Source of the DNA: a virus
Length of the DNA: 46,450 nucleotides
Direction: 5' to 3' (one strand)
IMG/VR virus record: IMGVR_UViG_3300025141_000180
Span: 1-46,450 of that record
The position numbers and the translations under genes are program-made. Each line of letters starts with the position of its first letter. The first letter of the stretch is position 1. Under the pieces are notes generated by a model. The model saw only the letters and a program-made list of their open reading frames with translations, searched no databases and was not told where the DNA came from. Positions 1 through 46,450 of this stretch are shown here, in pieces.

Positions 1-1
1 G

Positions 2-190
2 ACCTGCGCCGTGTGCGCTGACCTACTGCTGGACTGGCAGGTGCGCAGCGTCCAGGCCATGCAGGTAGGAGCCAAGCGACCCGACCTTGCGCCCGACCTG
101 GCCAAGCGTCGAACCCTCCAGGCCGAGAAGGTCTTCGGCAAAAGCGCAGTTGCAAAGTGGACTAATACGAAAGTCACATTTAGTGATTGA
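2..190 (+). CDS. partial small protein, 5' end outside the window
   Basis: An open frame runs from the window edge to a TGA at 188-190 and gives 62 residues with no start codon that can be assigned. It has a CxxC pair near the visible start (TCAVCADLL), which suggests a zinc-binding or treble-clef-like N-terminus, followed by a lysine- and arginine-rich segment (AKRPDLAPDLAKRR). Codon use is GC-rich at third positions like the genes that follow. The stop codon lies inside the TTGACA of the next promoter. If the window is a circularly permuted genome, the frame continues 16 codons into the right end before a stop. I do not recognise the product. Confidence 0.5.
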   Translation, partial: TCAVCADLLLDWQVRSVQAMQVGAKRPDLAPDLAKRRTLQAEKVFGKSAVAKWTNTKVTFSD

Positions 191-220
191 CAGTAGCATT
201 AACACCCTGTAAGTTAATAG
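187..220 (+). promoter_or_regulatory. sigma70-type promoter P1 for the left small-gene cluster
   Basis: There is a perfect -35 hexamer TTGACA at 187-192. Seventeen bases on is a weak -10 (TAAGTT, 210-215), followed by the box TTAATAGAGA. The same TTGACAGT start and YTAATAGAGA box recur at the 3116 promoter. It lies 26 bp upstream of the first complete gene. The -35 is clear. The exact -10 is not. Confidence 0.6.
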
Positions 221-245
221 AGAACCCCAACCCCAGGAACATCCC

Positions 246-554
246 ATGACCTATCACTCGAAGTATCTCATCACCGGACTCACTGCCTACGCCCGCAAGA
301 AGTATGGCGCTCCAACGGGGGCAACCTTTACCCTCTACGAAGGGGCGAAGGAGTTGGTACGCTTGGCAAAGGCTGGAGCAGACACCGACATCCTGGTTCT
401 ATCCGCACCCACAACGTGGAACTCCTTGCGCTCGCTTCGTCGCTCCGTTCTTTTCTACTGCGACTGGCGCAATGAAGTGCGCCCCATGTTTACAGCAACC
501 ACCCAAGAGATCACCGCGCTCGCCGCACAAACAATCCCAACCCCAGGAGCATGA
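246..554 (+). CDS. small early protein of unknown function (102 aa)
   Basis: This is the first complete gene after promoter P1. The ATG follows a CCAGGAAC ribosome-binding site. The 102-residue product is mixed alpha/beta in character, with no signal peptide, membrane segment or motif I recognise. It ends IPTPGA, and those last codons are the next gene's ribosome-binding cassette read in frame: the stop TGA at 552-554 is two bases before the next ATG at 556, so the genes are probably translationally coupled. Position and size suit an early host-interaction protein, but that is inference only. Confidence 0.75.
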   Translation: MTYHSKYLITGLTAYARKKYGAPTGATFTLYEGAKELVRLAKAGADTDILVLSAPTTWNSLRSLRRSVLFYCDWRNEVRPMFTATTQEITALAAQTIPTPGA

Positions 555-558
555 CATG
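533..558 (+). repeat. junction cassette A, copy 1
   Basis: The segment has the consensus ATCCCAACCCCAGGAGCATG followed by ACATG. It encodes the last residues of the upstream protein (IPTPGA, stop) and supplies the AGGAG ribosome-binding site for the gene at 556. Confidence 0.8.
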
Positions 559-762
559 ACCATCGTCAACAACCCATCAAGCGTTTCAGTTATCGGCAAC
601 TTTCAAGAGGAAGTCCGGGCTACCGTCATCACAGATGAAGACGGGGACCAGTTCATCCAGATGCAGCGGCGACGTGACCTGACCACCGGCTGGGAAAACA
701 AACCAGGCCTATCAGCACACGAGCTACAAAAAATCCTTATCAAAATCCTAACCGACCAATAG
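556..762 (+). CDS. small early protein of unknown function (68 aa)
   Basis: I chose the ATG at 556 because AGGAG sits 7-8 bases upstream within the repeated cassette; an in-frame ATG at 304 lies inside the previous gene and is not credible. The 68-residue product starts MTIVNNPSSVSVIGNF and has a central acidic turn (TDEDGDQF) in a predicted beta-rich half, then a helical C-terminus (SAHELQKILIKILTDQ). I see no catalytic motif and do not recognise the family. Unlike its neighbours, it stops (TAG, 760-762) before the following cassette, so that cassette is intergenic here. Confidence 0.72.
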   Translation: MTIVNNPSSVSVIGNFQEEVRATVITDEDGDQFIQMQRRRDLTTGWENKPGLSAHELQKILIKILTDQ

Positions 763-770
763 CAACCACT

Positions 771-796
771 AATCCCAACCCCAGGAGCATGACATG
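771..796 (+). repeat. junction cassette A, copy 2
   Basis: Same consensus as copy 1 (AATCCCAACCCCAGGAGCAT then GACATG). Here it is intergenic: it begins 9 bp after the TAG of the previous gene and serves only as the ribosome-binding site for the ATG at 794. Confidence 0.8.
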
Positions 797-1183
797 AACC
801 CCTCAACTGAACTGACAGAAGCCAAGGCCGAGCTTTACTACACCGAGAACCTGCTGGAGGTGTGGGTGGCTGAGTACAAGCTTCGCTATGGCGAACTGCG
901 CGACCTGCTTGGGAAGTACGTCAACGCCTCCTACTCCACCTACATCAATGGCTGGCTACCGTCATCTCCTAACTGCCCCGACATCCTCACCCTGGTGAAA
1001 GAGTTCGGCAAGGCCTATTGTGTGGAGGCCCTGGACGAAGAGACTGAGTCATGGCTCAAGCACCTGCCTGTCGAGGTAGAGGGCCTGCGCCAGGAGGTCT
1101 CGCAACTGAACAAAGACCGGCTCAACCTTCAGAAGAAAATCGAACGACTTGAAGCTAACCCTATCCCAACCCAAGGAGCATGA
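794..1183 (+). CDS. coiled-coil small protein of unknown function (129 aa)
   Basis: The product is 129 residues. Its N-terminal half is helical and rich in Tyr, Leu and Glu. Its C-terminus (about residues 90-122: EVEGLRQEVSQLNKDRLNLQ onward) is a clear heptad-type coiled coil, so it is probably an oligomer or binds a partner. It ends IPTQGA because the end of the gene is the next cassette. The start follows cassette A with AGGAG at normal spacing. No enzyme motif is visible and I do not recognise the family. It belongs to the P1-driven cluster. Confidence 0.75.
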   Translation: MNPSTELTEAKAELYYTENLLEVWVAEYKLRYGELRDLLGKYVNASYSTYINGWLPSSPNCPDILTLVKEFGKAYCVEALDEETESWLKHLPVEVEGLRQEVSQLNKDRLNLQKKIERLEANPIPTQGA

Positions 1184-1187
1184 CATG
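1163..1187 (+). repeat. junction cassette A, copy 3
   Basis: Same cassette with one change (ATCCCAACCCAAGGAGCATG then ACATG). It is read in frame as IPTQGA and stop for the upstream gene, and it is the ribosome-binding site for the gene at 1185. Confidence 0.8.
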
Positions 1188-1556
1188 AGACTAACGACCA
1201 AAGAACAAGAGTGCCTGACACACAGGCTGAAGATGCCTGATACCATCTGGGACTTCATCCAGAACGCCGCCGCCGCCGAGGACCTGACGCCGCTCACAGA
1301 AGGTGGTGTTGACGATGCCTGTGAATCTCTGGTTCAGAAACTCGGCGCAACGATAGTTATTGAAGACCTGCCAACGCTTCAGATGTGGTTGCTTATGCAC
1401 AGTATTGAGTCGGCCACATGGCACCTGTACGATCAGCCTCGCTCGTGTGTCGCGGTGCTGGAGCGTTGCGCTGCAAAGGTCGAGACGCTTCTTCTCCTCA
1501 CACCTGGAACGCTAGACGTTCCTCCTAAACTCCGCCCCCCCCACCCAGGAGCATGA
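1185..1556 (+). CDS. small early protein of unknown function (123 aa)
   Basis: The start at 1185 is fixed by the cassette A ribosome-binding site and lies 1 base after the upstream stop. The 123-residue product is largely helical: an N-terminal helix (RLTTKEQECLTHRL), an acidic middle, and a leucine-rich helical stretch (about residues 65-107) with several cysteines. It ends RPPHPGA, again the translated form of the next cassette. I see no known motif and no membrane segment long enough to call. Function unknown. Confidence 0.75.
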   Translation: MRLTTKEQECLTHRLKMPDTIWDFIQNAAAAEDLTPLTEGGVDDACESLVQKLGATIVIEDLPTLQMWLLMHSIESATWHLYDQPRSCVAVLERCAAKVETLLLLTPGTLDVPPKLRPPHPGA

Positions 1557-1560
1557 CATG
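1540..1560 (+). repeat. junction cassette A, copy 4 (shortened)
   Basis: The 3' part of the cassette is intact (CCCACCCAGGAGCATGACAT then G), but the 5' part is replaced by a C-rich run. It encodes PHPGA and stop upstream and the ribosome-binding site for the ATG at 1558. Confidence 0.75.
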
Positions 1561-2100
1561 AAGACCCACCCCCGAACCTGCTACCACTGCGGTAGCCCCG
1601 TCCACGCACTCCAGGCTCGCGACTCCAACGATGACCTAGTCTGTATCGATTGCCGCGCTGCGCGGGCCTCTGAGATCTTCCGCCCAAGCAAAGAGATCCC
1701 CACCTTCAAGCTTGAGCACGACATCTTGCAGCTAAGGTCTCGCATCGTGGACGGCGTATCCTACTACCTCACACCAGACCTGCCTTGGCGACGCCGCAAG
1801 GTACTCCAGAACATCAGGTTCGTAGCCACGGTGGACGGGGAGTCCAAGGTCTTCGGAAGCATCCAGGCCGATGACCCTATCCACTACGTTGTGATCCCAC
1901 GGGTGGACACCTCTGGTTCAGGCTCAGACCCCGTGCGGCTCCCCGCACCTGCTGACCTCCTCATCTTCGAAGCCAAGTTCACTTGTCGGGCAGGATGCTG
2001 GAGCACCCCTAGCTACTTCATCAGCTTGGCTGCTGCCTACGACTGGCTGGTCGAGCAATACAACGGACCCTATGGACCTGTCTCTAGCGGAGGTGAGTGA
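1558..2100 (+). CDS. zinc-ribbon protein fused to a duplicated domain (180 aa)
   Basis: Residues about 8-33 form a zinc ribbon with two CxxC knuckles (CYHCG and CIDC). The rest, from about residue 48, is a beta-rich domain beginning PTFKLEHD. It is clearly paralogous to the next protein: both share FKLEHD, a QNIRFV or QDIRFV segment, TVDGE, FG(S/T)I, RLPAP, LIFEA and a C-terminal (A/G)A(Y/F)xWL. This copy alone carries the zinc ribbon, so one gene arose from the other by tandem duplication with gain or loss of the finger. It ends SSGGE and overlaps the next start by 1 base. The fold could bind nucleic acid or protein, but the function is unknown. Confidence 0.78.
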   Translation: MKTHPRTCYHCGSPVHALQARDSNDDLVCIDCRAARASEIFRPSKEIPTFKLEHDILQLRSRIVDGVSYYLTPDLPWRRRKVLQNIRFVATVDGESKVFGSIQADDPIHYVVIPRVDTSGSGSDPVRLPAPADLLIFEAKFTCRAGCWSTPSYFISLAAAYDWLVEQYNGPYGPVSSGGE

Positions 2101-2109
2101 TGGACACGC
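2089..2109 (+). repeat. junction cassette B, copy 1
   Basis: The segment is GCGGAGGTGAGTGATGGACA plus C. It encodes GGE and stop of the upstream gene. GGAGG and the overlapping TGATG provide the ribosome-binding site and start of the next. A near-identical segment recurs at 2642-2662. Confidence 0.7.
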
Positions 2110-2474
2110 AACCAACCTTCAAGCTTGAGCACGACCACCTGGCGCTGGGACCGTTCCAAGTGGACGCCAGCAGGGGAGGGTGCGCCAGCTACGGCACCCC
2201 ATCCAGAACCTGGGAGCAGCTACAGGACATCAGGTTCGTAGTCACCGTGGACGGAGAGGCCGAGACCTTCGGCACCATCCATGCCGTGGACCCGGTCCAG
2301 TGTTTCGTTTCCGTGCGAGGCGACGAGTCCATGCGACTGCCTGCACCTGAGACCCTCCTGATCTTCGAGGCCACCTTCCATATCCACGGCAGGGCTGCCG
2401 CAACCAACCACTTCACCACCCTGGCAGGTGCCTTCACCTGGCTGCAATGGGTCTACAACCACAGGAATGATTAA
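2100..2474 (+). CDS. paralogue of the preceding protein without the zinc ribbon (124 aa)
   Basis: The ATG at 2100 overlaps the upstream TGA by 1 base and follows GGAGG; the GTG three bases earlier is less likely. The 124-residue product aligns with residues about 48-175 of the upstream protein and shares FKLEHD, QDIRFV, TVDGE, RLPAP and LIFEA. The DNA matches too: ACCTTCAAGCTTGAGCACGA occurs at the start of both domains. Its N-terminus, MDTQPT, resembles those of the next two genes (MNTQPT, MNTQQK), although the proteins are otherwise unrelated. Function unknown. Confidence 0.78.
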   Translation: MDTQPTFKLEHDHLALGPFQVDASRGGCASYGTPSRTWEQLQDIRFVVTVDGEAETFGTIHAVDPVQCFVSVRGDESMRLPAPETLLIFEATFHIHGRAAATNHFTTLAGAFTWLQWVYNHRND

Positions 2475-2475
2475 C

Positions 2476-2655
2476 ATGAACACGCAACCAACCCCTGCAT
2501 GCCCCAACTGCGGCGGCGAGATGTGGGACAACAGCGACAAGCGCAGTGGTAAAGCTCCCGCGTACAAGTGCAAGAATAACAAGCGGGATAGCAAGACGAA
2601 GAAGAGCGTGGGGTGCGAAGGCATTGTCTGGGATGCCCCACTCGGAGGTGAGTGA
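2476..2655 (+). CDS. stand-alone zinc-ribbon protein (59 aa)
   Basis: I chose the ATG at 2476, 1 base after the upstream stop, because it gives the MNTQPT start shared with its neighbours. It is too short for many gene callers. The protein is almost entirely a zinc ribbon: CPNCGGEMWDN, then YKCKN, a basic linker and a final Cys (GCEGIVW). The same ribbon forms the C-terminus of the annealing protein at 10294-10974 (CPDCAGAMWDN, YKCKD, GKGVW). The two are therefore paralogous modules, one free and one fused. A role in binding DNA or in contacting the recombination machinery is plausible but inferred. It ends LGGE. Confidence 0.75.
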   Translation: MNTQPTPACPNCGGEMWDNSDKRSGKAPAYKCKNNKRDSKTKKSVGCEGIVWDAPLGGE

Positions 2656-2662
2656 TGAACAC
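2642..2662 (+). repeat. junction cassette B, copy 2
   Basis: The segment is TCGGAGGTGAGTGATGAACA plus C. Like the 2089 copy, it encodes GGE and stop upstream, with an overlapping TGATG start downstream. Confidence 0.7.
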
Positions 2663-2993
2663 ACAACAGAAAGACGAAGCCCTTCGCATCGAAGTGAAGC
2701 AGGACATCCTGGACACTAGCTTTTCTGGCAACGACATCGAGGCCAGCGTAGAGATTGAAAGGCGAGCCCACGACGGGACCTACTCGACCTACTACCTGCA
2801 TATTGAGGGTGGAGTACACGGCACCTACTGCCCCGGTGACAGGGAAGAGCCACCATCCTACCCAGAGGTGGAGATCACACGGGTCTGCGAGGATGACAAG
2901 CTAGACGTGGACTTTGAACTGACCGACCGTGAGGAAGACAACATCAAGAGCCTGCTGTACGAGGAGTACGAAAACTTTTGGGCAAGCTACTAG
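2655..2993 (+). CDS. acidic small protein of unknown function (112 aa)
   Basis: The start at 2655 overlaps the upstream stop by 1 base and follows GGAGG. The 112-residue product is acidic throughout, especially at the C-terminus (DDKLDVDFELTDREEDNIK), and looks beta-rich in the middle (STYYLHIEGGVHGTY). High negative charge and small size are typical of phage proteins that mimic DNA or inhibit host enzymes, but nothing here proves that. It is the last gene of the first cluster and is followed by a 180 bp gap holding the next promoter. Confidence 0.75.
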   Translation: MNTQQKDEALRIEVKQDILDTSFSGNDIEASVEIERRAHDGTYSTYYLHIEGGVHGTYCPGDREEPPSYPEVEITRVCEDDKLDVDFELTDREEDNIKSLLYEEYENFWASY

Positions 2994-3115
2994 CTGACCA
3001 CATTGTTAAGACAGGCAAGTAACCGTGCGTGAAAATCTAAACGAATCCTTAGAATCCCTGTCCTTTTTTCAAACCCCAGGTTCAACCAGGACAATGAAGA
3101 AAGTGAAAACAACCC
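2994..3115 (+). other. intergenic stretch with weak terminator-like pairing
   Basis: GACAGG at 3010-3015 can pair with CCTGTC at 3057-3062, which is followed by a T run (3064-3069). TGTCCT at 3059-3064 can instead pair with AGGACA at 3088-3093. The two pairings exclude each other and the first has a 41-base loop, so a terminator is possible but not convincing. I see no gene here beyond a 15-codon frame at about 3094. Confidence 0.3.
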
Positions 3116-3153
3116 TTGACAGTCACAATCCGTTGATATAAGATAGCTAATAG
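3116..3153 (+). promoter_or_regulatory. sigma70-type promoter P2
   Basis: TTGACA at 3116-3121, a 17-base spacer, then TAAGAT at 3139-3144 (4 of 6 to TATAAT), followed by CTAATAGAGA. It shares TTGACAGT and TAATAGAGA with P1. It lies about 30 bp upstream of the gene at 3174. Confidence 0.7.
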
Positions 3154-3173
3154 AGACACCCCAGGAGAACCCA

Positions 3174-3410
3174 ATGCCCATACAATCCCAGACCCCATCA
3201 CCTGTGCCACCCCCCATCACAGACTTCACCGCTGTCGGTGTGGTCGAGGGCTGGCTCGACTCCGAGAGCGAAGAGGAGGTCATCGCCGCATGGCAACACC
3301 TCATCAACACTGGCCTAGCCTGGAGGCTTCAAGGCTGGTTCGGTCGCACCGCTCACGCACTTATTACCACAGGCGTTTGTCAGACGAACGCTACTCAACA
3401 ACCTAGATAG
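3174..3410 (+). CDS. small conserved phage protein with WLDSESEEE / LQGWFGRTA motif (78 aa)
   Basis: The ATG follows CCAGGAG with 7-base spacing, directly downstream of promoter P2. The core, roughly residues 26-66, has the pattern EGWLDSESEEEVIAAWQHLI, then GLAWRLQGWFGRTAHALI. I recall this pattern from a widespread family of small phage proteins, annotated as a domain of unknown function (possibly DUF7417; not verified). The Pro-rich N-terminus looks disordered. The family is generally found in early or accessory regions. No function is established that I know of. Confidence 0.8.
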   Translation: MPIQSQTPSPVPPPITDFTAVGVVEGWLDSESEEEVIAAWQHLINTGLAWRLQGWFGRTAHALITTGVCQTNATQQPR

Positions 3411-3416
3411 TAGACG

Positions 3417-3596
3417 ATGAAAGGAACACATCCATGCTCTGACACTGACCACGACGGCGGTCACTCTTCCATGCGCTGGCCGCGCATGGGTTCAGATGCC
3501 CAGGCAGATCACCTGGGGTGGCCAGAGCATGGTTGTGTCCCTATCATCACAACAACCCCCAGGAGAATAAGACAATGCCTACCCGATTCATTCTAA
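3417..3596 (+). CDS. possible small Cys/His-rich protein overlapping the structured element (59 aa)
   Basis: An ATG-initiated frame of 59 residues (MKGTHPCSDTDHDGGHS at its start) covers the whole cloverleaf-like inverted repeat at 3423-3541 and runs 22 bp into the next gene. It has several His and two Cys that could bind metal. There is no convincing Shine-Dalgarno site before it, and the strong base-pairing constraint explains the sequence better than coding does. I list it as a doubtful alternative reading. Confidence 0.25.
   Translation: MKGTHPCSDTDHDGGHSSMRWPRMGSDAQADHLGWPEHGCVPIITTTPRRIRQCLPDSF
3423..3541 (+). ncRNA. cloverleaf-like structured RNA element (candidate)
   Basis: A 19-base arm at 3423-3441 is complementary to 3523-3541 at 17 of 19 positions; the exceptions are A3425/C3539 and T3431/T3533. 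It encloses three hairpins: 3446-3450 with 3459-3463 (5 bp, 8-base loop), 3469-3476 with 3482-3489 (8 bp perfect, loop TGGCC), and 3499-3504 with 3512-3517 (6 bp perfect, 7-base loop). Together these make a four-helix junction of 119 bases. It ends 19 bases before the AGGAG of the gene at 3575, so it may control that gene, protect or process the P2 transcript, or act as DNA cruciform. It lacks the arm lengths of a tRNA. I know of no matching family. Confidence 0.6.
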
Positions 3597-3916
3597 CCGT
3601 TGAAGTAATCAGTGACCGAGACCCTAGTGACCTGCTCGATGAAGTCATCGCGCTCGAACTAGACGACGTTGAGGTTGACGAGGACACCGCATGCGTCGAG
3701 GAGGTTGACCTCGCTGGCGTCGTCAGTGCCGCCGAAGACCTACTGCATGACCGCGCCCCGCACCTGCTAGGGTTCATGTGTCACCTGTTGCTTGACTGCA
3801 AGGTTGACGAGGCTGTGCTCCCCTACATCCTTTCCAAGCCATGGAAGTGGCAGACAGAGTACACACAATACGTTGCCTCTCTCAAGGGCTCAACGCCCAG
3901 TGAGAAGGTGGCATGA
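3575..3916 (+). CDS. acidic small protein of unknown function (113 aa)
   Basis: The start at 3575 follows CCCCCAGGAGAATAAGACA, which places AGGAG 9-10 bases upstream; the earlier in-frame ATG at 3518 lies inside the structured element. The product opens with a beta-strand-like segment (RFILTVEVIS) and has a very acidic stretch at about residues 20-45 (LDEVIALELDDVEVDEDTA), then a helical half with Cys residues and an aromatic C-terminus (KPWKWQTEYTQYV). The charge pattern would suit a host-protein-binding or DNA-mimic role, but that is inference. It follows the cloverleaf element directly. Confidence 0.72.
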   Translation: MPTRFILTVEVISDRDPSDLLDEVIALELDDVEVDEDTACVEEVDLAGVVSAAEDLLHDRAPHLLGFMCHLLLDCKVDEAVLPYILSKPWKWQTEYTQYVASLKGSTPSEKVA

Positions 3917-4004
3917 GTTGCCGGGGAGTACAGGCTTTGGTCGGACCAAGGGGGGTCGTGAGATCACCTGTGCTTCCCACCCTCTCACCAGGAGCGCGAC
4001 CGCT

Positions 4005-4184
4005 ATGATCGTCACACCCACACAACAGAAAGTTTTAGAGAACCTCACCCATGAACAAACCCTGATGAAACCCAGGCGAACCCTTCAGGCACTAGAGAAG
4101 AAGGGTCTGGTGGCAGGCAGCAAGCGCGGTGGCTGGAGCCTTACCGTAAGAGGAAGCGCATGGCTCGCCTGCCATAAGCATTGA
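4005..4184 (+). CDS. small winged-helix-like protein (59 aa)
   Basis: The ATG at 4005 is preceded by CCAGGAGCGCGACCGCT, so the AGGAG spacing is long and the start is less certain. The 59 residues read as a minimal winged helix: helices QQKVLENL and RTLQALEKKGLV, then the wing strands (GSKRGGWSLTVRGSAWL). A small DNA-binding regulator is therefore plausible. The TGA stop (4182-4184) lies inside the TTGACA of the next promoter, so the gene ends exactly where the small-RNA unit begins. Confidence 0.62.
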   Translation: MIVTPTQQKVLENLTHEQTLMKPRRTLQALEKKGLVAGSKRGGWSLTVRGSAWLACHKH

Positions 4185-4213
4185 CAAGCGATGCTAATAC
4201 ATGCTACTAATAG
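4181..4213 (+). promoter_or_regulatory. sigma70-type promoter P3
   Basis: Perfect TTGACA at 4181-4186, then TACTAA at 4205-4210 after 18 bases, overlapping the box CTAATAG (4207-4213) also seen downstream of P1 and P2. Only about 100 bases separate it from an intrinsic terminator, with no good gene in between. Confidence 0.65.
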
Positions 4214-4214
4214 T

Positions 4215-4319
4215 GCAACCGTTGGGATGCGGTTAAGGGGAGTTTGGGTACTCCTGGGGTAGTGAGGTACTCTGAGCCCGTCGCGGATCCTCCTGGGCCA
4301 CGGCGGGCTCTTTCTTTTT
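4215..4319 (+). ncRNA. candidate phage small RNA or attenuator leader
   Basis: The segment lies between promoter P3 and an intrinsic terminator and can fold into three successive hairpins: AACCG 4217-4221 with CGGTT 4230-4234; GGAGT 4239-4243 with ACTCC 4250-4254; and the terminator stem 4274-4283 with 4301-4310. The only frames in it are short and lack ribosome-binding sites. It may be a stand-alone RNA of about 105 bases, or a leader whose readthrough controls the gene at 4329. I know of no family that matches. Confidence 0.55.
4274..4319 (+). terminator. intrinsic terminator
   Basis: GAGCCCGTCG (4274-4283) pairs with CGGCGGGCTC (4301-4310) over 10 bp with one G-T pair and a 17-base loop, followed at once by TTTCTTTTT. 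It is the best factor-independent terminator in the window and sits just upstream of the GGAGGT site of the next gene. Confidence 0.85.
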
Positions 4320-4328
4320 GGAGGTAGC

Positions 4329-4562
4329 ATGTGGCTTATCAGGTTTATTAACGGTACGTTCGAGGTAGGATACTTCCTCAATCAAGGTGCCCATGGTGAC
4401 GCATGGGTAGGGCACCGTGCCTTCGCGGTATGCAACGATGCGGAGAGGATGTGCTGCATGCTCAATGGTGGCGCGGCACGCCCCGGTGAAGAAGGTGTCC
4501 TCGTTAAAGGTCCTGAGTGGGACGTGGGAAAGAAGTGGCTAGAACAGATGGATGCCCTTTAA
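4329..4562 (+). CDS. small protein of unknown function behind the terminator (77 aa)
   Basis: The ATG follows a very strong GGAGGT site (4320-4325), which directly abuts the T run of the terminator. Expression would therefore depend on readthrough or antitermination from P3 unless there is an unseen promoter. The 77-residue product has aromatic and glycine-rich N-terminal strands (MWLIRFINGTFEVGYFLNQG), two adjacent Cys (MCCML) and a helical C-terminus. I do not recognise it. Its TAA overlaps the stop of the convergent minus-strand gene by 3 bases. This is the last plus-strand gene of the left cluster. Confidence 0.72.
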   Translation: MWLIRFINGTFEVGYFLNQGAHGDAWVGHRAFAVCNDAERMCCMLNGGAARPGEEGVLVKGPEWDVGKKWLEQMDAL

Positions 4563-4795
4563 TCTTTGATGGCTGCGAGAATATCCTCTAGCTCGATGGT
4601 CTCTTCGAGGATGCACTCGCTAGGCCAGACCCATCCGCTGTGTCCTGCTGCGCACGTCCACCCACCCTGCGGCCCCATCTCTGCTTCGAGTATCTCGTGC
4701 TGCATCAGGATGTCAGGGTGCATGGGCTCCCCGCAGCCAGCCATGCGGCAACGCTTGCCTTCCCGCTTCCAGTAGATGACGTAGTCACGGCTCAT
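4559..4795 (-). CDS. small zinc-binding protein (78 aa)
   Basis: This is the last gene of the leftward replication block. Its ATG overlaps the TGA of the helicase gene (ATGA), indicating coupled translation. The 78 residues hold a Cys/His set (RCRMAGCGEPMHP, then TCAAGHSG) that would form a small zinc finger, and an acidic helical C-terminus (EETIELEDILAAIKD). It could be an accessory factor of the helicase or primase given its position, but I recognise no specific family. Confidence 0.75.
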   Translation of the reverse strand: MSRDYVIYWKREGKRCRMAGCGEPMHPDILMQHEILEAEMGPQGGWTCAAGHSGWVWPSECILEETIELEDILAAIKD

Positions 4796-6324
4796 TGCAG
4801 TAGCTTCCTGTAGAACGACTCACGCTTGCGAGCCTGCCCCCTTAGCGGGCCCCAGGCATCACGCATATCATACACCAGCGGGTCTTGCTTCCCATCGAGG
4901 GGCCGCATGATTCTACCGATGCGCTGTTGGACACGCCCTAGAGCGCGTGTAGGGGTGGCTAGAACGAGCGTATCAAAGTTGGGTAGGTCCAGGCCCTCGT
5001 CAGCCAGGACCGTTGCTGTGACCACCTTGAAGCGTCCGTCACGGGCATCCTTCAAAAGGTCTGTTCTCTTCTTCTGCGACAGGCTGCCCACCAGGGCAGC
5101 GGCTTCGATGCCGTTGTCGTTGAACCACTCGGCCATCGAGGTGCAGTGGGCTACCCTCTCCGACAGGAAGAGCACAGTTCTACCTTGTCCCACTGCGTTG
5201 GCTGTGATGTCGAAGAGTGCCTTGTTGCGTAGCTCGCACGACACCAGGCCAGACATGATGGAGGCCCAGGGTAGCTCCGTGTCTTCAGGCTCCCACATGG
5301 AGTCGAGCCACACCACCTGGGGCGTGACGATGTGGCCCGCCTTCTCCAGTTTGCTATGAGAGATAGCGAATATCTCTTTGCCGAAGTTCCACCACAGCAT
5401 ATCGGTCAGGCCATCATCACGCTCCGGGGTGGCTGTTAGCCCGATGCGGTAGCGAGCAGGCATAGCACAGAGCACGTCGGTGAAGGTGCGCGCTGGGGCA
5501 TGGTGCGCCTCGTCCAGGATGACCAGGCCAAACTGCTTGCCCAGCGCATAGGTCTCCTCCCAGCGCCAGCGCGCCAGGGTCTGGATGGTGGCGATGACCA
5601 CCCTGCCGCTGGAGTCGTTCTCGCCGTCGCCCACCATCGTCACGTCCAGGTCAGGGTAGCGGCTCTCCAGCCTCTCCACCCACTGCTGCGCCAGGTCCAG
5701 GGTATGCACCAGCACCAGAGCCTTGGTGTCAAGGGCCGCGATGAGCCCAACCCCTATCTCTGTCTTGCCTGCACCACAGGGCGCTCGCACCACGCCTTGC
5801 TCGTGCTCCCGGCATGCCTCGACGGCATCGCGCTGGTACTCCCGCAGACGGTACTGCTGGTCTCCGGTCTCGAAGGGGTCAGCCCCGTTGTACTCAGGCT
5901 CAGGAAAGGAGCGGGCGTCGGAGCCCACTAGCTTGTACGCACTGAGGTCAGCGCCGCGAGGCAGGATAGCACCATCCCCCCAAGGGTGCGAAGCGGGCAG
6001 CCTGCGAAAGGCTTCGACCCAGCGGTCAGGCATGGGCATGCGCTTGCCTTTCTTGCGCATCCTCGCAGCCTTGATGTACTCGGGGTTGACCAGCCTGAAG
6101 TCATCGAGGAGGTCATCGCCATCACCAGGCCTGAAGTAGTAGCCTCCCCCCATGACGCAGCGGAGCTTCGGTCTGTTGTTTCTCTTCTCTTCGAGGTCCA
6201 TCGCTGCCCACCGTCGCACCCAGTCTGGCGCGTCCCATGATCTTATCTCAGACCACTCTTTGTTGTCATCGTCCCATAGTCGTATCCACTTCTTGTCCGC
6301 GCTGTACTCAATGGGCATCACCAT
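4792..6324 (-). CDS. superfamily 2 DNA helicase, UvsW/RAD25-like
   Basis: A 510-residue ATP-dependent helicase. An N-terminal region of about 165 residues is specific to it. The helicase core follows: Q-type REYQRDAV, Walker A APCGAGKT (about 182-189), motif II DEAH (about 271-274, LDEAHHAP), motif III GLTATP, and a second RecA domain with VVTATVLADEGLDLP and the arginine-finger motif QQRIGRIMRP near residue 470. This arrangement matches phage UvsW-type and XPB-like helicases, which remodel branched DNA and replication forks. Its AGGAGG site lies inside the end of the upstream VapE gene (7 bp overlap), and RusA is two genes upstream, consistent with recombination-dependent replication. Confidence 0.93.
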   Translation of the reverse strand: MVMPIEYSADKKWIRLWDDDNKEWSEIRSWDAPDWVRRWAAMDLEEKRNNRPKLRCVMGGGYYFRPGDGDDLLDDFRLVNPEYIKAARMRKKGKRMPMPDRWVEAFRRLPASHPWGDGAILPRGADLSAYKLVGSDARSFPEPEYNGADPFETGDQQYRLREYQRDAVEACREHEQGVVRAPCGAGKTEIGVGLIAALDTKALVLVHTLDLAQQWVERLESRYPDLDVTMVGDGENDSSGRVVIATIQTLARWRWEETYALGKQFGLVILDEAHHAPARTFTDVLCAMPARYRIGLTATPERDDGLTDMLWWNFGKEIFAISHSKLEKAGHIVTPQVVWLDSMWEPEDTELPWASIMSGLVSCELRNKALFDITANAVGQGRTVLFLSERVAHCTSMAEWFNDNGIEAAALVGSLSQKKRTDLLKDARDGRFKVVTATVLADEGLDLPNFDTLVLATPTRALGRVQQRIGRIMRPLDGKQDPLVYDMRDAWGPLRGQARKRESFYRKLLQ

Positions 6325-8405
6325 GAGACCGCCTCCTCTTCCTCCTCGTCCTGGCTCTTAGGAAACACCCAGGCGTTGACCCGCTTGGTGCCCACGCGTC
6401 GTCGGTGTCGCTTGCAGCCAGCCTTGCGGATGATCTCAGCCACCCGCATCTCGGCGCGTTTCGTCATCTGGTGTGGGTCATGGCGCAGAACCTCTTCAAG
6501 GACCTCACGCACAGTGAAGGGGTTGAGCCTGCGCCTGCACCAGTCGAGCACCAACTCCTGCCAGGGGTCCTGAGACTCGAACTGCTTACTGACTTCGGCC
6601 AGGTTGCCTTCGTGTACATCAGATAGCCACCACTTCTCACCGGCATTGAACAGGGCCAGGGCCTCTGCCCAGAGTTGGTCTCGGTTCTCAGCTACCCAGG
6701 TCAGGTCAATGCTGCCAACCACCGCAGGCCAGAAGCGCCTGCTGCCTGTAGGGTCAGAGATGAACTCGGTCTCATTGGTTGAGCCGCAGAAGCACACACG
6801 CCTGGGGATGGTGACCGCATGCCTGCCGTAGGCTGGACGGTAGGTGTCCTGCTGGGCGGATAGGAAGGCCTTCACTGAGGAGTGAGCAGACTTACGGATA
6901 CTGTCTAGCTCTGCTACCTCGTAGATCCAGGTGCGGCGGATCTGCGTGTAGGCATTCGCTGACCCGAAGTCCATGGGCGTGTCGCTGAAGTAGTCCTCAC
7001 CTGCCAGTGAGCGCAGCGCCGTGGACTTCTTCGCACCCTGCCTGCCGATGAGGATGAGCACGCAGTCAGCCTTGCAGCCTGGGCGCATGGCCCTGGCCAC
7101 TGCCTGGATGAGCCACCGCTTACCTAGTTCCTTATGCAGGGAGGTGTTGGTGCAGCCCAGCCCGTCGATGAGCCAGCGTTCGATGCGTGACTGCCCGTCC
7201 CACTGAACGCTCTCAAGGTAATCGACCAGCGGGTCCACCCCGTTCTCTTCGCCAATGAGCCTCACCATCTCAGCCACAGAGGCAGAGGAGAAGCGGCAGC
7301 CGTAGACGTTGTAGACCCAGAGCGATAGCCTGGTGTCGTCGGTGTCCTTCCACTCCTGGTCATCCAGGTTGAGCGTTCCTCTAAACCTGTCCTCCCAGAT
7401 TCGCTTCTGCCAGCGCGTGTCTTGGGAGAGGATGGTGTAGAGGTTGCCGTGGATGCTCTTGGGTATGCCGCACGGCGCTCCGTTCTTGCCGATGACCTGG
7501 TCGCATAGCGCCAGCACGTCGTGCTCCGGTCCACCGTCTGGTGTGCCTGTCACCCGTGGAGCGTCCGCTCCTATCTGGTAGTACCACTTCATCGGGTTGC
7601 GCTCGTGACCGTGGCGCTTACTGGTGCAGACCAGGATGACACCCTTCTTTCCCCGGCGCAGGAACGCGCAGCCTGGTGAGGAATCCTCCTGGTGAGGACA
7701 GTAGCCCTTGAGTTTCGCCCCTATCTCCGATGACTCACCCCAGGCCAGCACCCCCACCTCGTTCTCGTCCACGTCGCGGAAGATGGTGTCGTGCTCTTCA
7801 GCCTTGCCTAGCTCAGGCACCTTCATGCCAGAGAGGATCTCGTCTACCTGGAGGACCGGGGCGTCCTCCTCGTAGTAGACGATGTGGTTGTAGGAGGAGA
7901 TGTGGTCAGCAGAAGGGCACGGCATGAACCAGGCCCGCGCTGCATCTTTGCACGACGGGTCAGGCACCAAGCCAGCATCCTCGCATCGAGACATCGCCCA
8001 GCGAATAAGCTGGCCATGCTCCTTGCGATTGACTGGCCTGCTCAGGAGCACGATGGCTCGCGAGTGAGGCTCGTATGCGGTGTGAGACCAGGTAGTGTGG
8101 ATGGCGCAGACCCACTCGGCCCAGACCGACTCCACGTCTTCGACGGTGCAGGTCCCATCGAAGTCCAGGCAGAGGGCTGAGACAAACTCAACGCTCTGGT
8201 TGGAGCGCGGCATGCCTTCATGCAGTTTGACCGGCGACCAGAGAGGAAGCTCTGCCTTCTCGGCGTAGACGTTCCCTTTAGCGCGAGCCTTGTCAAGCCA
8301 CCTGAGGCCCACGTACTCGTCGCAGAACTCCTGCCAGGTGATCTCTCTGACGGCAGCGGGGATGGGTTTACGAAGGGAGGTATAGAGAGAGGTAGTGATG
8401 TTCAT
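6318..8405 (-). CDS. VapE-type primase-helicase (virulence-associated E family)
   Basis: A 695-residue bifunctional replication protein. The N-terminal part carries an archaeo-eukaryotic-primase-like signature (ALCLDFDGT, DFD at residues 81-83) and a later CKDAARAWFMP segment, as in the N-terminal domains of phage primase-helicases. The C-terminal half is a VapE ATPase: P-loop at 454-462 (GRQGAKKST), a WIYEVAELDS stretch as motif II, PAYGRHAVTIPRRVCFCGSTNE, and DPTGSRRFWP. The glycine normally before the P-loop lysine is Lys459. This is the only replication initiator or primase candidate in the window; no polymerase is encoded. It is followed directly by the helicase and preceded by rusA. Confidence 0.92.
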   Translation of the reverse strand: MNITTSLYTSLRKPIPAAVREITWQEFCDEYVGLRWLDKARAKGNVYAEKAELPLWSPVKLHEGMPRSNQSVEFVSALCLDFDGTCTVEDVESVWAEWVCAIHTTWSHTAYEPHSRAIVLLSRPVNRKEHGQLIRWAMSRCEDAGLVPDPSCKDAARAWFMPCPSADHISSYNHIVYYEEDAPVLQVDEILSGMKVPELGKAEEHDTIFRDVDENEVGVLAWGESSEIGAKLKGYCPHQEDSSPGCAFLRRGKKGVILVCTSKRHGHERNPMKWYYQIGADAPRVTGTPDGGPEHDVLALCDQVIGKNGAPCGIPKSIHGNLYTILSQDTRWQKRIWEDRFRGTLNLDDQEWKDTDDTRLSLWVYNVYGCRFSSASVAEMVRLIGEENGVDPLVDYLESVQWDGQSRIERWLIDGLGCTNTSLHKELGKRWLIQAVARAMRPGCKADCVLILIGRQGAKKSTALRSLAGEDYFSDTPMDFGSANAYTQIRRTWIYEVAELDSIRKSAHSSVKAFLSAQQDTYRPAYGRHAVTIPRRVCFCGSTNETEFISDPTGSRRFWPAVVGSIDLTWVAENRDQLWAEALALFNAGEKWWLSDVHEGNLAEVSKQFESQDPWQELVLDWCRRRLNPFTVREVLEEVLRHDPHQMTKRAEMRVAEIIRKAGCKRHRRRVGTKRVNAWVFPKSQDEEEEEAVSW

Positions 8406-8407
8406 GC

Positions 8408-8878
8408 TTACTCAGGGGTAGTGGGGTCATAAGAAAAGAGGTGAACGGAAACGCTTGGGCCTTCGCTCTTGTTGGCGAACAGGGTCTGACAATGCCACTC
8501 TACGATGAGCACGTCATCGCGTATGCAGCCAGCCTTCACCAGGGCGTCAGCTATGATCTTAAGTATATTATCCCCATCCGGTTTTGTCGTGCATGGGATG
8601 CGGTCCTGCGGGTCTTTCGCCCGTAGCAGTCTCTTGGGCCTAGCCTTAACGGCGACCACACTAAGGACGCAGGCCTCGTCGAACGGGGCGCGGTCTTTCC
8701 ACTGTTGTCGCATGAGGAGGGCACTGGCCCTCTCGTACTCGGCTGTCCCCTTGGGAGTGTAGACGTGTCCTGTCTTTGTGGTTCGTGGCCTGCCTTTGCC
8801 CAGTGGGTTGCCTGGGATGCAACACGTCATCATCAGGTGACGGTGAGAGAGAAGCCCAAAGCTGAAGTTAAACAACAT
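8408..8878 (-). CDS. rusA: RusA-family Holliday-junction resolvase
   Basis: 156 residues. The ATG at 8878 is supported by GGAGAAACCG just upstream and overlaps the end of the regulator gene by 11 bp; internal Met residues at 16-17 are alternatives and would give a length closer to classical RusA. Family marks are PLGKGRPR (25-32), KPDGDNILK (99-107, catalytic Asp101 and Asp103) and DD at 121-122. These match the three essential acidic residues of RusA, which cuts four-way junctions made during recombination and replication. The product would clear branches ahead of packaging. It is the first enzyme gene of the leftward block. Confidence 0.93.
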   Translation of the reverse strand: MLFNFSFGLLSHRHLMMTCCIPGNPLGKGRPRTTKTGHVYTPKGTAEYERASALLMRQQWKDRAPFDEACVLSVVAVKARPKRLLRAKDPQDRIPCTTKPDGDNILKIIADALVKAGCIRDDVLIVEWHCQTLFANKSEGPSVSVHLFSYDPTTPE

Positions 8879-9131
8879 CGGTTTCTCCGTGGCAAAACGT
8901 GGCGCAGTTCAATGCGCGCATGTACTGATGGTCTGCCCAACCAAACACGGTGCCCAGCACAGTCAGTTGAACCAGGCTAGGCATGCGCTGGTCTGATTCC
9001 CAGTAGCAGATGGCGTTACACACGAGGCCCTTTACCTCCGGGTAAGCGTCCCGGCATAGCGCGGCGAGTTGGGTTTGGTTTACCCCAAGCATCCTACGGG
9101 ATACCTTGAGGTAGTTTCCTAACGAAAGCAT
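8868..9131 (-). CDS. XRE-type helix-turn-helix regulator (87 aa)
   Basis: The ATG at 9131 follows AGGAGTCCAAT, a good ribosome-binding site. The 87-residue product has the layout of an XRE/Cro-family domain: helix 1 (LGNYLKVSRRMLG), the helix-turn-helix start NQTQLAALC, a longer than usual loop (RDAYPEVKGLV), then the recognition region ending YWESDQRMPSLVQLTVLGTVFGW. Loops of this kind are common in phage repressor-like proteins. It opens the leftward replication operon and faces the exonuclease gene across 152 bp containing repeated ATCAC/GTGAT half-sites, so it may control both directions. It need not mean lysogeny, as no integrase is present. Confidence 0.78.
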   Translation of the reverse strand: MLSLGNYLKVSRRMLGVNQTQLAALCRDAYPEVKGLVCNAICYWESDQRMPSLVQLTVLGTVFGWADHQYMRALNCATFCHGETDVV

Positions 9132-9228
9132 ATTGGACTCCTATTTGTATTGATGTTATACCCGGTCTCATGACCAGATACCCCATCCTATCACCAATCA
9201 CAGCTTATGAAAATCTCTTGACATTTTC

Positions 9229-9259
9229 TTGACAACACAGCCATCACCTAGTGTGATAT
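9229..9259 (+). promoter_or_regulatory. rightward promoter for the recombination genes
   Basis: TTGACA at 9229-9234, with a -10 candidate TGTGAT at 9252-9257 (17-base spacer) or TGATAT at 9254-9259 (19-base spacer). A second TTGACA lies 11 bp upstream. The gene begins at 9284 with AAGGAG before it. Confidence 0.5.
9243..9257. promoter_or_regulatory. candidate operator palindrome
   Basis: ATCACCTAGTGTGAT is an inverted repeat with arms ATCAC and GTGAT around a 5-base centre. It overlaps the likely -10 of the rightward promoter, where a bound repressor would block transcription. The adjacent XRE-type protein is the obvious candidate to bind it. Confidence 0.5.
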
Positions 9260-9283
9260 GTTCTATGTGAACAAGGAGAAACC

Positions 9284-10282
9284 ATGGATACCACTACCCC
9301 ACAATGGTTAGAAGACAGAAGACAAGGACTCGGAGGATCAGACATCGCAGCCATCTTTGGCCTATCCCCATGGGTCGGGCCTATTGATGTATGGAAGGAC
9401 AAAACCGGCAGGTCTGAGCCTGTCGCTGAGACTCCTGCCATGCGCCGTGGCCGCATACTTGAGAACTCTCTGCGTGAGGTCTACGCCGAAGAGAACCCAG
9501 GCAAGACTGTGGTCACCTATGACAGCGACCTCGGCGTGCAGGATGCCTTCGACCGTGTCATCAAAGGCGCAGAGCCATGGCAACTAGCCTCGCTCGATGG
9601 CTACGTCATGTCCACGCTGGATGCTGACTACTCAGAGCGCCTCGGGCTATGGGAAGGCAAGACCTCACGCAACCGTGAGAAGTGGGGTGGCCCTGGCACC
9701 GCTGCTATCCCTATCTACTACGCTACCCAGGTAGCCTGGTACATGCCCATCGCCAGCAATCACTTCGGCACTCAGTTCAACTGGTGCGACATGACCACCT
9801 ACTTCCCCTTCACTGATGAGTTCGTCACCTACCGCATCCACCGAGACCTGGAGGTTGAGGAGGCTATGATAGAGCGGGCCGGTAAGTGGTGGGAGAAGCA
9901 CATCGTTGGTGACGTGCCTCCTCCTCTCGATGGCACCCAGGCTGCACAGGACATGGTGCATGAGACCTACCCGCTGCCTGAGTTTCAAACCCTTCGTGAG
10001 GCGGTGGACATCGAGATAGGTATATGCACAGACCTGCGCTCCATCCGTGACCAGATGAAGGCCCTGGCTGCAAAAAAGAAAGAGTTGGAGACACGCCTCA
10101 AGAGTTACATCGGACTGCACCCAGGCCTGGTCGGAGACTTCGGCAAGGTCACCTGGAAGGAAGAGGCAGGCCGCAAGACGATTGATACCAAGAGACTCAG
10201 GGCTGAACACCCTGACCTCGCAAAAGAGTTTACTAAACAATCCGCACCTAAACGGGTGCTACGTTCCACGTATCGTGGATAA
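9284..10282 (+). CDS. YqaJ-family recombination exonuclease
   Basis: A 332-residue nuclease of the lambda exonuclease/YqaJ superfamily, which digests one strand of duplex DNA 5' to 3' to expose single strands for annealing. It shows GLGGSDIAAIFGLSPW (15-30), the helix RGRILENSLREVY (55-67, Glu60), and catalytic Asp105 (SLDGY) with Glu124-x-Lys126 (WEGKTS), the PD-(D/E)XK core. The C-terminus is a charged helical region. The start follows CAAGGAGAAACC. It is the first gene of a rightward pair with the annealing protein, the classical phage exonuclease plus single-strand annealing partner arrangement. Confidence 0.92.
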   Translation: MDTTTPQWLEDRRQGLGGSDIAAIFGLSPWVGPIDVWKDKTGRSEPVAETPAMRRGRILENSLREVYAEENPGKTVVTYDSDLGVQDAFDRVIKGAEPWQLASLDGYVMSTLDADYSERLGLWEGKTSRNREKWGGPGTAAIPIYYATQVAWYMPIASNHFGTQFNWCDMTTYFPFTDEFVTYRIHRDLEVEEAMIERAGKWWEKHIVGDVPPPLDGTQAAQDMVHETYPLPEFQTLREAVDIEIGICTDLRSIRDQMKALAAKKKELETRLKSYIGLHPGLVGDFGKVTWKEEAGRKTIDTKRLRAEHPDLAKEFTKQSAPKRVLRSTYRG

Positions 10283-10293
10283 AGGAAGAGAAG

Positions 10294-10974
10294 ATGGGAA
10301 CCCCAGAACCCCAGGCAAAAGCCCAGGCAAAAGCCCAGGCAAAAGACAATGGCATCGTGGTTATCCACGGTCGAGAGTACAAAACAGTAGCCCTCCGAGT
10401 ACAGGAGTTCAGGGCTGACCACACCATCGAAGATGGCTGGGCTATCCTCACTCGTGTCGTAGGGCTCGATGAGAAGACGGTGGTGGTCGAGGCCAAGATC
10501 GTCACGCCAGCAGGCATCGTCGTTGGACTGGACTACGCGGAAGAGGTGAGGGGATCCTCCACCATCAACCGCACATCGGCGCTAGAGAACTGCTGCACTT
10601 CAGCTATTGGCCGCGCCCTCAGTGCCTGCGGGTTCGGTGGCTCCGAGTACGCCAGCGCCGACGAACTGGTGCGGGCACTGGAGCAACAGGCAGCAGCACC
10701 TGCGCCTACGCCCCAGTCCCTGACCAAGCGAACGCAAGGCCTGCGGCCTGCTGCCCCTGGACAACAGGCGTGCCCTGACTGTGCTGGTGCGATGTGGGAC
10801 AACCGCAACGACAAGCGTAACCCTCGCGCTCCTGACTACAAGTGCAAGGACAAGACGTGCGGCAAAGGCGTATGGCTTACGCCTTTCACTCCCCAGCAGG
10901 AACTGACTGTCGCGAACATGGCAGGCTATGGCGAGATCGAGTCAGAGGAAGCTGGCGATGAGATGCCGTTTTAA
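10294..10974 (+). CDS. ERF-like single-strand annealing protein with zinc ribbon and acidic tail
   Basis: 226 residues, starting 11 bp after the exonuclease gene behind AAGGAAGAG. A short QAK repeat at the N-terminus comes from a 12 bp tandem repeat. The core (about 20-130) has the ERF-type signature NRTSALENCCTSAIGRALSA, then CGFGGSEYAS. A zinc ribbon follows at about 158-195 (CPDCAGAMWDN, YKCKD, TCGKGVW), which is paralogous to the free protein at 2476-2655. The protein ends DEMPF, like the acidic tip of single-stranded DNA-binding proteins that recruits partners. It would anneal complementary strands made by the exonuclease. Fusion of ribbon and tip to this core is the notable feature. Confidence 0.85.
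   Translation: MGTPEPQAKAQAKAQAKDNGIVVIHGREYKTVALRVQEFRADHTIEDGWAILTRVVGLDEKTVVVEAKIVTPAGIVVGLDYAEEVRGSSTINRTSALENCCTSAIGRALSACGFGGSEYASADELVRALEQQAAAPAPTPQSLTKRTQGLRPAAPGQQACPDCAGAMWDNRNDKRNPRAPDYKCKDKTCGKGVWLTPFTPQQELTVANMAGYGEIESEEAGDEMPF
10310..10345 (+). repeat. 12 bp tandem repeat, three units
   Basis: CCCAGGCAAAAG occurs three times head to tail and encodes the QAKAQAKAQAK stretch near the start of the annealing protein. Copy number could vary between relatives by slippage. Confidence 0.9.
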
Positions 10975-11225
10975 TGGACGGCAAGTATCACGACCCTTAC
11001 CCTTACCTCTTCGACATCGAGCGTGAGAAGCTACAGGGTGAGTGCGACGGATGGGAGATAGGCCGCACCAACGGAAGGTGGACGGCATCCATCCGCGTCG
11101 ATGACTACCAGATCATAGTGGTCGGCAGGCATACTCAAGACATCATTGAAGGGGTTGAGAAGCAAGAGGAAATGCTTCTCGCCCTGCTCACCGACACTAG
11201 CCTGTCTTATTCCAGTCTCGATTGA
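10974..11225 (+). CDS. small protein following the annealing protein (83 aa)
   Basis: The ATG overlaps the TAA of the annealing protein by 1 base (TAATG), so it is probably translated by coupling. The 83-residue product begins MDGKYHDPYPYLFDIEREKL, has a strand-rich centre (GRWTASIRVDDYQIIVVGRH) and an acidic helical end. I recognise no family; the genome position suggests a recombination or replication accessory. Its 3' end overlaps the convergent late-operon gene by 29 bp. A possible hairpin, CCTGTC 11201-11206 with GACAGG 11224-11229, lies in the overlap, but there is no T run. Confidence 0.75.
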   Translation: MDGKYHDPYPYLFDIEREKLQGECDGWEIGRTNGRWTASIRVDDYQIIVVGRHTQDIIEGVEKQEEMLLALLTDTSLSYSSLD

Positions 11226-11919
11226 CAGGGATATTGTTACTCTGGTCTGCCAGGTCAAGTGACAGGCCCTGGTAGACCCCTTCCTCAAAGTCGTAGTTAT
11301 CCAGTGCGCCACGTAGCGCCTGGGTATACTGCTTGTTTCTCTTTTCCGAATAGGGCGACGATGGCTTCTTTACCGCTGCCCCACCTGGGTTACCGTAGCT
11401 TCCTCGGATCGTTCCGTCTTGCTCTATCTGCACGGTGTCGGCAGGCAGGTACCCACCTAACTGCAGAGGGCTACCAGGGACAGGTGGCGCAGCAGCGACA
11501 GGTGCAGGCTCTAACGAAGGGGAGCCCTGGCTTGTCATGGCTTGCCGCAGAGCGCCCTGAGTTGCTACCCCTGGCGCAGGCGGCGAGAACTGGGTAGCTA
11601 CGGCATCGGACTGTAGGTCTGCGCTCTTCTCCTGGGCTAGTCCCTGGTCGTCCACTCCTTCCGTCGCCTGTTCTGTCAGCACTTCCGCGAAGGTTCCCTC
11701 AAAGTCTTCGAGCGATTTGTTTAGCCACTTATCAGCTTTCTTCGAGGCCTTGTCCCACTTATGCCTCTCCATTAGCTTGGTTAGCCTCTTTCTCTCCTTG
11801 TAGGACAGCGACTCGTACTCTGCCCTGCTCAGGCCTCCCTGCCCCCGGTAGTCCCAGCGGTCAACCCTGCGCTTTTCCTTGCCCTTGGGTTTGCTCCATC
11901 CGCTTTCGTCCTCCGGCAT
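11197..11919 (-). CDS. last gene of the late operon, unknown function (240 aa)
   Basis: The 240-residue product has a basic, helical N-terminal third (RVDRWDYRG; KERKRLTKLMERHKWDKASK), a Pro/Ala/Gln-rich and probably disordered middle (PAPVAAAPPVPGSPLQLGG), and a C-terminal segment with VQIEQDGTIRGSYGN. Such composition is common in minor virion or internal proteins. It begins 7 bp after the membrane-protein gene and ends convergent with the rightward recombination genes, overlapping by 29 bp. I see no enzyme motif. Confidence 0.7.
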   Translation of the reverse strand: MPEDESGWSKPKGKEKRRVDRWDYRGQGGLSRAEYESLSYKERKRLTKLMERHKWDKASKKADKWLNKSLEDFEGTFAEVLTEQATEGVDDQGLAQEKSADLQSDAVATQFSPPAPGVATQGALRQAMTSQGSPSLEPAPVAAAPPVPGSPLQLGGYLPADTVQIEQDGTIRGSYGNPGGAAVKKPSSPYSEKRNKQYTQALRGALDNYDFEEGVYQGLSLDLADQSNNIPVNRDWNKTG

Positions 11920-11926
11920 CAGGCAC

Positions 11927-12154
11927 CTACTTGGTAAGGAAGGATACCAGAGGCCCTGAGCCTGCGCCTGCTATCACGCACAGCCATAGGATCTGGGTCA
12001 TCTTTGCTAGGTTCTTCTCGATAGATTCACAGCGAGACTCTACCTCGGCAAGCTTTTGCTTGACCCCGGCTGCATCTATTGCGCGCTCTTCACTCTTCTT
12101 ACGGAGGTACTTGAACTCGTCAAACAGATATGTCTGCCACTTGTCGTCGGGCAT
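11927..12154 (-). CDS. XhlA-like holin/hemolysin membrane protein (75 aa)
   Basis: I chose the internal ATG at 12154 because the longer frame starts deep inside the peptidase gene. It gives 75 residues: an amphipathic coiled-coil N-terminus (AAGVKQKLAEVESRCESIEK) and one C-terminal membrane segment (QILWLCVIAGAGSGPLVSFL). That layout matches XhlA-type proteins, which act with a holin and endolysin in lysis and are anchored in the inner membrane. It overlaps the M15 peptidase gene by 35 bp, making a compact lysis module. A small virion membrane protein is the alternative. Confidence 0.7.
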   Translation of the reverse strand: MPDDKWQTYLFDEFKYLRKKSEERAIDAAGVKQKLAEVESRCESIEKNLAKMTQILWLCVIAGAGSGPLVSFLTK

Positions 12155-12596
12155 CGTCGTACTCTTTCCACTTAATGTATTTGCCGTCCTTGGTTTTCGC
12201 CATGAACTGGTTGCGATTTTTCTTTCGAGTCGTGTGCGAGACATGGATATGGCCCGTGGTCTCAAGGTAATATATGGCCTGGTCGATAGGAAACCCAGCC
12301 TCTCCCATTCTTAATAACTCCAACCAGGTCTCGTCAGGGGACGCCTTGCGAGGCTTTATGTCAGCGGCTTCCGCTTGAACGTGCTGACTGCTAGGGCTTC
12401 CCCCCACCAGTTCATTGACACGCTCGGACCTGAACCCACTGGTAATCTCCAGAGAACCTAGCTTATCACGCAGTGGTTGCAGGATGGCAGAGCACAGGCA
12501 CTTCAGGCGTGGGATGTAGTCCTGCGGTACATTGTTCTCAATCTTCTGGCTTGTCACCCTGAACTCAGCCAGGGAGAAGTCGGGTGTGAGTTTCAA
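12120..12596 (-). CDS. M15-family peptidase, probable endolysin
   Basis: 158 residues from a TTG start at 12596. That start is supported by AGGAGG four bases upstream and by the TTGA overlap with the previous stop; the longer ATG frame from 12782 adds 62 residues of out-of-frame-like sequence and is not credible. Motifs are SGFRS (53-57), SxHxxxxAxD at 70-79 (SSQHVQAEAAD, His72 and Asp79) and HIHVSH (116-121, His118), the zinc ligands of M15 DD-peptidases that cut peptidoglycan cross-bridges. The usual Gly of the first motif is Ala75. No signal peptide, so it needs a holin; the next gene is a candidate. Confidence 0.88.
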   Translation of the reverse strand: MKLTPDFSLAEFRVTSQKIENNVPQDYIPRLKCLCSAILQPLRDKLGSLEITSGFRSERVNELVGGSPSSQHVQAEAADIKPRKASPDETWLELLRMGEAGFPIDQAIYYLETTGHIHVSHTTRKKNRNQFMAKTKDGKYIKWKEYDDARRQVADISV

Positions 12597-13360
12597 TCTT
12601 CCTCCTGCTCGGCAAGAGCGGCATGCCTCCACATAACAGCCTGCTGTTCGTCCGCCGCCAGGGAAGGTTCCATTGCCCACAGAGGCATAGTCGCTGCTGC
12701 CGCTGTGGCGAGTTCTTCCTGGACTGGTTCTTCCTGCACAGGATGGTGGTCCCAGCCATCTTCCTCTCGGACTGACTCCCACTCGTAGCCGTCATAGTTG
12801 AAGTAAATACGATCAGGCACTCCTGCGTCGTGTTCTTCTGATGTCTCCACCAGCACGAGGTCGTCAACGAAGACGCCTTCCATTTCGTTGGCCAGCGAAC
12901 TCGCGGCCTCCGACACCGCGTCACTCGTCTGCGGCTCCCACTTGTTCATCTTGGCGGCCCGCTCGATGGAGGCTTCTAGCTTTCCTACCTTGTCAGTCCC
13001 CTTGTCCTTGCGGCGAAGCGGGGGTCTCGCAGGAGGCAGCGGCTTAAGATCGTCTATGCCCTTGCGGAGTTCCGGTCGCCGGTATTCCTTCTTCTCTAAC
13101 TTTTGGATAGATGCAGTATTGTCCCCTTCCAGAGCCATCCGGGCTACCCTTCTGCGGTAATCGCCCATGTTCTCGCCCTCTTTGCGCTTCACGCGGATCT
13201 CCCTGGCCACTGCTCCTTCTGGCTTGGATGGCATCATAGGCAGGGTCTCCACCCAGGTGTCGGACGCCCCGGCCTTCGGGCTTAACGCCTCTAGGACCTT
13301 CGCCCCTCTTCCCTCTCCCCACTTTTTCCCTATGGGCTTTGCGCCTGAACCGTCTGCCAT
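12593..13360 (-). CDS. late-operon protein of unknown function (255 aa)
   Basis: The ATG overlaps the TAA of the previous small gene by 1 base. The 255-residue protein has a basic N-terminal half with many short charged helices (IRVKRKEGENMGDYRRRVAR; PPARPPLRRKDKGTDKVGK) and a strongly acidic second half (VREEDGWDHHPVQEEPVQEE) ending in a Met/Ala-rich segment. I see no catalytic motif. It sits between the small basic proteins and the endolysin. An internal or scaffold-like virion role is possible, but unsupported beyond position. Confidence 0.7.
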   Translation of the reverse strand: MADGSGAKPIGKKWGEGRGAKVLEALSPKAGASDTWVETLPMMPSKPEGAVAREIRVKRKEGENMGDYRRRVARMALEGDNTASIQKLEKKEYRRPELRKGIDDLKPLPPARPPLRRKDKGTDKVGKLEASIERAAKMNKWEPQTSDAVSEAASSLANEMEGVFVDDLVLVETSEEHDAGVPDRIYFNYDGYEWESVREEDGWDHHPVQEEPVQEELATAAAATMPLWAMEPSLAADEQQAVMWRHAALAEQEED

Positions 13361-13512
13361 TACTTCTTCCTCTTGATATCTTTCTTCCCTTTTATCTTAC
13401 CAGCTTTTCTGTAGGCTATGGCAACAGCTTGCGCCCTCTTGTACCCTTCAGCGATGAGCTTCTTGATGTTGTAGGCGATGACTGAGGCACTGCTGCCTTC
13501 CTTTAGTGGCAT
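13360..13512 (-). CDS. small basic phage protein, DUF6496-like (50 aa)
   Basis: Fifty residues. The pattern MPLKEGSSASVIAYNIKKLI, then GYKRAQAVAIAYRKAGK, and a lysine-rich tail is one I recall from a common small phage protein family (DUF6496-like; name from memory, not verified). These occur in structural regions and may bind DNA. The ribosome-binding site AAGGGC lies in the end of the upstream gene, and the TAA overlaps the next ATG. The gene is short and easily missed. Confidence 0.75.
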   Translation of the reverse strand: MPLKEGSSASVIAYNIKKLIAEGYKRAQAVAIAYRKAGKIKGKKDIKRKK

Positions 13513-13516
13513 CTCT

Positions 13517-13723
13517 CTAGCCCTTCAAGGCTCTTTTCGCAGCACCCTTCCGCAGACCTGCAAGGGTCTCGGCAAGTCGTGCGCGTTCGCCTAGCTTGCC
13601 TTTGGCCTTGGCCGCTTTCTCAAGCTTTTTCTTCGGGATCTTCTCGCCCTTCTTGACTCCCAACTCCTCGCGCAGAGCACCAGGCTTCTTGATTGCCCCT
13701 TTGATCCAGTTCTTTTTAGCCAT
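13517..13723 (-). CDS. small basic protein with IPxKKLEKAAKA motif (68 aa)
   Basis: The ATG at 13723 follows AGGAGGCAAGTG and is preferred to the GTG one codon earlier. The 68-residue product is about one-third Lys and Arg, with the pattern KKPGALREELGVKKGEKIPK, then KKLEKAAKA and RARLAETLAGLRK. I recognise this arrangement from small proteins found beside virion genes in many phages and assume it binds DNA or another virion protein. It is paired with the next small basic gene, 4 bp away. Confidence 0.78.
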   Translation of the reverse strand: MAKKNWIKGAIKKPGALREELGVKKGEKIPKKKLEKAAKAKGKLGERARLAETLAGLRKGAAKRALKG

Positions 13724-13738
13724 CACTTGCCTCCTGCT

Positions 13739-14692
13739 TCATTTTCCGTTCACAACTTCATTATAGAACGCTGCCGAAATCACTCCACTTTTACGCAGCC
13801 TCTCCGTCATCTCAAGGTCTTGCTGCAACGCCTTGAATATGTCATCGCCTGGAACCCAACTCCTCTGGAGTGGCTTTTTGTATTTTAAGGCTGAGTACGT
13901 CAGCATCGTTTCAGCGTCACTGTTCTTTAGAAGCTGCTTCGGGCCCGTCCGTAAGATGAAGTCGAGGGTGAGCATGGGTAGGGCTAGTGCTCGTTTGCCT
14001 GCCCAGCCTACCGATGATGCGCCCTTCTCCCCTAGCCGCAGGAACTGCCGTACTGTTCTTTCGTAGAGAGCCTTTCTCTCGCTCTTAGAAAGTGAATCAG
14101 CAGCCTTCCTCAACGAATACAGCTTGTCTTTTTCTCTCTGCATGTTGTAGGGGGTCTCTATGCCATCACGGGTGTAATACTTCTCATTGCTTCTTATGAC
14201 CTTCTCAAGTTCGTCACCGATTCCTTCTATGCGGTGAAAGGTCTGTGCTGAAATACCTTCTTTGGAACTTTGAGAAAAAGCACCTTTAACCTTATCAACT
14301 GCTTCTAATCCTGCTTGCGCCTTCTGTGTACTTCGCCGCAAGGCATTATAACTTTTAGTCTTACCGCCTTTCCTCCGCGCATCTGAGCTTTGAAGCCTCT
14401 CGGTGTTGGCTAGTTCGTGAGCCGCCATTGATTGGTTTCCTATGGCATCTCCCACGGGTGCCGTAGGGATGGCGGTGCCTGCTGCTGCTGCAACGAGGAG
14501 GGGACCACCAACGAACTCTGCAAAATCTGTTGCTGCTTCCTTCCAATGATCAGCGGCTGTTTCTTCTAACCGCGCCTGCTGATCGGACTCGGCTTCCTTG
14601 AGTATGGCGTCATGGGAAGCCTTTGTTCTGCGCTCACTCATCTCCTTTGGAGTGAGTTGCTTCTCAGCTTTTTCTAGCTTAACTGTCGCCAC
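13739..14692 (-). CDS. probable internal virion protein (317 aa)
   Basis: A GTG start at 14692 follows GGAGGAGAAGGAAA and overlaps the upstream stop by 14 bp. The 317-residue product is mostly helical and Lys/Ala/Glu-rich, with one hydrophobic Gly/Ala/Pro stretch at about residues 60-83 (FVGGPLLVAAAAGTAIPTAP). Long helical segments follow. Composition and the single short hydrophobic patch resemble ejected internal proteins of podoviruses, but there is no identifiable domain. Confidence 0.72.
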   Translation of the reverse strand: MATVKLEKAEKQLTPKEMSERRTKASHDAILKEAESDQQARLEETAADHWKEAATDFAEFVGGPLLVAAAAGTAIPTAPVGDAIGNQSMAAHELANTERLQSSDARRKGGKTKSYNALRRSTQKAQAGLEAVDKVKGAFSQSSKEGISAQTFHRIEGIGDELEKVIRSNEKYYTRDGIETPYNMQREKDKLYSLRKAADSLSKSERKALYERTVRQFLRLGEKGASSVGWAGKRALALPMLTLDFILRTGPKQLLKNSDAETMLTYSALKYKKPLQRSWVPGDDIFKALQQDLEMTERLRKSGVISAAFYNEVVNGK

Positions 14693-15050
14693 TTTCCTTC
14701 TCCTCCTGGCGTTCGCTTACGCGCTTCGCCTTCTTGCGTAGTCTAGCGGCTCTGCGCTTGTTGCCTTTCTTCTGCGCCCTCTCAGCGCGTTCTAGTATAC
14801 GGTCTGGGTCAGGCTTAAGGATAGGGGCTAGAGCGCGCAGGAACGCCTCTATGGCAGGCCCATCGCCTCGCTCCAGGCTTCGCCCTAGCGGACCCCCTAC
14901 GAGGGCTCCTAGAGGCAGCAGGGCGTCGATAGCGTCAGCCAGCATCTCAAGGCCTCGCTCTGGCTCGATGCCTTCCTTCTCCACGAACTCCTCGACAGCG
15001 TCTACCGCTATCGCTCCGACCTCTTTCTGGATGTCTTCAGGAAGGCTCAT
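14679..15050 (-). CDS. small late protein with helical hydrophobic centre and basic tail (123 aa)
   Basis: The ATG overlaps the upstream TGA (ATGA). The 123 residues fall into an acidic helical N-terminus (DAVEEFVEKEGIEPERGLEM), a hydrophobic Leu/Gly/Ala centre (AIDALLPLGALVGGPLGRSL, moderately long for a membrane segment) and a very basic helical tail (RAQKKGNKRRAARLRKKAKR). Next to a small membrane protein and upstream of lysis genes, it could be a membrane or DNA-associated virion component. I do not recognise it. Confidence 0.72.
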   Translation of the reverse strand: MSLPEDIQKEVGAIAVDAVEEFVEKEGIEPERGLEMLADAIDALLPLGALVGGPLGRSLERGDGPAIEAFLRALAPILKPDPDRILERAERAQKKGNKRRAARLRKKAKRVSERQEEKESGDS

Positions 15051-15286
15051 CGGGAAGATACCGAAGAGTCGGTGTCGTCTTCGCTTAGGGCCTCCGCGAG
15101 AGCAGAGCCTGTTGTCCAGGCCTCTCCGAAGTCAACGAGACCTTGAGCACCGACAAGACCCAGCACCATGGTGGTGATAGCCTTGAGAGCCTGCTCGTCT
15201 AAGGGCAGACCCAGCAGTGTTGAGGTGGTCACAAGGCCGATGGCTGCGACAGTCAATAACAGTTTTCGTGATAGGAACTTTTTCAT
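15047..15286 (-). CDS. small membrane protein, holin candidate (79 aa)
   Basis: Seventy-nine residues with a short basic N-terminus (MKKFLSRK), a first membrane segment (LLLTVAAIGLVTTSTLLGL), a short turn (PLDEQ), a second segment (ALKAITTMVLGLVGAQGLV) and an acidic tail rich in Ser and Asp. Two segments and small size fit a class II holin with both ends on the same side, and lysis genes follow downstream in the operon. A virion membrane-interacting protein is the main alternative. The start overlaps the upstream TAA (TAATGA). Confidence 0.68.
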   Translation of the reverse strand: MKKFLSRKLLLTVAAIGLVTTSTLLGLPLDEQALKAITTMVLGLVGAQGLVDFGEAWTTGSALAEALSEDDTDSSVSSR

Positions 15287-15741
15287 TATGTCACCAATGG
15301 TTCGATTACGAGTACAAGATCAAGAGGCTGGGATGCAACCGCCAGGTTGAAGGACAGGAACATACTGCCAACACCGGAGCCTGGGAGGCCTGTCTCCGTG
15401 AGGTGAAATGGGATACCGAACGCGGCTATCCTGGCTCCGGTAGCGTCGTTCATATGGTTCCCTATCATGTCGATATTCCTTGGGTTGAGAGCCGTGTCCT
15501 CCTGGGAGATAATGCTCATTGCGCCGCCATCGGGAGAGGTGGTGTTTGGGGCAAACTCTGTGTCTGCCAGATACCAGTCAAGGAGTTGTCCTAAGGCGGG
15601 GGGAGAAACCAAACGCATCCTGATAATCCTGCCCCTAACAGGCAGGTCAGTGATCTCTACCGGCTGGTAGACTCCTGCCAATGTGGTGTTAGGAATAGTC
15701 ATCCTCTTCCAGATGTATGTGTCTTTTGCTGCGGCCCCCAT
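15286..15741 (-). CDS. decoration/appendage-type protein, tandem paralogue 1 (151 aa)
   Basis: I chose the ATG at 15741, which overlaps the upstream TGA by 1 base; the longer frame to 15804 runs inside the previous gene. The 151-residue beta-rich product is clearly paralogous to the preceding protein: both share G(R/K)IIR(M/V)R, (Y/W)(L/I)AD, GIPF(H/E)LTETG, PGS(G/K)VGS, FL and EPLVT at the C-terminus. Pairs like this usually form surface trimers or capsid decoration. No enzymatic motif. Ends at the start of the membrane protein gene. Confidence 0.75.
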   Translation of the reverse strand: MGAAAKDTYIWKRMTIPNTTLAGVYQPVEITDLPVRGRIIRMRLVSPPALGQLLDWYLADTEFAPNTTSPDGGAMSIISQEDTALNPRNIDMIGNHMNDATGARIAAFGIPFHLTETGLPGSGVGSMFLSFNLAVASQPLDLVLVIEPLVT

Positions 15742-16184
15742 CAGGTCACCAGGGGTTCGGTAACGAGTTGAAAGGTAGCAGCGACGTCGGCATCCAGGTT
15801 CCATGCCAGGAAGAGGCTCCCAACCTTAGACCCTGGAGGACCTGTCTCCGTAAGCTCAAAAGGGATCCCCATGTTCTCCCCCACGACGGCCCCGTTGGAG
15901 TCTCTTAGTTCCGCGCCTAAGTGGTCGATGGGATCCGGGTCGCTCGCACTAAATGCAGTCACCATGCTTAGGGTTCCTCCAGTAGGAACAGGGGGAAGCG
16001 CGGTGGATAGCGACGTGTCAGCGATCCAGTACCTCACATCTGTTCCAGCTACGGCTGTAACGAACCTCACCCGGATTATCTTACCCTTGGTCGGTAGGTT
16101 GGGGATCTCGGCCGCCTGGGTGCCTGTTCCTCCAGCGGGGAAATCCACCGTTGTCCAGGTGTAAACGGATTTGCTGCTACCCAC
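15741..16184 (-). CDS. decoration/appendage-type protein, tandem paralogue 2 (147 aa)
   Basis: A GTG start follows AGGGGGACACA. The 147-residue product is beta-rich and Gly/Thr-rich, with the shared motifs GIPFELTETG, PGSKVGS and a terminal EPLVT as in the next gene. Tandem duplication with divergence is the simplest origin. Position, at the end of the virion gene block, suggests a minor structural or adhesive component. Function is not established. Confidence 0.75.
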   Translation of the reverse strand: MGSSKSVYTWTTVDFPAGGTGTQAAEIPNLPTKGKIIRVRFVTAVAGTDVRYWIADTSLSTALPPVPTGGTLSMVTAFSASDPDPIDHLGAELRDSNGAVVGENMGIPFELTETGPPGSKVGSLFLAWNLDADVAATFQLVTEPLVT

Positions 16185-16193
16185 TGTGTCCCC

Positions 16194-16991
16194 CTATGCC
16201 CGGTAGGCCAGGACGTAGACCGTCCCTCTAGCTTTGCCTGTGTTTGTAATCCTCAAGATCGAACCCTCCCTGACTTTACTGTAGGACGGCGAGATGGTCT
16301 CTGCGCGAACAATGCTACCAGGCTTTTGGTTAGCGAGCAACAGAGGCCCAGCGATATCCTTGGCTCCAGAGAACACAACCACTGAGCCAGAGTCCTGTTT
16401 CTTCTTGCCCTCAACCACCACCCAGACATCGACAACCTGCATGCTGAAGCACATTGGCTCGGTCTCGTAGCCCTCACTAGAGGGGACAACAGGCAAGCGA
16501 TACATCATCGGAAGCGACCCGGCAGCGTCATTGGAGGCCACAGGCTTGGCGTGCGCTCCGGTCAGCGCAGAAGCGTGGTCGCTCTCAGCGGTAAAGTCGA
16601 ACTCAATGCAGCCCTCCGTCTTGTGGGACTTCAGGACGCGGCCTACCTGGCGAGTGAAAGCCCCGTTTGCTGGGGGTGCGCCAGTCCATCCGCCATCTGT
16701 ACCCAGGAAGACAGGAGCGCCCTCGGCCAAGTAAGAAGTATCAGTGGGGTTGGACCTCTTCCAAGGCAAGCACACCACCAGGCCTTCGCCTTCGCCCGCT
16801 GACGCGTGCTTGGTCACCAGTAGCCTGCCGTTGCTAAGTGAAGGCATAGAGGCGTCAGCGAGGGTACAGGCTGCGTAGAGCCCTCGTGTACCTACAGCCA
16901 CTACGATCTGGTCTGCCTTCACAGGCTTAACAGAGTAAACCCTGGTCGCAGCCCAATAGTTGAACTCTATAGCTGGCTTGAATCTTTTCAT
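16194..16991 (-). CDS. structural protein with decoration-type first half (265 aa)
   Basis: The ATG follows AGGAGTTAAA. 265 residues, beta-rich. The N-terminal 150 residues include a short VGRVLKSHKTEGCIEFDF strand pattern like that of small capsid-decoration domains (a VGRV segment after an Ala/Gly-rich stretch). The C-terminal half has strand-rich sequence (VDVWVVVEG; GSVVVFSG; GSILRITNTG) suggesting a second beta domain. It is the first gene after the giant protein. I infer a virion surface role; a receptor-binding function cannot be excluded. Confidence 0.68.
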   Translation of the reverse strand: MKRFKPAIEFNYWAATRVYSVKPVKADQIVVAVGTRGLYAACTLADASMPSLSNGRLLVTKHASAGEGEGLVVCLPWKRSNPTDTSYLAEGAPVFLGTDGGWTGAPPANGAFTRQVGRVLKSHKTEGCIEFDFTAESDHASALTGAHAKPVASNDAAGSLPMMYRLPVVPSSEGYETEPMCFSMQVVDVWVVVEGKKKQDSGSVVVFSGAKDIAGPLLLANQKPGSIVRAETISPSYSKVREGSILRITNTGKARGTVYVLAYRA

Positions 16992-16999
16992 TTTAACTC

Positions 17000-19900
17000 C
17001 TATCTAAAGCCTGGTTGTGGTTTAGTTGTAGCCGCTTCTTGCTGTTCTGCAAGGTGCTCGGCCATTTTCGACATGCGGTCTATATCACGGGCAAACTCAA
17101 GATTCGGGTTGTAGGGATACTCAACCCCCCATCGAAAAAGACGCTTAAGCCCGTAGATCATCTGTGCGTCCATGCCCTGTTCGGCAACAGGGCTGTCGTA
17201 CAGGGTGCGGATGGCAAGCGGTAGGTTTGACCCATACTGAGGAATAAACAGGCGCAGCATCAAAACCGTAAGAGGGTTCTGGACGTAGTACCCATCCTTG
17301 TCCTGGTTAGGCATCATGTTCCCAGGCAGTAGGTTCTGACTGATAAACTTCCAGGTAATAACTTCCTCATTGCTCATTCTTTTCCTGGGGTAGATTTTAG
17401 TGGCCAGGGGGTCGAGGTGCTGTCGAAACGCGGGCTCAACTATAGTCTGCACAAAAGGGCCAGTGAAGGACATTATTGGGTCAATGATTCCCGCCTCGTA
17501 GAAGTCAGCCGGGATTACCGCTGGGTCCTTTCCTTCGGAGACCATCTTCGCCATGTACACAGCAAGTGTTCCTGATATAACCGCAGGCATGAGCGCCACC
17601 CGCATGGTGTCTATCGCGGACATCGGGGACCATGCCTGGGCGATATCAGTAAACGCAGGCCTGCCATGCGCCATCTCCCACATCATCCTTTCGTTGGAGA
17701 TGGGCCTGTGGATAAACGGATAAGTCCCGCCTCTCATCCATTTAGGAACCCTCATAGCGATAAGGTCGTCCAGGGCCGTGCGCGTTGTATCCGACTGAAC
17801 TTTATAGTCTTCCTGATACCAGTAGGGGATACCGTGCATGAGCATTATTTGCTTTCTGTATTGGTCGATCTCGTTTCCGCTGTACAGCGCCTTCTTCATG
17901 TATGCCCCAGAGGGCTTAACGAACGGCTCCATCAGCGCCATATTGGCCTGCCACCAAGCTAGTCTCCACCACCGATAGAACGGGATATTAAACTGGGCGA
18001 GGAAGCCTGCTTCCATCTGGGCAAAGCCGTGCTTCCAGGAGTAGAAGGCATCCTTAACCGCCTTGTCAGCCTGGGCTGTGTCCCCTGTCCTGCGCCAAAT
18101 GTCCAGCCAGAGCATGGCTCTCTGTTGCTGCTGCGCCCACTGGACATGGTCGTAGATATCGCCCTGCATATTCGACAGGCCTCTCTTTCCCTTTGGACCC
18201 AGGGACGAAACCCACGCTTTCCAGGAGTCGTCAGACTTGGCCAACAGAGGATTTGCACGGGTCCATCGGCTGACGCCTTGCAGCAACTCCTCGCTAACCT
18301 GGGTCTCAATAGCAACCTGCATAAGGCGCTCTCGCGCTTCGCTGTAACTCATGACCCTGGGCGTCGTGGTGCTGGACTGCATGAAGCCTTTCCTTCCAGA
18401 CCAGATGGCCTGGAGGTCTGGGTCAAACAGGGCCTCTACCATGGGGCGCAAGATAGGTACGTTCTTCCTGGTCTCTTCTGCCATGCGCGACATTGCCAGG
18501 GTAGCGTACTTGCCATAGACCGGAAGGTATCCAGGCAGGTTTCTTGAGGATTGCCGCGCAGTTTCCGCCACCCCCATCCGCTGGAATAACTGGGCGTTGT
18601 TTCCAGCATAATCGTTGACCATGTACCAAGGTCTTAGAACCCCAACGCCCACTGTCATGTTGATCTTGGCCGCTCGACCAAGGGCGCTAGGGCTTACGCT
18701 CCTGAGAGAGGGGAAAACTTCGGCAATAGTAGGGGCTACTGCATGGTAGGCGTTTAGCTGCCTGACAAACTTGTCCATCTTGCCCTCGACGACATCAAAC
18801 AGATGACGTGGGATGAAGACGGAGGTCTCTACTGATCGGTCTAGCGCCCGGAGGTCCTTGATGAGGTCTACTGATTTGAGTCCTATCTTTCCTTTTGCCA
18901 GCCTGTTGCGCGCAGGCATGCCAAGTCGCTCCAGAGTAAGAAAGACCTCCTCGTACTCCTTCTGAGTTTTGATCTCACCAACAAGGCCCGACAGGTACTT
19001 CGTCACGTTTTCAGCGTTCTTAGCTGTAATGTTCCCGCCAACCGCTCGACGAAAGATTCGGTTAAACCTAAACATAATAGCGCCAGAGGTCACAATGTCG
19101 ATCATCTGGGCAGTAGACCTTGGGTCAACTATCTCCAGGTGGCTGCGGTCTTTAAGTTTAGCGGCCTCGTCAAACGGAACCGTGCCGCCCCGCCGGTTTA
19201 TGAGATACGACTCGTTAATCTTGGCAGCATAGCCCGATGCCTCTCCAAAGCCTCCCTTACTGGAAGGCTTGTTAGCCTGAAAGTAGATGGTTCTTTGCAG
19301 TGACCGGAAGTCGATGTCCTGCCTCAGAGCATTTATGATTGTGTCCTTCATCGTGGCGATGGCTGCGTCAGGAATCGCTGGCCCTGAACGAGGAAGAAAG
19401 GCCCTCGCCAATCCATTTAGGATCTTTGAGTCCTTTAGCTCGGCTATGCCTGCCTCGTCCGCCATCAGGCCCAGAGCCCATCGCCTGAACTGGGTAAACA
19501 TATCTTGGTCAGATACGTTCATCCATGTGTACTCTATGACGCTGGGGCGAGCCACGGTTCTAGCAGTGGCTAGAGCCTTAGTAGCGCCTGTTGCGAACTC
19601 TGAAGACCCCGCCTTGTAGCGGTTGATCTCAATGGCGTCCGTTGTGGATACATACCTGATGAGGGTGTCGATAGGATTGCGAGACCATGTCGTTATGTCT
19701 ATCACGTCCTTCGACGTTCTATCGAGCATGTTGTCAACCTGCTTCATAGCGTCGTATACAAGCTTGCTGTACTCGCTGTAGTTAGACACGTCAGGATGAA
19801 AGACGGGCCTGAACTTCCTTATGAAGTTTCGGATAGGCTGCTTTACCGCTGCCGTAATAGAGGTTCCGCCCCCATAAGGGCCAATCATCGCCTTGATTTG

Positions 19901-22900
19901 CCTGTCTATTGCCTTCGCAGGCAGGAGTCCTGCCTCCTGGGCCATGTGGCTCTTGGCGAAGTTAGAGAGCATCTCAACAGCGTCTTGAAGCTTGGACGTT
20001 CTAGCAGGTGATAGGGGCTCCGCCTTAAAGGCCCTGGCAGGCTTAAGGAGAGCGGTACCCTGGGTGGCAGGCATCACTACGCCGCCTTCTATTTGTGGCC
20101 TGTCTCGTCCCCACGTATTTCTTTTCCCCTTCTCCCTTATCATTGTGAGATCGGAAGGAGTCCAAGACGCAAGCACATCCTCTACGACATCGACGGCCTC
20201 CCCGGAGAGGTCTTTCCCCTTCCATGGGTAGGGAGGAATAACACCTGTTGTCGTTCCATCCATCATCCGCGCCCTAAGCCCTGCTGCTGCCGCTGCACGC
20301 CACTCCGCAGCCCCAGGGTTATCCGCGTCAAAGATCCTGGACGGAGCATCCAGCATCTCATCTATGTCAGCATCGGTGAGGTATCTCTTGTTTAGCCCGT
20401 AGCTCTCTGGGGCAGCTACATACTCTCCCCTCAAGGTAATGACAGACGGCTCTCTTCCTGTGGCCTCCTCGATGATGCGCCCTTCAGGCCCTCCGACTTC
20501 TTCTATGAACTTCATGACGGTGGCCCTTCCGTACCTCTCGTCCAATGACTTTGAGAACTTGGCCTGGTCGAGGATGCGACCCATGTCGTCGGGGTGCCTC
20601 TTTAGCTGCAGCAGGTCGGCAAAGGCATTTTCAATAGAAGGGTCTAGCTGGAAGTTGTCCTCCACTGTTTGGTAGACGCCTTTCAGCCAGCGGGAGAAGT
20701 AGTGGAACGCACCCTGCAGGCTCTTCGTAGGGGCCTTTCCTTTTTGAAGCCATACCAGCCATGCGTCTACGAATAGCTCTTCCGCCTCTCTATTCCAGAC
20801 GAAGTTGCCTTGCGCGTCCTTTTCAGCGGCTCGGCCTGTCTTCTTGAGTGTCTTTCCTATCCAGGTCTCAACGGCCTTCTTCTCCTCGCCTATAAGGTCG
20901 CGGCGAAACACATGGCCTAGTTCATGCAGCACCGTGCTGACATCGAATCCTGGGTTAGAAGGGTCCTTGTACTTGAAGAGGTAAATGATCTTTTGGGCAT
21001 CTGATCCCACCCCTTCAGGAAAGACCGTGGCTCCTTTTATCGTTCCCTCTTCTGATTGCAGGAGTGTCTTAGGCGTGGATATTGGAGCGGCCTCCGTTAA
21101 GGCTTGCTCTCCTCCTTTGGCTCTCCATCTTTCCCCCAGTGCTTGATTAAACGTCCATCCTTCTCGGTCAGCAATCCTCTTTTGAGCAGCCACGATACTG
21201 GGGTCATACCGCCGAAGTACACGTTCAACGGCTTCCCTGGCTTCTCTTCCGTGTCCTTTGAACTTGTCTCCGTCACCTTCTTCGAGCCACTTGAGAAAAT
21301 CTTCGCCATTAGGATTTGCCCTCCAGTCATTCTCTTTATACCCGGTTTGGGAGCGGAAGTTTCGCTTTTCTATAGGGTTGGTTATCCTCTCTCCGAAAAC
21401 CCTGTTAGCAATAGCATTAACATCTCGCTGAAAATCCAGGTTCTTGATCCCCTCGTATTCCAGGTTGAGCAAGTGTACCCCGTCTGGCGTGCCCACTACA
21501 GCAATCGACTGTGCAGCTTTGGTTCCGTATTGGTCCACCAAGGCCTTGGACAGGTCATCTAGTTCTTCATGGGTGGGGGTTCTTTCTTTCAGGTCGAGCC
21601 TTATTCCGTTGGACTTCCCCTTTGAAAGGCCTGCTCTTTGGTACCTGGTGTGCCATGCAAGGGCCTTTTGTCTTAGCAGTATTGCATTAGCTACCGCATA
21701 CATATTCGCAAGGGCGTGACCTTCCTTTGTGAGGATGTGCTGGTCGTCACCCGTGCTTCTTCCCAAGGCCAGGATAACCGCTGAACCGGGGGAGTAGTCT
21801 CCTTGGTAAAGCCCAAGCGTTCCTATTCGCTGGATGGGGAGCGGCCCTAGCTCTAGCGCCAGTACGTCCCTTCCTTCAGGGGTCTTAAGTATCGACATTA
21901 CCTCGGCGTGGAACTCTAACTGCTTGCGCCAGTCAGCCTTGAACAACTCCTGCAGATGGTCCGTATTAGAGCCTGGTTTGCTTTCCAGGGTCATCCACAG
22001 ACCTGTGTCCTTCATCCCGTCAACGATATCGTAGTTAGACTGAGAGGCGTAACGCGGGTCAAGGTCTCTTGTGGCAACCCACATTGCAGCCTGCACCTGG
22101 TCGTTTGACCACTCCTCCTCGCCGTGCTTAACCTTTTTGTTTAGGTGGTCTCGGATGTCCTCGATGATGCGCTTGATGAACTTCTGCTGCCCTGGGTCCG
22201 GTGACCCTCCCGCATACCCAAAAGCCTTCATGACCCATGTATCAATGGTCGGCATGTCCGAAACGACCTCTGGGTCGATGTACCTTAGCAGGTCATCCTT
22301 AAACGCCCCCACCTTTGGCCCCAGCGCCTCTCCTCTTTCGTAGGCATTGATGACCTTTTGTAGTGTTCCCGTCCTGGTCTTGCTGGCCTGGTTGAGGATC
22401 GTGATGAGGTGCTGCGGGTTCTCCCCTTTATCCATGGCCTGGATGGCGCGAACAGCCTGTAGCACATTCTCGCGCACCGACTTCTGCGGGCTTAACTCTG
22501 AGATAACAGCAGCTATTCTTCTGGCTAGAGGGATATCCCCCGAAGCCATTTCAAGTATTCCCTTGCCTGCCTCACGATACCAAAACCTGCTGTCAATGCC
22601 TGCTTCTGTGAAGTTTATTAAACGATTGCGCAACGCATCCAGGTCCTTCTCTTTCCTCATGGGCTCACCTAGAATAGGCCCTAGAATGTCTTTCTCTTCC
22701 CCCTTTGCGTTAATCCTCTTTCCCGGAGAAGGCCCGCGCACGGGCGTGTCATAAAACCTTTGGCGTGCATCCCTGGGGCTCAGGCCTTTGTAGTTTATGC
22801 CTCGCACACGAGGGGCTCCTGAGAACTTCCCTGACCGGAAAGCGTACCGCTCGTTCCTCTTTTTCATCGAGAAGAGATAGTCTGACTCGTCCAGCATATC

Positions 22901-25900
22901 TAGCTCTGCTCGCAAGTAAGAGCGTCCCTCATCAGGTGCGTCGAAGGACCTAATCACAAGCCTTGGACCCTTCTCATCGTACCAGACAAGAGGGTTTCTC
23001 TTGTACTGAGACCCCCAGGCAACGGCCCGTGCGTCTGCCAACTCCATTACGCTCTCGACCTCTACTCCAGAAAGCCTTTCTTCTGCGAGCAACTGGTCAA
23101 CGAGGAGCCCTCTTTTCTTGAATCCATTAGCCATCAAGGTAACGTCAGGGGACCGAAGTGCCTTGGCCAGCCATCTAGCAACCTTGCCCTCACGACCCTC
23201 TGCTACCCTGCCTACCCACTGAGACAGGCTTTGGCCCACCCCAGGGGGAGCGTAGGCCTTTAGAGCGGCAGGAGCGTCTATACTGCCTCCTCTCACTATA
23301 GATGGCTTCCGCTTGATCTCTGCTGCGGCTTTCTCCAGGCTGGTAGCGATCTCATCGAGCGACTCCCGTGAGGCCTTAGTCACTGCTTTTTGTCTTGCTA
23401 TTTTAACCCTGGCTTGAGCCAGTGAGGTCTCTGCTGTTTTTAGCTTTAACGCTACCGTTCCTGCCTTGGGCTTTGCTAACCCTGGAACGTCTTTCCTGAG
23501 ATTGATCGCTACCTGTAGGTCTTTTTTTGCAGCGTTAAACGCCGAAAGAACACCAGCGCGGGCCTCGTTAAGAACCTCTGATTGCTCGATGATTGCCCGG
23601 TAGTTCGACAGGCGTATCTGCGCGTCCTTGAGCCCTCGGATATTCCGGTACCGTTTCGCCGCTTCAGCAAACGCAGGGTCCAGGTTCTTCATGGCCTTGT
23701 CCCAGTCACGAAGGTACTTGCTTAGGCCTGTTTTGTTTTTGCTGCCCTTGATTAAGATTCTAAGTTTAGTCCTTTCCTTTTCGATAGCCTTTTCTTTTTT
23801 CTTGTTGGCCCTGCGAAAGGCGTCTGCCTCCTCCCTGGCTGCGGCTTTCTTTCTTTTAATCGCCTCTTTCGCATAGTATGATTCTGGCTGAGTTGCCTTG
23901 GGAGGCATTGCCCCTGATGCCGCATCAGAGGCCTTGGTTTTTTTGGTTTTACGGGCAGGAGTTACGACAGAAGCGCCCAGGTCAATGAGTCTTTGTCTCG
24001 ATGCCCTAATCTCTGCGCTACGCGTGGCGATGTCTTGGGCTATTTGCTGGGCACGTATAAGCTCTGGGACGTTCTTCTTTTTGTTTATGTCGGCCCCGTC
24101 AATCTGCTTTTCGATGGCTAGTGTTACGGTGTCAAGGTCTTCGTCAACGGCCTTAAGGCTCACTCCTCTTTCCAGGTCGAAGGGGTTCTGTTTCTCCGGG
24201 TTCCAGCGCCTAGTGAATGGAGACTTCCAGGACTTGACTGACAGGGGAAGGTCCTCAAGTGGCATGTCTTTTAGGTACTGAAGATATATCTTGGATAGCT
24301 GCTCCAGTTCAGCCGCAGCCTCTGCCTCAATAATAACGGCCTCTGCAATGCGGGCCTTTGCAACGCGGTACTTTGCTTCCGCAAGCGCCTTCTGCTGAAC
24401 AAGCGCCACCTCTTCGGGGGTGCCTCCCTTTATTACAGTCGTTCCCCTTGTGTGTTCAAGGACCCCAATCCTTGACTTGGTATCAAGGATCTCGGCGGTG
24501 AGGCGCTCCTCGTCCTTGATGGCCTGGATGTATTCGTTGCGGATGATCTCCAGGTCGGCCTTGGCTGACTCATTAAAGCCAAGCTTCCGATGCACATTTA
24601 GGTTGTACGTGCCGGTTATCGCAGCGTTCTCAAGTTCCTTATTCAGGAAAGCCACAGCCTCTAGTGGGTCTTCAAACTTGTCCGCATCTCGCACCACCTT
24701 GGCCCACTTATTAAGAGACCTGGTTTTTACAAACGCGTTTCCCATCTCACTGATCTTGCCTATAGATCCAAGCCCCAGGCCTATGACACTAGGCTCCATA
24801 AAGACAACAGGCATCGCTAGAAGAATGTGGCTTGCCTGTCGGATTGTTCGGCTGGGGGGAGGTTTGTTGCCTGTCACCATCTCGTGGGCAGCCCTGATGG
24901 TGTTATCCATGTTTACGCCGATCTCCGGGTTGAAGATCAGGCTACCACCTGTGCGTAAATAAGTTAAAGACGGCTGGCTCCACATTTCTGGGATGGACTC
25001 CCCTATCCGTTCCAGCCCCACACTCAGAGTGTGCATAGGAACATGCACACTCTGAGAAGGGGCTGCATGTTCCTGCCCTCTCACCCAAGCGCCGAAAAGA
25101 GCACTCAAGGGAAAACCTGCGCGGGTCAGATAAGCTAGAGGAGACTCTGTCTCTATGTGCATCTTGCCCCAGTAGGGCTGCTCATGGGCTGCTATTGGGA
25201 GCATAACAGCAGCCAGAGCTTTCATAGGTCCAGGCAAGTTGGGGTTGTTCATTAGCCAGGTGTCCTGGCTGTCCTTCCAGAGCAGGACCTTTCCTCTACC
25301 CATATTGTAGATAGCAAGAAGCTTATCGCCTGCCCATATCTCTGCCCGTTCCTGCAGGACCTTGGTCGCCTCGAACTTCTCAACCTCGGTCATAGTGGCA
25401 AGATCCTCTGCGTTGTCTGCCGCTAGTCGGTCGAATCTCGACTGAATGAGCTTGTGTCTTATTTTTGATGCGTTTAGTCCTGTCTTGCCTGGGCCTGTAA
25501 GGCGCGTGTAGGGGGCCTGTAGGTCTAGCATTGCTGCTGGGTCGCCTAGTAGGTACCTATAATAGTCCTGCATGCGGTAGTACGGTCCTGAGTAAAACTT
25601 ACCAGGATTGGCCAGCTTGATACGCATGTTCTGAGCCCATTCAGATGTAGAGACATCCGCGTGACCATAAAGCCCTGGCTTTCCAGCCTTGCGGGCCTCT
25701 ACTTCTTCTCCCTGGTTCCTAACGAAGGCCTGCCAGGACTCGGCTTCCATCACCTTGGCGAGTTCTTCCAGGAGGATCTTGTCTACGATGTCGCCGTTTT
25801 CTAGCCTCTCTACTTCAGCTTCTGCCTCTTCAGGGAGCGCGACAGGCTGGCCAAGGGCTGACCATCTAGCCGACCACAGGTCTCGTATAATCAAAGCGAT

Positions 25901-27604
25901 GCCGTTTTCGATCCATTCTTCCGGCATCTCTTTTTGTATTAAAGGAAGGTCATTAACTATGAACTGAATAATCCCTTCGGGGGTAAAGTCGTTTCCACCC
26001 TTTCTGGCCTTCACCATGTCGATCCACTTCCGCCGATCCTCTTCAGGCATCTTCAGGATGATTCCGATTAAGCCTTCAGCCTGCTCCTTGTTGAGAACGG
26101 CCATTGAATCCTGAGTTGCAAGTTCTGCTTCGAGGTTCTCCTCAAAGGTCATTTTAGCAAACAGGTTCGGGTTTTCCCTCTCTAAGGCCTCCATTGCTTG
26201 CTCGCGGCTTTCCCCGAACCGATCCTCGCGCTCCTTCATGCGGGCCTTCATTTCGTCTTCGCGCTTCTTGTCTTCCTCGGTATACTCCCAGGACTGAAAT
26301 CCCCAGTACCCTTCCGTTTCAGAGGACCAGCCACGACCCATTGCTCTCAGTTTAAGGTGCTTTAGGTAGTCTGGCTCATCCTTCTTGAGCTTCTCTTGCT
26401 CCTCCTGGCTTATGCCTTCCAGCCTGTCTTTGGCCTCTTCTGGTGTAAGGTCCCGAAGTGCTTCTATCTTTTCTTCTTCAATAGTAAGGCCCCAGTCGCC
26501 GCCTTTGTACTGATCCCTGAAGTCTCTTAGGGCCAGTGCCACGGCATCCTTTGAAAGCCCTCTTTTCTTAAGCCCTTCAACGTAGTCATACTCGTCGCGG
26601 TTAGTTGGGTAGGTAAGCTTGCTTCCTACCAGCCCTACGCGTGCCCTTCCCGCACGGCCCAGGTAGTAGGACACTGCGTCCTTTACGTTGCCTGTGGTGC
26701 GCCCTGCCGACTGTGTCCCTAAATGAAACCGAGTTCCTCTCTCGAATGTGTTTGACTTCGTGAACTCCTCCCAGGCTTTCTTTGGAATGTCAGCACGGAG
26801 CTTGCCCCACTTGAAGGGCCAGACGGTTGTTGAGTCTTCCAGAGAGCCTTCTTTGGCCCTGCTCGCCGGGGAGAAAGCCCTGGACGGGACGTGCGTAGCC
26901 AGGGTTACGGCTGCGTCTGTCAGTGGGTCGAGTAGCTTTGGATTAGGGACAGGAACGTTTAGACCCACCTCTACCGTTTCTTCTTTTTCGGGAACCCCTG
27001 GGTCAAGGTCAGGGGCGTCATACGGGGTGTGCGCGGCACTGCTGTGGGCGTTGGTGTACCAGGAGCCCCATAGCTTTCCGTAGTCTCTTACAGCGTCGAT
27101 GGACGCGCTGGCTGTGCCTCTGCCTAAAACCCCAAGGCCTGTGCCCAGGGCTGCGCCTGCGGCCATGCCTGGCAGGCCTCCTACTATGCCTACCCCTGCT
27201 CCCATAACCCCGGTCCCTATTGGCATGTACTTTTCAAAGGTCTTCTGGAGCCCTGGGGTCTCTCCGATCCTTTCCATTACCTGTTTGTCTTGGTCTTCCT
27301 GAATAGCGTTGAATCTTTCTATCCACTTCTCTCTTCGCTCTGCCTTTGTTCCCGTGACCAGGGCAGGATCCCACATCTCGATCTCTGGTATGTTTGAACC
27401 ATAGTCGATAAGAAGTGAAGCCCCGCCAGGTGTCTCAAGTCCTCTAAGACCTGCGTTCTCAAACGCTTCCTGCTGACGTGCGAGCGCGACATCCGTCGCC
27501 TCTTCCATAAGGGCACCAGCTTTGGCCTCTTCGTTTGCCTGCGCGACCTCTTCGTCGGTAGGACCGAGAGGGTCAGCCGCCTCCTGGGGGGACGGGTCGG
27601 CCAT
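17000..27604 (-). CDS. giant polyvalent-type internal virion protein with zincin domain (3534 aa)
   Basis: The longest gene here, 23 percent of the window, translated from an ATG that overlaps the upstream TAA. Visible parts: Gly/Ala-rich hydrophobic stretch about 129-168; Lys/Glu/Ala coiled coils about 1040-1440; a helical domain about 1674-1860 (EAGKGILEMASGDIPLARRI, later MPTIDTWVMKAFGY) resembling one I recall as DUF7178; zinc metallopeptidase motif HELGH at 2227-2231 with a likely third ligand in EELFVDAW (2275-2282); a hydrophobic segment near 3325-3350. Such size and mosaic fit polyvalent proteins, injected with phage DNA to protect or enable it. It is not obviously an N4-type virion RNA polymerase. 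The other parts I cannot name. Confidence 0.85.
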   Translation of the reverse strand: MADPSPQEAADPLGPTDEEVAQANEEAKAGALMEEATDVALARQQEAFENAGLRGLETPGGASLLIDYGSNIPEIEMWDPALVTGTKAERREKWIERFNAIQEDQDKQVMERIGETPGLQKTFEKYMPIGTGVMGAGVGIVGGLPGMAAGAALGTGLGVLGRGTASASIDAVRDYGKLWGSWYTNAHSSAAHTPYDAPDLDPGVPEKEETVEVGLNVPVPNPKLLDPLTDAAVTLATHVPSRAFSPASRAKEGSLEDSTTVWPFKWGKLRADIPKKAWEEFTKSNTFERGTRFHLGTQSAGRTTGNVKDAVSYYLGRAGRARVGLVGSKLTYPTNRDEYDYVEGLKKRGLSKDAVALALRDFRDQYKGGDWGLTIEEEKIEALRDLTPEEAKDRLEGISQEEQEKLKKDEPDYLKHLKLRAMGRGWSSETEGYWGFQSWEYTEEDKKREDEMKARMKEREDRFGESREQAMEALERENPNLFAKMTFEENLEAELATQDSMAVLNKEQAEGLIGIILKMPEEDRRKWIDMVKARKGGNDFTPEGIIQFIVNDLPLIQKEMPEEWIENGIALIIRDLWSARWSALGQPVALPEEAEAEVERLENGDIVDKILLEELAKVMEAESWQAFVRNQGEEVEARKAGKPGLYGHADVSTSEWAQNMRIKLANPGKFYSGPYYRMQDYYRYLLGDPAAMLDLQAPYTRLTGPGKTGLNASKIRHKLIQSRFDRLAADNAEDLATMTEVEKFEATKVLQERAEIWAGDKLLAIYNMGRGKVLLWKDSQDTWLMNNPNLPGPMKALAAVMLPIAAHEQPYWGKMHIETESPLAYLTRAGFPLSALFGAWVRGQEHAAPSQSVHVPMHTLSVGLERIGESIPEMWSQPSLTYLRTGGSLIFNPEIGVNMDNTIRAAHEMVTGNKPPPSRTIRQASHILLAMPVVFMEPSVIGLGLGSIGKISEMGNAFVKTRSLNKWAKVVRDADKFEDPLEAVAFLNKELENAAITGTYNLNVHRKLGFNESAKADLEIIRNEYIQAIKDEERLTAEILDTKSRIGVLEHTRGTTVIKGGTPEEVALVQQKALAEAKYRVAKARIAEAVIIEAEAAAELEQLSKIYLQYLKDMPLEDLPLSVKSWKSPFTRRWNPEKQNPFDLERGVSLKAVDEDLDTVTLAIEKQIDGADINKKKNVPELIRAQQIAQDIATRSAEIRASRQRLIDLGASVVTPARKTKKTKASDAASGAMPPKATQPESYYAKEAIKRKKAAAREEADAFRRANKKKEKAIEKERTKLRILIKGSKNKTGLSKYLRDWDKAMKNLDPAFAEAAKRYRNIRGLKDAQIRLSNYRAIIEQSEVLNEARAGVLSAFNAAKKDLQVAINLRKDVPGLAKPKAGTVALKLKTAETSLAQARVKIARQKAVTKASRESLDEIATSLEKAAAEIKRKPSIVRGGSIDAPAALKAYAPPGVGQSLSQWVGRVAEGREGKVARWLAKALRSPDVTLMANGFKKRGLLVDQLLAEERLSGVEVESVMELADARAVAWGSQYKRNPLVWYDEKGPRLVIRSFDAPDEGRSYLRAELDMLDESDYLFSMKKRNERYAFRSGKFSGAPRVRGINYKGLSPRDARQRFYDTPVRGPSPGKRINAKGEEKDILGPILGEPMRKEKDLDALRNRLINFTEAGIDSRFWYREAGKGILEMASGDIPLARRIAAVISELSPQKSVRENVLQAVRAIQAMDKGENPQHLITILNQASKTRTGTLQKVINAYERGEALGPKVGAFKDDLLRYIDPEVVSDMPTIDTWVMKAFGYAGGSPDPGQQKFIKRIIEDIRDHLNKKVKHGEEEWSNDQVQAAMWVATRDLDPRYASQSNYDIVDGMKDTGLWMTLESKPGSNTDHLQELFKADWRKQLEFHAEVMSILKTPEGRDVLALELGPLPIQRIGTLGLYQGDYSPGSAVILALGRSTGDDQHILTKEGHALANMYAVANAILLRQKALAWHTRYQRAGLSKGKSNGIRLDLKERTPTHEELDDLSKALVDQYGTKAAQSIAVVGTPDGVHLLNLEYEGIKNLDFQRDVNAIANRVFGERITNPIEKRNFRSQTGYKENDWRANPNGEDFLKWLEEGDGDKFKGHGREAREAVERVLRRYDPSIVAAQKRIADREGWTFNQALGERWRAKGGEQALTEAAPISTPKTLLQSEEGTIKGATVFPEGVGSDAQKIIYLFKYKDPSNPGFDVSTVLHELGHVFRRDLIGEEKKAVETWIGKTLKKTGRAAEKDAQGNFVWNREAEELFVDAWLVWLQKGKAPTKSLQGAFHYFSRWLKGVYQTVEDNFQLDPSIENAFADLLQLKRHPDDMGRILDQAKFSKSLDERYGRATVMKFIEEVGGPEGRIIEEATGREPSVITLRGEYVAAPESYGLNKRYLTDADIDEMLDAPSRIFDADNPGAAEWRAAAAAGLRARMMDGTTTGVIPPYPWKGKDLSGEAVDVVEDVLASWTPSDLTMIREKGKRNTWGRDRPQIEGGVVMPATQGTALLKPARAFKAEPLSPARTSKLQDAVEMLSNFAKSHMAQEAGLLPAKAIDRQIKAMIGPYGGGTSITAAVKQPIRNFIRKFRPVFHPDVSNYSEYSKLVYDAMKQVDNMLDRTSKDVIDITTWSRNPIDTLIRYVSTTDAIEINRYKAGSSEFATGATKALATARTVARPSVIEYTWMNVSDQDMFTQFRRWALGLMADEAGIAELKDSKILNGLARAFLPRSGPAIPDAAIATMKDTIINALRQDIDFRSLQRTIYFQANKPSSKGGFGEASGYAAKINESYLINRRGGTVPFDEAAKLKDRSHLEIVDPRSTAQMIDIVTSGAIMFRFNRIFRRAVGGNITAKNAENVTKYLSGLVGEIKTQKEYEEVFLTLERLGMPARNRLAKGKIGLKSVDLIKDLRALDRSVETSVFIPRHLFDVVEGKMDKFVRQLNAYHAVAPTIAEVFPSLRSVSPSALGRAAKINMTVGVGVLRPWYMVNDYAGNNAQLFQRMGVAETARQSSRNLPGYLPVYGKYATLAMSRMAEETRKNVPILRPMVEALFDPDLQAIWSGRKGFMQSSTTTPRVMSYSEARERLMQVAIETQVSEELLQGVSRWTRANPLLAKSDDSWKAWVSSLGPKGKRGLSNMQGDIYDHVQWAQQQQRAMLWLDIWRRTGDTAQADKAVKDAFYSWKHGFAQMEAGFLAQFNIPFYRWWRLAWWQANMALMEPFVKPSGAYMKKALYSGNEIDQYRKQIMLMHGIPYWYQEDYKVQSDTTRTALDDLIAMRVPKWMRGGTYPFIHRPISNERMMWEMAHGRPAFTDIAQAWSPMSAIDTMRVALMPAVISGTLAVYMAKMVSEGKDPAVIPADFYEAGIIDPIMSFTGPFVQTIVEPAFRQHLDPLATKIYPRKRMSNEEVITWKFISQNLLPGNMMPNQDKDGYYVQNPLTVLMLRLFIPQYGSNLPLAIRTLYDSPVAEQGMDAQMIYGLKRLFRWGVEYPYNPNLEFARDIDRMSKMAEHLAEQQEAATTKPQPGFR
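25013..25074. repeat. nested inverted repeat inside the giant gene
   Basis: CAGCCCC (25013-25019) pairs with GGGGCTG (25059-25065), and CTCAGAGTGTGCAT (25023-25036) pairs perfectly with ATGCACACTCTGAG (25043-25056), leaving a 6-base loop and a 3/2 internal loop. AGGAACATGCA (25037-25047) also pairs perfectly with TGCATGTTCCT (25064-25074), an alternative fold. It lies within codons about 844-864, encoding around SQSVHVPMHTLSVG. Far too regular for ordinary coding sequence. Confidence 0.9.
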
Positions 27605-29214
27605 TACCGGGTGACCTTCTGCTTGTCTATCGCCGTTTGAGCTATCTTTTTAGCAAGTATCGCCAGTGCGGGATCAACTACCTCTTCTATTTCTGTAACC
27701 GCTTCTGGAATGACATTGGTTTTGTTGTCTTGCTCGCCTCCTACTATTTTTGTAGTGGCACTGGACAGGTCAGCCGACTCCTGTTTCCTTTCTCCTTTCT
27801 TTAGCTCCTTTTTAATCTGCTTGTACAACAGCTTCTGTTGCGTGGGGTCCAACCCTTCAAGGGCTTGCAGGTCCTCGACGGTGCTGCCGGGGATCCTCTG
27901 CATCTTTTCAGTCCACTTCTTAAGATTCTTCTTAGTGGCCCCTTCTTTTGCTCTCCCAAATGATTTGAAGATGTCGTCCATTGGAATATCGCGCTCGTAC
28001 ATTACCTCTGCTTTAGGGTTCGCACGAGGCCCTTGCACATACTCAAGATCAACTTCACCTATTGTCTTTGGCCCCTGGCGTTTACCGGCACCTTCTATCA
28101 ATGAGTCCAAGAAGGCTCGGTTTAGGCCTTCGGTTCTGGCTTTGGCCTCTTCCGATCCTCCACCAGAAGCTATCGGAACTTGCGAAGTCATAGCAGTAGC
28201 TATCTGAGCGCTTACGGGATTGTCGATTTCTCTCATTTCCTTGACCATTGGCTTCATTACATCTGTGAAAAAAGCCTTGATTGACGCTTTTTCGGTTGAC
28301 GAAGCGGCGTCGGAGGCACGACTCATGTGTTCATTGGCCATCGCAAGAGCCTCGTCCGCTTGTTTTTCCCTAGTGGCTGCTAGGCGTTCCGAAGCCGCGC
28401 CTACGTCTTTTCCTAGACTATCATAGGCGCTGGAAAATCCGGTGGGCACTTGGGCCCAACCAGGTGCGTTTGTATAATCGTTTACTCCCTTGTGAATCCA
28501 TGATCTTAGCGATTCCGGGGCTAGTCCAAGATGGGACTCCACACGGGAAATCAAAGCCTCCTGCTGCTTGGCGTCCACACCCCTGATAAGGCCACCCTGA
28601 TTTTTGAACAGACTGTTGAGTAGAGCCGTTGACGAACCCGTGGCCCCTGCGGAGGGGAGAGGGGAACCGCTGCTGATTCGCGTCCGCCATCCGGGGACAC
28701 TCTGTCCTGTTGACGACGCCGCACCATTGATGTCGGCGTCATTTTCTGTAAGCCATTGCTGAAAGTTCTTCTCTCCCAAATCACTTAGCTCTTCAGGGAA
28801 CCTGCTCATCAGGGCGGCGTCAAAGGCACCTGTCATCGCATTTCCCATGGCCTCCGCGAACTTGCCTTTCAATCCAAGTTTCGACCTGATGTATACACCG
28901 CCAAGAGCGCCGTAGAGCCCTACAAGCTGGGATGCCATCTGGCGCTCTGCGGTAGCAGATAGCTTCTCCCCCCTTGCCTTTGCCTCCGCCTGTGCTCGCT
29001 TATACTGCAACTGGGCTTTCTCCCAGTCAATAATCATATCCTGCGCCTCAAGGGCGTAGGCTATCGTGTCGCCTGGTGGGACAGGGCGCGGGCTGCGGAT
29101 ACCCTGGGATTCGTCCAAGGCCGCTGTTCTTGCTAGGCGCATGTGGAGCTTCCAGGCCAGCTTTCTATTGGCGGCCCGCACCTTCATCTCGTAGTCTGTA
29201 AACCGTTCTGCCAT
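27604..29214 (-). CDS. internal virion protein (536 aa)
   Basis: The ATG follows AAGGAGCGACCATA. The 536-residue product is mainly helical, with a basic N-terminal helix (MKVRAANRKLAWKLHMRLAR), then an Ala/Gly-rich segment (QLVGLYGALGGVYIRSKLGL) around residue 100 and a following AMGNAMTGAFDAALMSRFPE. A Ser/Gly-rich linker and charged helices form the rest. It directly precedes the giant protein and is 1 base overlapped with it, so both are likely components of the ejected internal core. The RFPEEL segment recurs, at about 80 percent DNA identity over 77 bases, in the gene at 41196-41816. Confidence 0.75.
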   Translation of the reverse strand: MAERFTDYEMKVRAANRKLAWKLHMRLARTAALDESQGIRSPRPVPPGDTIAYALEAQDMIIDWEKAQLQYKRAQAEAKARGEKLSATAERQMASQLVGLYGALGGVYIRSKLGLKGKFAEAMGNAMTGAFDAALMSRFPEELSDLGEKNFQQWLTENDADINGAASSTGQSVPGWRTRISSGSPLPSAGATGSSTALLNSLFKNQGGLIRGVDAKQQEALISRVESHLGLAPESLRSWIHKGVNDYTNAPGWAQVPTGFSSAYDSLGKDVGAASERLAATREKQADEALAMANEHMSRASDAASSTEKASIKAFFTDVMKPMVKEMREIDNPVSAQIATAMTSQVPIASGGGSEEAKARTEGLNRAFLDSLIEGAGKRQGPKTIGEVDLEYVQGPRANPKAEVMYERDIPMDDIFKSFGRAKEGATKKNLKKWTEKMQRIPGSTVEDLQALEGLDPTQQKLLYKQIKKELKKGERKQESADLSSATTKIVGGEQDNKTNVIPEAVTEIEEVVDPALAILAKKIAQTAIDKQKVTR

Positions 29215-29226
29215 TATGGTCGCTCC

Positions 29227-29949
29227 TTATAAATAGCCCTGGATGGTACCGTCAGCGTTGTAGAGGGGGGTGCGTTGCTGGTCTCCAGTACCGCCTACCG
29301 CGCCCCAAATAGCCTTGGTTCTTGCTGCTTTTGCTTGCGCGTCGGTTAAATCTTCTACGCCGCTTTTAGGCATATCACGCGCCGTTTCTACCTTGCCTAC
29401 GACGTTTGCCGCCTTGGCAATGGTGCTGGGGTCAAGGGCTCTTGCCATCCGGGCCGCGTTGGCTGCATCATCTTTGCCTTCTCGCGCAGCTATTTGCTGA
29501 CTAAGCTGATTGATCATCTGCTTCTTGTACTGTGCCTGCTGGTCACTATGTTGGGCGATGGCCTGGTGAGCCGCTGATATGCTCTTACGCCCACGGGCCT
29601 GGGCGTCTTTCATGGCTGCCTGCGTCTGGGCCGCCTGCCAAGGCGCTCCCTCGGCAGTGGTCATTAAAGCACGGGCGGTCTGCCCTGTCTCTGGTGTCCT
29701 GGTAAGGCCCATGTACTTCTGGACCTCCTGGCGCGAAAGCCCAAGGCCTTCATTCATCCATTTTTCCATTAACTGGTTGCGCTGATTCATAAGGTTCGCA
29801 AGCTCAGGGTCACCCTCCGTAGCGAGACCGTAAACAAACCCTGCAACAAGACCAGCAACGGCAAGAGGCCATACGCCTGTGGAGAGCCCTGCTACGCCTA
29901 GATGCGCCGTCTTACTTAATACGCCTTCCCAGTCCATAGAGCTTGCCAT
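29227..29949 (-). CDS. internal virion protein with N-terminal membrane segments (240 aa)
   Basis: The ATG follows TAGGAGACATC. 240 residues: hydrophobic stretch about residues 17-45 (GVAGLSTGVWPLAVAGLVAG) that could cross a membrane, then a long Gln/Ala/Lys-rich helical region (HQAIAQHSDQQAQYKKQMIN), and a short C-terminal segment TPLYNADGTIQGYL. This layout matches small internal or ejection proteins of podoviruses that help form the DNA channel. It opens the set of three internal-type proteins ahead of the giant gene. The assignment rests on composition and position. Confidence 0.72.
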   Translation of the reverse strand: MASSMDWEGVLSKTAHLGVAGLSTGVWPLAVAGLVAGFVYGLATEGDPELANLMNQRNQLMEKWMNEGLGLSRQEVQKYMGLTRTPETGQTARALMTTAEGAPWQAAQTQAAMKDAQARGRKSISAAHQAIAQHSDQQAQYKKQMINQLSQQIAAREGKDDAANAARMARALDPSTIAKAANVVGKVETARDMPKSGVEDLTDAQAKAARTKAIWGAVGGTGDQQRTPLYNADGTIQGYL

Positions 29950-29957
29950 GATGTCTC

Positions 29958-30824
29958 CTACTTAAACGCAATGTATTTCATATTTCTAACACGCACACGG
30001 GTATGCGGTGATTCGGACCACATCTTTATAGTTGCACTGTACCACTCTGGCGAAGCCTCTGTATTCCTGAAGTCCACTGAGTTGTTGGCCACAGGGTCGT
30101 TAGAGACCCAAAGGTAATGCCCTGACCAGGTCCTGTCCCTCATCCTGAATCTCTGCGGCCATTCAAAGACTTGTCCGTCAATATCGCTCTCTGAACCTAG
30201 CCTCCCTGGCGGGACTGTAGCCGTGGGGTCCTCGCCTACGCTTCCCTCTACTATGCGAAACTGGGCCGTGATGTTCTTGTCCTCCTCATCTCTTAAAATC
30301 GACCCGTTCCTTACCAAAAACAGCTTCATTCCTCCCCCGCGAGTTATAGAAGACCCCGTCTGAGGTTGATCGTTCCCAACAAACACCTGCCAGGTGAAGC
30401 AGATGGCGCTAGGCCTGTAGGGTAACTGAAACGTGATTCCTGCTCCTGGAATCTCGATGAAGTCCGCATTTGGTTGCGTGAAGGGGTTAGCCCCGTTTGC
30501 GTAGAGTTCGGAGAAGAAGTCAAGGTTGGCCGTCGCTCCCTGCTGCCCCCATCGGGTAAGAGAACCTGGGGCGATCTGCTCTTCGGTGATTAGCTGCTCT
30601 TCTCCCCATCCGCCTCCGGTTCCTGGAGCGAGCGGGGCATCTCGCAGGTTAGCGTCATCCATCCATCCGTTGACCATCTCAAAGGATGGGAGGATGTCCC
30701 GTCCTGCGAGCCCGCCAACCCCTGCTGTGGGCGCTTCCGCCTTGTAGTAGGTATCGGAAACCGTGTCGCCCGAAGGGGTGTCGCCGTTTGCGAAGTCTGG
30801 CAGGTTGGGTTGAATAATGGCCAT
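29958..30824 (-). CDS. appendage/structural protein (288 aa)
   Basis: The ATG follows TAGGAGCCGTC. 288 residues, beta-rich after an extended acidic N-terminus (MAIIQPNLPDFANGDTPSGD). Aromatic-rich strands (ICFTWQVFVGNDQPQTGSS; RFRMRDRTWSGHYLWVSND) and a terminal MKYIAFK are typical of virion surface domains. It has no coil or enzymatic motif. It lies third after the nozzle-like gene, in a run of three similarly sized proteins, so a tail appendage or spike-associated protein is likely. No direct family recognition. Confidence 0.7.
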   Translation of the reverse strand: MAIIQPNLPDFANGDTPSGDTVSDTYYKAEAPTAGVGGLAGRDILPSFEMVNGWMDDANLRDAPLAPGTGGGWGEEQLITEEQIAPGSLTRWGQQGATANLDFFSELYANGANPFTQPNADFIEIPGAGITFQLPYRPSAICFTWQVFVGNDQPQTGSSITRGGGMKLFLVRNGSILRDEEDKNITAQFRIVEGSVGEDPTATVPPGRLGSESDIDGQVFEWPQRFRMRDRTWSGHYLWVSNDPVANNSVDFRNTEASPEWYSATIKMWSESPHTRVRVRNMKYIAFK

Positions 30825-30832
30825 GACGGCTC

Positions 30833-31945
30833 CTACTGTCCTGTTATTATCTTACCAGACTGCAATGCGATTGCAGAAAGATTGGCATTGTCAAGGGTAC
30901 ACCTCATCGTGGAGGTTCCTAAAATGGGTGGATAAGGGCCTGGGCCCACCTGGTGGTTTAGCCCCCACGTTCCTCCGCCCCCAATCCCGGTGCTCCAGGC
31001 ATAAGGTGCGGCCATGCCAGTCCCATTGTTCCATGGAATCAGGCACACGCAGGCCCTAACTGCTGCAATGTTAGGGACAACGGGTCGCCCGTCCGCTATC
31101 GCTTGTGCCACATAGTCTTCGTTTGCGCCTGTAAGAAGGACATCTTTAGTGAGAAGGATGCGGATGGAAATATCTATCGAGTGCTTTCCCCATCCCCGGT
31201 AGATGGAAACGCTGGCAGGGTCAACACAAAACAACTCTCCCTCCAGAAGGTCGCTCCCTGCGAGCGCCCCTTGAGGAACGTAGTAGAGCCAGTTTCCTGA
31301 GCCTCTCTGGTAGAACCTTTCGGAGTAACCAAGAGGCCTCCAGGCCAGATCGGGAACTGCCAGAGAGTTAGCCTGTGATAGAAACTGAAGAGTAAACCCA
31401 ACCCTATCTCTTGCGTCTGTCTGTGATAAGGCCCCTTCTTCAGAGAAGTCTTGATTGATGTAGTTCAACCGGCAGTTGAAAAGAACTAGAACTCCGTCAA
31501 TGTTCTGCTCCGACGTGTCGTCTAGGTTAATGCCTGCGCCTGAGACCACCGATCCCTCCCGAAAGTCTAGCATCAGTGGAGTCGCTCCATCCGCTATGCC
31601 CATCCATCCGTTCAGGGTATGCCCGGTAGGGCCGAAAGTTCCACCCGCATCCCCCCACGCAAGGTACGGGGAGTTATCCGCCAAAGAGTCTTGCGCGTAG
31701 AAGGTCGCCGGATTGGCACTGGCCATAGAAATACTACTAGCCCCAAAATAGGTTCCTGCACCTGGATTGGTGACGCTTCCGAGAAGACTTGGAAGGTGCT
31801 GGTCCCTAAAGCACCCCTCACGCACACCAGCCTCGGCATCATTCTGGTTGGCAGACTCCCCCATTTCCGTGATGGGCTGGTTGAGGTTCTCAGAGGTGAA
31901 TAGGTCCCTCTCCTCCCTTGGGGTTAGGTCTACAGTTTTCGCCAT
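30833..31945 (-). CDS. appendage/structural protein (370 aa)
   Basis: 370 residues. The N-terminal part is helical with an acidic start (VDLTPREERDLFTSENLNQP, INE-like TEMGESANQN), which is typical of an attachment helix to a tail component. The rest is beta-rich and Gly/Asn-rich (AGINLDDTSEQNIDGVLVLF; DVLLTGANEDYVAQAIADGR). Shine-Dalgarno GGAGG is 12 bases upstream. Together with its neighbours it probably forms the tail tip or spikes of a short tail. Host-range function is possible but not demonstrable from sequence alone. Confidence 0.7.
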   Translation of the reverse strand: MAKTVDLTPREERDLFTSENLNQPITEMGESANQNDAEAGVREGCFRDQHLPSLLGSVTNPGAGTYFGASSISMASANPATFYAQDSLADNSPYLAWGDAGGTFGPTGHTLNGWMGIADGATPLMLDFREGSVVSGAGINLDDTSEQNIDGVLVLFNCRLNYINQDFSEEGALSQTDARDRVGFTLQFLSQANSLAVPDLAWRPLGYSERFYQRGSGNWLYYVPQGALAGSDLLEGELFCVDPASVSIYRGWGKHSIDISIRILLTKDVLLTGANEDYVAQAIADGRPVVPNIAAVRACVCLIPWNNGTGMAAPYAWSTGIGGGGTWGLNHQVGPGPYPPILGTSTMRCTLDNANLSAIALQSGKIITGQ

Positions 31946-31946
31946 C

Positions 31947-32711
31947 TTAGTTTCTTACCTCCAGCACAATGAGGGACCTGTTTCCTATCACACATCCTAC
32001 GGATCCAGAGTTCGCTATGTCGGTGTAGGCACCCAAGTTCGTATGAGACTCGTCGTTATCAACTAAGACCATTTCCATCGCGCATAGCTCAACGGTATGC
32101 GTCCCCTCTGTTACTATCTGCATGGTCTCTATGGTTATCGGGTAATCTCCGAAGTATCCGACCTGGCCCTTTACGTCATTTTCATATTCGGCTGTAGCTA
32201 CGGCTGAGACCTCGGCTATCTGCCCATCGATTCGTAGCGCATAGTTCGTGGGGGCGTAGTTGTTGTCAATCTGGAAGCTGGCTAAAACCCAAAGCATGCT
32301 GGTGTCGGTCTCTATCCTGGCTTTCATTATAGATGACCAGGTATAGGTCTGAAGCACGGTAACTGGATTATCTATCGTCGCTGGACCGAATAGGTTTAAC
32401 TTGTTCCCTACATTTGAAACCATGTTTCTAGCCGCAGTCTCTGCTATCGTATGATTTTCAGGAATCCACCAACGATAGGCGGCGTCTTGAGAGAGCGCAT
32501 CCCGAAACCCGTTGTTGATGACGGCTGGAGCAACGGCGACCGTTCCTCCCGTCATGCCTGCGAGACCTCCGTTCAGGCAATCTAGCCTCCAGTTGTGCTC
32601 GTTAAGCGTGCCACCTAGCTCACCGGCTATCTCCTGGAACCCACGATTGAAGTCGTCAACGCCGATCACTGAGGCGTCAGGGATGGTAAACTTTGGGAAC
32701 TGCCAACTCAT
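31947..32711 (-). CDS. appendage/structural protein (254 aa)
   Basis: The ATG overlaps the stop of the nozzle-like gene (ATGA), with GAGGGG just upstream inside that gene. 254 residues with an N-terminal helical segment (VDDFNRGFQEIAGELGGTLN) that resembles the docking helix of fibre-like proteins, followed by beta-rich sequence (TYTWSSIMKARIETDTSMLW). The close coupling to the nozzle-like gene suggests it binds the tail. I recognise no family. Confidence 0.7.
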   Translation of the reverse strand: MSWQFPKFTIPDASVIGVDDFNRGFQEIAGELGGTLNEHNWRLDCLNGGLAGMTGGTVAVAPAVINNGFRDALSQDAAYRWWIPENHTIAETAARNMVSNVGNKLNLFGPATIDNPVTVLQTYTWSSIMKARIETDTSMLWVLASFQIDNNYAPTNYALRIDGQIAEVSAVATAEYENDVKGQVGYFGDYPITIETMQIVTEGTHTVELCAMEMVLVDNDESHTNLGAYTDIANSGSVGCVIGNRSLIVLEVRN

Positions 32712-35062
32712 GCTGGCCCCTCCGGCACACGAGCCCCGCCTGAGTCGTGCGGTAGAGTATCTATAGAGAAACCGAAGAAGTCGATGGGCTGGCTTGAACT
32801 GAACTGCAGCTTGAAAACCTCACAGGAAGGAACGAACAGAGAGGCCCTTACCCAGTATGGCCTTCTACGAGCCCAGAACGCCTGCTCTGACGTGTCGTCT
32901 GGGGCTACCCCCAGTACAGTGTCCCCCCATACTGTAGGAGGGTCGTCAATAGGAAAGGCGTTGACGGTGTCGGTATAGAGAGCCTCCTTCTTCCAGTCCC
33001 TATAGACGGTCACGGAAATATCAGGGACGAACTCTCCGGTCTCTCTTAGCCAGATGAACACGGTAAGCGGCGACTTGCGAAATCGTGAGCTTGCGTTTGT
33101 TAGCCACACGGTCTCGACTGTTGACGTTCTTGAATCTGGTACAAAGGCTGTATTATGGCGATTTAGTGTCCAGATGTTTGCCAGGTTTTCAACTCCCGGC
33201 ATCGCAGTTCCTGCGGCTGTGGTTCCAGAAGCTTTTCCGGCGACCAGAATGTACTCCCGGTGGTCCCTTGTGACACAGGCCGCTGACGCAGTAGTATCAG
33301 TCCGTCGCCGCCAGCCCTTACCGTCGAAGACATAGCAGACGTTGTTGTCCTGAGCCCCCTGCAGAGGAAGCCAGCACATATATTCCTTGGTGCGAGGATC
33401 CACGACGGCCACAGAGGCCAAACGGCGGCTCTTGTTTATGTCGCGCAGGTAGTAGGAAATGGCGTCGGAGATAGGAAGGATGGTGGTGCCGTCATAGGAG
33501 TAGAACCCATCCCGGCCTAGCCAGATAAGCAGGCCGTTTTGCGTGGCAGCTATAGAGCTTGGGGCGACACATCCAACGGTAGTGCTTACGGTTGCCGTTC
33601 TAAACCCAGTGCCTTCTGAGTTATTGACGATGAGAAAGGTACTGTCTTCTGTGAAAACTAAAAGCCCGACTTCATGCTGCCATAGTCCTGTGATCTCGTC
33701 GCCCTGTGGGTCCGGGTAAATCTCCTCGTTTACGCCGAAAGACCCGAACCTACCCACGAGTGAAGGCCTGATCATTCCTGGAGACTCTAGCGTGTTGGCG
33801 ATCCAGAGCCTGCCAAAGGCCATCTTGCAGAGCTTGAAAATCGGCACAGGAACTACTTCTACTGGCTGCGCGAGAAGCCATGCGTCTGGGGTGTTGTCCG
33901 GGTATACCTGAGCCCTGTTATCAGGAATCGTCGCAAAGGATCCTATGCCTGCTCCTACGGTCGAGGAGACCTCAAACAGGTCGGCGGAACCAGAGTTGAT
34001 GACATCCTTGGTTCGATACAGAATCCTTCCAACAGTGAAGTCAGGCCCTTTCTCTATTCCGGTCCACGCAATGAACTTAGGAAGGACATCTACCACCTCA
34101 TTAGGGGTGTATACTTGGGTGCCGTCAAGCTTTACCCATAGGTCTGCCGTCCATTGCTGGCTCATATTTATCGAGTTGGACCTAGAGGATAATGGAGAGA
34201 GGTTTCCCCACTTATCGACCCATTGAACAGCGCCATACCAGGCACCCTCCTTCAGAACTCCTCTGGACTTTATATTCTCAGTCTCGCCGCCAGGATAGAG
34301 AGTCTCTTCGTGTGTCGTGCCTACCCTGCCAAAACGAAAGTCTGTAGTAACGCCTGTCTTGGTGGTTCCTTCGTTTCCCAGCATTACACCGTCATGCGCA
34401 TACCCCTCAGAGTTAGCCTGTTCAAGTGCTATTCGAGTGGGGTCATCCGCACCCTCCATATTTGAGTCACCTGCAAACGGAGAGGAAGGACCAAGGGCCA
34501 CGGGAGCGGATGGGGTCTCAGAGTAGCCAAGGGAATCTATCGTTTGCCCGTCGAAGAACAGAGCCCTTCCTGTCTGCGGCACAATAACTATTCCGTTTGG
34601 GGTTCGTTCAAACTGAGTAGGGAAGCTTGGTCGGGACTTGTCCGGGAGTCCTTGCCACTTCAGCTTCCCTCGTTTCTGCTGGGATAGGAGAGTGTCGTCA
34701 TAGTCTCTAACTAAAACGTGCCAGCCTCTATTCCATCCCTCATGTTGCCATAATCTGGACCCTACATGAGCCAGGAGAACGTCCCTAGTCCCGTTCATTA
34801 AAAGAGAATGGAAAACCCCATGTATTCTGGACCCATAGGGAGCAGCGGTTTGGATGATTGGGTACCCAGGGTCCTCATTCTCTGGCCCCCCAGGGTATTC
34901 TGGCTGATACAGGCAAGGCCCTACCACTGAGCGAAGCGTTCCTTCATCAGTAGGGTAGAAGTTCTCTATCCGTGCCGCCATTTCGTCAGGAGCGATTAGG
35001 TTTCCGCTCTCTATTCTGACTACTTGCGGCGGTCCCGTCTTTCTGTAGCGGGGATCGGCCAT
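32708..35062 (-). CDS. tail nozzle/stabilisation-type protein with propeller-like repeats (784 aa)
   Basis: 784 residues. The middle and C-terminal parts carry repeated strand blocks, with FGRLWIANTLESPGMIRPS, then GLWQHEVGLLVFTEDSTFLI, VAPSSIAATQNGLLIWLGRD and GFYSYDGTTILPISDAISYY. This is the pattern of beta-propeller tail nozzle or packaged-DNA stabilisation proteins of podoviruses (T7 gp12- or P22 gp10-like in architecture). The N-terminus has an IENFYPTDEGTLRSVVGP segment also common there. It follows the connector gene in the order expected for a short-tailed phage. The ribosome-binding site is AGGGGTGAGCCA. Confidence 0.82.
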   Translation of the reverse strand: MADPRYRKTGPPQVVRIESGNLIAPDEMAARIENFYPTDEGTLRSVVGPCLYQPEYPGGPENEDPGYPIIQTAAPYGSRIHGVFHSLLMNGTRDVLLAHVGSRLWQHEGWNRGWHVLVRDYDDTLLSQQKRGKLKWQGLPDKSRPSFPTQFERTPNGIVIVPQTGRALFFDGQTIDSLGYSETPSAPVALGPSSPFAGDSNMEGADDPTRIALEQANSEGYAHDGVMLGNEGTTKTGVTTDFRFGRVGTTHEETLYPGGETENIKSRGVLKEGAWYGAVQWVDKWGNLSPLSSRSNSINMSQQWTADLWVKLDGTQVYTPNEVVDVLPKFIAWTGIEKGPDFTVGRILYRTKDVINSGSADLFEVSSTVGAGIGSFATIPDNRAQVYPDNTPDAWLLAQPVEVVPVPIFKLCKMAFGRLWIANTLESPGMIRPSLVGRFGSFGVNEEIYPDPQGDEITGLWQHEVGLLVFTEDSTFLIVNNSEGTGFRTATVSTTVGCVAPSSIAATQNGLLIWLGRDGFYSYDGTTILPISDAISYYLRDINKSRRLASVAVVDPRTKEYMCWLPLQGAQDNNVCYVFDGKGWRRRTDTTASAACVTRDHREYILVAGKASGTTAAGTAMPGVENLANIWTLNRHNTAFVPDSRTSTVETVWLTNASSRFRKSPLTVFIWLRETGEFVPDISVTVYRDWKKEALYTDTVNAFPIDDPPTVWGDTVLGVAPDDTSEQAFWARRRPYWVRASLFVPSCEVFKLQFSSSQPIDFFGFSIDTLPHDSGGARVPEGPA

Positions 35063-35074
35063 TGGCTCACCCCT

Positions 35075-35254
35075 TTACTCCTTACTCTTTTTCCGGGAGA
35101 TTTTCGGCTTACTCGCAGCAGGGGCGTCCACCTTGACTCTGCTACCCTTGGAAGAGAAAGCAAGTCCGGTTTTCCCGTCTGAGGAGACTGCCACTACCAG
35201 AGAAGTTGTTCCGTCTGCGCAGGTATGAGTTGATCCGAGTTCTAACTTAGCCAT
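35075..35254 (-). CDS. small basic protein between connector and nozzle genes (59 aa)
   Basis: A 59-residue gene that fills an otherwise empty 240 bp gap. Its ATG at 35254 follows AAGGAGAAACC, one of the best ribosome-binding sites in the operon. The product starts MAKLELGSTHTCADGTTSLV, with predicted strands, and ends in a basic tail (KPKISRKKSKE). It might be a tail or head-closure accessory protein; no family recognised. Easily missed because of length. Confidence 0.72.
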   Translation of the reverse strand: MAKLELGSTHTCADGTTSLVVAVSSDGKTGLAFSSKGSRVKVDAPAASKPKISRKKSKE

Positions 35255-35270
35255 GGTTTCTCCTTGTCAA

Positions 35271-35292
35271 GCCCTAACTTATTGGTCAGGGC
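35271..35292 (-). other. hairpin after the connector gene
   Basis: GCCCTAAC (35271-35278) is complementary to GTCAGGGC (35285-35292) at 7 of 8 positions around a 6-base loop. It lies between the connector stop and the AAGGAG site of the small gene. There is no T run, so it is more likely an RNA-stability or processing element than a terminator. Confidence 0.45.
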
Positions 35293-35301
35293 GCGTCCTG
35301 T

Positions 35302-37320
35302 CTATGGTACCACAGGAAAAAGTTCAGTGTTTCGGTAGTCGGTAGAGTACCACCTTCTAAAAGAGTAAGCCCCAGGAATGGCCCTGCTTGGAGAGCGGCG
35401 CATGTTCTGGGCCTGTGGCTTGAGGTCTCCGTACCGCTTGGCGAGGATAAAGAGTTCGTTCTGATAGCGCGAGCGCACATTAGAAGCCGCCGACTCATTC
35501 CCGTTCATCTCATACCAAAGCTCCATCGCCTTGCTTACCAGAATATCGCAAGCCTCGGCCTGGATGTAAGGCACATCAGCGTCGTCAATCAGTCTCTCCG
35601 GGCGTCGGATACAGTTCACCCGGATGACATAGCGTTGGTCAGGTATAGGATACAAGGCCATGGACTGGTATCCATGGGTATCACGCAGCCTGCGGCTGTA
35701 GTCTGGATGGATCTGGCCATCGTCGATGAAGAACCCTCGCGTTGCCGCCTTAGTGTCTATCTCGGCCAGGAGGTAATAGGCGTCAGATATTTCTATATGC
35801 CCTTCTGGGAAGTTCATTGAGAATCCGCTCGCCGTTGTCTGAAGAGCCATTGAATCGTAGTTCGCGCCTTGTGAATCAGACGCAGGTAGATGTTGGTACT
35901 TAGCAAAATCCACAGAATGTCTTCTTCGGTAGATGCGTACCTTAAACCCCGACTGCCCTGCAAACGAACGCTTAAAATCCTCCGTCAAACTGGTCACTCC
36001 GTCCCAATACCTGCCTTGCCCTAGCATGCCCAGCATGAACTCTATGTTTGGGACTCTAACAAGGGTAGCTGGAAAAGGCGTGGTAGGCTCAAACTGGTTC
36101 ATTACCGTAATCTCTTCAGACGCAGGCGATGGCGCTGACTCCCACAGGGGCTCTCGAAACCTGGCGGCAGACGCAGACCATTCTGCCCCGGCAGAGGTGT
36201 CCCCTGGCTTTGTTGGAGCAAATCCAGTGGATTCTATCCATTGAGAGTCCGGGTTCTGGGTATAGTTTGAGTCGAACGCTCCAGGGCCGGGATTCCGAAA
36301 ATGAAAGTCACGTTTCCCCCAAGTATAAGTAACGATGTAGCTGAAGGTTCCTGCGGGCTCAGGGCCTAGCCAGAAGTATTGGTTTGGAGGCTCCTCGTCA
36401 TTGGGGTATTGGGTGACACGAGGGGCTGTGTTGGGAGCGGGAAGCTGGAAGTGCTCGCGCCTGAAGGCCTTGTACGGTCTGCCCTTGATAGTTCTAAACT
36501 GGTCGTCCAGGGCATAGGAGTCAGCGGTGTACTGAAAGACAACATCAATCATGTTCTGCCTTGGAGTGTCCTCTGCGCTGTCCTTGCCTTGGCATAGGAA
36601 GTCTTGAGCCTGGATGAAGTCGTCAGGAAGGTAATAGCGGTCAGTATAGATCCTGTACTTAAAAGGACCTGTGTTCCATGGTGCAGGAGGGACGGCAGCG
36701 GGATCCGTCTTGTATTTCTCGATTGGTACAGGGTTCCAAAGAGTGAAGTGGTACTCAATCGTAGGGTTAGGAGGTTCCCCCGTTACCACTTTCCAGATAG
36801 TCCTAATACGGTTTTTGAACCATGCTTTTTTACCTTCTTGGTTTTTGTGCGGTACGACCTCTTCAAGCTGAATGTCAATCGGCCTGCCGTCCCAACTTCC
36901 GTCTACCTCTGGTACGACCCCTCCCTGATCAGCAAAGGCGTTCCAGTCTGCCTGTGTTCCGATTAGGTTCAGTCTCCAGACCCATGGGTTGCCTGTGAAC
37001 TTCTCCGGGTCATCATTTGCTGCGTCTTCGTATCTTGTTGTAGTGTCCCCATCCGTGTAGTTGTCGGTCAGGTCATCTACGCAAACGACTCTATCCCAGA
37101 CAGTCGCTCCTGTTAAGTCAGTGACCTCGTCATTGGAGATCACCTGCTCCTGAGTAGCGAACTCAAGCTCAGACTGGAAAAACAAAAACGGGGCTTCCAG
37201 AGCAAGCTGCTGGTAAGCCCGGTTAATGAACTCATTTAGACGAGTCTTGGCCTCTTCGCTCTGCTTAGGAGCCCAGTCAGACTGAGCAAAGATAGCGTTT
37301 CTGATTTCACCAAGATTCAT
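35302..37320 (-). CDS. head-tail connector / adaptor-type protein (672 aa)
   Basis: 672 residues. The N-terminus is helical (MNLGEIRNAIFAQSDWAPKQ; RLNEFINRAYQQLALEAPFL), as in adaptor proteins that plug into the portal ring. Long strand-rich regions and a C-terminal helical segment (YIQAEACDILVSKAMELWYE) follow; that C-terminal part resembles the tail-tubular gpA/adaptor helix. It lies between the decoration proteins and the nozzle-like gene, the expected place for the connector. It is much larger than classical adaptors (about 200 aa), so extra beta domains have been inserted. AAGGAGG precedes the ATG. Confidence 0.75.
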   Translation of the reverse strand: MNLGEIRNAIFAQSDWAPKQSEEAKTRLNEFINRAYQQLALEAPFLFFQSELEFATQEQVISNDEVTDLTGATVWDRVVCVDDLTDNYTDGDTTTRYEDAANDDPEKFTGNPWVWRLNLIGTQADWNAFADQGGVVPEVDGSWDGRPIDIQLEEVVPHKNQEGKKAWFKNRIRTIWKVVTGEPPNPTIEYHFTLWNPVPIEKYKTDPAAVPPAPWNTGPFKYRIYTDRYYLPDDFIQAQDFLCQGKDSAEDTPRQNMIDVVFQYTADSYALDDQFRTIKGRPYKAFRREHFQLPAPNTAPRVTQYPNDEEPPNQYFWLGPEPAGTFSYIVTYTWGKRDFHFRNPGPGAFDSNYTQNPDSQWIESTGFAPTKPGDTSAGAEWSASAARFREPLWESAPSPASEEITVMNQFEPTTPFPATLVRVPNIEFMLGMLGQGRYWDGVTSLTEDFKRSFAGQSGFKVRIYRRRHSVDFAKYQHLPASDSQGANYDSMALQTTASGFSMNFPEGHIEISDAYYLLAEIDTKAATRGFFIDDGQIHPDYSRRLRDTHGYQSMALYPIPDQRYVIRVNCIRRPERLIDDADVPYIQAEACDILVSKAMELWYEMNGNESAASNVRSRYQNELFILAKRYGDLKPQAQNMRRSPSRAIPGAYSFRRWYSTDYRNTELFPVVP

Positions 37321-37344
37321 CCGCCCTCCTTACGGGAAGGCTGT

Positions 37345-37857
37345 CTAGCCTTCGCAGTCGAACATGCAGGAGCCCACAAGGGAGGGAGCTACCGCTACAG
37401 TGAGCCCAACTCCGAAGGATGGCAGGGCAGCGGCCACCGTGATAACATCTCCCGCTCCTGCGCCGGGGATGATTCCAGTGTCAACCACGATGCCACCGTC
37501 AATGGCATTTCCGATCCCGCTACGTTGGATGAATCCAAACTCGCCATCAGCGAGGGCATGTTGAGCCACACCGACGATTCGCCCCAAAGCGTCACCTGCG
37601 GCAGCAACGACAACGCCGGTAGCGTCGGCACCCACGAGGGTGTTACCGTAGTTTCCATTGTTCGCACCCGGAGCCCGGACACAGACTGTGCCGACTGCTA
37701 AAGCCGCTCCTGCTTTGACATAAATCCAGGTCTTCTCACCCTGTGTCAGAAGGCCTTGATTCAAAGATGCGGGCTCAGTGTGAATAAATCCTAAAGGGGC
37801 TTGGGCATCGGTGCTCACAAGAGCAACGTTAATCCCCATTCCAGTTCCAGCAGACAT
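37345..37857 (-). CDS. capsid decoration-type protein, paralogue 2 (170 aa)
   Basis: 170 residues, Gly/Ala/Val-rich and all-beta in appearance. It is paralogous to the upstream protein: both have a S(L)xQGxx(E/T)xx(F/W)IYV segment, then a conserved (V/I)VGVAQxx(I/L)AxGxFG and end in Cys-x-Gly (FDCEG here). Such proteins follow the major capsid gene in many phages and sit on the outside of the head. The ATG follows AAAAGGAGAACATT. No enzyme motif. Confidence 0.82.
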   Translation of the reverse strand: MSAGTGMGINVALVSTDAQAPLGFIHTEPASLNQGLLTQGEKTWIYVKAGAALAVGTVCVRAPGANNGNYGNTLVGADATGVVVAAAGDALGRIVGVAQHALADGEFGFIQRSGIGNAIDGGIVVDTGIIPGAGAGDVITVAAALPSFGVGLTVAVAPSLVGSCMFDCEG

Positions 37858-37882
37858 AATGTTCTCCTTTTAAGTTCTTAGT

Positions 37883-38410
37883 TTAACCCTTGCAGTCAAT
37901 GTAAACAGTTTGATCGGTTCCAGCCCCGCCAGCGGTATTAGTAAGCACTACCCCAAAACCGCTTTCCGAGACAGTCCCTACGGCGGCGCTTCCGATAGTT
38001 CCTCCAGCATCAGGGATCAATGGCAGGTTGGGACCCCACCCGGCACCTTCAACCACCGTACAGTTTCCTTTTCTAAGGACCCAACCAAACGAACCGGCAG
38101 CAATCTCCACCTGTGCAACCCCTACCACCTGGGCTACCGATGAGGCGACCTTCAGTTCTTCGACGTTGTATGTCGTTGATAAGTCAACGCGCTGAACGAC
38201 TGCATTGGCATGGACGAGAGCATCAGCCTGGACATAGATAAACTCCCTTGTGCCTTGGTGGAGCGACGAGGGCTGCTCAATCGTAACAAGACCAGGCCGA
38301 AAAGCAGCGAAGTCCGTAACGAGACTCGTGTCGATAACTTGCAGCCGCCAACCCCGCTTAATGTGATAAGCAGGATTGTAGACATAAGGTACTTCTGGAT
38401 TCAATGACAT
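37883..38410 (-). CDS. capsid decoration-type protein, paralogue 1 (175 aa)
   Basis: 175 residues following the major capsid gene by 9 bp, with AGGGGGTCTCA before the ATG. The N-terminal 30 residues differ from the downstream paralogue, but the core shares SLHQGTREFIYVQA, VAQVVGVAQVEIAAGSFGW and the C-terminal Cys-x-Gly (YIDCKG). Duplication of a decoration protein gives two related surface subunits. Location and composition support a head surface role; the exact symmetry site is unknown. Confidence 0.82.
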   Translation of the reverse strand: MSLNPEVPYVYNPAYHIKRGWRLQVIDTSLVTDFAAFRPGLVTIEQPSSLHQGTREFIYVQADALVHANAVVQRVDLSTTYNVEELKVASSVAQVVGVAQVEIAAGSFGWVLRKGNCTVVEGAGWGPNLPLIPDAGGTIGSAAVGTVSESGFGVVLTNTAGGAGTDQTVYIDCKG

Positions 38411-38419
38411 TGAGACCCC

Positions 38420-39526
38420 CTATGGAATAGCTGTACCACAAACAGCGCCGTTGCAACGAAGCTGCGTAGTGTTGAGGCCCATGGCCAGAACAATCTCGTA
38501 GCGCCAGAGGTCTTGCTCTGGAAGACGGAAGGGTCCGCGAACAGCGAAGTCACCAGTCGTTTCAATCTTGGAGTCGTGCCCCATCGTGAAACCGTGCCAG
38601 GTGTTGGTGTTCAGCATGTAGATGACGCCACCTGAAACAGGAGGAGCACCAACGATTAACGCGGGAGCAACAAACGGTGCAGCGCCAGCCGTAATGGAGT
38701 CTTCCAGGTAGAAGTCCGAATCGAGGAACTTGATTCCGCGTCGGATTTTCTTAGGAGCACGGTCGCCGCCTTCGGTCGTGTCGGTGACGATACGAACCTG
38801 CGTGTCGAGGTCTTCCAGGTAGTTAAGATAGGAAAGCTCGTCGCCTAACAGAAGGTCGGGAGCGCCCATCGTCATCTGCTGACGAGCGCAAGCCAGGTAG
38901 GTCTGGCGCATAATGCTTCGACCGTTAGTGGCGAAAGACGTGCTTAGGCCGAACTGGTTAGTCCAGCCTGCCACAGTAGCCTTGTTCAATCCGAAGACGG
39001 TGTTGACCTGAGCAGCGGGAGCAGCGAACTCAATCGCGCCAGACCGTGCTCCGCCGGGAGCGCCTGGGTCGTAGGTCGTGTCGCCGTTGAGAGTCAAGAA
39101 GCCGCCGACACCTGCGCCGTTGCCTGAAGCAAGCTGCTGCGAGATGCGCTCATGCAAGTCGCTCATGGCCAGTTCAGGGTAATGCTGGATGATTCGAGCA
39201 AGGTCCATTTCGCCATTAGCTTCGGATAGATCCTTCCCAGGAACGTCGAACGCATAAATCAGGCGAGGAGCGAAGGCGTTTCCGCGTGTCGCCGCTTGAG
39301 TACGGCCACCGGCAATAACCTCGGAGCCCGTGGAAATCTGCGTAACCTGGCCGGGGCCTGCAGTTACAACAGCGAACTCACGAAAGGGTCCTTGAAGAAC
39401 CTTGCGCTCGATGTTTCCTTTCTCTACCATCTTCTGGAAGAGTGGATGCCATGTGGTGAACAGTTCCGAATAGGACGGCATCAAATCCACTAATGCGGTT
39501 GCCAATACGTCAGGACTAATAGCCAT
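38420..39526 (-). CDS. major capsid protein (HK97-fold)
   Basis: 368 residues, starting after TTGGAGTAAAAA. The order scaffold, capsid, decoration, connector places it as major head protein. The sequence agrees: N-terminal arm-like helix (LVDLMPSYSELFTTWHPLFQ), a spine-helix region (LSEANGEMDLARIIQHYPEL, ISQQLASGNGAG), and a final domain with RGIKFLDSDFYLEDS, YMLNTNTW and RYEIVLAMGLNTTQLRCNGA. That last pattern is typical of capsid proteins in this class of short-tailed phages. No protease gene is found, so the head probably matures with the separate scaffold. Confidence 0.9.
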   Translation of the reverse strand: MAISPDVLATALVDLMPSYSELFTTWHPLFQKMVEKGNIERKVLQGPFREFAVVTAGPGQVTQISTGSEVIAGGRTQAATRGNAFAPRLIYAFDVPGKDLSEANGEMDLARIIQHYPELAMSDLHERISQQLASGNGAGVGGFLTLNGDTTYDPGAPGGARSGAIEFAAPAAQVNTVFGLNKATVAGWTNQFGLSTSFATNGRSIMRQTYLACARQQMTMGAPDLLLGDELSYLNYLEDLDTQVRIVTDTTEGGDRAPKKIRRGIKFLDSDFYLEDSITAGAAPFVAPALIVGAPPVSGGVIYMLNTNTWHGFTMGHDSKIETTGDFAVRGPFRLPEQDLWRYEIVLAMGLNTTQLRCNGAVCGTAIP

Positions 39527-39545
39527 TTTTTACTCCAAGTTATCT

Positions 39546-40382
39546 TCAGCCCTTGGCTGATCTTATTGCTCTAGCTACTGCTAATCGTCTTTTCTCATTA
39601 AGAGTCTTTGCGTCAGTGACGCTGTTCTCCGCACCATACGGGCGAGAAGTGGTGGTGGTGGCACCGGAGGTAATCCGGGCGCTGTCACGAGGAGCGGGGG
39701 CTGCTCGGCGCGTCATGAGGTCAGCCATCTTGATGGCGTGATGATCAGGGACACCATCGTTCTTTGCTTCCTGTGCCAGCTTAATGGCTTCAGGAGCCAT
39801 CGAAAGAAGCTTAACTGCTGAGTGCTGGTTCCATCCCTGATCTAAAAGAGTTCCAAAAACCTCGCGCTGCTTTGGGGTCTCAAGAGCTTTGCTGTTCTCA
39901 TGGATAAAACGCTTGGCCTCGGCTTCGGCCTGACTAGCATGAAAAGCCTCTACCTGCTTTTTGTAAGCCTTGTGCTCGGAGGCCGCCGTGTCGAACTTGG
40001 CCTGAAGGGCCGTCTGGTCCTGCGTGAGTTGAGCAACACGAGGGTCCTCGTCACCAGAAATCAAGGCCTCGTAGATTTGCTGCATGCGGCTAGATTCTTC
40101 GTTGCGGGACTCAGCCAGGGCTGTGTAGTAGCTTGCTACTCCGTTAGCCGTATGCCGGTTCTCTTCAGGAAGAGAGTCAACCTGTCCATCCCAGCCCGTA
40201 AAGTCGTAACCTGTCTTCAGTTCCTCTGGCGCGGAGACCTTCTCCGTATCGGGGGATACGTCAGCGACAGCCGCTGTAGCCTCTGCAGCAACAGGAGCGG
40301 CCTCTGCGGGCGCATCTACCGGCGCGGCAGCGGGTGCTGCGACAGGTGTATCTGCTACTGGTGCTGCGTCAAGTTCAGACAC
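39546..40382 (-). CDS. scaffold protein
   Basis: 278 residues from a GTG start at 40382, preceded by GAGG and overlapping the upstream TGA by 8 bp; the longer ATG frame would run 97 bp back into the previous gene. The N-terminal 45 residues are nearly all Ala, Pro, Val and Glu (low complexity), then helical and acidic coiled coils (EESSRMQQIYEALISG; DTAASEHKAYKKQVEAFHAS) and a basic C-terminal tip (KRRLAVARAIRSAKG), the usual capsid-binding end of scaffolds. It lies directly before the major capsid gene. Confidence 0.85.
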   Translation of the reverse strand: MSELDAAPVADTPVAAPAAAPVDAPAEAAPVAAEATAAVADVSPDTEKVSAPEELKTGYDFTGWDGQVDSLPEENRHTANGVASYYTALAESRNEESSRMQQIYEALISGDEDPRVAQLTQDQTALQAKFDTAASEHKAYKKQVEAFHASQAEAEAKRFIHENSKALETPKQREVFGTLLDQGWNQHSAVKLLSMAPEAIKLAQEAKNDGVPDHHAIKMADLMTRRAAPAPRDSARITSGATTTTSRPYGAENSVTDAKTLNEKRRLAVARAIRSAKG

Positions 40383-40761
40383 CGACCTCGCCCCTAATCG
40401 CACTTGCCGCTGCCATTCTTCGCAGTTCAGACAAGTCGTTAGTGGGGCTTCCAGAAATCGGCATCGCAGGCTCTTCACCTACTCCCATGGTTTCTTCAAC
40501 AGGAACTTCAGCAGAGGGCGCACCCGTCTGAACAAGTTCCCATCCATTCTCAGAAAGGATAGACAGAAGCTCTTCGGCGCTTCCTGGAGTCCGGGAGATG
40601 ATGACGTCGGCCATGGCTGCTGGGGTGTCCACCGCAACAGTTTCCGTAACTACTTCTTCTTCAAGGCCAGCAGGGGTTTCCACGGGAGCCTCAACCGCAG
40701 CCGTTTCGACGGCACCAGCAGCGGCGGGATCAAGATAACCAAGTGGATTACCAGCAGGCAT
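40375..40761 (-). CDS. acidic low-complexity late protein (128 aa)
   Basis: I preferred the ATG at 40761, which has GGAG 7 bases upstream, over the ATG two codons earlier. The 128 residues are rich in Ala, Val, Pro and Glu (AAAGAVETAAVEAPVETPAG), with a short more ordered centre (ADVIISRTPGSAEELLSILS). The composition matches the N-terminus of the scaffold that follows, and it ends with RRMAAASAIRG, similar to the scaffold's RRLAVARAIRS tip. This suggests a small scaffold-related partner. An internal ribosome coupling via the GTG overlap is likely. Confidence 0.72.
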   Translation of the reverse strand: MPAGNPLGYLDPAAAGAVETAAVEAPVETPAGLEEEVVTETVAVDTPAAMADVIISRTPGSAEELLSILSENGWELVQTGAPSAEVPVEETMGVGEEPAMPISGSPTNDLSELRRMAAASAIRGEVGV

Positions 40762-40803
40762 TGACATCTCCAGGGAAATCTTTACTCATAGAGCAGGTGT
40801 TCG

Positions 40804-41196
40804 TCAAGCATCGGCTTCAGATTGTTTCTTTATGTTGCCCTGGCCCTTGCTTCTATAATCCTCTACATCCCTGAAACCCATCTTCTTAACTGTCTTTTCG
40901 GCTCGGTTGCGAACATCGGTGTAATGCTCGTCCCATTCGCGGTCGCCTTTGTTGAGAAAAATGGCTTCGGGGTGCGTTTGCTTGTAATCCCTGAGTTCAG
41001 AGTTCGATGTGAAGGACCTTCCAATCTGGTCGAGTTGTAGGGGCTTCGACGGCATAGGGCCAACAGTACGAACGGGACTGATGATAACGCGAGCAGGCGC
41101 ATTGCAATAGGAACAGGTCGGGGTTTCGGACAATGGAAAGAAGACATCTACCAAAAACCTCTGGCATGGTTCGCATTCTAAATCGTAAATCGGCAT
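40804..41196 (-). CDS. FmdB-type zinc-ribbon protein (130 aa)
   Basis: The ATG at 41196 overlaps the upstream TGA and follows GAGGAGGGACAGTG. Residues 1-40 are an FmdB-like zinc ribbon: MPIYDLECEPC, a PLSETP segment, then CSYCNAPA. A polar helical region follows (DREWDEHYTDVRNRAEKTVK) with a charged tail. Such proteins are common in phage head-gene regions, where they may be minor packaging or assembly factors; no function is proven. Zinc binding is likely from the two CxxC pairs. Confidence 0.82.
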   Translation of the reverse strand: MPIYDLECEPCQRFLVDVFFPLSETPTCSYCNAPARVIISPVRTVGPMPSKPLQLDQIGRSFTSNSELRDYKQTHPEAIFLNKGDREWDEHYTDVRNRAEKTVKKMGFRDVEDYRSKGQGNIKKQSEADA

Positions 41197-41816
41197 CACT
41201 GTCCCTCCTCTGGGAAATCTTCAGCAAGCTTTTCTGCCCAAGTCTCTGCCCGTCCCTGCAGGACCTTGGCCGCATCAGGAGAACCCCCGCCGAGTAAGTC
41301 TCCCCAAGACTCTTCCCCATAGGCAGGGAAGCCTTCGGGTTTTCTCTCAGCCCCTGCTTCAGGCTGTTCATCATTTAACTCTTCAGGGAACCTGCTCGTC
41401 ATGGAATCGTCAAAGGCATCTCTCATCGTTTCTGCCATGGCTGCCGCTTGACCGCCTCTCAAGTAGTTCATCCCTTCGGTCTTATTGTATTCGGCCATTA
41501 GCTCCTTGGCCTTGGCCAAGGTTTCCTCTCGCAGAGACATAGACTTTGACTTTGGTTTAGGCGGCGACAGACCAACCCTGTACTCAGGGCCTCCATCTGG
41601 ATCGTCGGGGATCGCCCATATTTCCTGCGGGCCGATCCGAGTTATCGCTCCACCCCCCGGCAAATAATCCCCGATGCGCACATGCTTGGTTTTTCCACCG
41701 ACATCTATAATCGCACGAGCTTTATCGGAGTACGGATCAGGCTCGCCCTGTTCGGTAGTCCATGCGGATGTCCCCTGTAGGATATACGGCGGCGCTTCTT
41801 GTTTCGGATCTGCCAT
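41196..41816 (-). CDS. mosaic late protein sharing segments with internal virion proteins (206 aa)
   Basis: 206 residues behind GAGGGGTTATAG. The first 90 residues are Pro/Gly/Asp-rich with a possible beta region (HVRIGDYLPGGGAITRIGPQ). Then AMAETMRDAFDDSMTSRFPE corresponds to AMGNAMTGAFDAALMSRFPE of the 536-aa protein, and KVLQGRAETWAEKL corresponds to KVLQERAEIWAGDK of the giant protein. At the DNA level, 41371-41447 matches 28781-28857 at 62 of 77 bases, and 41235-41276 matches 25331-25372 at 37 of 42. The two matches lie in the same order. These may be shared binding motifs of virion assembly. Confidence 0.8.
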   Translation of the reverse strand: MADPKQEAPPYILQGTSAWTTEQGEPDPYSDKARAIIDVGGKTKHVRIGDYLPGGGAITRIGPQEIWAIPDDPDGGPEYRVGLSPPKPKSKSMSLREETLAKAKELMAEYNKTEGMNYLRGGQAAAMAETMRDAFDDSMTSRFPEELNDEQPEAGAERKPEGFPAYGEESWGDLLGGGSPDAAKVLQGRAETWAEKLAEDFPEEGQ

Positions 41817-43628
41817 CTATAACCCCTCTATAGGAAATCCTGCACCCTTGAACCCAGCCCCTGCTCCCTGAAAGCCCTGTGATGGAGCAGCGGTAGGAGC
41901 GCCCTGACCGCCTACAGGATTAGGAATCTGTTGCTCCTGAAGACCGGGAGGCAATCCGCCGCCTGCAGTTGTGTCCTGCGGACCAGGTGGCTGGACGGCA
42001 CCAGGCATCCCCTCCTGAGAAGGGCCGCCCTTAGTCATGATGTCGCGCATGCTCAAGAGATCAAGAAGCTTATCTAACATCTTGGTCTTATCTACTTGAG
42101 GAGCCTGAATGAGAACATCGAAGAACGTCTGTAGGTTCTTAAGCTGAACAAGTTTATTGTTCTCAGCGGGCGAATAAGGGATGGCCTCATAGTCAAAGTA
42201 AAGTGCAGGCTCGTTGTCTACTCCTGTCTTGCCTCGTGCCTGGATAGAGTCCCGGCGGATCTTCATGGCCTCTCCGCCTACCCTTAGCGGAACAATGCTG
42301 TCGTCAGGCAGGAACTCTTCGTACAGGCCAATGATGGCTGCGCCTACAGCACTGACGATGTCATGGACTTCCTTGATCCTTCGACCGTTGCGCGTCCTTG
42401 TGGCGGAGTCAGCTAGAGCAACCTCAGTAGCGACATCAGTCACGCCTACAACTCCCCGACTGTACTGCGGAATACCCAGCACGAACTCAATCATCTGAGA
42501 GGCCTTATCACGAATGGCCCCAAAGGACGGAGACAAAGAAGGCATCGGGGTCATCCCGACAATGTCGCGTATAGGGGCATTTGCCTTGCCCTGCATGTCG
42601 ATAAGAGCCCCTGGTCCTGTGTTGTTAACCAGGGCTGATTTAATGATCTCTGGGTTGTCTACCAGGCCGGACTGAAGAAGCATGACCGGAATGGACGACT
42701 GGGCATGCCAAAGCTCGATAGTGTCTAGCTCATTAAGCCTGCGTTGAAGCGGGGCGATTAGCTTAACGTCTGAGAGACCACCCAGGTTTGTCATATTGTC
42801 GTTGAAGGTAAGCATTGAGAACGGATTGCGAACAAACCTGAACGGAAGATCACCCTCGAAGAGAGGGTCGTCCATACCGTCGAGGATATGGTAGTACCTG
42901 CCCGCCCCTGAGAAATCGTAGAACTCAAAGACCGTCACCCATTCAAACACTTCTCGGCTTGCGTCATTGAGCATCGAGCGATCTTTCGTAGAGTCCCGCA
43001 GCCAGTTTGGATAAGTACCATAGTCCGCAGATTTAGCTACATGGCTGTCGTAAAAGCCGCCCTTCTTTCCTTTCTTTTTCACACGAGACTCGAAGTCCGC
43101 CTTAGTTAGGACAGTCACTTCGATCAGGTAGCGGATGTCGTCCCACTTGGAGGCTCCCATATCAAAGAAGATGTAGCGAGGGTCGGTAACATAAATCTCT
43201 GGAGTCTCTCTCTTGAAGTTCCAGATGGTCTTAACAAAGCCTCGCCCGCACAAAGACGACAGGGTAGCAAGTTCCCATAGCCTTTTATGAAAGTCCTGCT
43301 TGTCCAGCGCGTGATTGATAAGAGCTTCACGAAAACGAGCGGCGTCATCCAGGCCATCCTTCCTTGCGTTCACGGTTAGCTGGGGATTCGTTGGGCACAC
43401 GTTAGCAATCATGGTGTCGATGTAAGCATAGGGATAGTTCGACTCAAAGCTCAGGCTACCCTCGCCCCCCATCGACCCCGTGGCGGCTGCATACTCTTCG
43501 TCCTGCTGGTTAGACCAGTATTCGGAAGTGTACCAAGCTCTGTATTGGTCCCATTCGCGGCGCTCGCGCTCGGACTTCTTCTTATGGGTCGTAATGATCC
43601 CTTGAATCTGCTCATGCGTGAAAGGCAT
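41817..43628 (-). CDS. portal protein
   Basis: 603 residues, ATG after AAGGACTAAAA. The layout suits a podovirus-like portal: helical N-terminus with REWDQYRAWYTSEYW, a stem region around NYPYAYIDTMIANVCPTNPQ, strand/helix core (GRGFVKTIWNFKRETPEIYV; DPRYIFFDMGASKWDDIRYL), long helices with LKLAPLQRRLNELD-like sequence (IAPLQRRLNELDTIELWHAQ), and a Pro/Gly-rich C-terminal tail (GMPGAVQPPGPQDTTAGGG). The dodecamer forms the DNA channel and the packaging motor dock. It lies downstream of TerL, as expected. Confidence 0.88.
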   Translation of the reverse strand: MPFTHEQIQGIITTHKKKSERERREWDQYRAWYTSEYWSNQQDEEYAAATGSMGGEGSLSFESNYPYAYIDTMIANVCPTNPQLTVNARKDGLDDAARFREALINHALDKQDFHKRLWELATLSSLCGRGFVKTIWNFKRETPEIYVTDPRYIFFDMGASKWDDIRYLIEVTVLTKADFESRVKKKGKKGGFYDSHVAKSADYGTYPNWLRDSTKDRSMLNDASREVFEWVTVFEFYDFSGAGRYYHILDGMDDPLFEGDLPFRFVRNPFSMLTFNDNMTNLGGLSDVKLIAPLQRRLNELDTIELWHAQSSIPVMLLQSGLVDNPEIIKSALVNNTGPGALIDMQGKANAPIRDIVGMTPMPSLSPSFGAIRDKASQMIEFVLGIPQYSRGVVGVTDVATEVALADSATRTRNGRRIKEVHDIVSAVGAAIIGLYEEFLPDDSIVPLRVGGEAMKIRRDSIQARGKTGVDNEPALYFDYEAIPYSPAENNKLVQLKNLQTFFDVLIQAPQVDKTKMLDKLLDLLSMRDIMTKGGPSQEGMPGAVQPPGPQDTTAGGGLPPGLQEQQIPNPVGGQGAPTAAPSQGFQGAGAGFKGAGFPIEGL

Positions 43629-43637
43629 TTTTAGTCC

Positions 43638-44306
43638 TTAGTTGTCTACTCGACCATGGCCTGGAGTCTTCGCGAGAGTCCCCTGGCCTCCGTCTTTCTC
43701 AGCGCCCTCTCGCAGGTCCTGGCCTTTCTTCTCTTTCTTACCAGTGTAGTCATCATCGCCTTTGTGGGTCTTGGACTTGTCGCCTGCCTTTTCGCCCCGG
43801 TGCTTGTCTTTATCCTTGAAAAGCCTTCTAGCTACGTCTTCTCTTTTTTTACGCATGCCGCCGCCTTCAACGTCAAAGATATCAAACTCGATAGGGGGCG
43901 GCGGATCCGCCAGCACCCGGCTATCGATTGTTGTCACCACATCTAGGCCCTCGGGGGGAGCCAGTACGGTCTCGTCCTCACCCTCTTCGCCTTCAAAGAA
44001 GTCCAGTTCTCCTGAGCCCGTCCGCTCTTTGAAAAAGTCAACATAAGGCTTAAGAGCCTCTTTGCTTTCTTCAATAAGCTCAGGCGCTTTTTCGTATACC
44101 TTGCGAATAAATCTTTCCATTGGCCCTGCTGAACGACCGAAGTATTCAAGCAGCCCTTCTTTGTTGGGGTCAAAAGGGGCAGTGCGATACGAACTATAGG
44201 CCTTGGTGCCTTCCTTGGTATCCTCGCCCTTGCTTGGTCCCTCATAGGCCTCTTCGCCCTTGGTTTTCCCCTCAGTGATTTCTTCGCCTTTTGTGGTTGC
44301 CATCAT
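43638..44306 (-). CDS. acidic/lysine-rich low-complexity protein with KGEE repeats (222 aa)
   Basis: The AGGAGG site lies in the end of terL and the ATG overlaps its stop. 222 residues. The N-terminus has imperfect tandem repeats of about 9-10 residues (TKGEEITEG, TKGEEAYEG, SKGEDTKEG). A helical middle (GRSAGPMERFIRKVYEKAPE) and an acidic zone (FFEGEEGEDE) follow, with a Lys/Asp-rich tail (DKDKHRGEKAGDKSKTHKGD). It looks disordered outside the middle. Position between terL and portal suggests a packaging or head-assembly accessory. I recognise no family. Confidence 0.7.
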   Translation of the reverse strand: MMATTKGEEITEGKTKGEEAYEGPSKGEDTKEGTKAYSSYRTAPFDPNKEGLLEYFGRSAGPMERFIRKVYEKAPELIEESKEALKPYVDFFKERTGSGELDFFEGEEGEDETVLAPPEGLDVVTTIDSRVLADPPPPIEFDIFDVEGGGMRKKREDVARRLFKDKDKHRGEKAGDKSKTHKGDDDYTGKKEKKGQDLREGAEKDGGQGTLAKTPGHGRVDN

Positions 44307-46003
44307 TTCCTCCTACGGATGCTTCTATAGCGTATTCGCTTACGCTGGCCAGGTGAGTGTGAGTCGATTTTCTTGCGATGAGCTTGGACTTGGTCCCAGG
44401 TCATATCCTTAAATAACACAACATTGGCAGGAGTGGCCTCCACTCTCTTGCGCTTAACCGGCAGACTGCGAGCCCCTACAATAGCCATCATTAAAGCGGA
44501 TATTTTATCCCAGTGGTGGCGCGACCTGCGCTTATGACCGATGGCCCCGGATAGCATCTCGGTGATCACGCTGCACTCCGTTCTCTTGTCGTGCTTATAG
44601 CTGCATAGCTGTTCATAAGTGTCTGCGTCGTTGATGACAAGTTCATCCACCAGAGCATCTTGCAGCCAGCCTAACATCTGCTCAAGCTTTTTGGAAGTGG
44701 AAGTCAGCCCTGGTCGGTAGGGCTTCTCGTAATACAGGTGAGTGTAGCCAGCCTGCTCGCATAGCGCGATGGTGGCAGCCCCAACTCCGTTGCTCTCGAT
44801 GACCACCAGCGCCTTGTTGTAACGCTCGGCTGCAACCAGAAGCCTGCGGGTAAACAAAACTGGTTCAGTGTGGTCAGCATAGCAGGCTACCTGTGTCCAT
44901 TCCTCTTCGTAAAGCTTGAACACCTGGAACGAGGCATGGTCTCGGGCTGCATGGCCAGCGGGGTCAACGCCAATCACATAGGTTGCTCCGCTCTCAGGCT
45001 TCTCAAACTCCATGTACGGAGGAGCCCACTTAGCCATCTTACGCTTGCTGTGTTTTTCCAACAGCGACGCATGGATGACCGAAGACATTGTGGACAACCA
45101 GCAAGTGGAATCGTCCATCGGGTAAAAGACTCGGAACAAATCCGGGTTTCGCCTGATCTGCGCATCGGTTTCAAGCATCAATCTGCGGAAAGCCAGGTGC
45201 TCTTTTCTCAATCCTTCCGGGGCGTGCTTCTCTAGCATGCGGATCTCGTCGTTCTCCAGCGCAGCCCCCTTGGGCCACGGTCGTTGATTGAGCTTACCGT
45301 CCCAGAAAGGAAAGAAGGCGTAGAGCCATCGGCCTGCGCCTCGCTTGGCGTCCCGGCACTGGTCGTGCCACCAGTCCCCGCTCACCCATGGGGTCGATTC
45401 AAGGACCATCAGAGAGTGGTCTCGGTTAATCATGGACGGATAAATCAAGGAATACTGGTGCTCAGGGTTTTTCCAGAAGGGAAGTTCAGAGCCATGGAAA
45501 GAATCAGGAGACTGGCCGATACCAACGGCCCCACTCTCACCGCTCATGACGCGCATGCGGCCACCAATCTTGGTGTCGAAGGTAAGCTGACGAACCTCTC
45601 GGCTCACCATGGTCTCCGAACGAAGAGCGGCAGGCCATCTGGCATGCGTAAAGTGAACGCGCCTGTGCAGGTACTCAGCCCGGTCTCGCGTGTCTGCGAT
45701 ACAGACATGGTCCCAGCCTGGAGTGTAGGCTGTCTTTGCATAAGCGCATAGTTCAGCCGTTAATGACTTCCCTCCCTGCCGGTAGCCTAGCAATATGAGC
45801 CATTTCGTTTGGCCTGACTCGGTCCTTGGTGGGGTTGCGTAGTATGACAGAAGCGTATTCTGTAGCTGCTCAGTGATTCTCTCCGGGTCGTACTTGAGCG
45901 CCTTGCCTGTCGCCTGGTCTTGGATTTCTCCGTAGGCACGCAGCATTAAAGATGGGTCTCGCAGCGCGGCCCGTGCTTTTTCGGTGAGGCTGCAAGACTT
46001 CAT
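44303..46003 (-). CDS. terL: terminase large subunit
   Basis: 566 residues. The N-terminal ATPase has Walker A at 73-80 (GYRQGGKS) and a likely hydrolytic LMVLEST motif near residue 203. The C-terminal nuclease carries the three acidic residues of the RNase H-like fold: Asp347 (VIGVDPAG), Glu403 (VIESNGVG) and Asp499 (HHWDKISAL). Function: it cuts concatemeric DNA and pumps it into the procapsid at the portal. The ATG overlaps the previous TGA (ATGA). Downstream order (accessory, portal) is canonical. Confidence 0.95.
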   Translation of the reverse strand: MKSCSLTEKARAALRDPSLMLRAYGEIQDQATGKALKYDPERITEQLQNTLLSYYATPPRTESGQTKWLILLGYRQGGKSLTAELCAYAKTAYTPGWDHVCIADTRDRAEYLHRRVHFTHARWPAALRSETMVSREVRQLTFDTKIGGRMRVMSGESGAVGIGQSPDSFHGSELPFWKNPEHQYSLIYPSMINRDHSLMVLESTPWVSGDWWHDQCRDAKRGAGRWLYAFFPFWDGKLNQRPWPKGAALENDEIRMLEKHAPEGLRKEHLAFRRLMLETDAQIRRNPDLFRVFYPMDDSTCWLSTMSSVIHASLLEKHSKRKMAKWAPPYMEFEKPESGATYVIGVDPAGHAARDHASFQVFKLYEEEWTQVACYADHTEPVLFTRRLLVAAERYNKALVVIESNGVGAATIALCEQAGYTHLYYEKPYRPGLTSTSKKLEQMLGWLQDALVDELVINDADTYEQLCSYKHDKRTECSVITEMLSGAIGHKRRSRHHWDKISALMMAIVGARSLPVKRKRVEATPANVVLFKDMTWDQVQAHRKKIDSHSPGQRKRIRYRSIRRRK

Positions 46004-46374
46004 CCGACAGCTTTAACGGACTCGTCTACAACTTCAGCCGTGTACACAGCCTCAATCGCGGGCGCTTCGTCCTTCACGGCCACCAGAGCAGAAATCAGAT
46101 CGGAGTACGCTTCGCCAGGAGTTCCACTAGCTGTGTGCTTCGCAGCAAGAGCAGTCAGCATAAGCTCTGCCCATCGGCTTGCGGCGTCGGCTACACAGGG
46201 CGCGATGTTCCCGCACAGAATATGCACCATAACGGTCTGCGAGAACGACACCAGGTCATCGTAGCTCTTAACAGGGTTTTCAGTCAGCACCGCTGCCAGT
46301 GTTTCGCGCTCTTCTACCGGAACCAGGTCCAGCCACTCAGCATAGCCATCGGATCCGAACTTGTTTTTTCCCAT
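46000..46374 (-). CDS. small protein before terL, candidate small terminase subunit (124 aa)
   Basis: I chose the ATG at 46374 with GAGGGG upstream; the earlier alternative at 46395 would be a TTG. The 124-residue product starts MGKNKFGSDGYAEWLDLVPV, then is largely helical (ERETLAAVLTENPVK; RWAELMLTALAAKH) and ends in a short acidic/hydrophobic tail. Position directly upstream of terL and coupling through ATGA are what a small terminase subunit would show, but no helix-turn-helix DNA-binding motif is clear. I therefore call it a candidate only. Confidence 0.65.
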   Translation of the reverse strand: MGKNKFGSDGYAEWLDLVPVEERETLAAVLTENPVKSYDDLVSFSQTVMVHILCGNIAPCVADAASRWAELMLTALAAKHTASGTPGEAYSDLISALVAVKDEAPAIEAVYTAEVVDESVKAVG

Positions 46375-46450
46375 ATCAGCCCCTCGGTTCACCAATCATA
46401 ACATAGCGGTTTATAGGACGACCCCCAAGTCTTCTCGGAAGCAGCCCTGC
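46375..46450. other. right-end intergenic stretch, possible late promoter region
   Basis: The 76 bp left of the first late gene contain TATAAA and TATGAT on the minus strand but no matching -35 at 17 bp. If the ends of the window join, it would be part of a divergent control region with the early genes at the left end. I see no gene. Confidence 0.35.

Follow-up and report, generated by a model that had tools for sequence, protein, structure and literature searches.

An imperfect palindrome with the potential to fold as a cloverleaf between two small early genes of a phage contig

Genomic context of the element

The window considered here is the whole 46,450-nt stretch of the IMG/VR record IMGVR_UViG_3300025141_000180, a virus contig that encodes a terminase, a portal protein and a major head protein; the relatives of the terminase are weak and come from mixed hosts. 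The early region of this contig contains an imperfect palindrome of 133 nt, hereafter the element, which is flanked by two genes on the same strand, one for a DUF7417 protein and the other for a small acidic protein, with a promoter-like site upstream (Table 1). Two sites of this kind occur within 1.8 kb, where shuffled sequence predicts 0.7, and they are identified by consensus match only. The DUF7417 gene is a common one, with 391 candidate stretches in IMG/VR that encode relatives. The acidic protein is 74% identical to its counterpart in the sister contig L004 and shows a weak 40% identity to one in L005; the gene has no PHROG match, and the longer frame that encloses it (3518-3916) has no Pfam match. 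Genes for a ResIII-type helicase and a VapE-like protein lie 1.3-5 kb from the element.

Table 1. Features of the element and its surroundings (positions in the window)
Feature	Position	Strand	Basis
Sigma-70-like promoter TTGACA-17-TAAGAT, presumed for the unit of DUF7417 gene, element and acidic gene	3116-3144	+	10/12 consensus positions
Upstream gene, 78 aa, DUF7417 / phrog_3908	3174-3410	+	PF24192 E 6e-9; phrog_3908 E 4e-11
Element: imperfect palindrome, 133 nt, cloverleaf / four-way junction possible	3416-3548	.	Repeat and fold analysis
Closing stem, left arm, 26 nt; plus-strand mismatches A.A, A.C, T.T	3416-3441	+	Inverted-repeat search
59-codon ORF, judged spurious	3417-3596	+	Codon score, no Shine-Dalgarno, no relatives
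Hairpin 1, TGACC/GGTCA, 5 bp on plus; a G.U pair lengthens the minus-strand version	3446-3463	+	Folding
Hairpin 2, CCATGCGC/GCGCATGG, 8 bp, loop TGGCC	3469-3489	+	Folding
Hairpin 3, CCCAGG/CCTGGG, 6 bp on plus; 7 bp on minus with a U.G pair	3499-3517	+	Folding
Closing stem, right arm, 26 nt	3523-3548	+	Inverted-repeat search
AGGAG, Shine-Dalgarno of the acidic gene; lies beyond the stem	3561-3565	+	Sequence
Downstream acidic gene, 113 aa, ATG at 3575	3575-3916	+	Relatives in L004, L005

An earlier note on this DNA, made from the sequence alone, had placed the structure just upstream of the ribosome-binding site of the acidic gene, and this position is borne out, the AGGAG motif beginning 12 nt beyond the stem. 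The suggestion in the same note of a translational switch that hides the ribosome-binding site fared less well: when 261 nt of context are folded, the cloverleaf persists and the Shine-Dalgarno sequence takes no part in it. The note had also found no other gene convincing in the region. The 59-codon ORF reads open across the whole palindrome, but its codon score, at -0.15 bits per codon, falls below those of six small genes of the region (+0.01 to +0.46) and close to the average of off-frame stretches (-0.22). Moreover, it lacks a Shine-Dalgarno sequence, runs into the following gene in a different frame, has no match in Pfam or PHROG, and no protein relatives were found in viral or genome contigs. 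On these sequence grounds, we regard the element as non-coding.

The Shine-Dalgarno leaders of the early genes are nearly identical to each other (CCCAACCCCAGGAGCATGACATG), and AATCCCAACCCCAGGAGCATGACATGA is present in five near-identical copies (223-249, 533-559, 771-797, 1162-1188 and 1535-1561), each of which comprises a Shine-Dalgarno sequence and the start codon of an early gene. Such repeated leaders could serve as recombination points for the swapping of gene cassettes.

Geometry and stability of the fold

The arms of the element form 23 Watson-Crick pairs over 26 positions (88% complementary, with a spacing of 81 nt), and on the plus strand the only interruptions of the closing stem are three 1x1 mismatches. 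The earlier note had described the core of this arrangement, namely a closing stem with 17 of 19 positions paired (3423-3441 with 3523-3541) around hairpins of 5, 8 and 6 bp; all of these are recovered, the stem being longer than claimed. The judgement that such a repeat is very unlikely by chance was sound as well. The ungapped inverted-repeat score of 17 is the best in the window, compared to a maximum of 14 (mean 11.7, sd 0.9) in 60 first-order Markov sequences of whole-window length. Folding against shuffled controls, a check that the note had itself proposed, gave for 3423-3541 an RNA free energy of -63.3 kcal/mol (z -5.29) on the plus strand and -71.9 kcal/mol (z -7.63) on the minus strand; neither value was equalled by any of 200 shuffles. 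The structure is real, and chance is excluded as its source.

A GC-corrected scan of 120-nt folds across the 46 kb places the element first on each of the two strands, and none of the early intergenic stretches elsewhere in the window ranks with it. For the full 133 nt, the minimum free energy is -70.9 kcal/mol on the plus strand and -80.5 kcal/mol on the minus strand, and the low ensemble diversity (3.9 and 4.7, respectively) indicates that one structure dominates. Among 21,195 segments from 81 other phage loci, the strongest fold lies at -5.66 sd under a similar regression, the extremes there being terminators and other long palindromes; segments as stable as the element are rare, yet not unique.

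With respect to strand, the minus-strand fold contains four G.U pairs, all of which correspond to A.C mismatches on the plus strand, and the plus-strand fold contains one; this asymmetry leans weakly to the minus strand, although it is only 4 to 1 and the best fold of either strand gathers its own G.U pairs. No promoter was found on the minus strand around the element, and no terminator flanks it on either strand. Folded as single-stranded DNA, the two strands of the element are about equally stable (z -6.78 and -6.48), so that sequence alone cannot separate an RNA structure from a DNA cruciform.

Some further properties were considered and set aside. A resemblance of the arm to part of hairpin 2 (CCATGCTCTG/CCATGCGCTG), which might have pointed to internal duplication, is matched by 301 of 2000 structure-preserving shuffles and is not significant, and the count of palindromic tetramers within the element is unremarkable. 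An assembly artefact is unlikely: a chimera of inverted reads would leave the arms almost perfectly matched and would not produce independent hairpins inside them.

Several other structured stretches were seen, both in the window and in related phages. At 4183-4320 on the plus strand (3137-3300 of L004), a promoter-like sequence (TTGACA-like / TAATAC, recognized by eye) is followed by three 6-bp hairpins with the G-rich loops UGGGAU, UUGGGU and GUGAGG and by a T-tailed terminator-like site at 4295-4310. This stretch has a fold z of -2.91, has no credible Rfam match, and is 98% identical in L004, conserved where the cloverleaf is not; it is likely to be a small RNA or an attenuator leader and, as an RNA candidate of this region, may be preferable to the element. 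A perfect 14-bp hairpin (CTCAGAGTGTGCAT/ATGCACACTCTGAG, 6-nt loop) at 25023-25056, within a 10.6-kb gene for a 3534-aa protein, marks the region that ranks second in the window for fold stability. A long cruciform-like palindrome with TATATACCCCTTATAG arms, apparently located between divergent genes, occupies positions 6631-6760 of L045 and recurs in other DUF7417-bearing phages (L024, L040, L050, L053, L052, L064, L068 and L070); this set is suited to a covariation test. Finally, a very long GC-rich palindrome is found in similar phage contigs about 600 nt before the DUF7417 gene (L033 3641-3840, L031 3431-3620 and L039 near 3151); in L033 and L031, its 191-nt fold has a free energy of around -86 to -106 kcal/mol.

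Searches for relatives and the sister contig

A search of Rfam 15, another check put forward in the earlier note, brought no family to threshold and no meaningful E-value, the matches up to E 10 being chance ones. ARAGORN found no tRNA or tmRNA at the element, and Rfam gave no tRNA or tmRNA match there either. In blastn comparisons to phages and plasmids, all matches had E-values of at least 0.01 and covered at most 24% of the query. The arm pattern yielded five matches, chance or unrelated, in the 2.9 million viral contigs of IMG/VR, and the outer-arm pattern yielded 15 there, with no comparable cloverleaf of similar sequence among them; back-translated probes of the whole element found nothing in IMG/VR or in the genomes of 84,980 prokaryote species. 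These pattern probes require exact short matches, so that a diverged family could escape them. A single-sequence covariance model of the minus strand, whose reach is limited to fairly near relatives, gave no match in 40 related virus records; among the collected loci it recovered only the window itself, on both strands, along with L101 and L092, which are unrelated long palindromes that score by base pairing alone. No comparable structure was found downstream of the DUF7417 gene at 79 loci of other phages, the best being a simple hairpin in L038, and the element occurs once in its own record. Thus, no homologue, and with it no compensatory base change, was found in any collection searched. Of the earlier note's suggestion of a new phage RNA, the non-random, non-coding structure in an early operon stands; its RNA nature is not established and a new RNA family is unproven.

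A scan of the 84,980 species for the arm pattern gave 19 matches, over half of which belong to one palindrome family. This family, GTTCCCATGCTCTGCGTGGGAATGC...GCATTCCCACGCAGAGCATGGGAAC, retrieved with CCATGCTCTG...CAGAGCATGG, is present in Pseudomonas, cyanobacteria and others, with 18 locations in one Pseudomonas genome and 26 in another. Its REP/MITE-like members resemble the element in being intergenic palindromes of 90-140 nt with nested hairpins and an identical 10-mer in the arms. In contrast, the arm of the element does not continue with GC[A/G]TGGGAA, the GACGCTCYGCGTC inner hairpin is lacking, and there is a single copy. Outside the 10-mer used as probe the similarity is not significant: when the ten arm bases were fixed and the remainder was shuffled with the structure preserved, 98 of 300 shuffles aligned to the family (GTTCCCATGCTCTGC...) as well as the element does, and an nhmmer search with the family profile gave no match at the element. 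This evidence rejects membership of the element.

The slot of the element is covered by one sister contig, L004 (IMGVR_UViG_3300033148_002686), which is 98.3% identical to the window over 2998-3412 (1537-1951 of L004) and about 89-93% identical in long stretches from 3583 onward. Between these, L004 carries two other ORFs, neither of which is the 59-codon ORF, and its acidic gene comes after these two genes; of the two related phages whose sequences span this slot, one thus has the element. In the window, TAGATAGTA is followed by GACGATGAAAGG...CATCACAACAACCCCCAGGAGAATA, and in L004 by ACCCCAGGAGAATA; in the window, about 143 additional bases cleanly separate TAGATAGTA from ACCCCAGGAGAATA. On the left, L004 resembles a clean empty site, with different genes following, and no target-site duplication was seen at the junctions in this comparison. 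Given that the element is missing from the sister slot although the sequence up to 3412 is 98% identical, it is a recently gained or lost cassette; the absence applies to this slot, as L004 is a partial contig of a phage that could carry a copy elsewhere.

The block of promoter and DUF7417 gene is 98.3% identical between phages that are about 80-93% identical elsewhere, which suggests that this module was recently exchanged between them.

Possible functions and parallels with known systems

The reading that we prefer, and hold tentatively at somewhat below even chances, is that of a cis-acting intercistronic structure of an early mRNA that would serve, before the acidic gene, either as a processing site of the RNase III type or as an insulator. 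A transcript would start at the promoter near 3116 and extend rightward across the DUF7417 gene, and its 3416-3548 part would fold into a long closing stem of nearly two turns topped by three hairpins, directly before an unstructured leader and the Shine-Dalgarno sequence of the acidic gene. Host RNase III would cleave this stem, or exonucleases would at least be impeded by it, such that the message of the acidic gene would be separated from that of the DUF7417 gene with its ribosome-binding site kept open, as in the intercistronic early-mRNA stems of T7. The plus-strand fold (z -5.29), which coincides with the top-ranking repeat and the top-ranking fold in the window, the same-strand gene pair behind a promoter-like site, the long stem interrupted by 1x1 mismatches only, the unpaired Shine-Dalgarno sequence and the failure to find a minus-strand promoter or an adjacent terminator all speak for this proposal. 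Against it stand the better minus-strand fold and the G.U asymmetry, the three internal hairpins, which are superfluous for a processing site, the restriction of the structure to one junction, and L004, which manages without the element at the same place.

A rival reading is a discrete non-coding RNA, about 120-135 nt long, that would act in trans or as an antisense RNA; perhaps transcribed from the minus strand or cut from the plus-strand transcript, it would operate from a variable accessory-gene slot as a decoy or regulator directed at host factors. Besides the minus-strand z of -7.63 and the four minus-strand G.U pairs that read as A.C on the plus strand, this possibility draws on the very low ensemble diversity, the accessory genes that the sister phage carries in the same slot and the lack of a coding signal. 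However, neither a minus-strand promoter nor an adjacent terminator was found, Rfam offers no match, the lack of a homologue leaves no covariation to call upon, and an asymmetry of 4 to 1 is slight; we consider such an RNA conceivable but unlikely. A more specific version, in which an undescribed structured phage RNA of about 120-135 nt, built around a four-way junction and possibly read from the minus strand, forms an accessory cassette next to the small early genes and acts in trans on a host factor, is quite unlikely. The roughly 143 bases by which the window cleanly exceeds L004 would fit a palindromic insert that landed after the stop codon of the DUF7417 gene and before the Shine-Dalgarno sequence, that is, a non-autonomous MITE/REP-like element or its relic; elements of this class are typically long, imperfect palindromes that contain nested hairpins, and the arm core CCATGCTCTG/CAGAGCATGG is common to the widespread family with many copies per Pseudomonas genome. 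Nevertheless, the likeness to that family beyond the 10-mer is at the level of shuffles (98/300), the target-site duplication is lacking, and the probes used found a single copy in the phage and none in the prokaryote species or IMG/VR, which makes an insert of this kind rather unlikely.

A function at the DNA level, whereby a cruciform or single-strand hairpin would serve as a replication origin, primosome-loading site or recombination site, is improbable. The equal single-stranded DNA folds of the two strands are what is expected of functional DNA, and the helicase and VapE-like genes are nearby; yet these two proteins are 98% identical in L004, whose slot lacks the element, so that an origin shared by the two phages is unlikely, and there is no clear GC-skew switch at 3.4 kb, nor were iterons or other copies seen. 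Highly improbable, finally, is a real small protein encoded by the 59-codon ORF with the palindrome as an incidental feature: the frame is open throughout, but this is offset by the missing Shine-Dalgarno sequence, the out-of-frame overlap, the off-frame codon usage and the lack of relatives, and coding sequence leaves the extreme fold unexplained.

As an orphan, the element does not yet support either of the strong claims, that of a discrete RNA or that of a processing device. Should it prove to be a discrete RNA, phage accessory slots, which are usually catalogued as sources of small proteins, would also carry swappable structured RNAs, and protein-based annotation would miss them.

Like the phage non-coding RNAs of Rfam and tRNA or tmRNA genes, the element combines a compact multi-hairpin structure with a location in a phage intergenic region, and it differs from them in having no family or ARAGORN match. 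A parallel to the intercistronic mRNA structure that we favour is the R1.1 site of phage T7, located between genes 1.0 and 1.1, where RNase III cuts structured RNA; this site is about 60 nt long and contains an asymmetric internal loop (PMC6121014). Sites of the R1.1 type and the element share the position of a structured RNA in a gap between same-strand early genes, before the next ribosome-binding site, and a long double-stranded stem, which in the element spans 26 positions with three 1x1 mismatches on the presumed transcribed strand. Unlike R1.1, the element is 133 nt long, has a four-way junction with three extra hairpins and is present at one junction only. If it functions as a processing or insulating stem, it would represent a more elaborate case of a known early-mRNA device.
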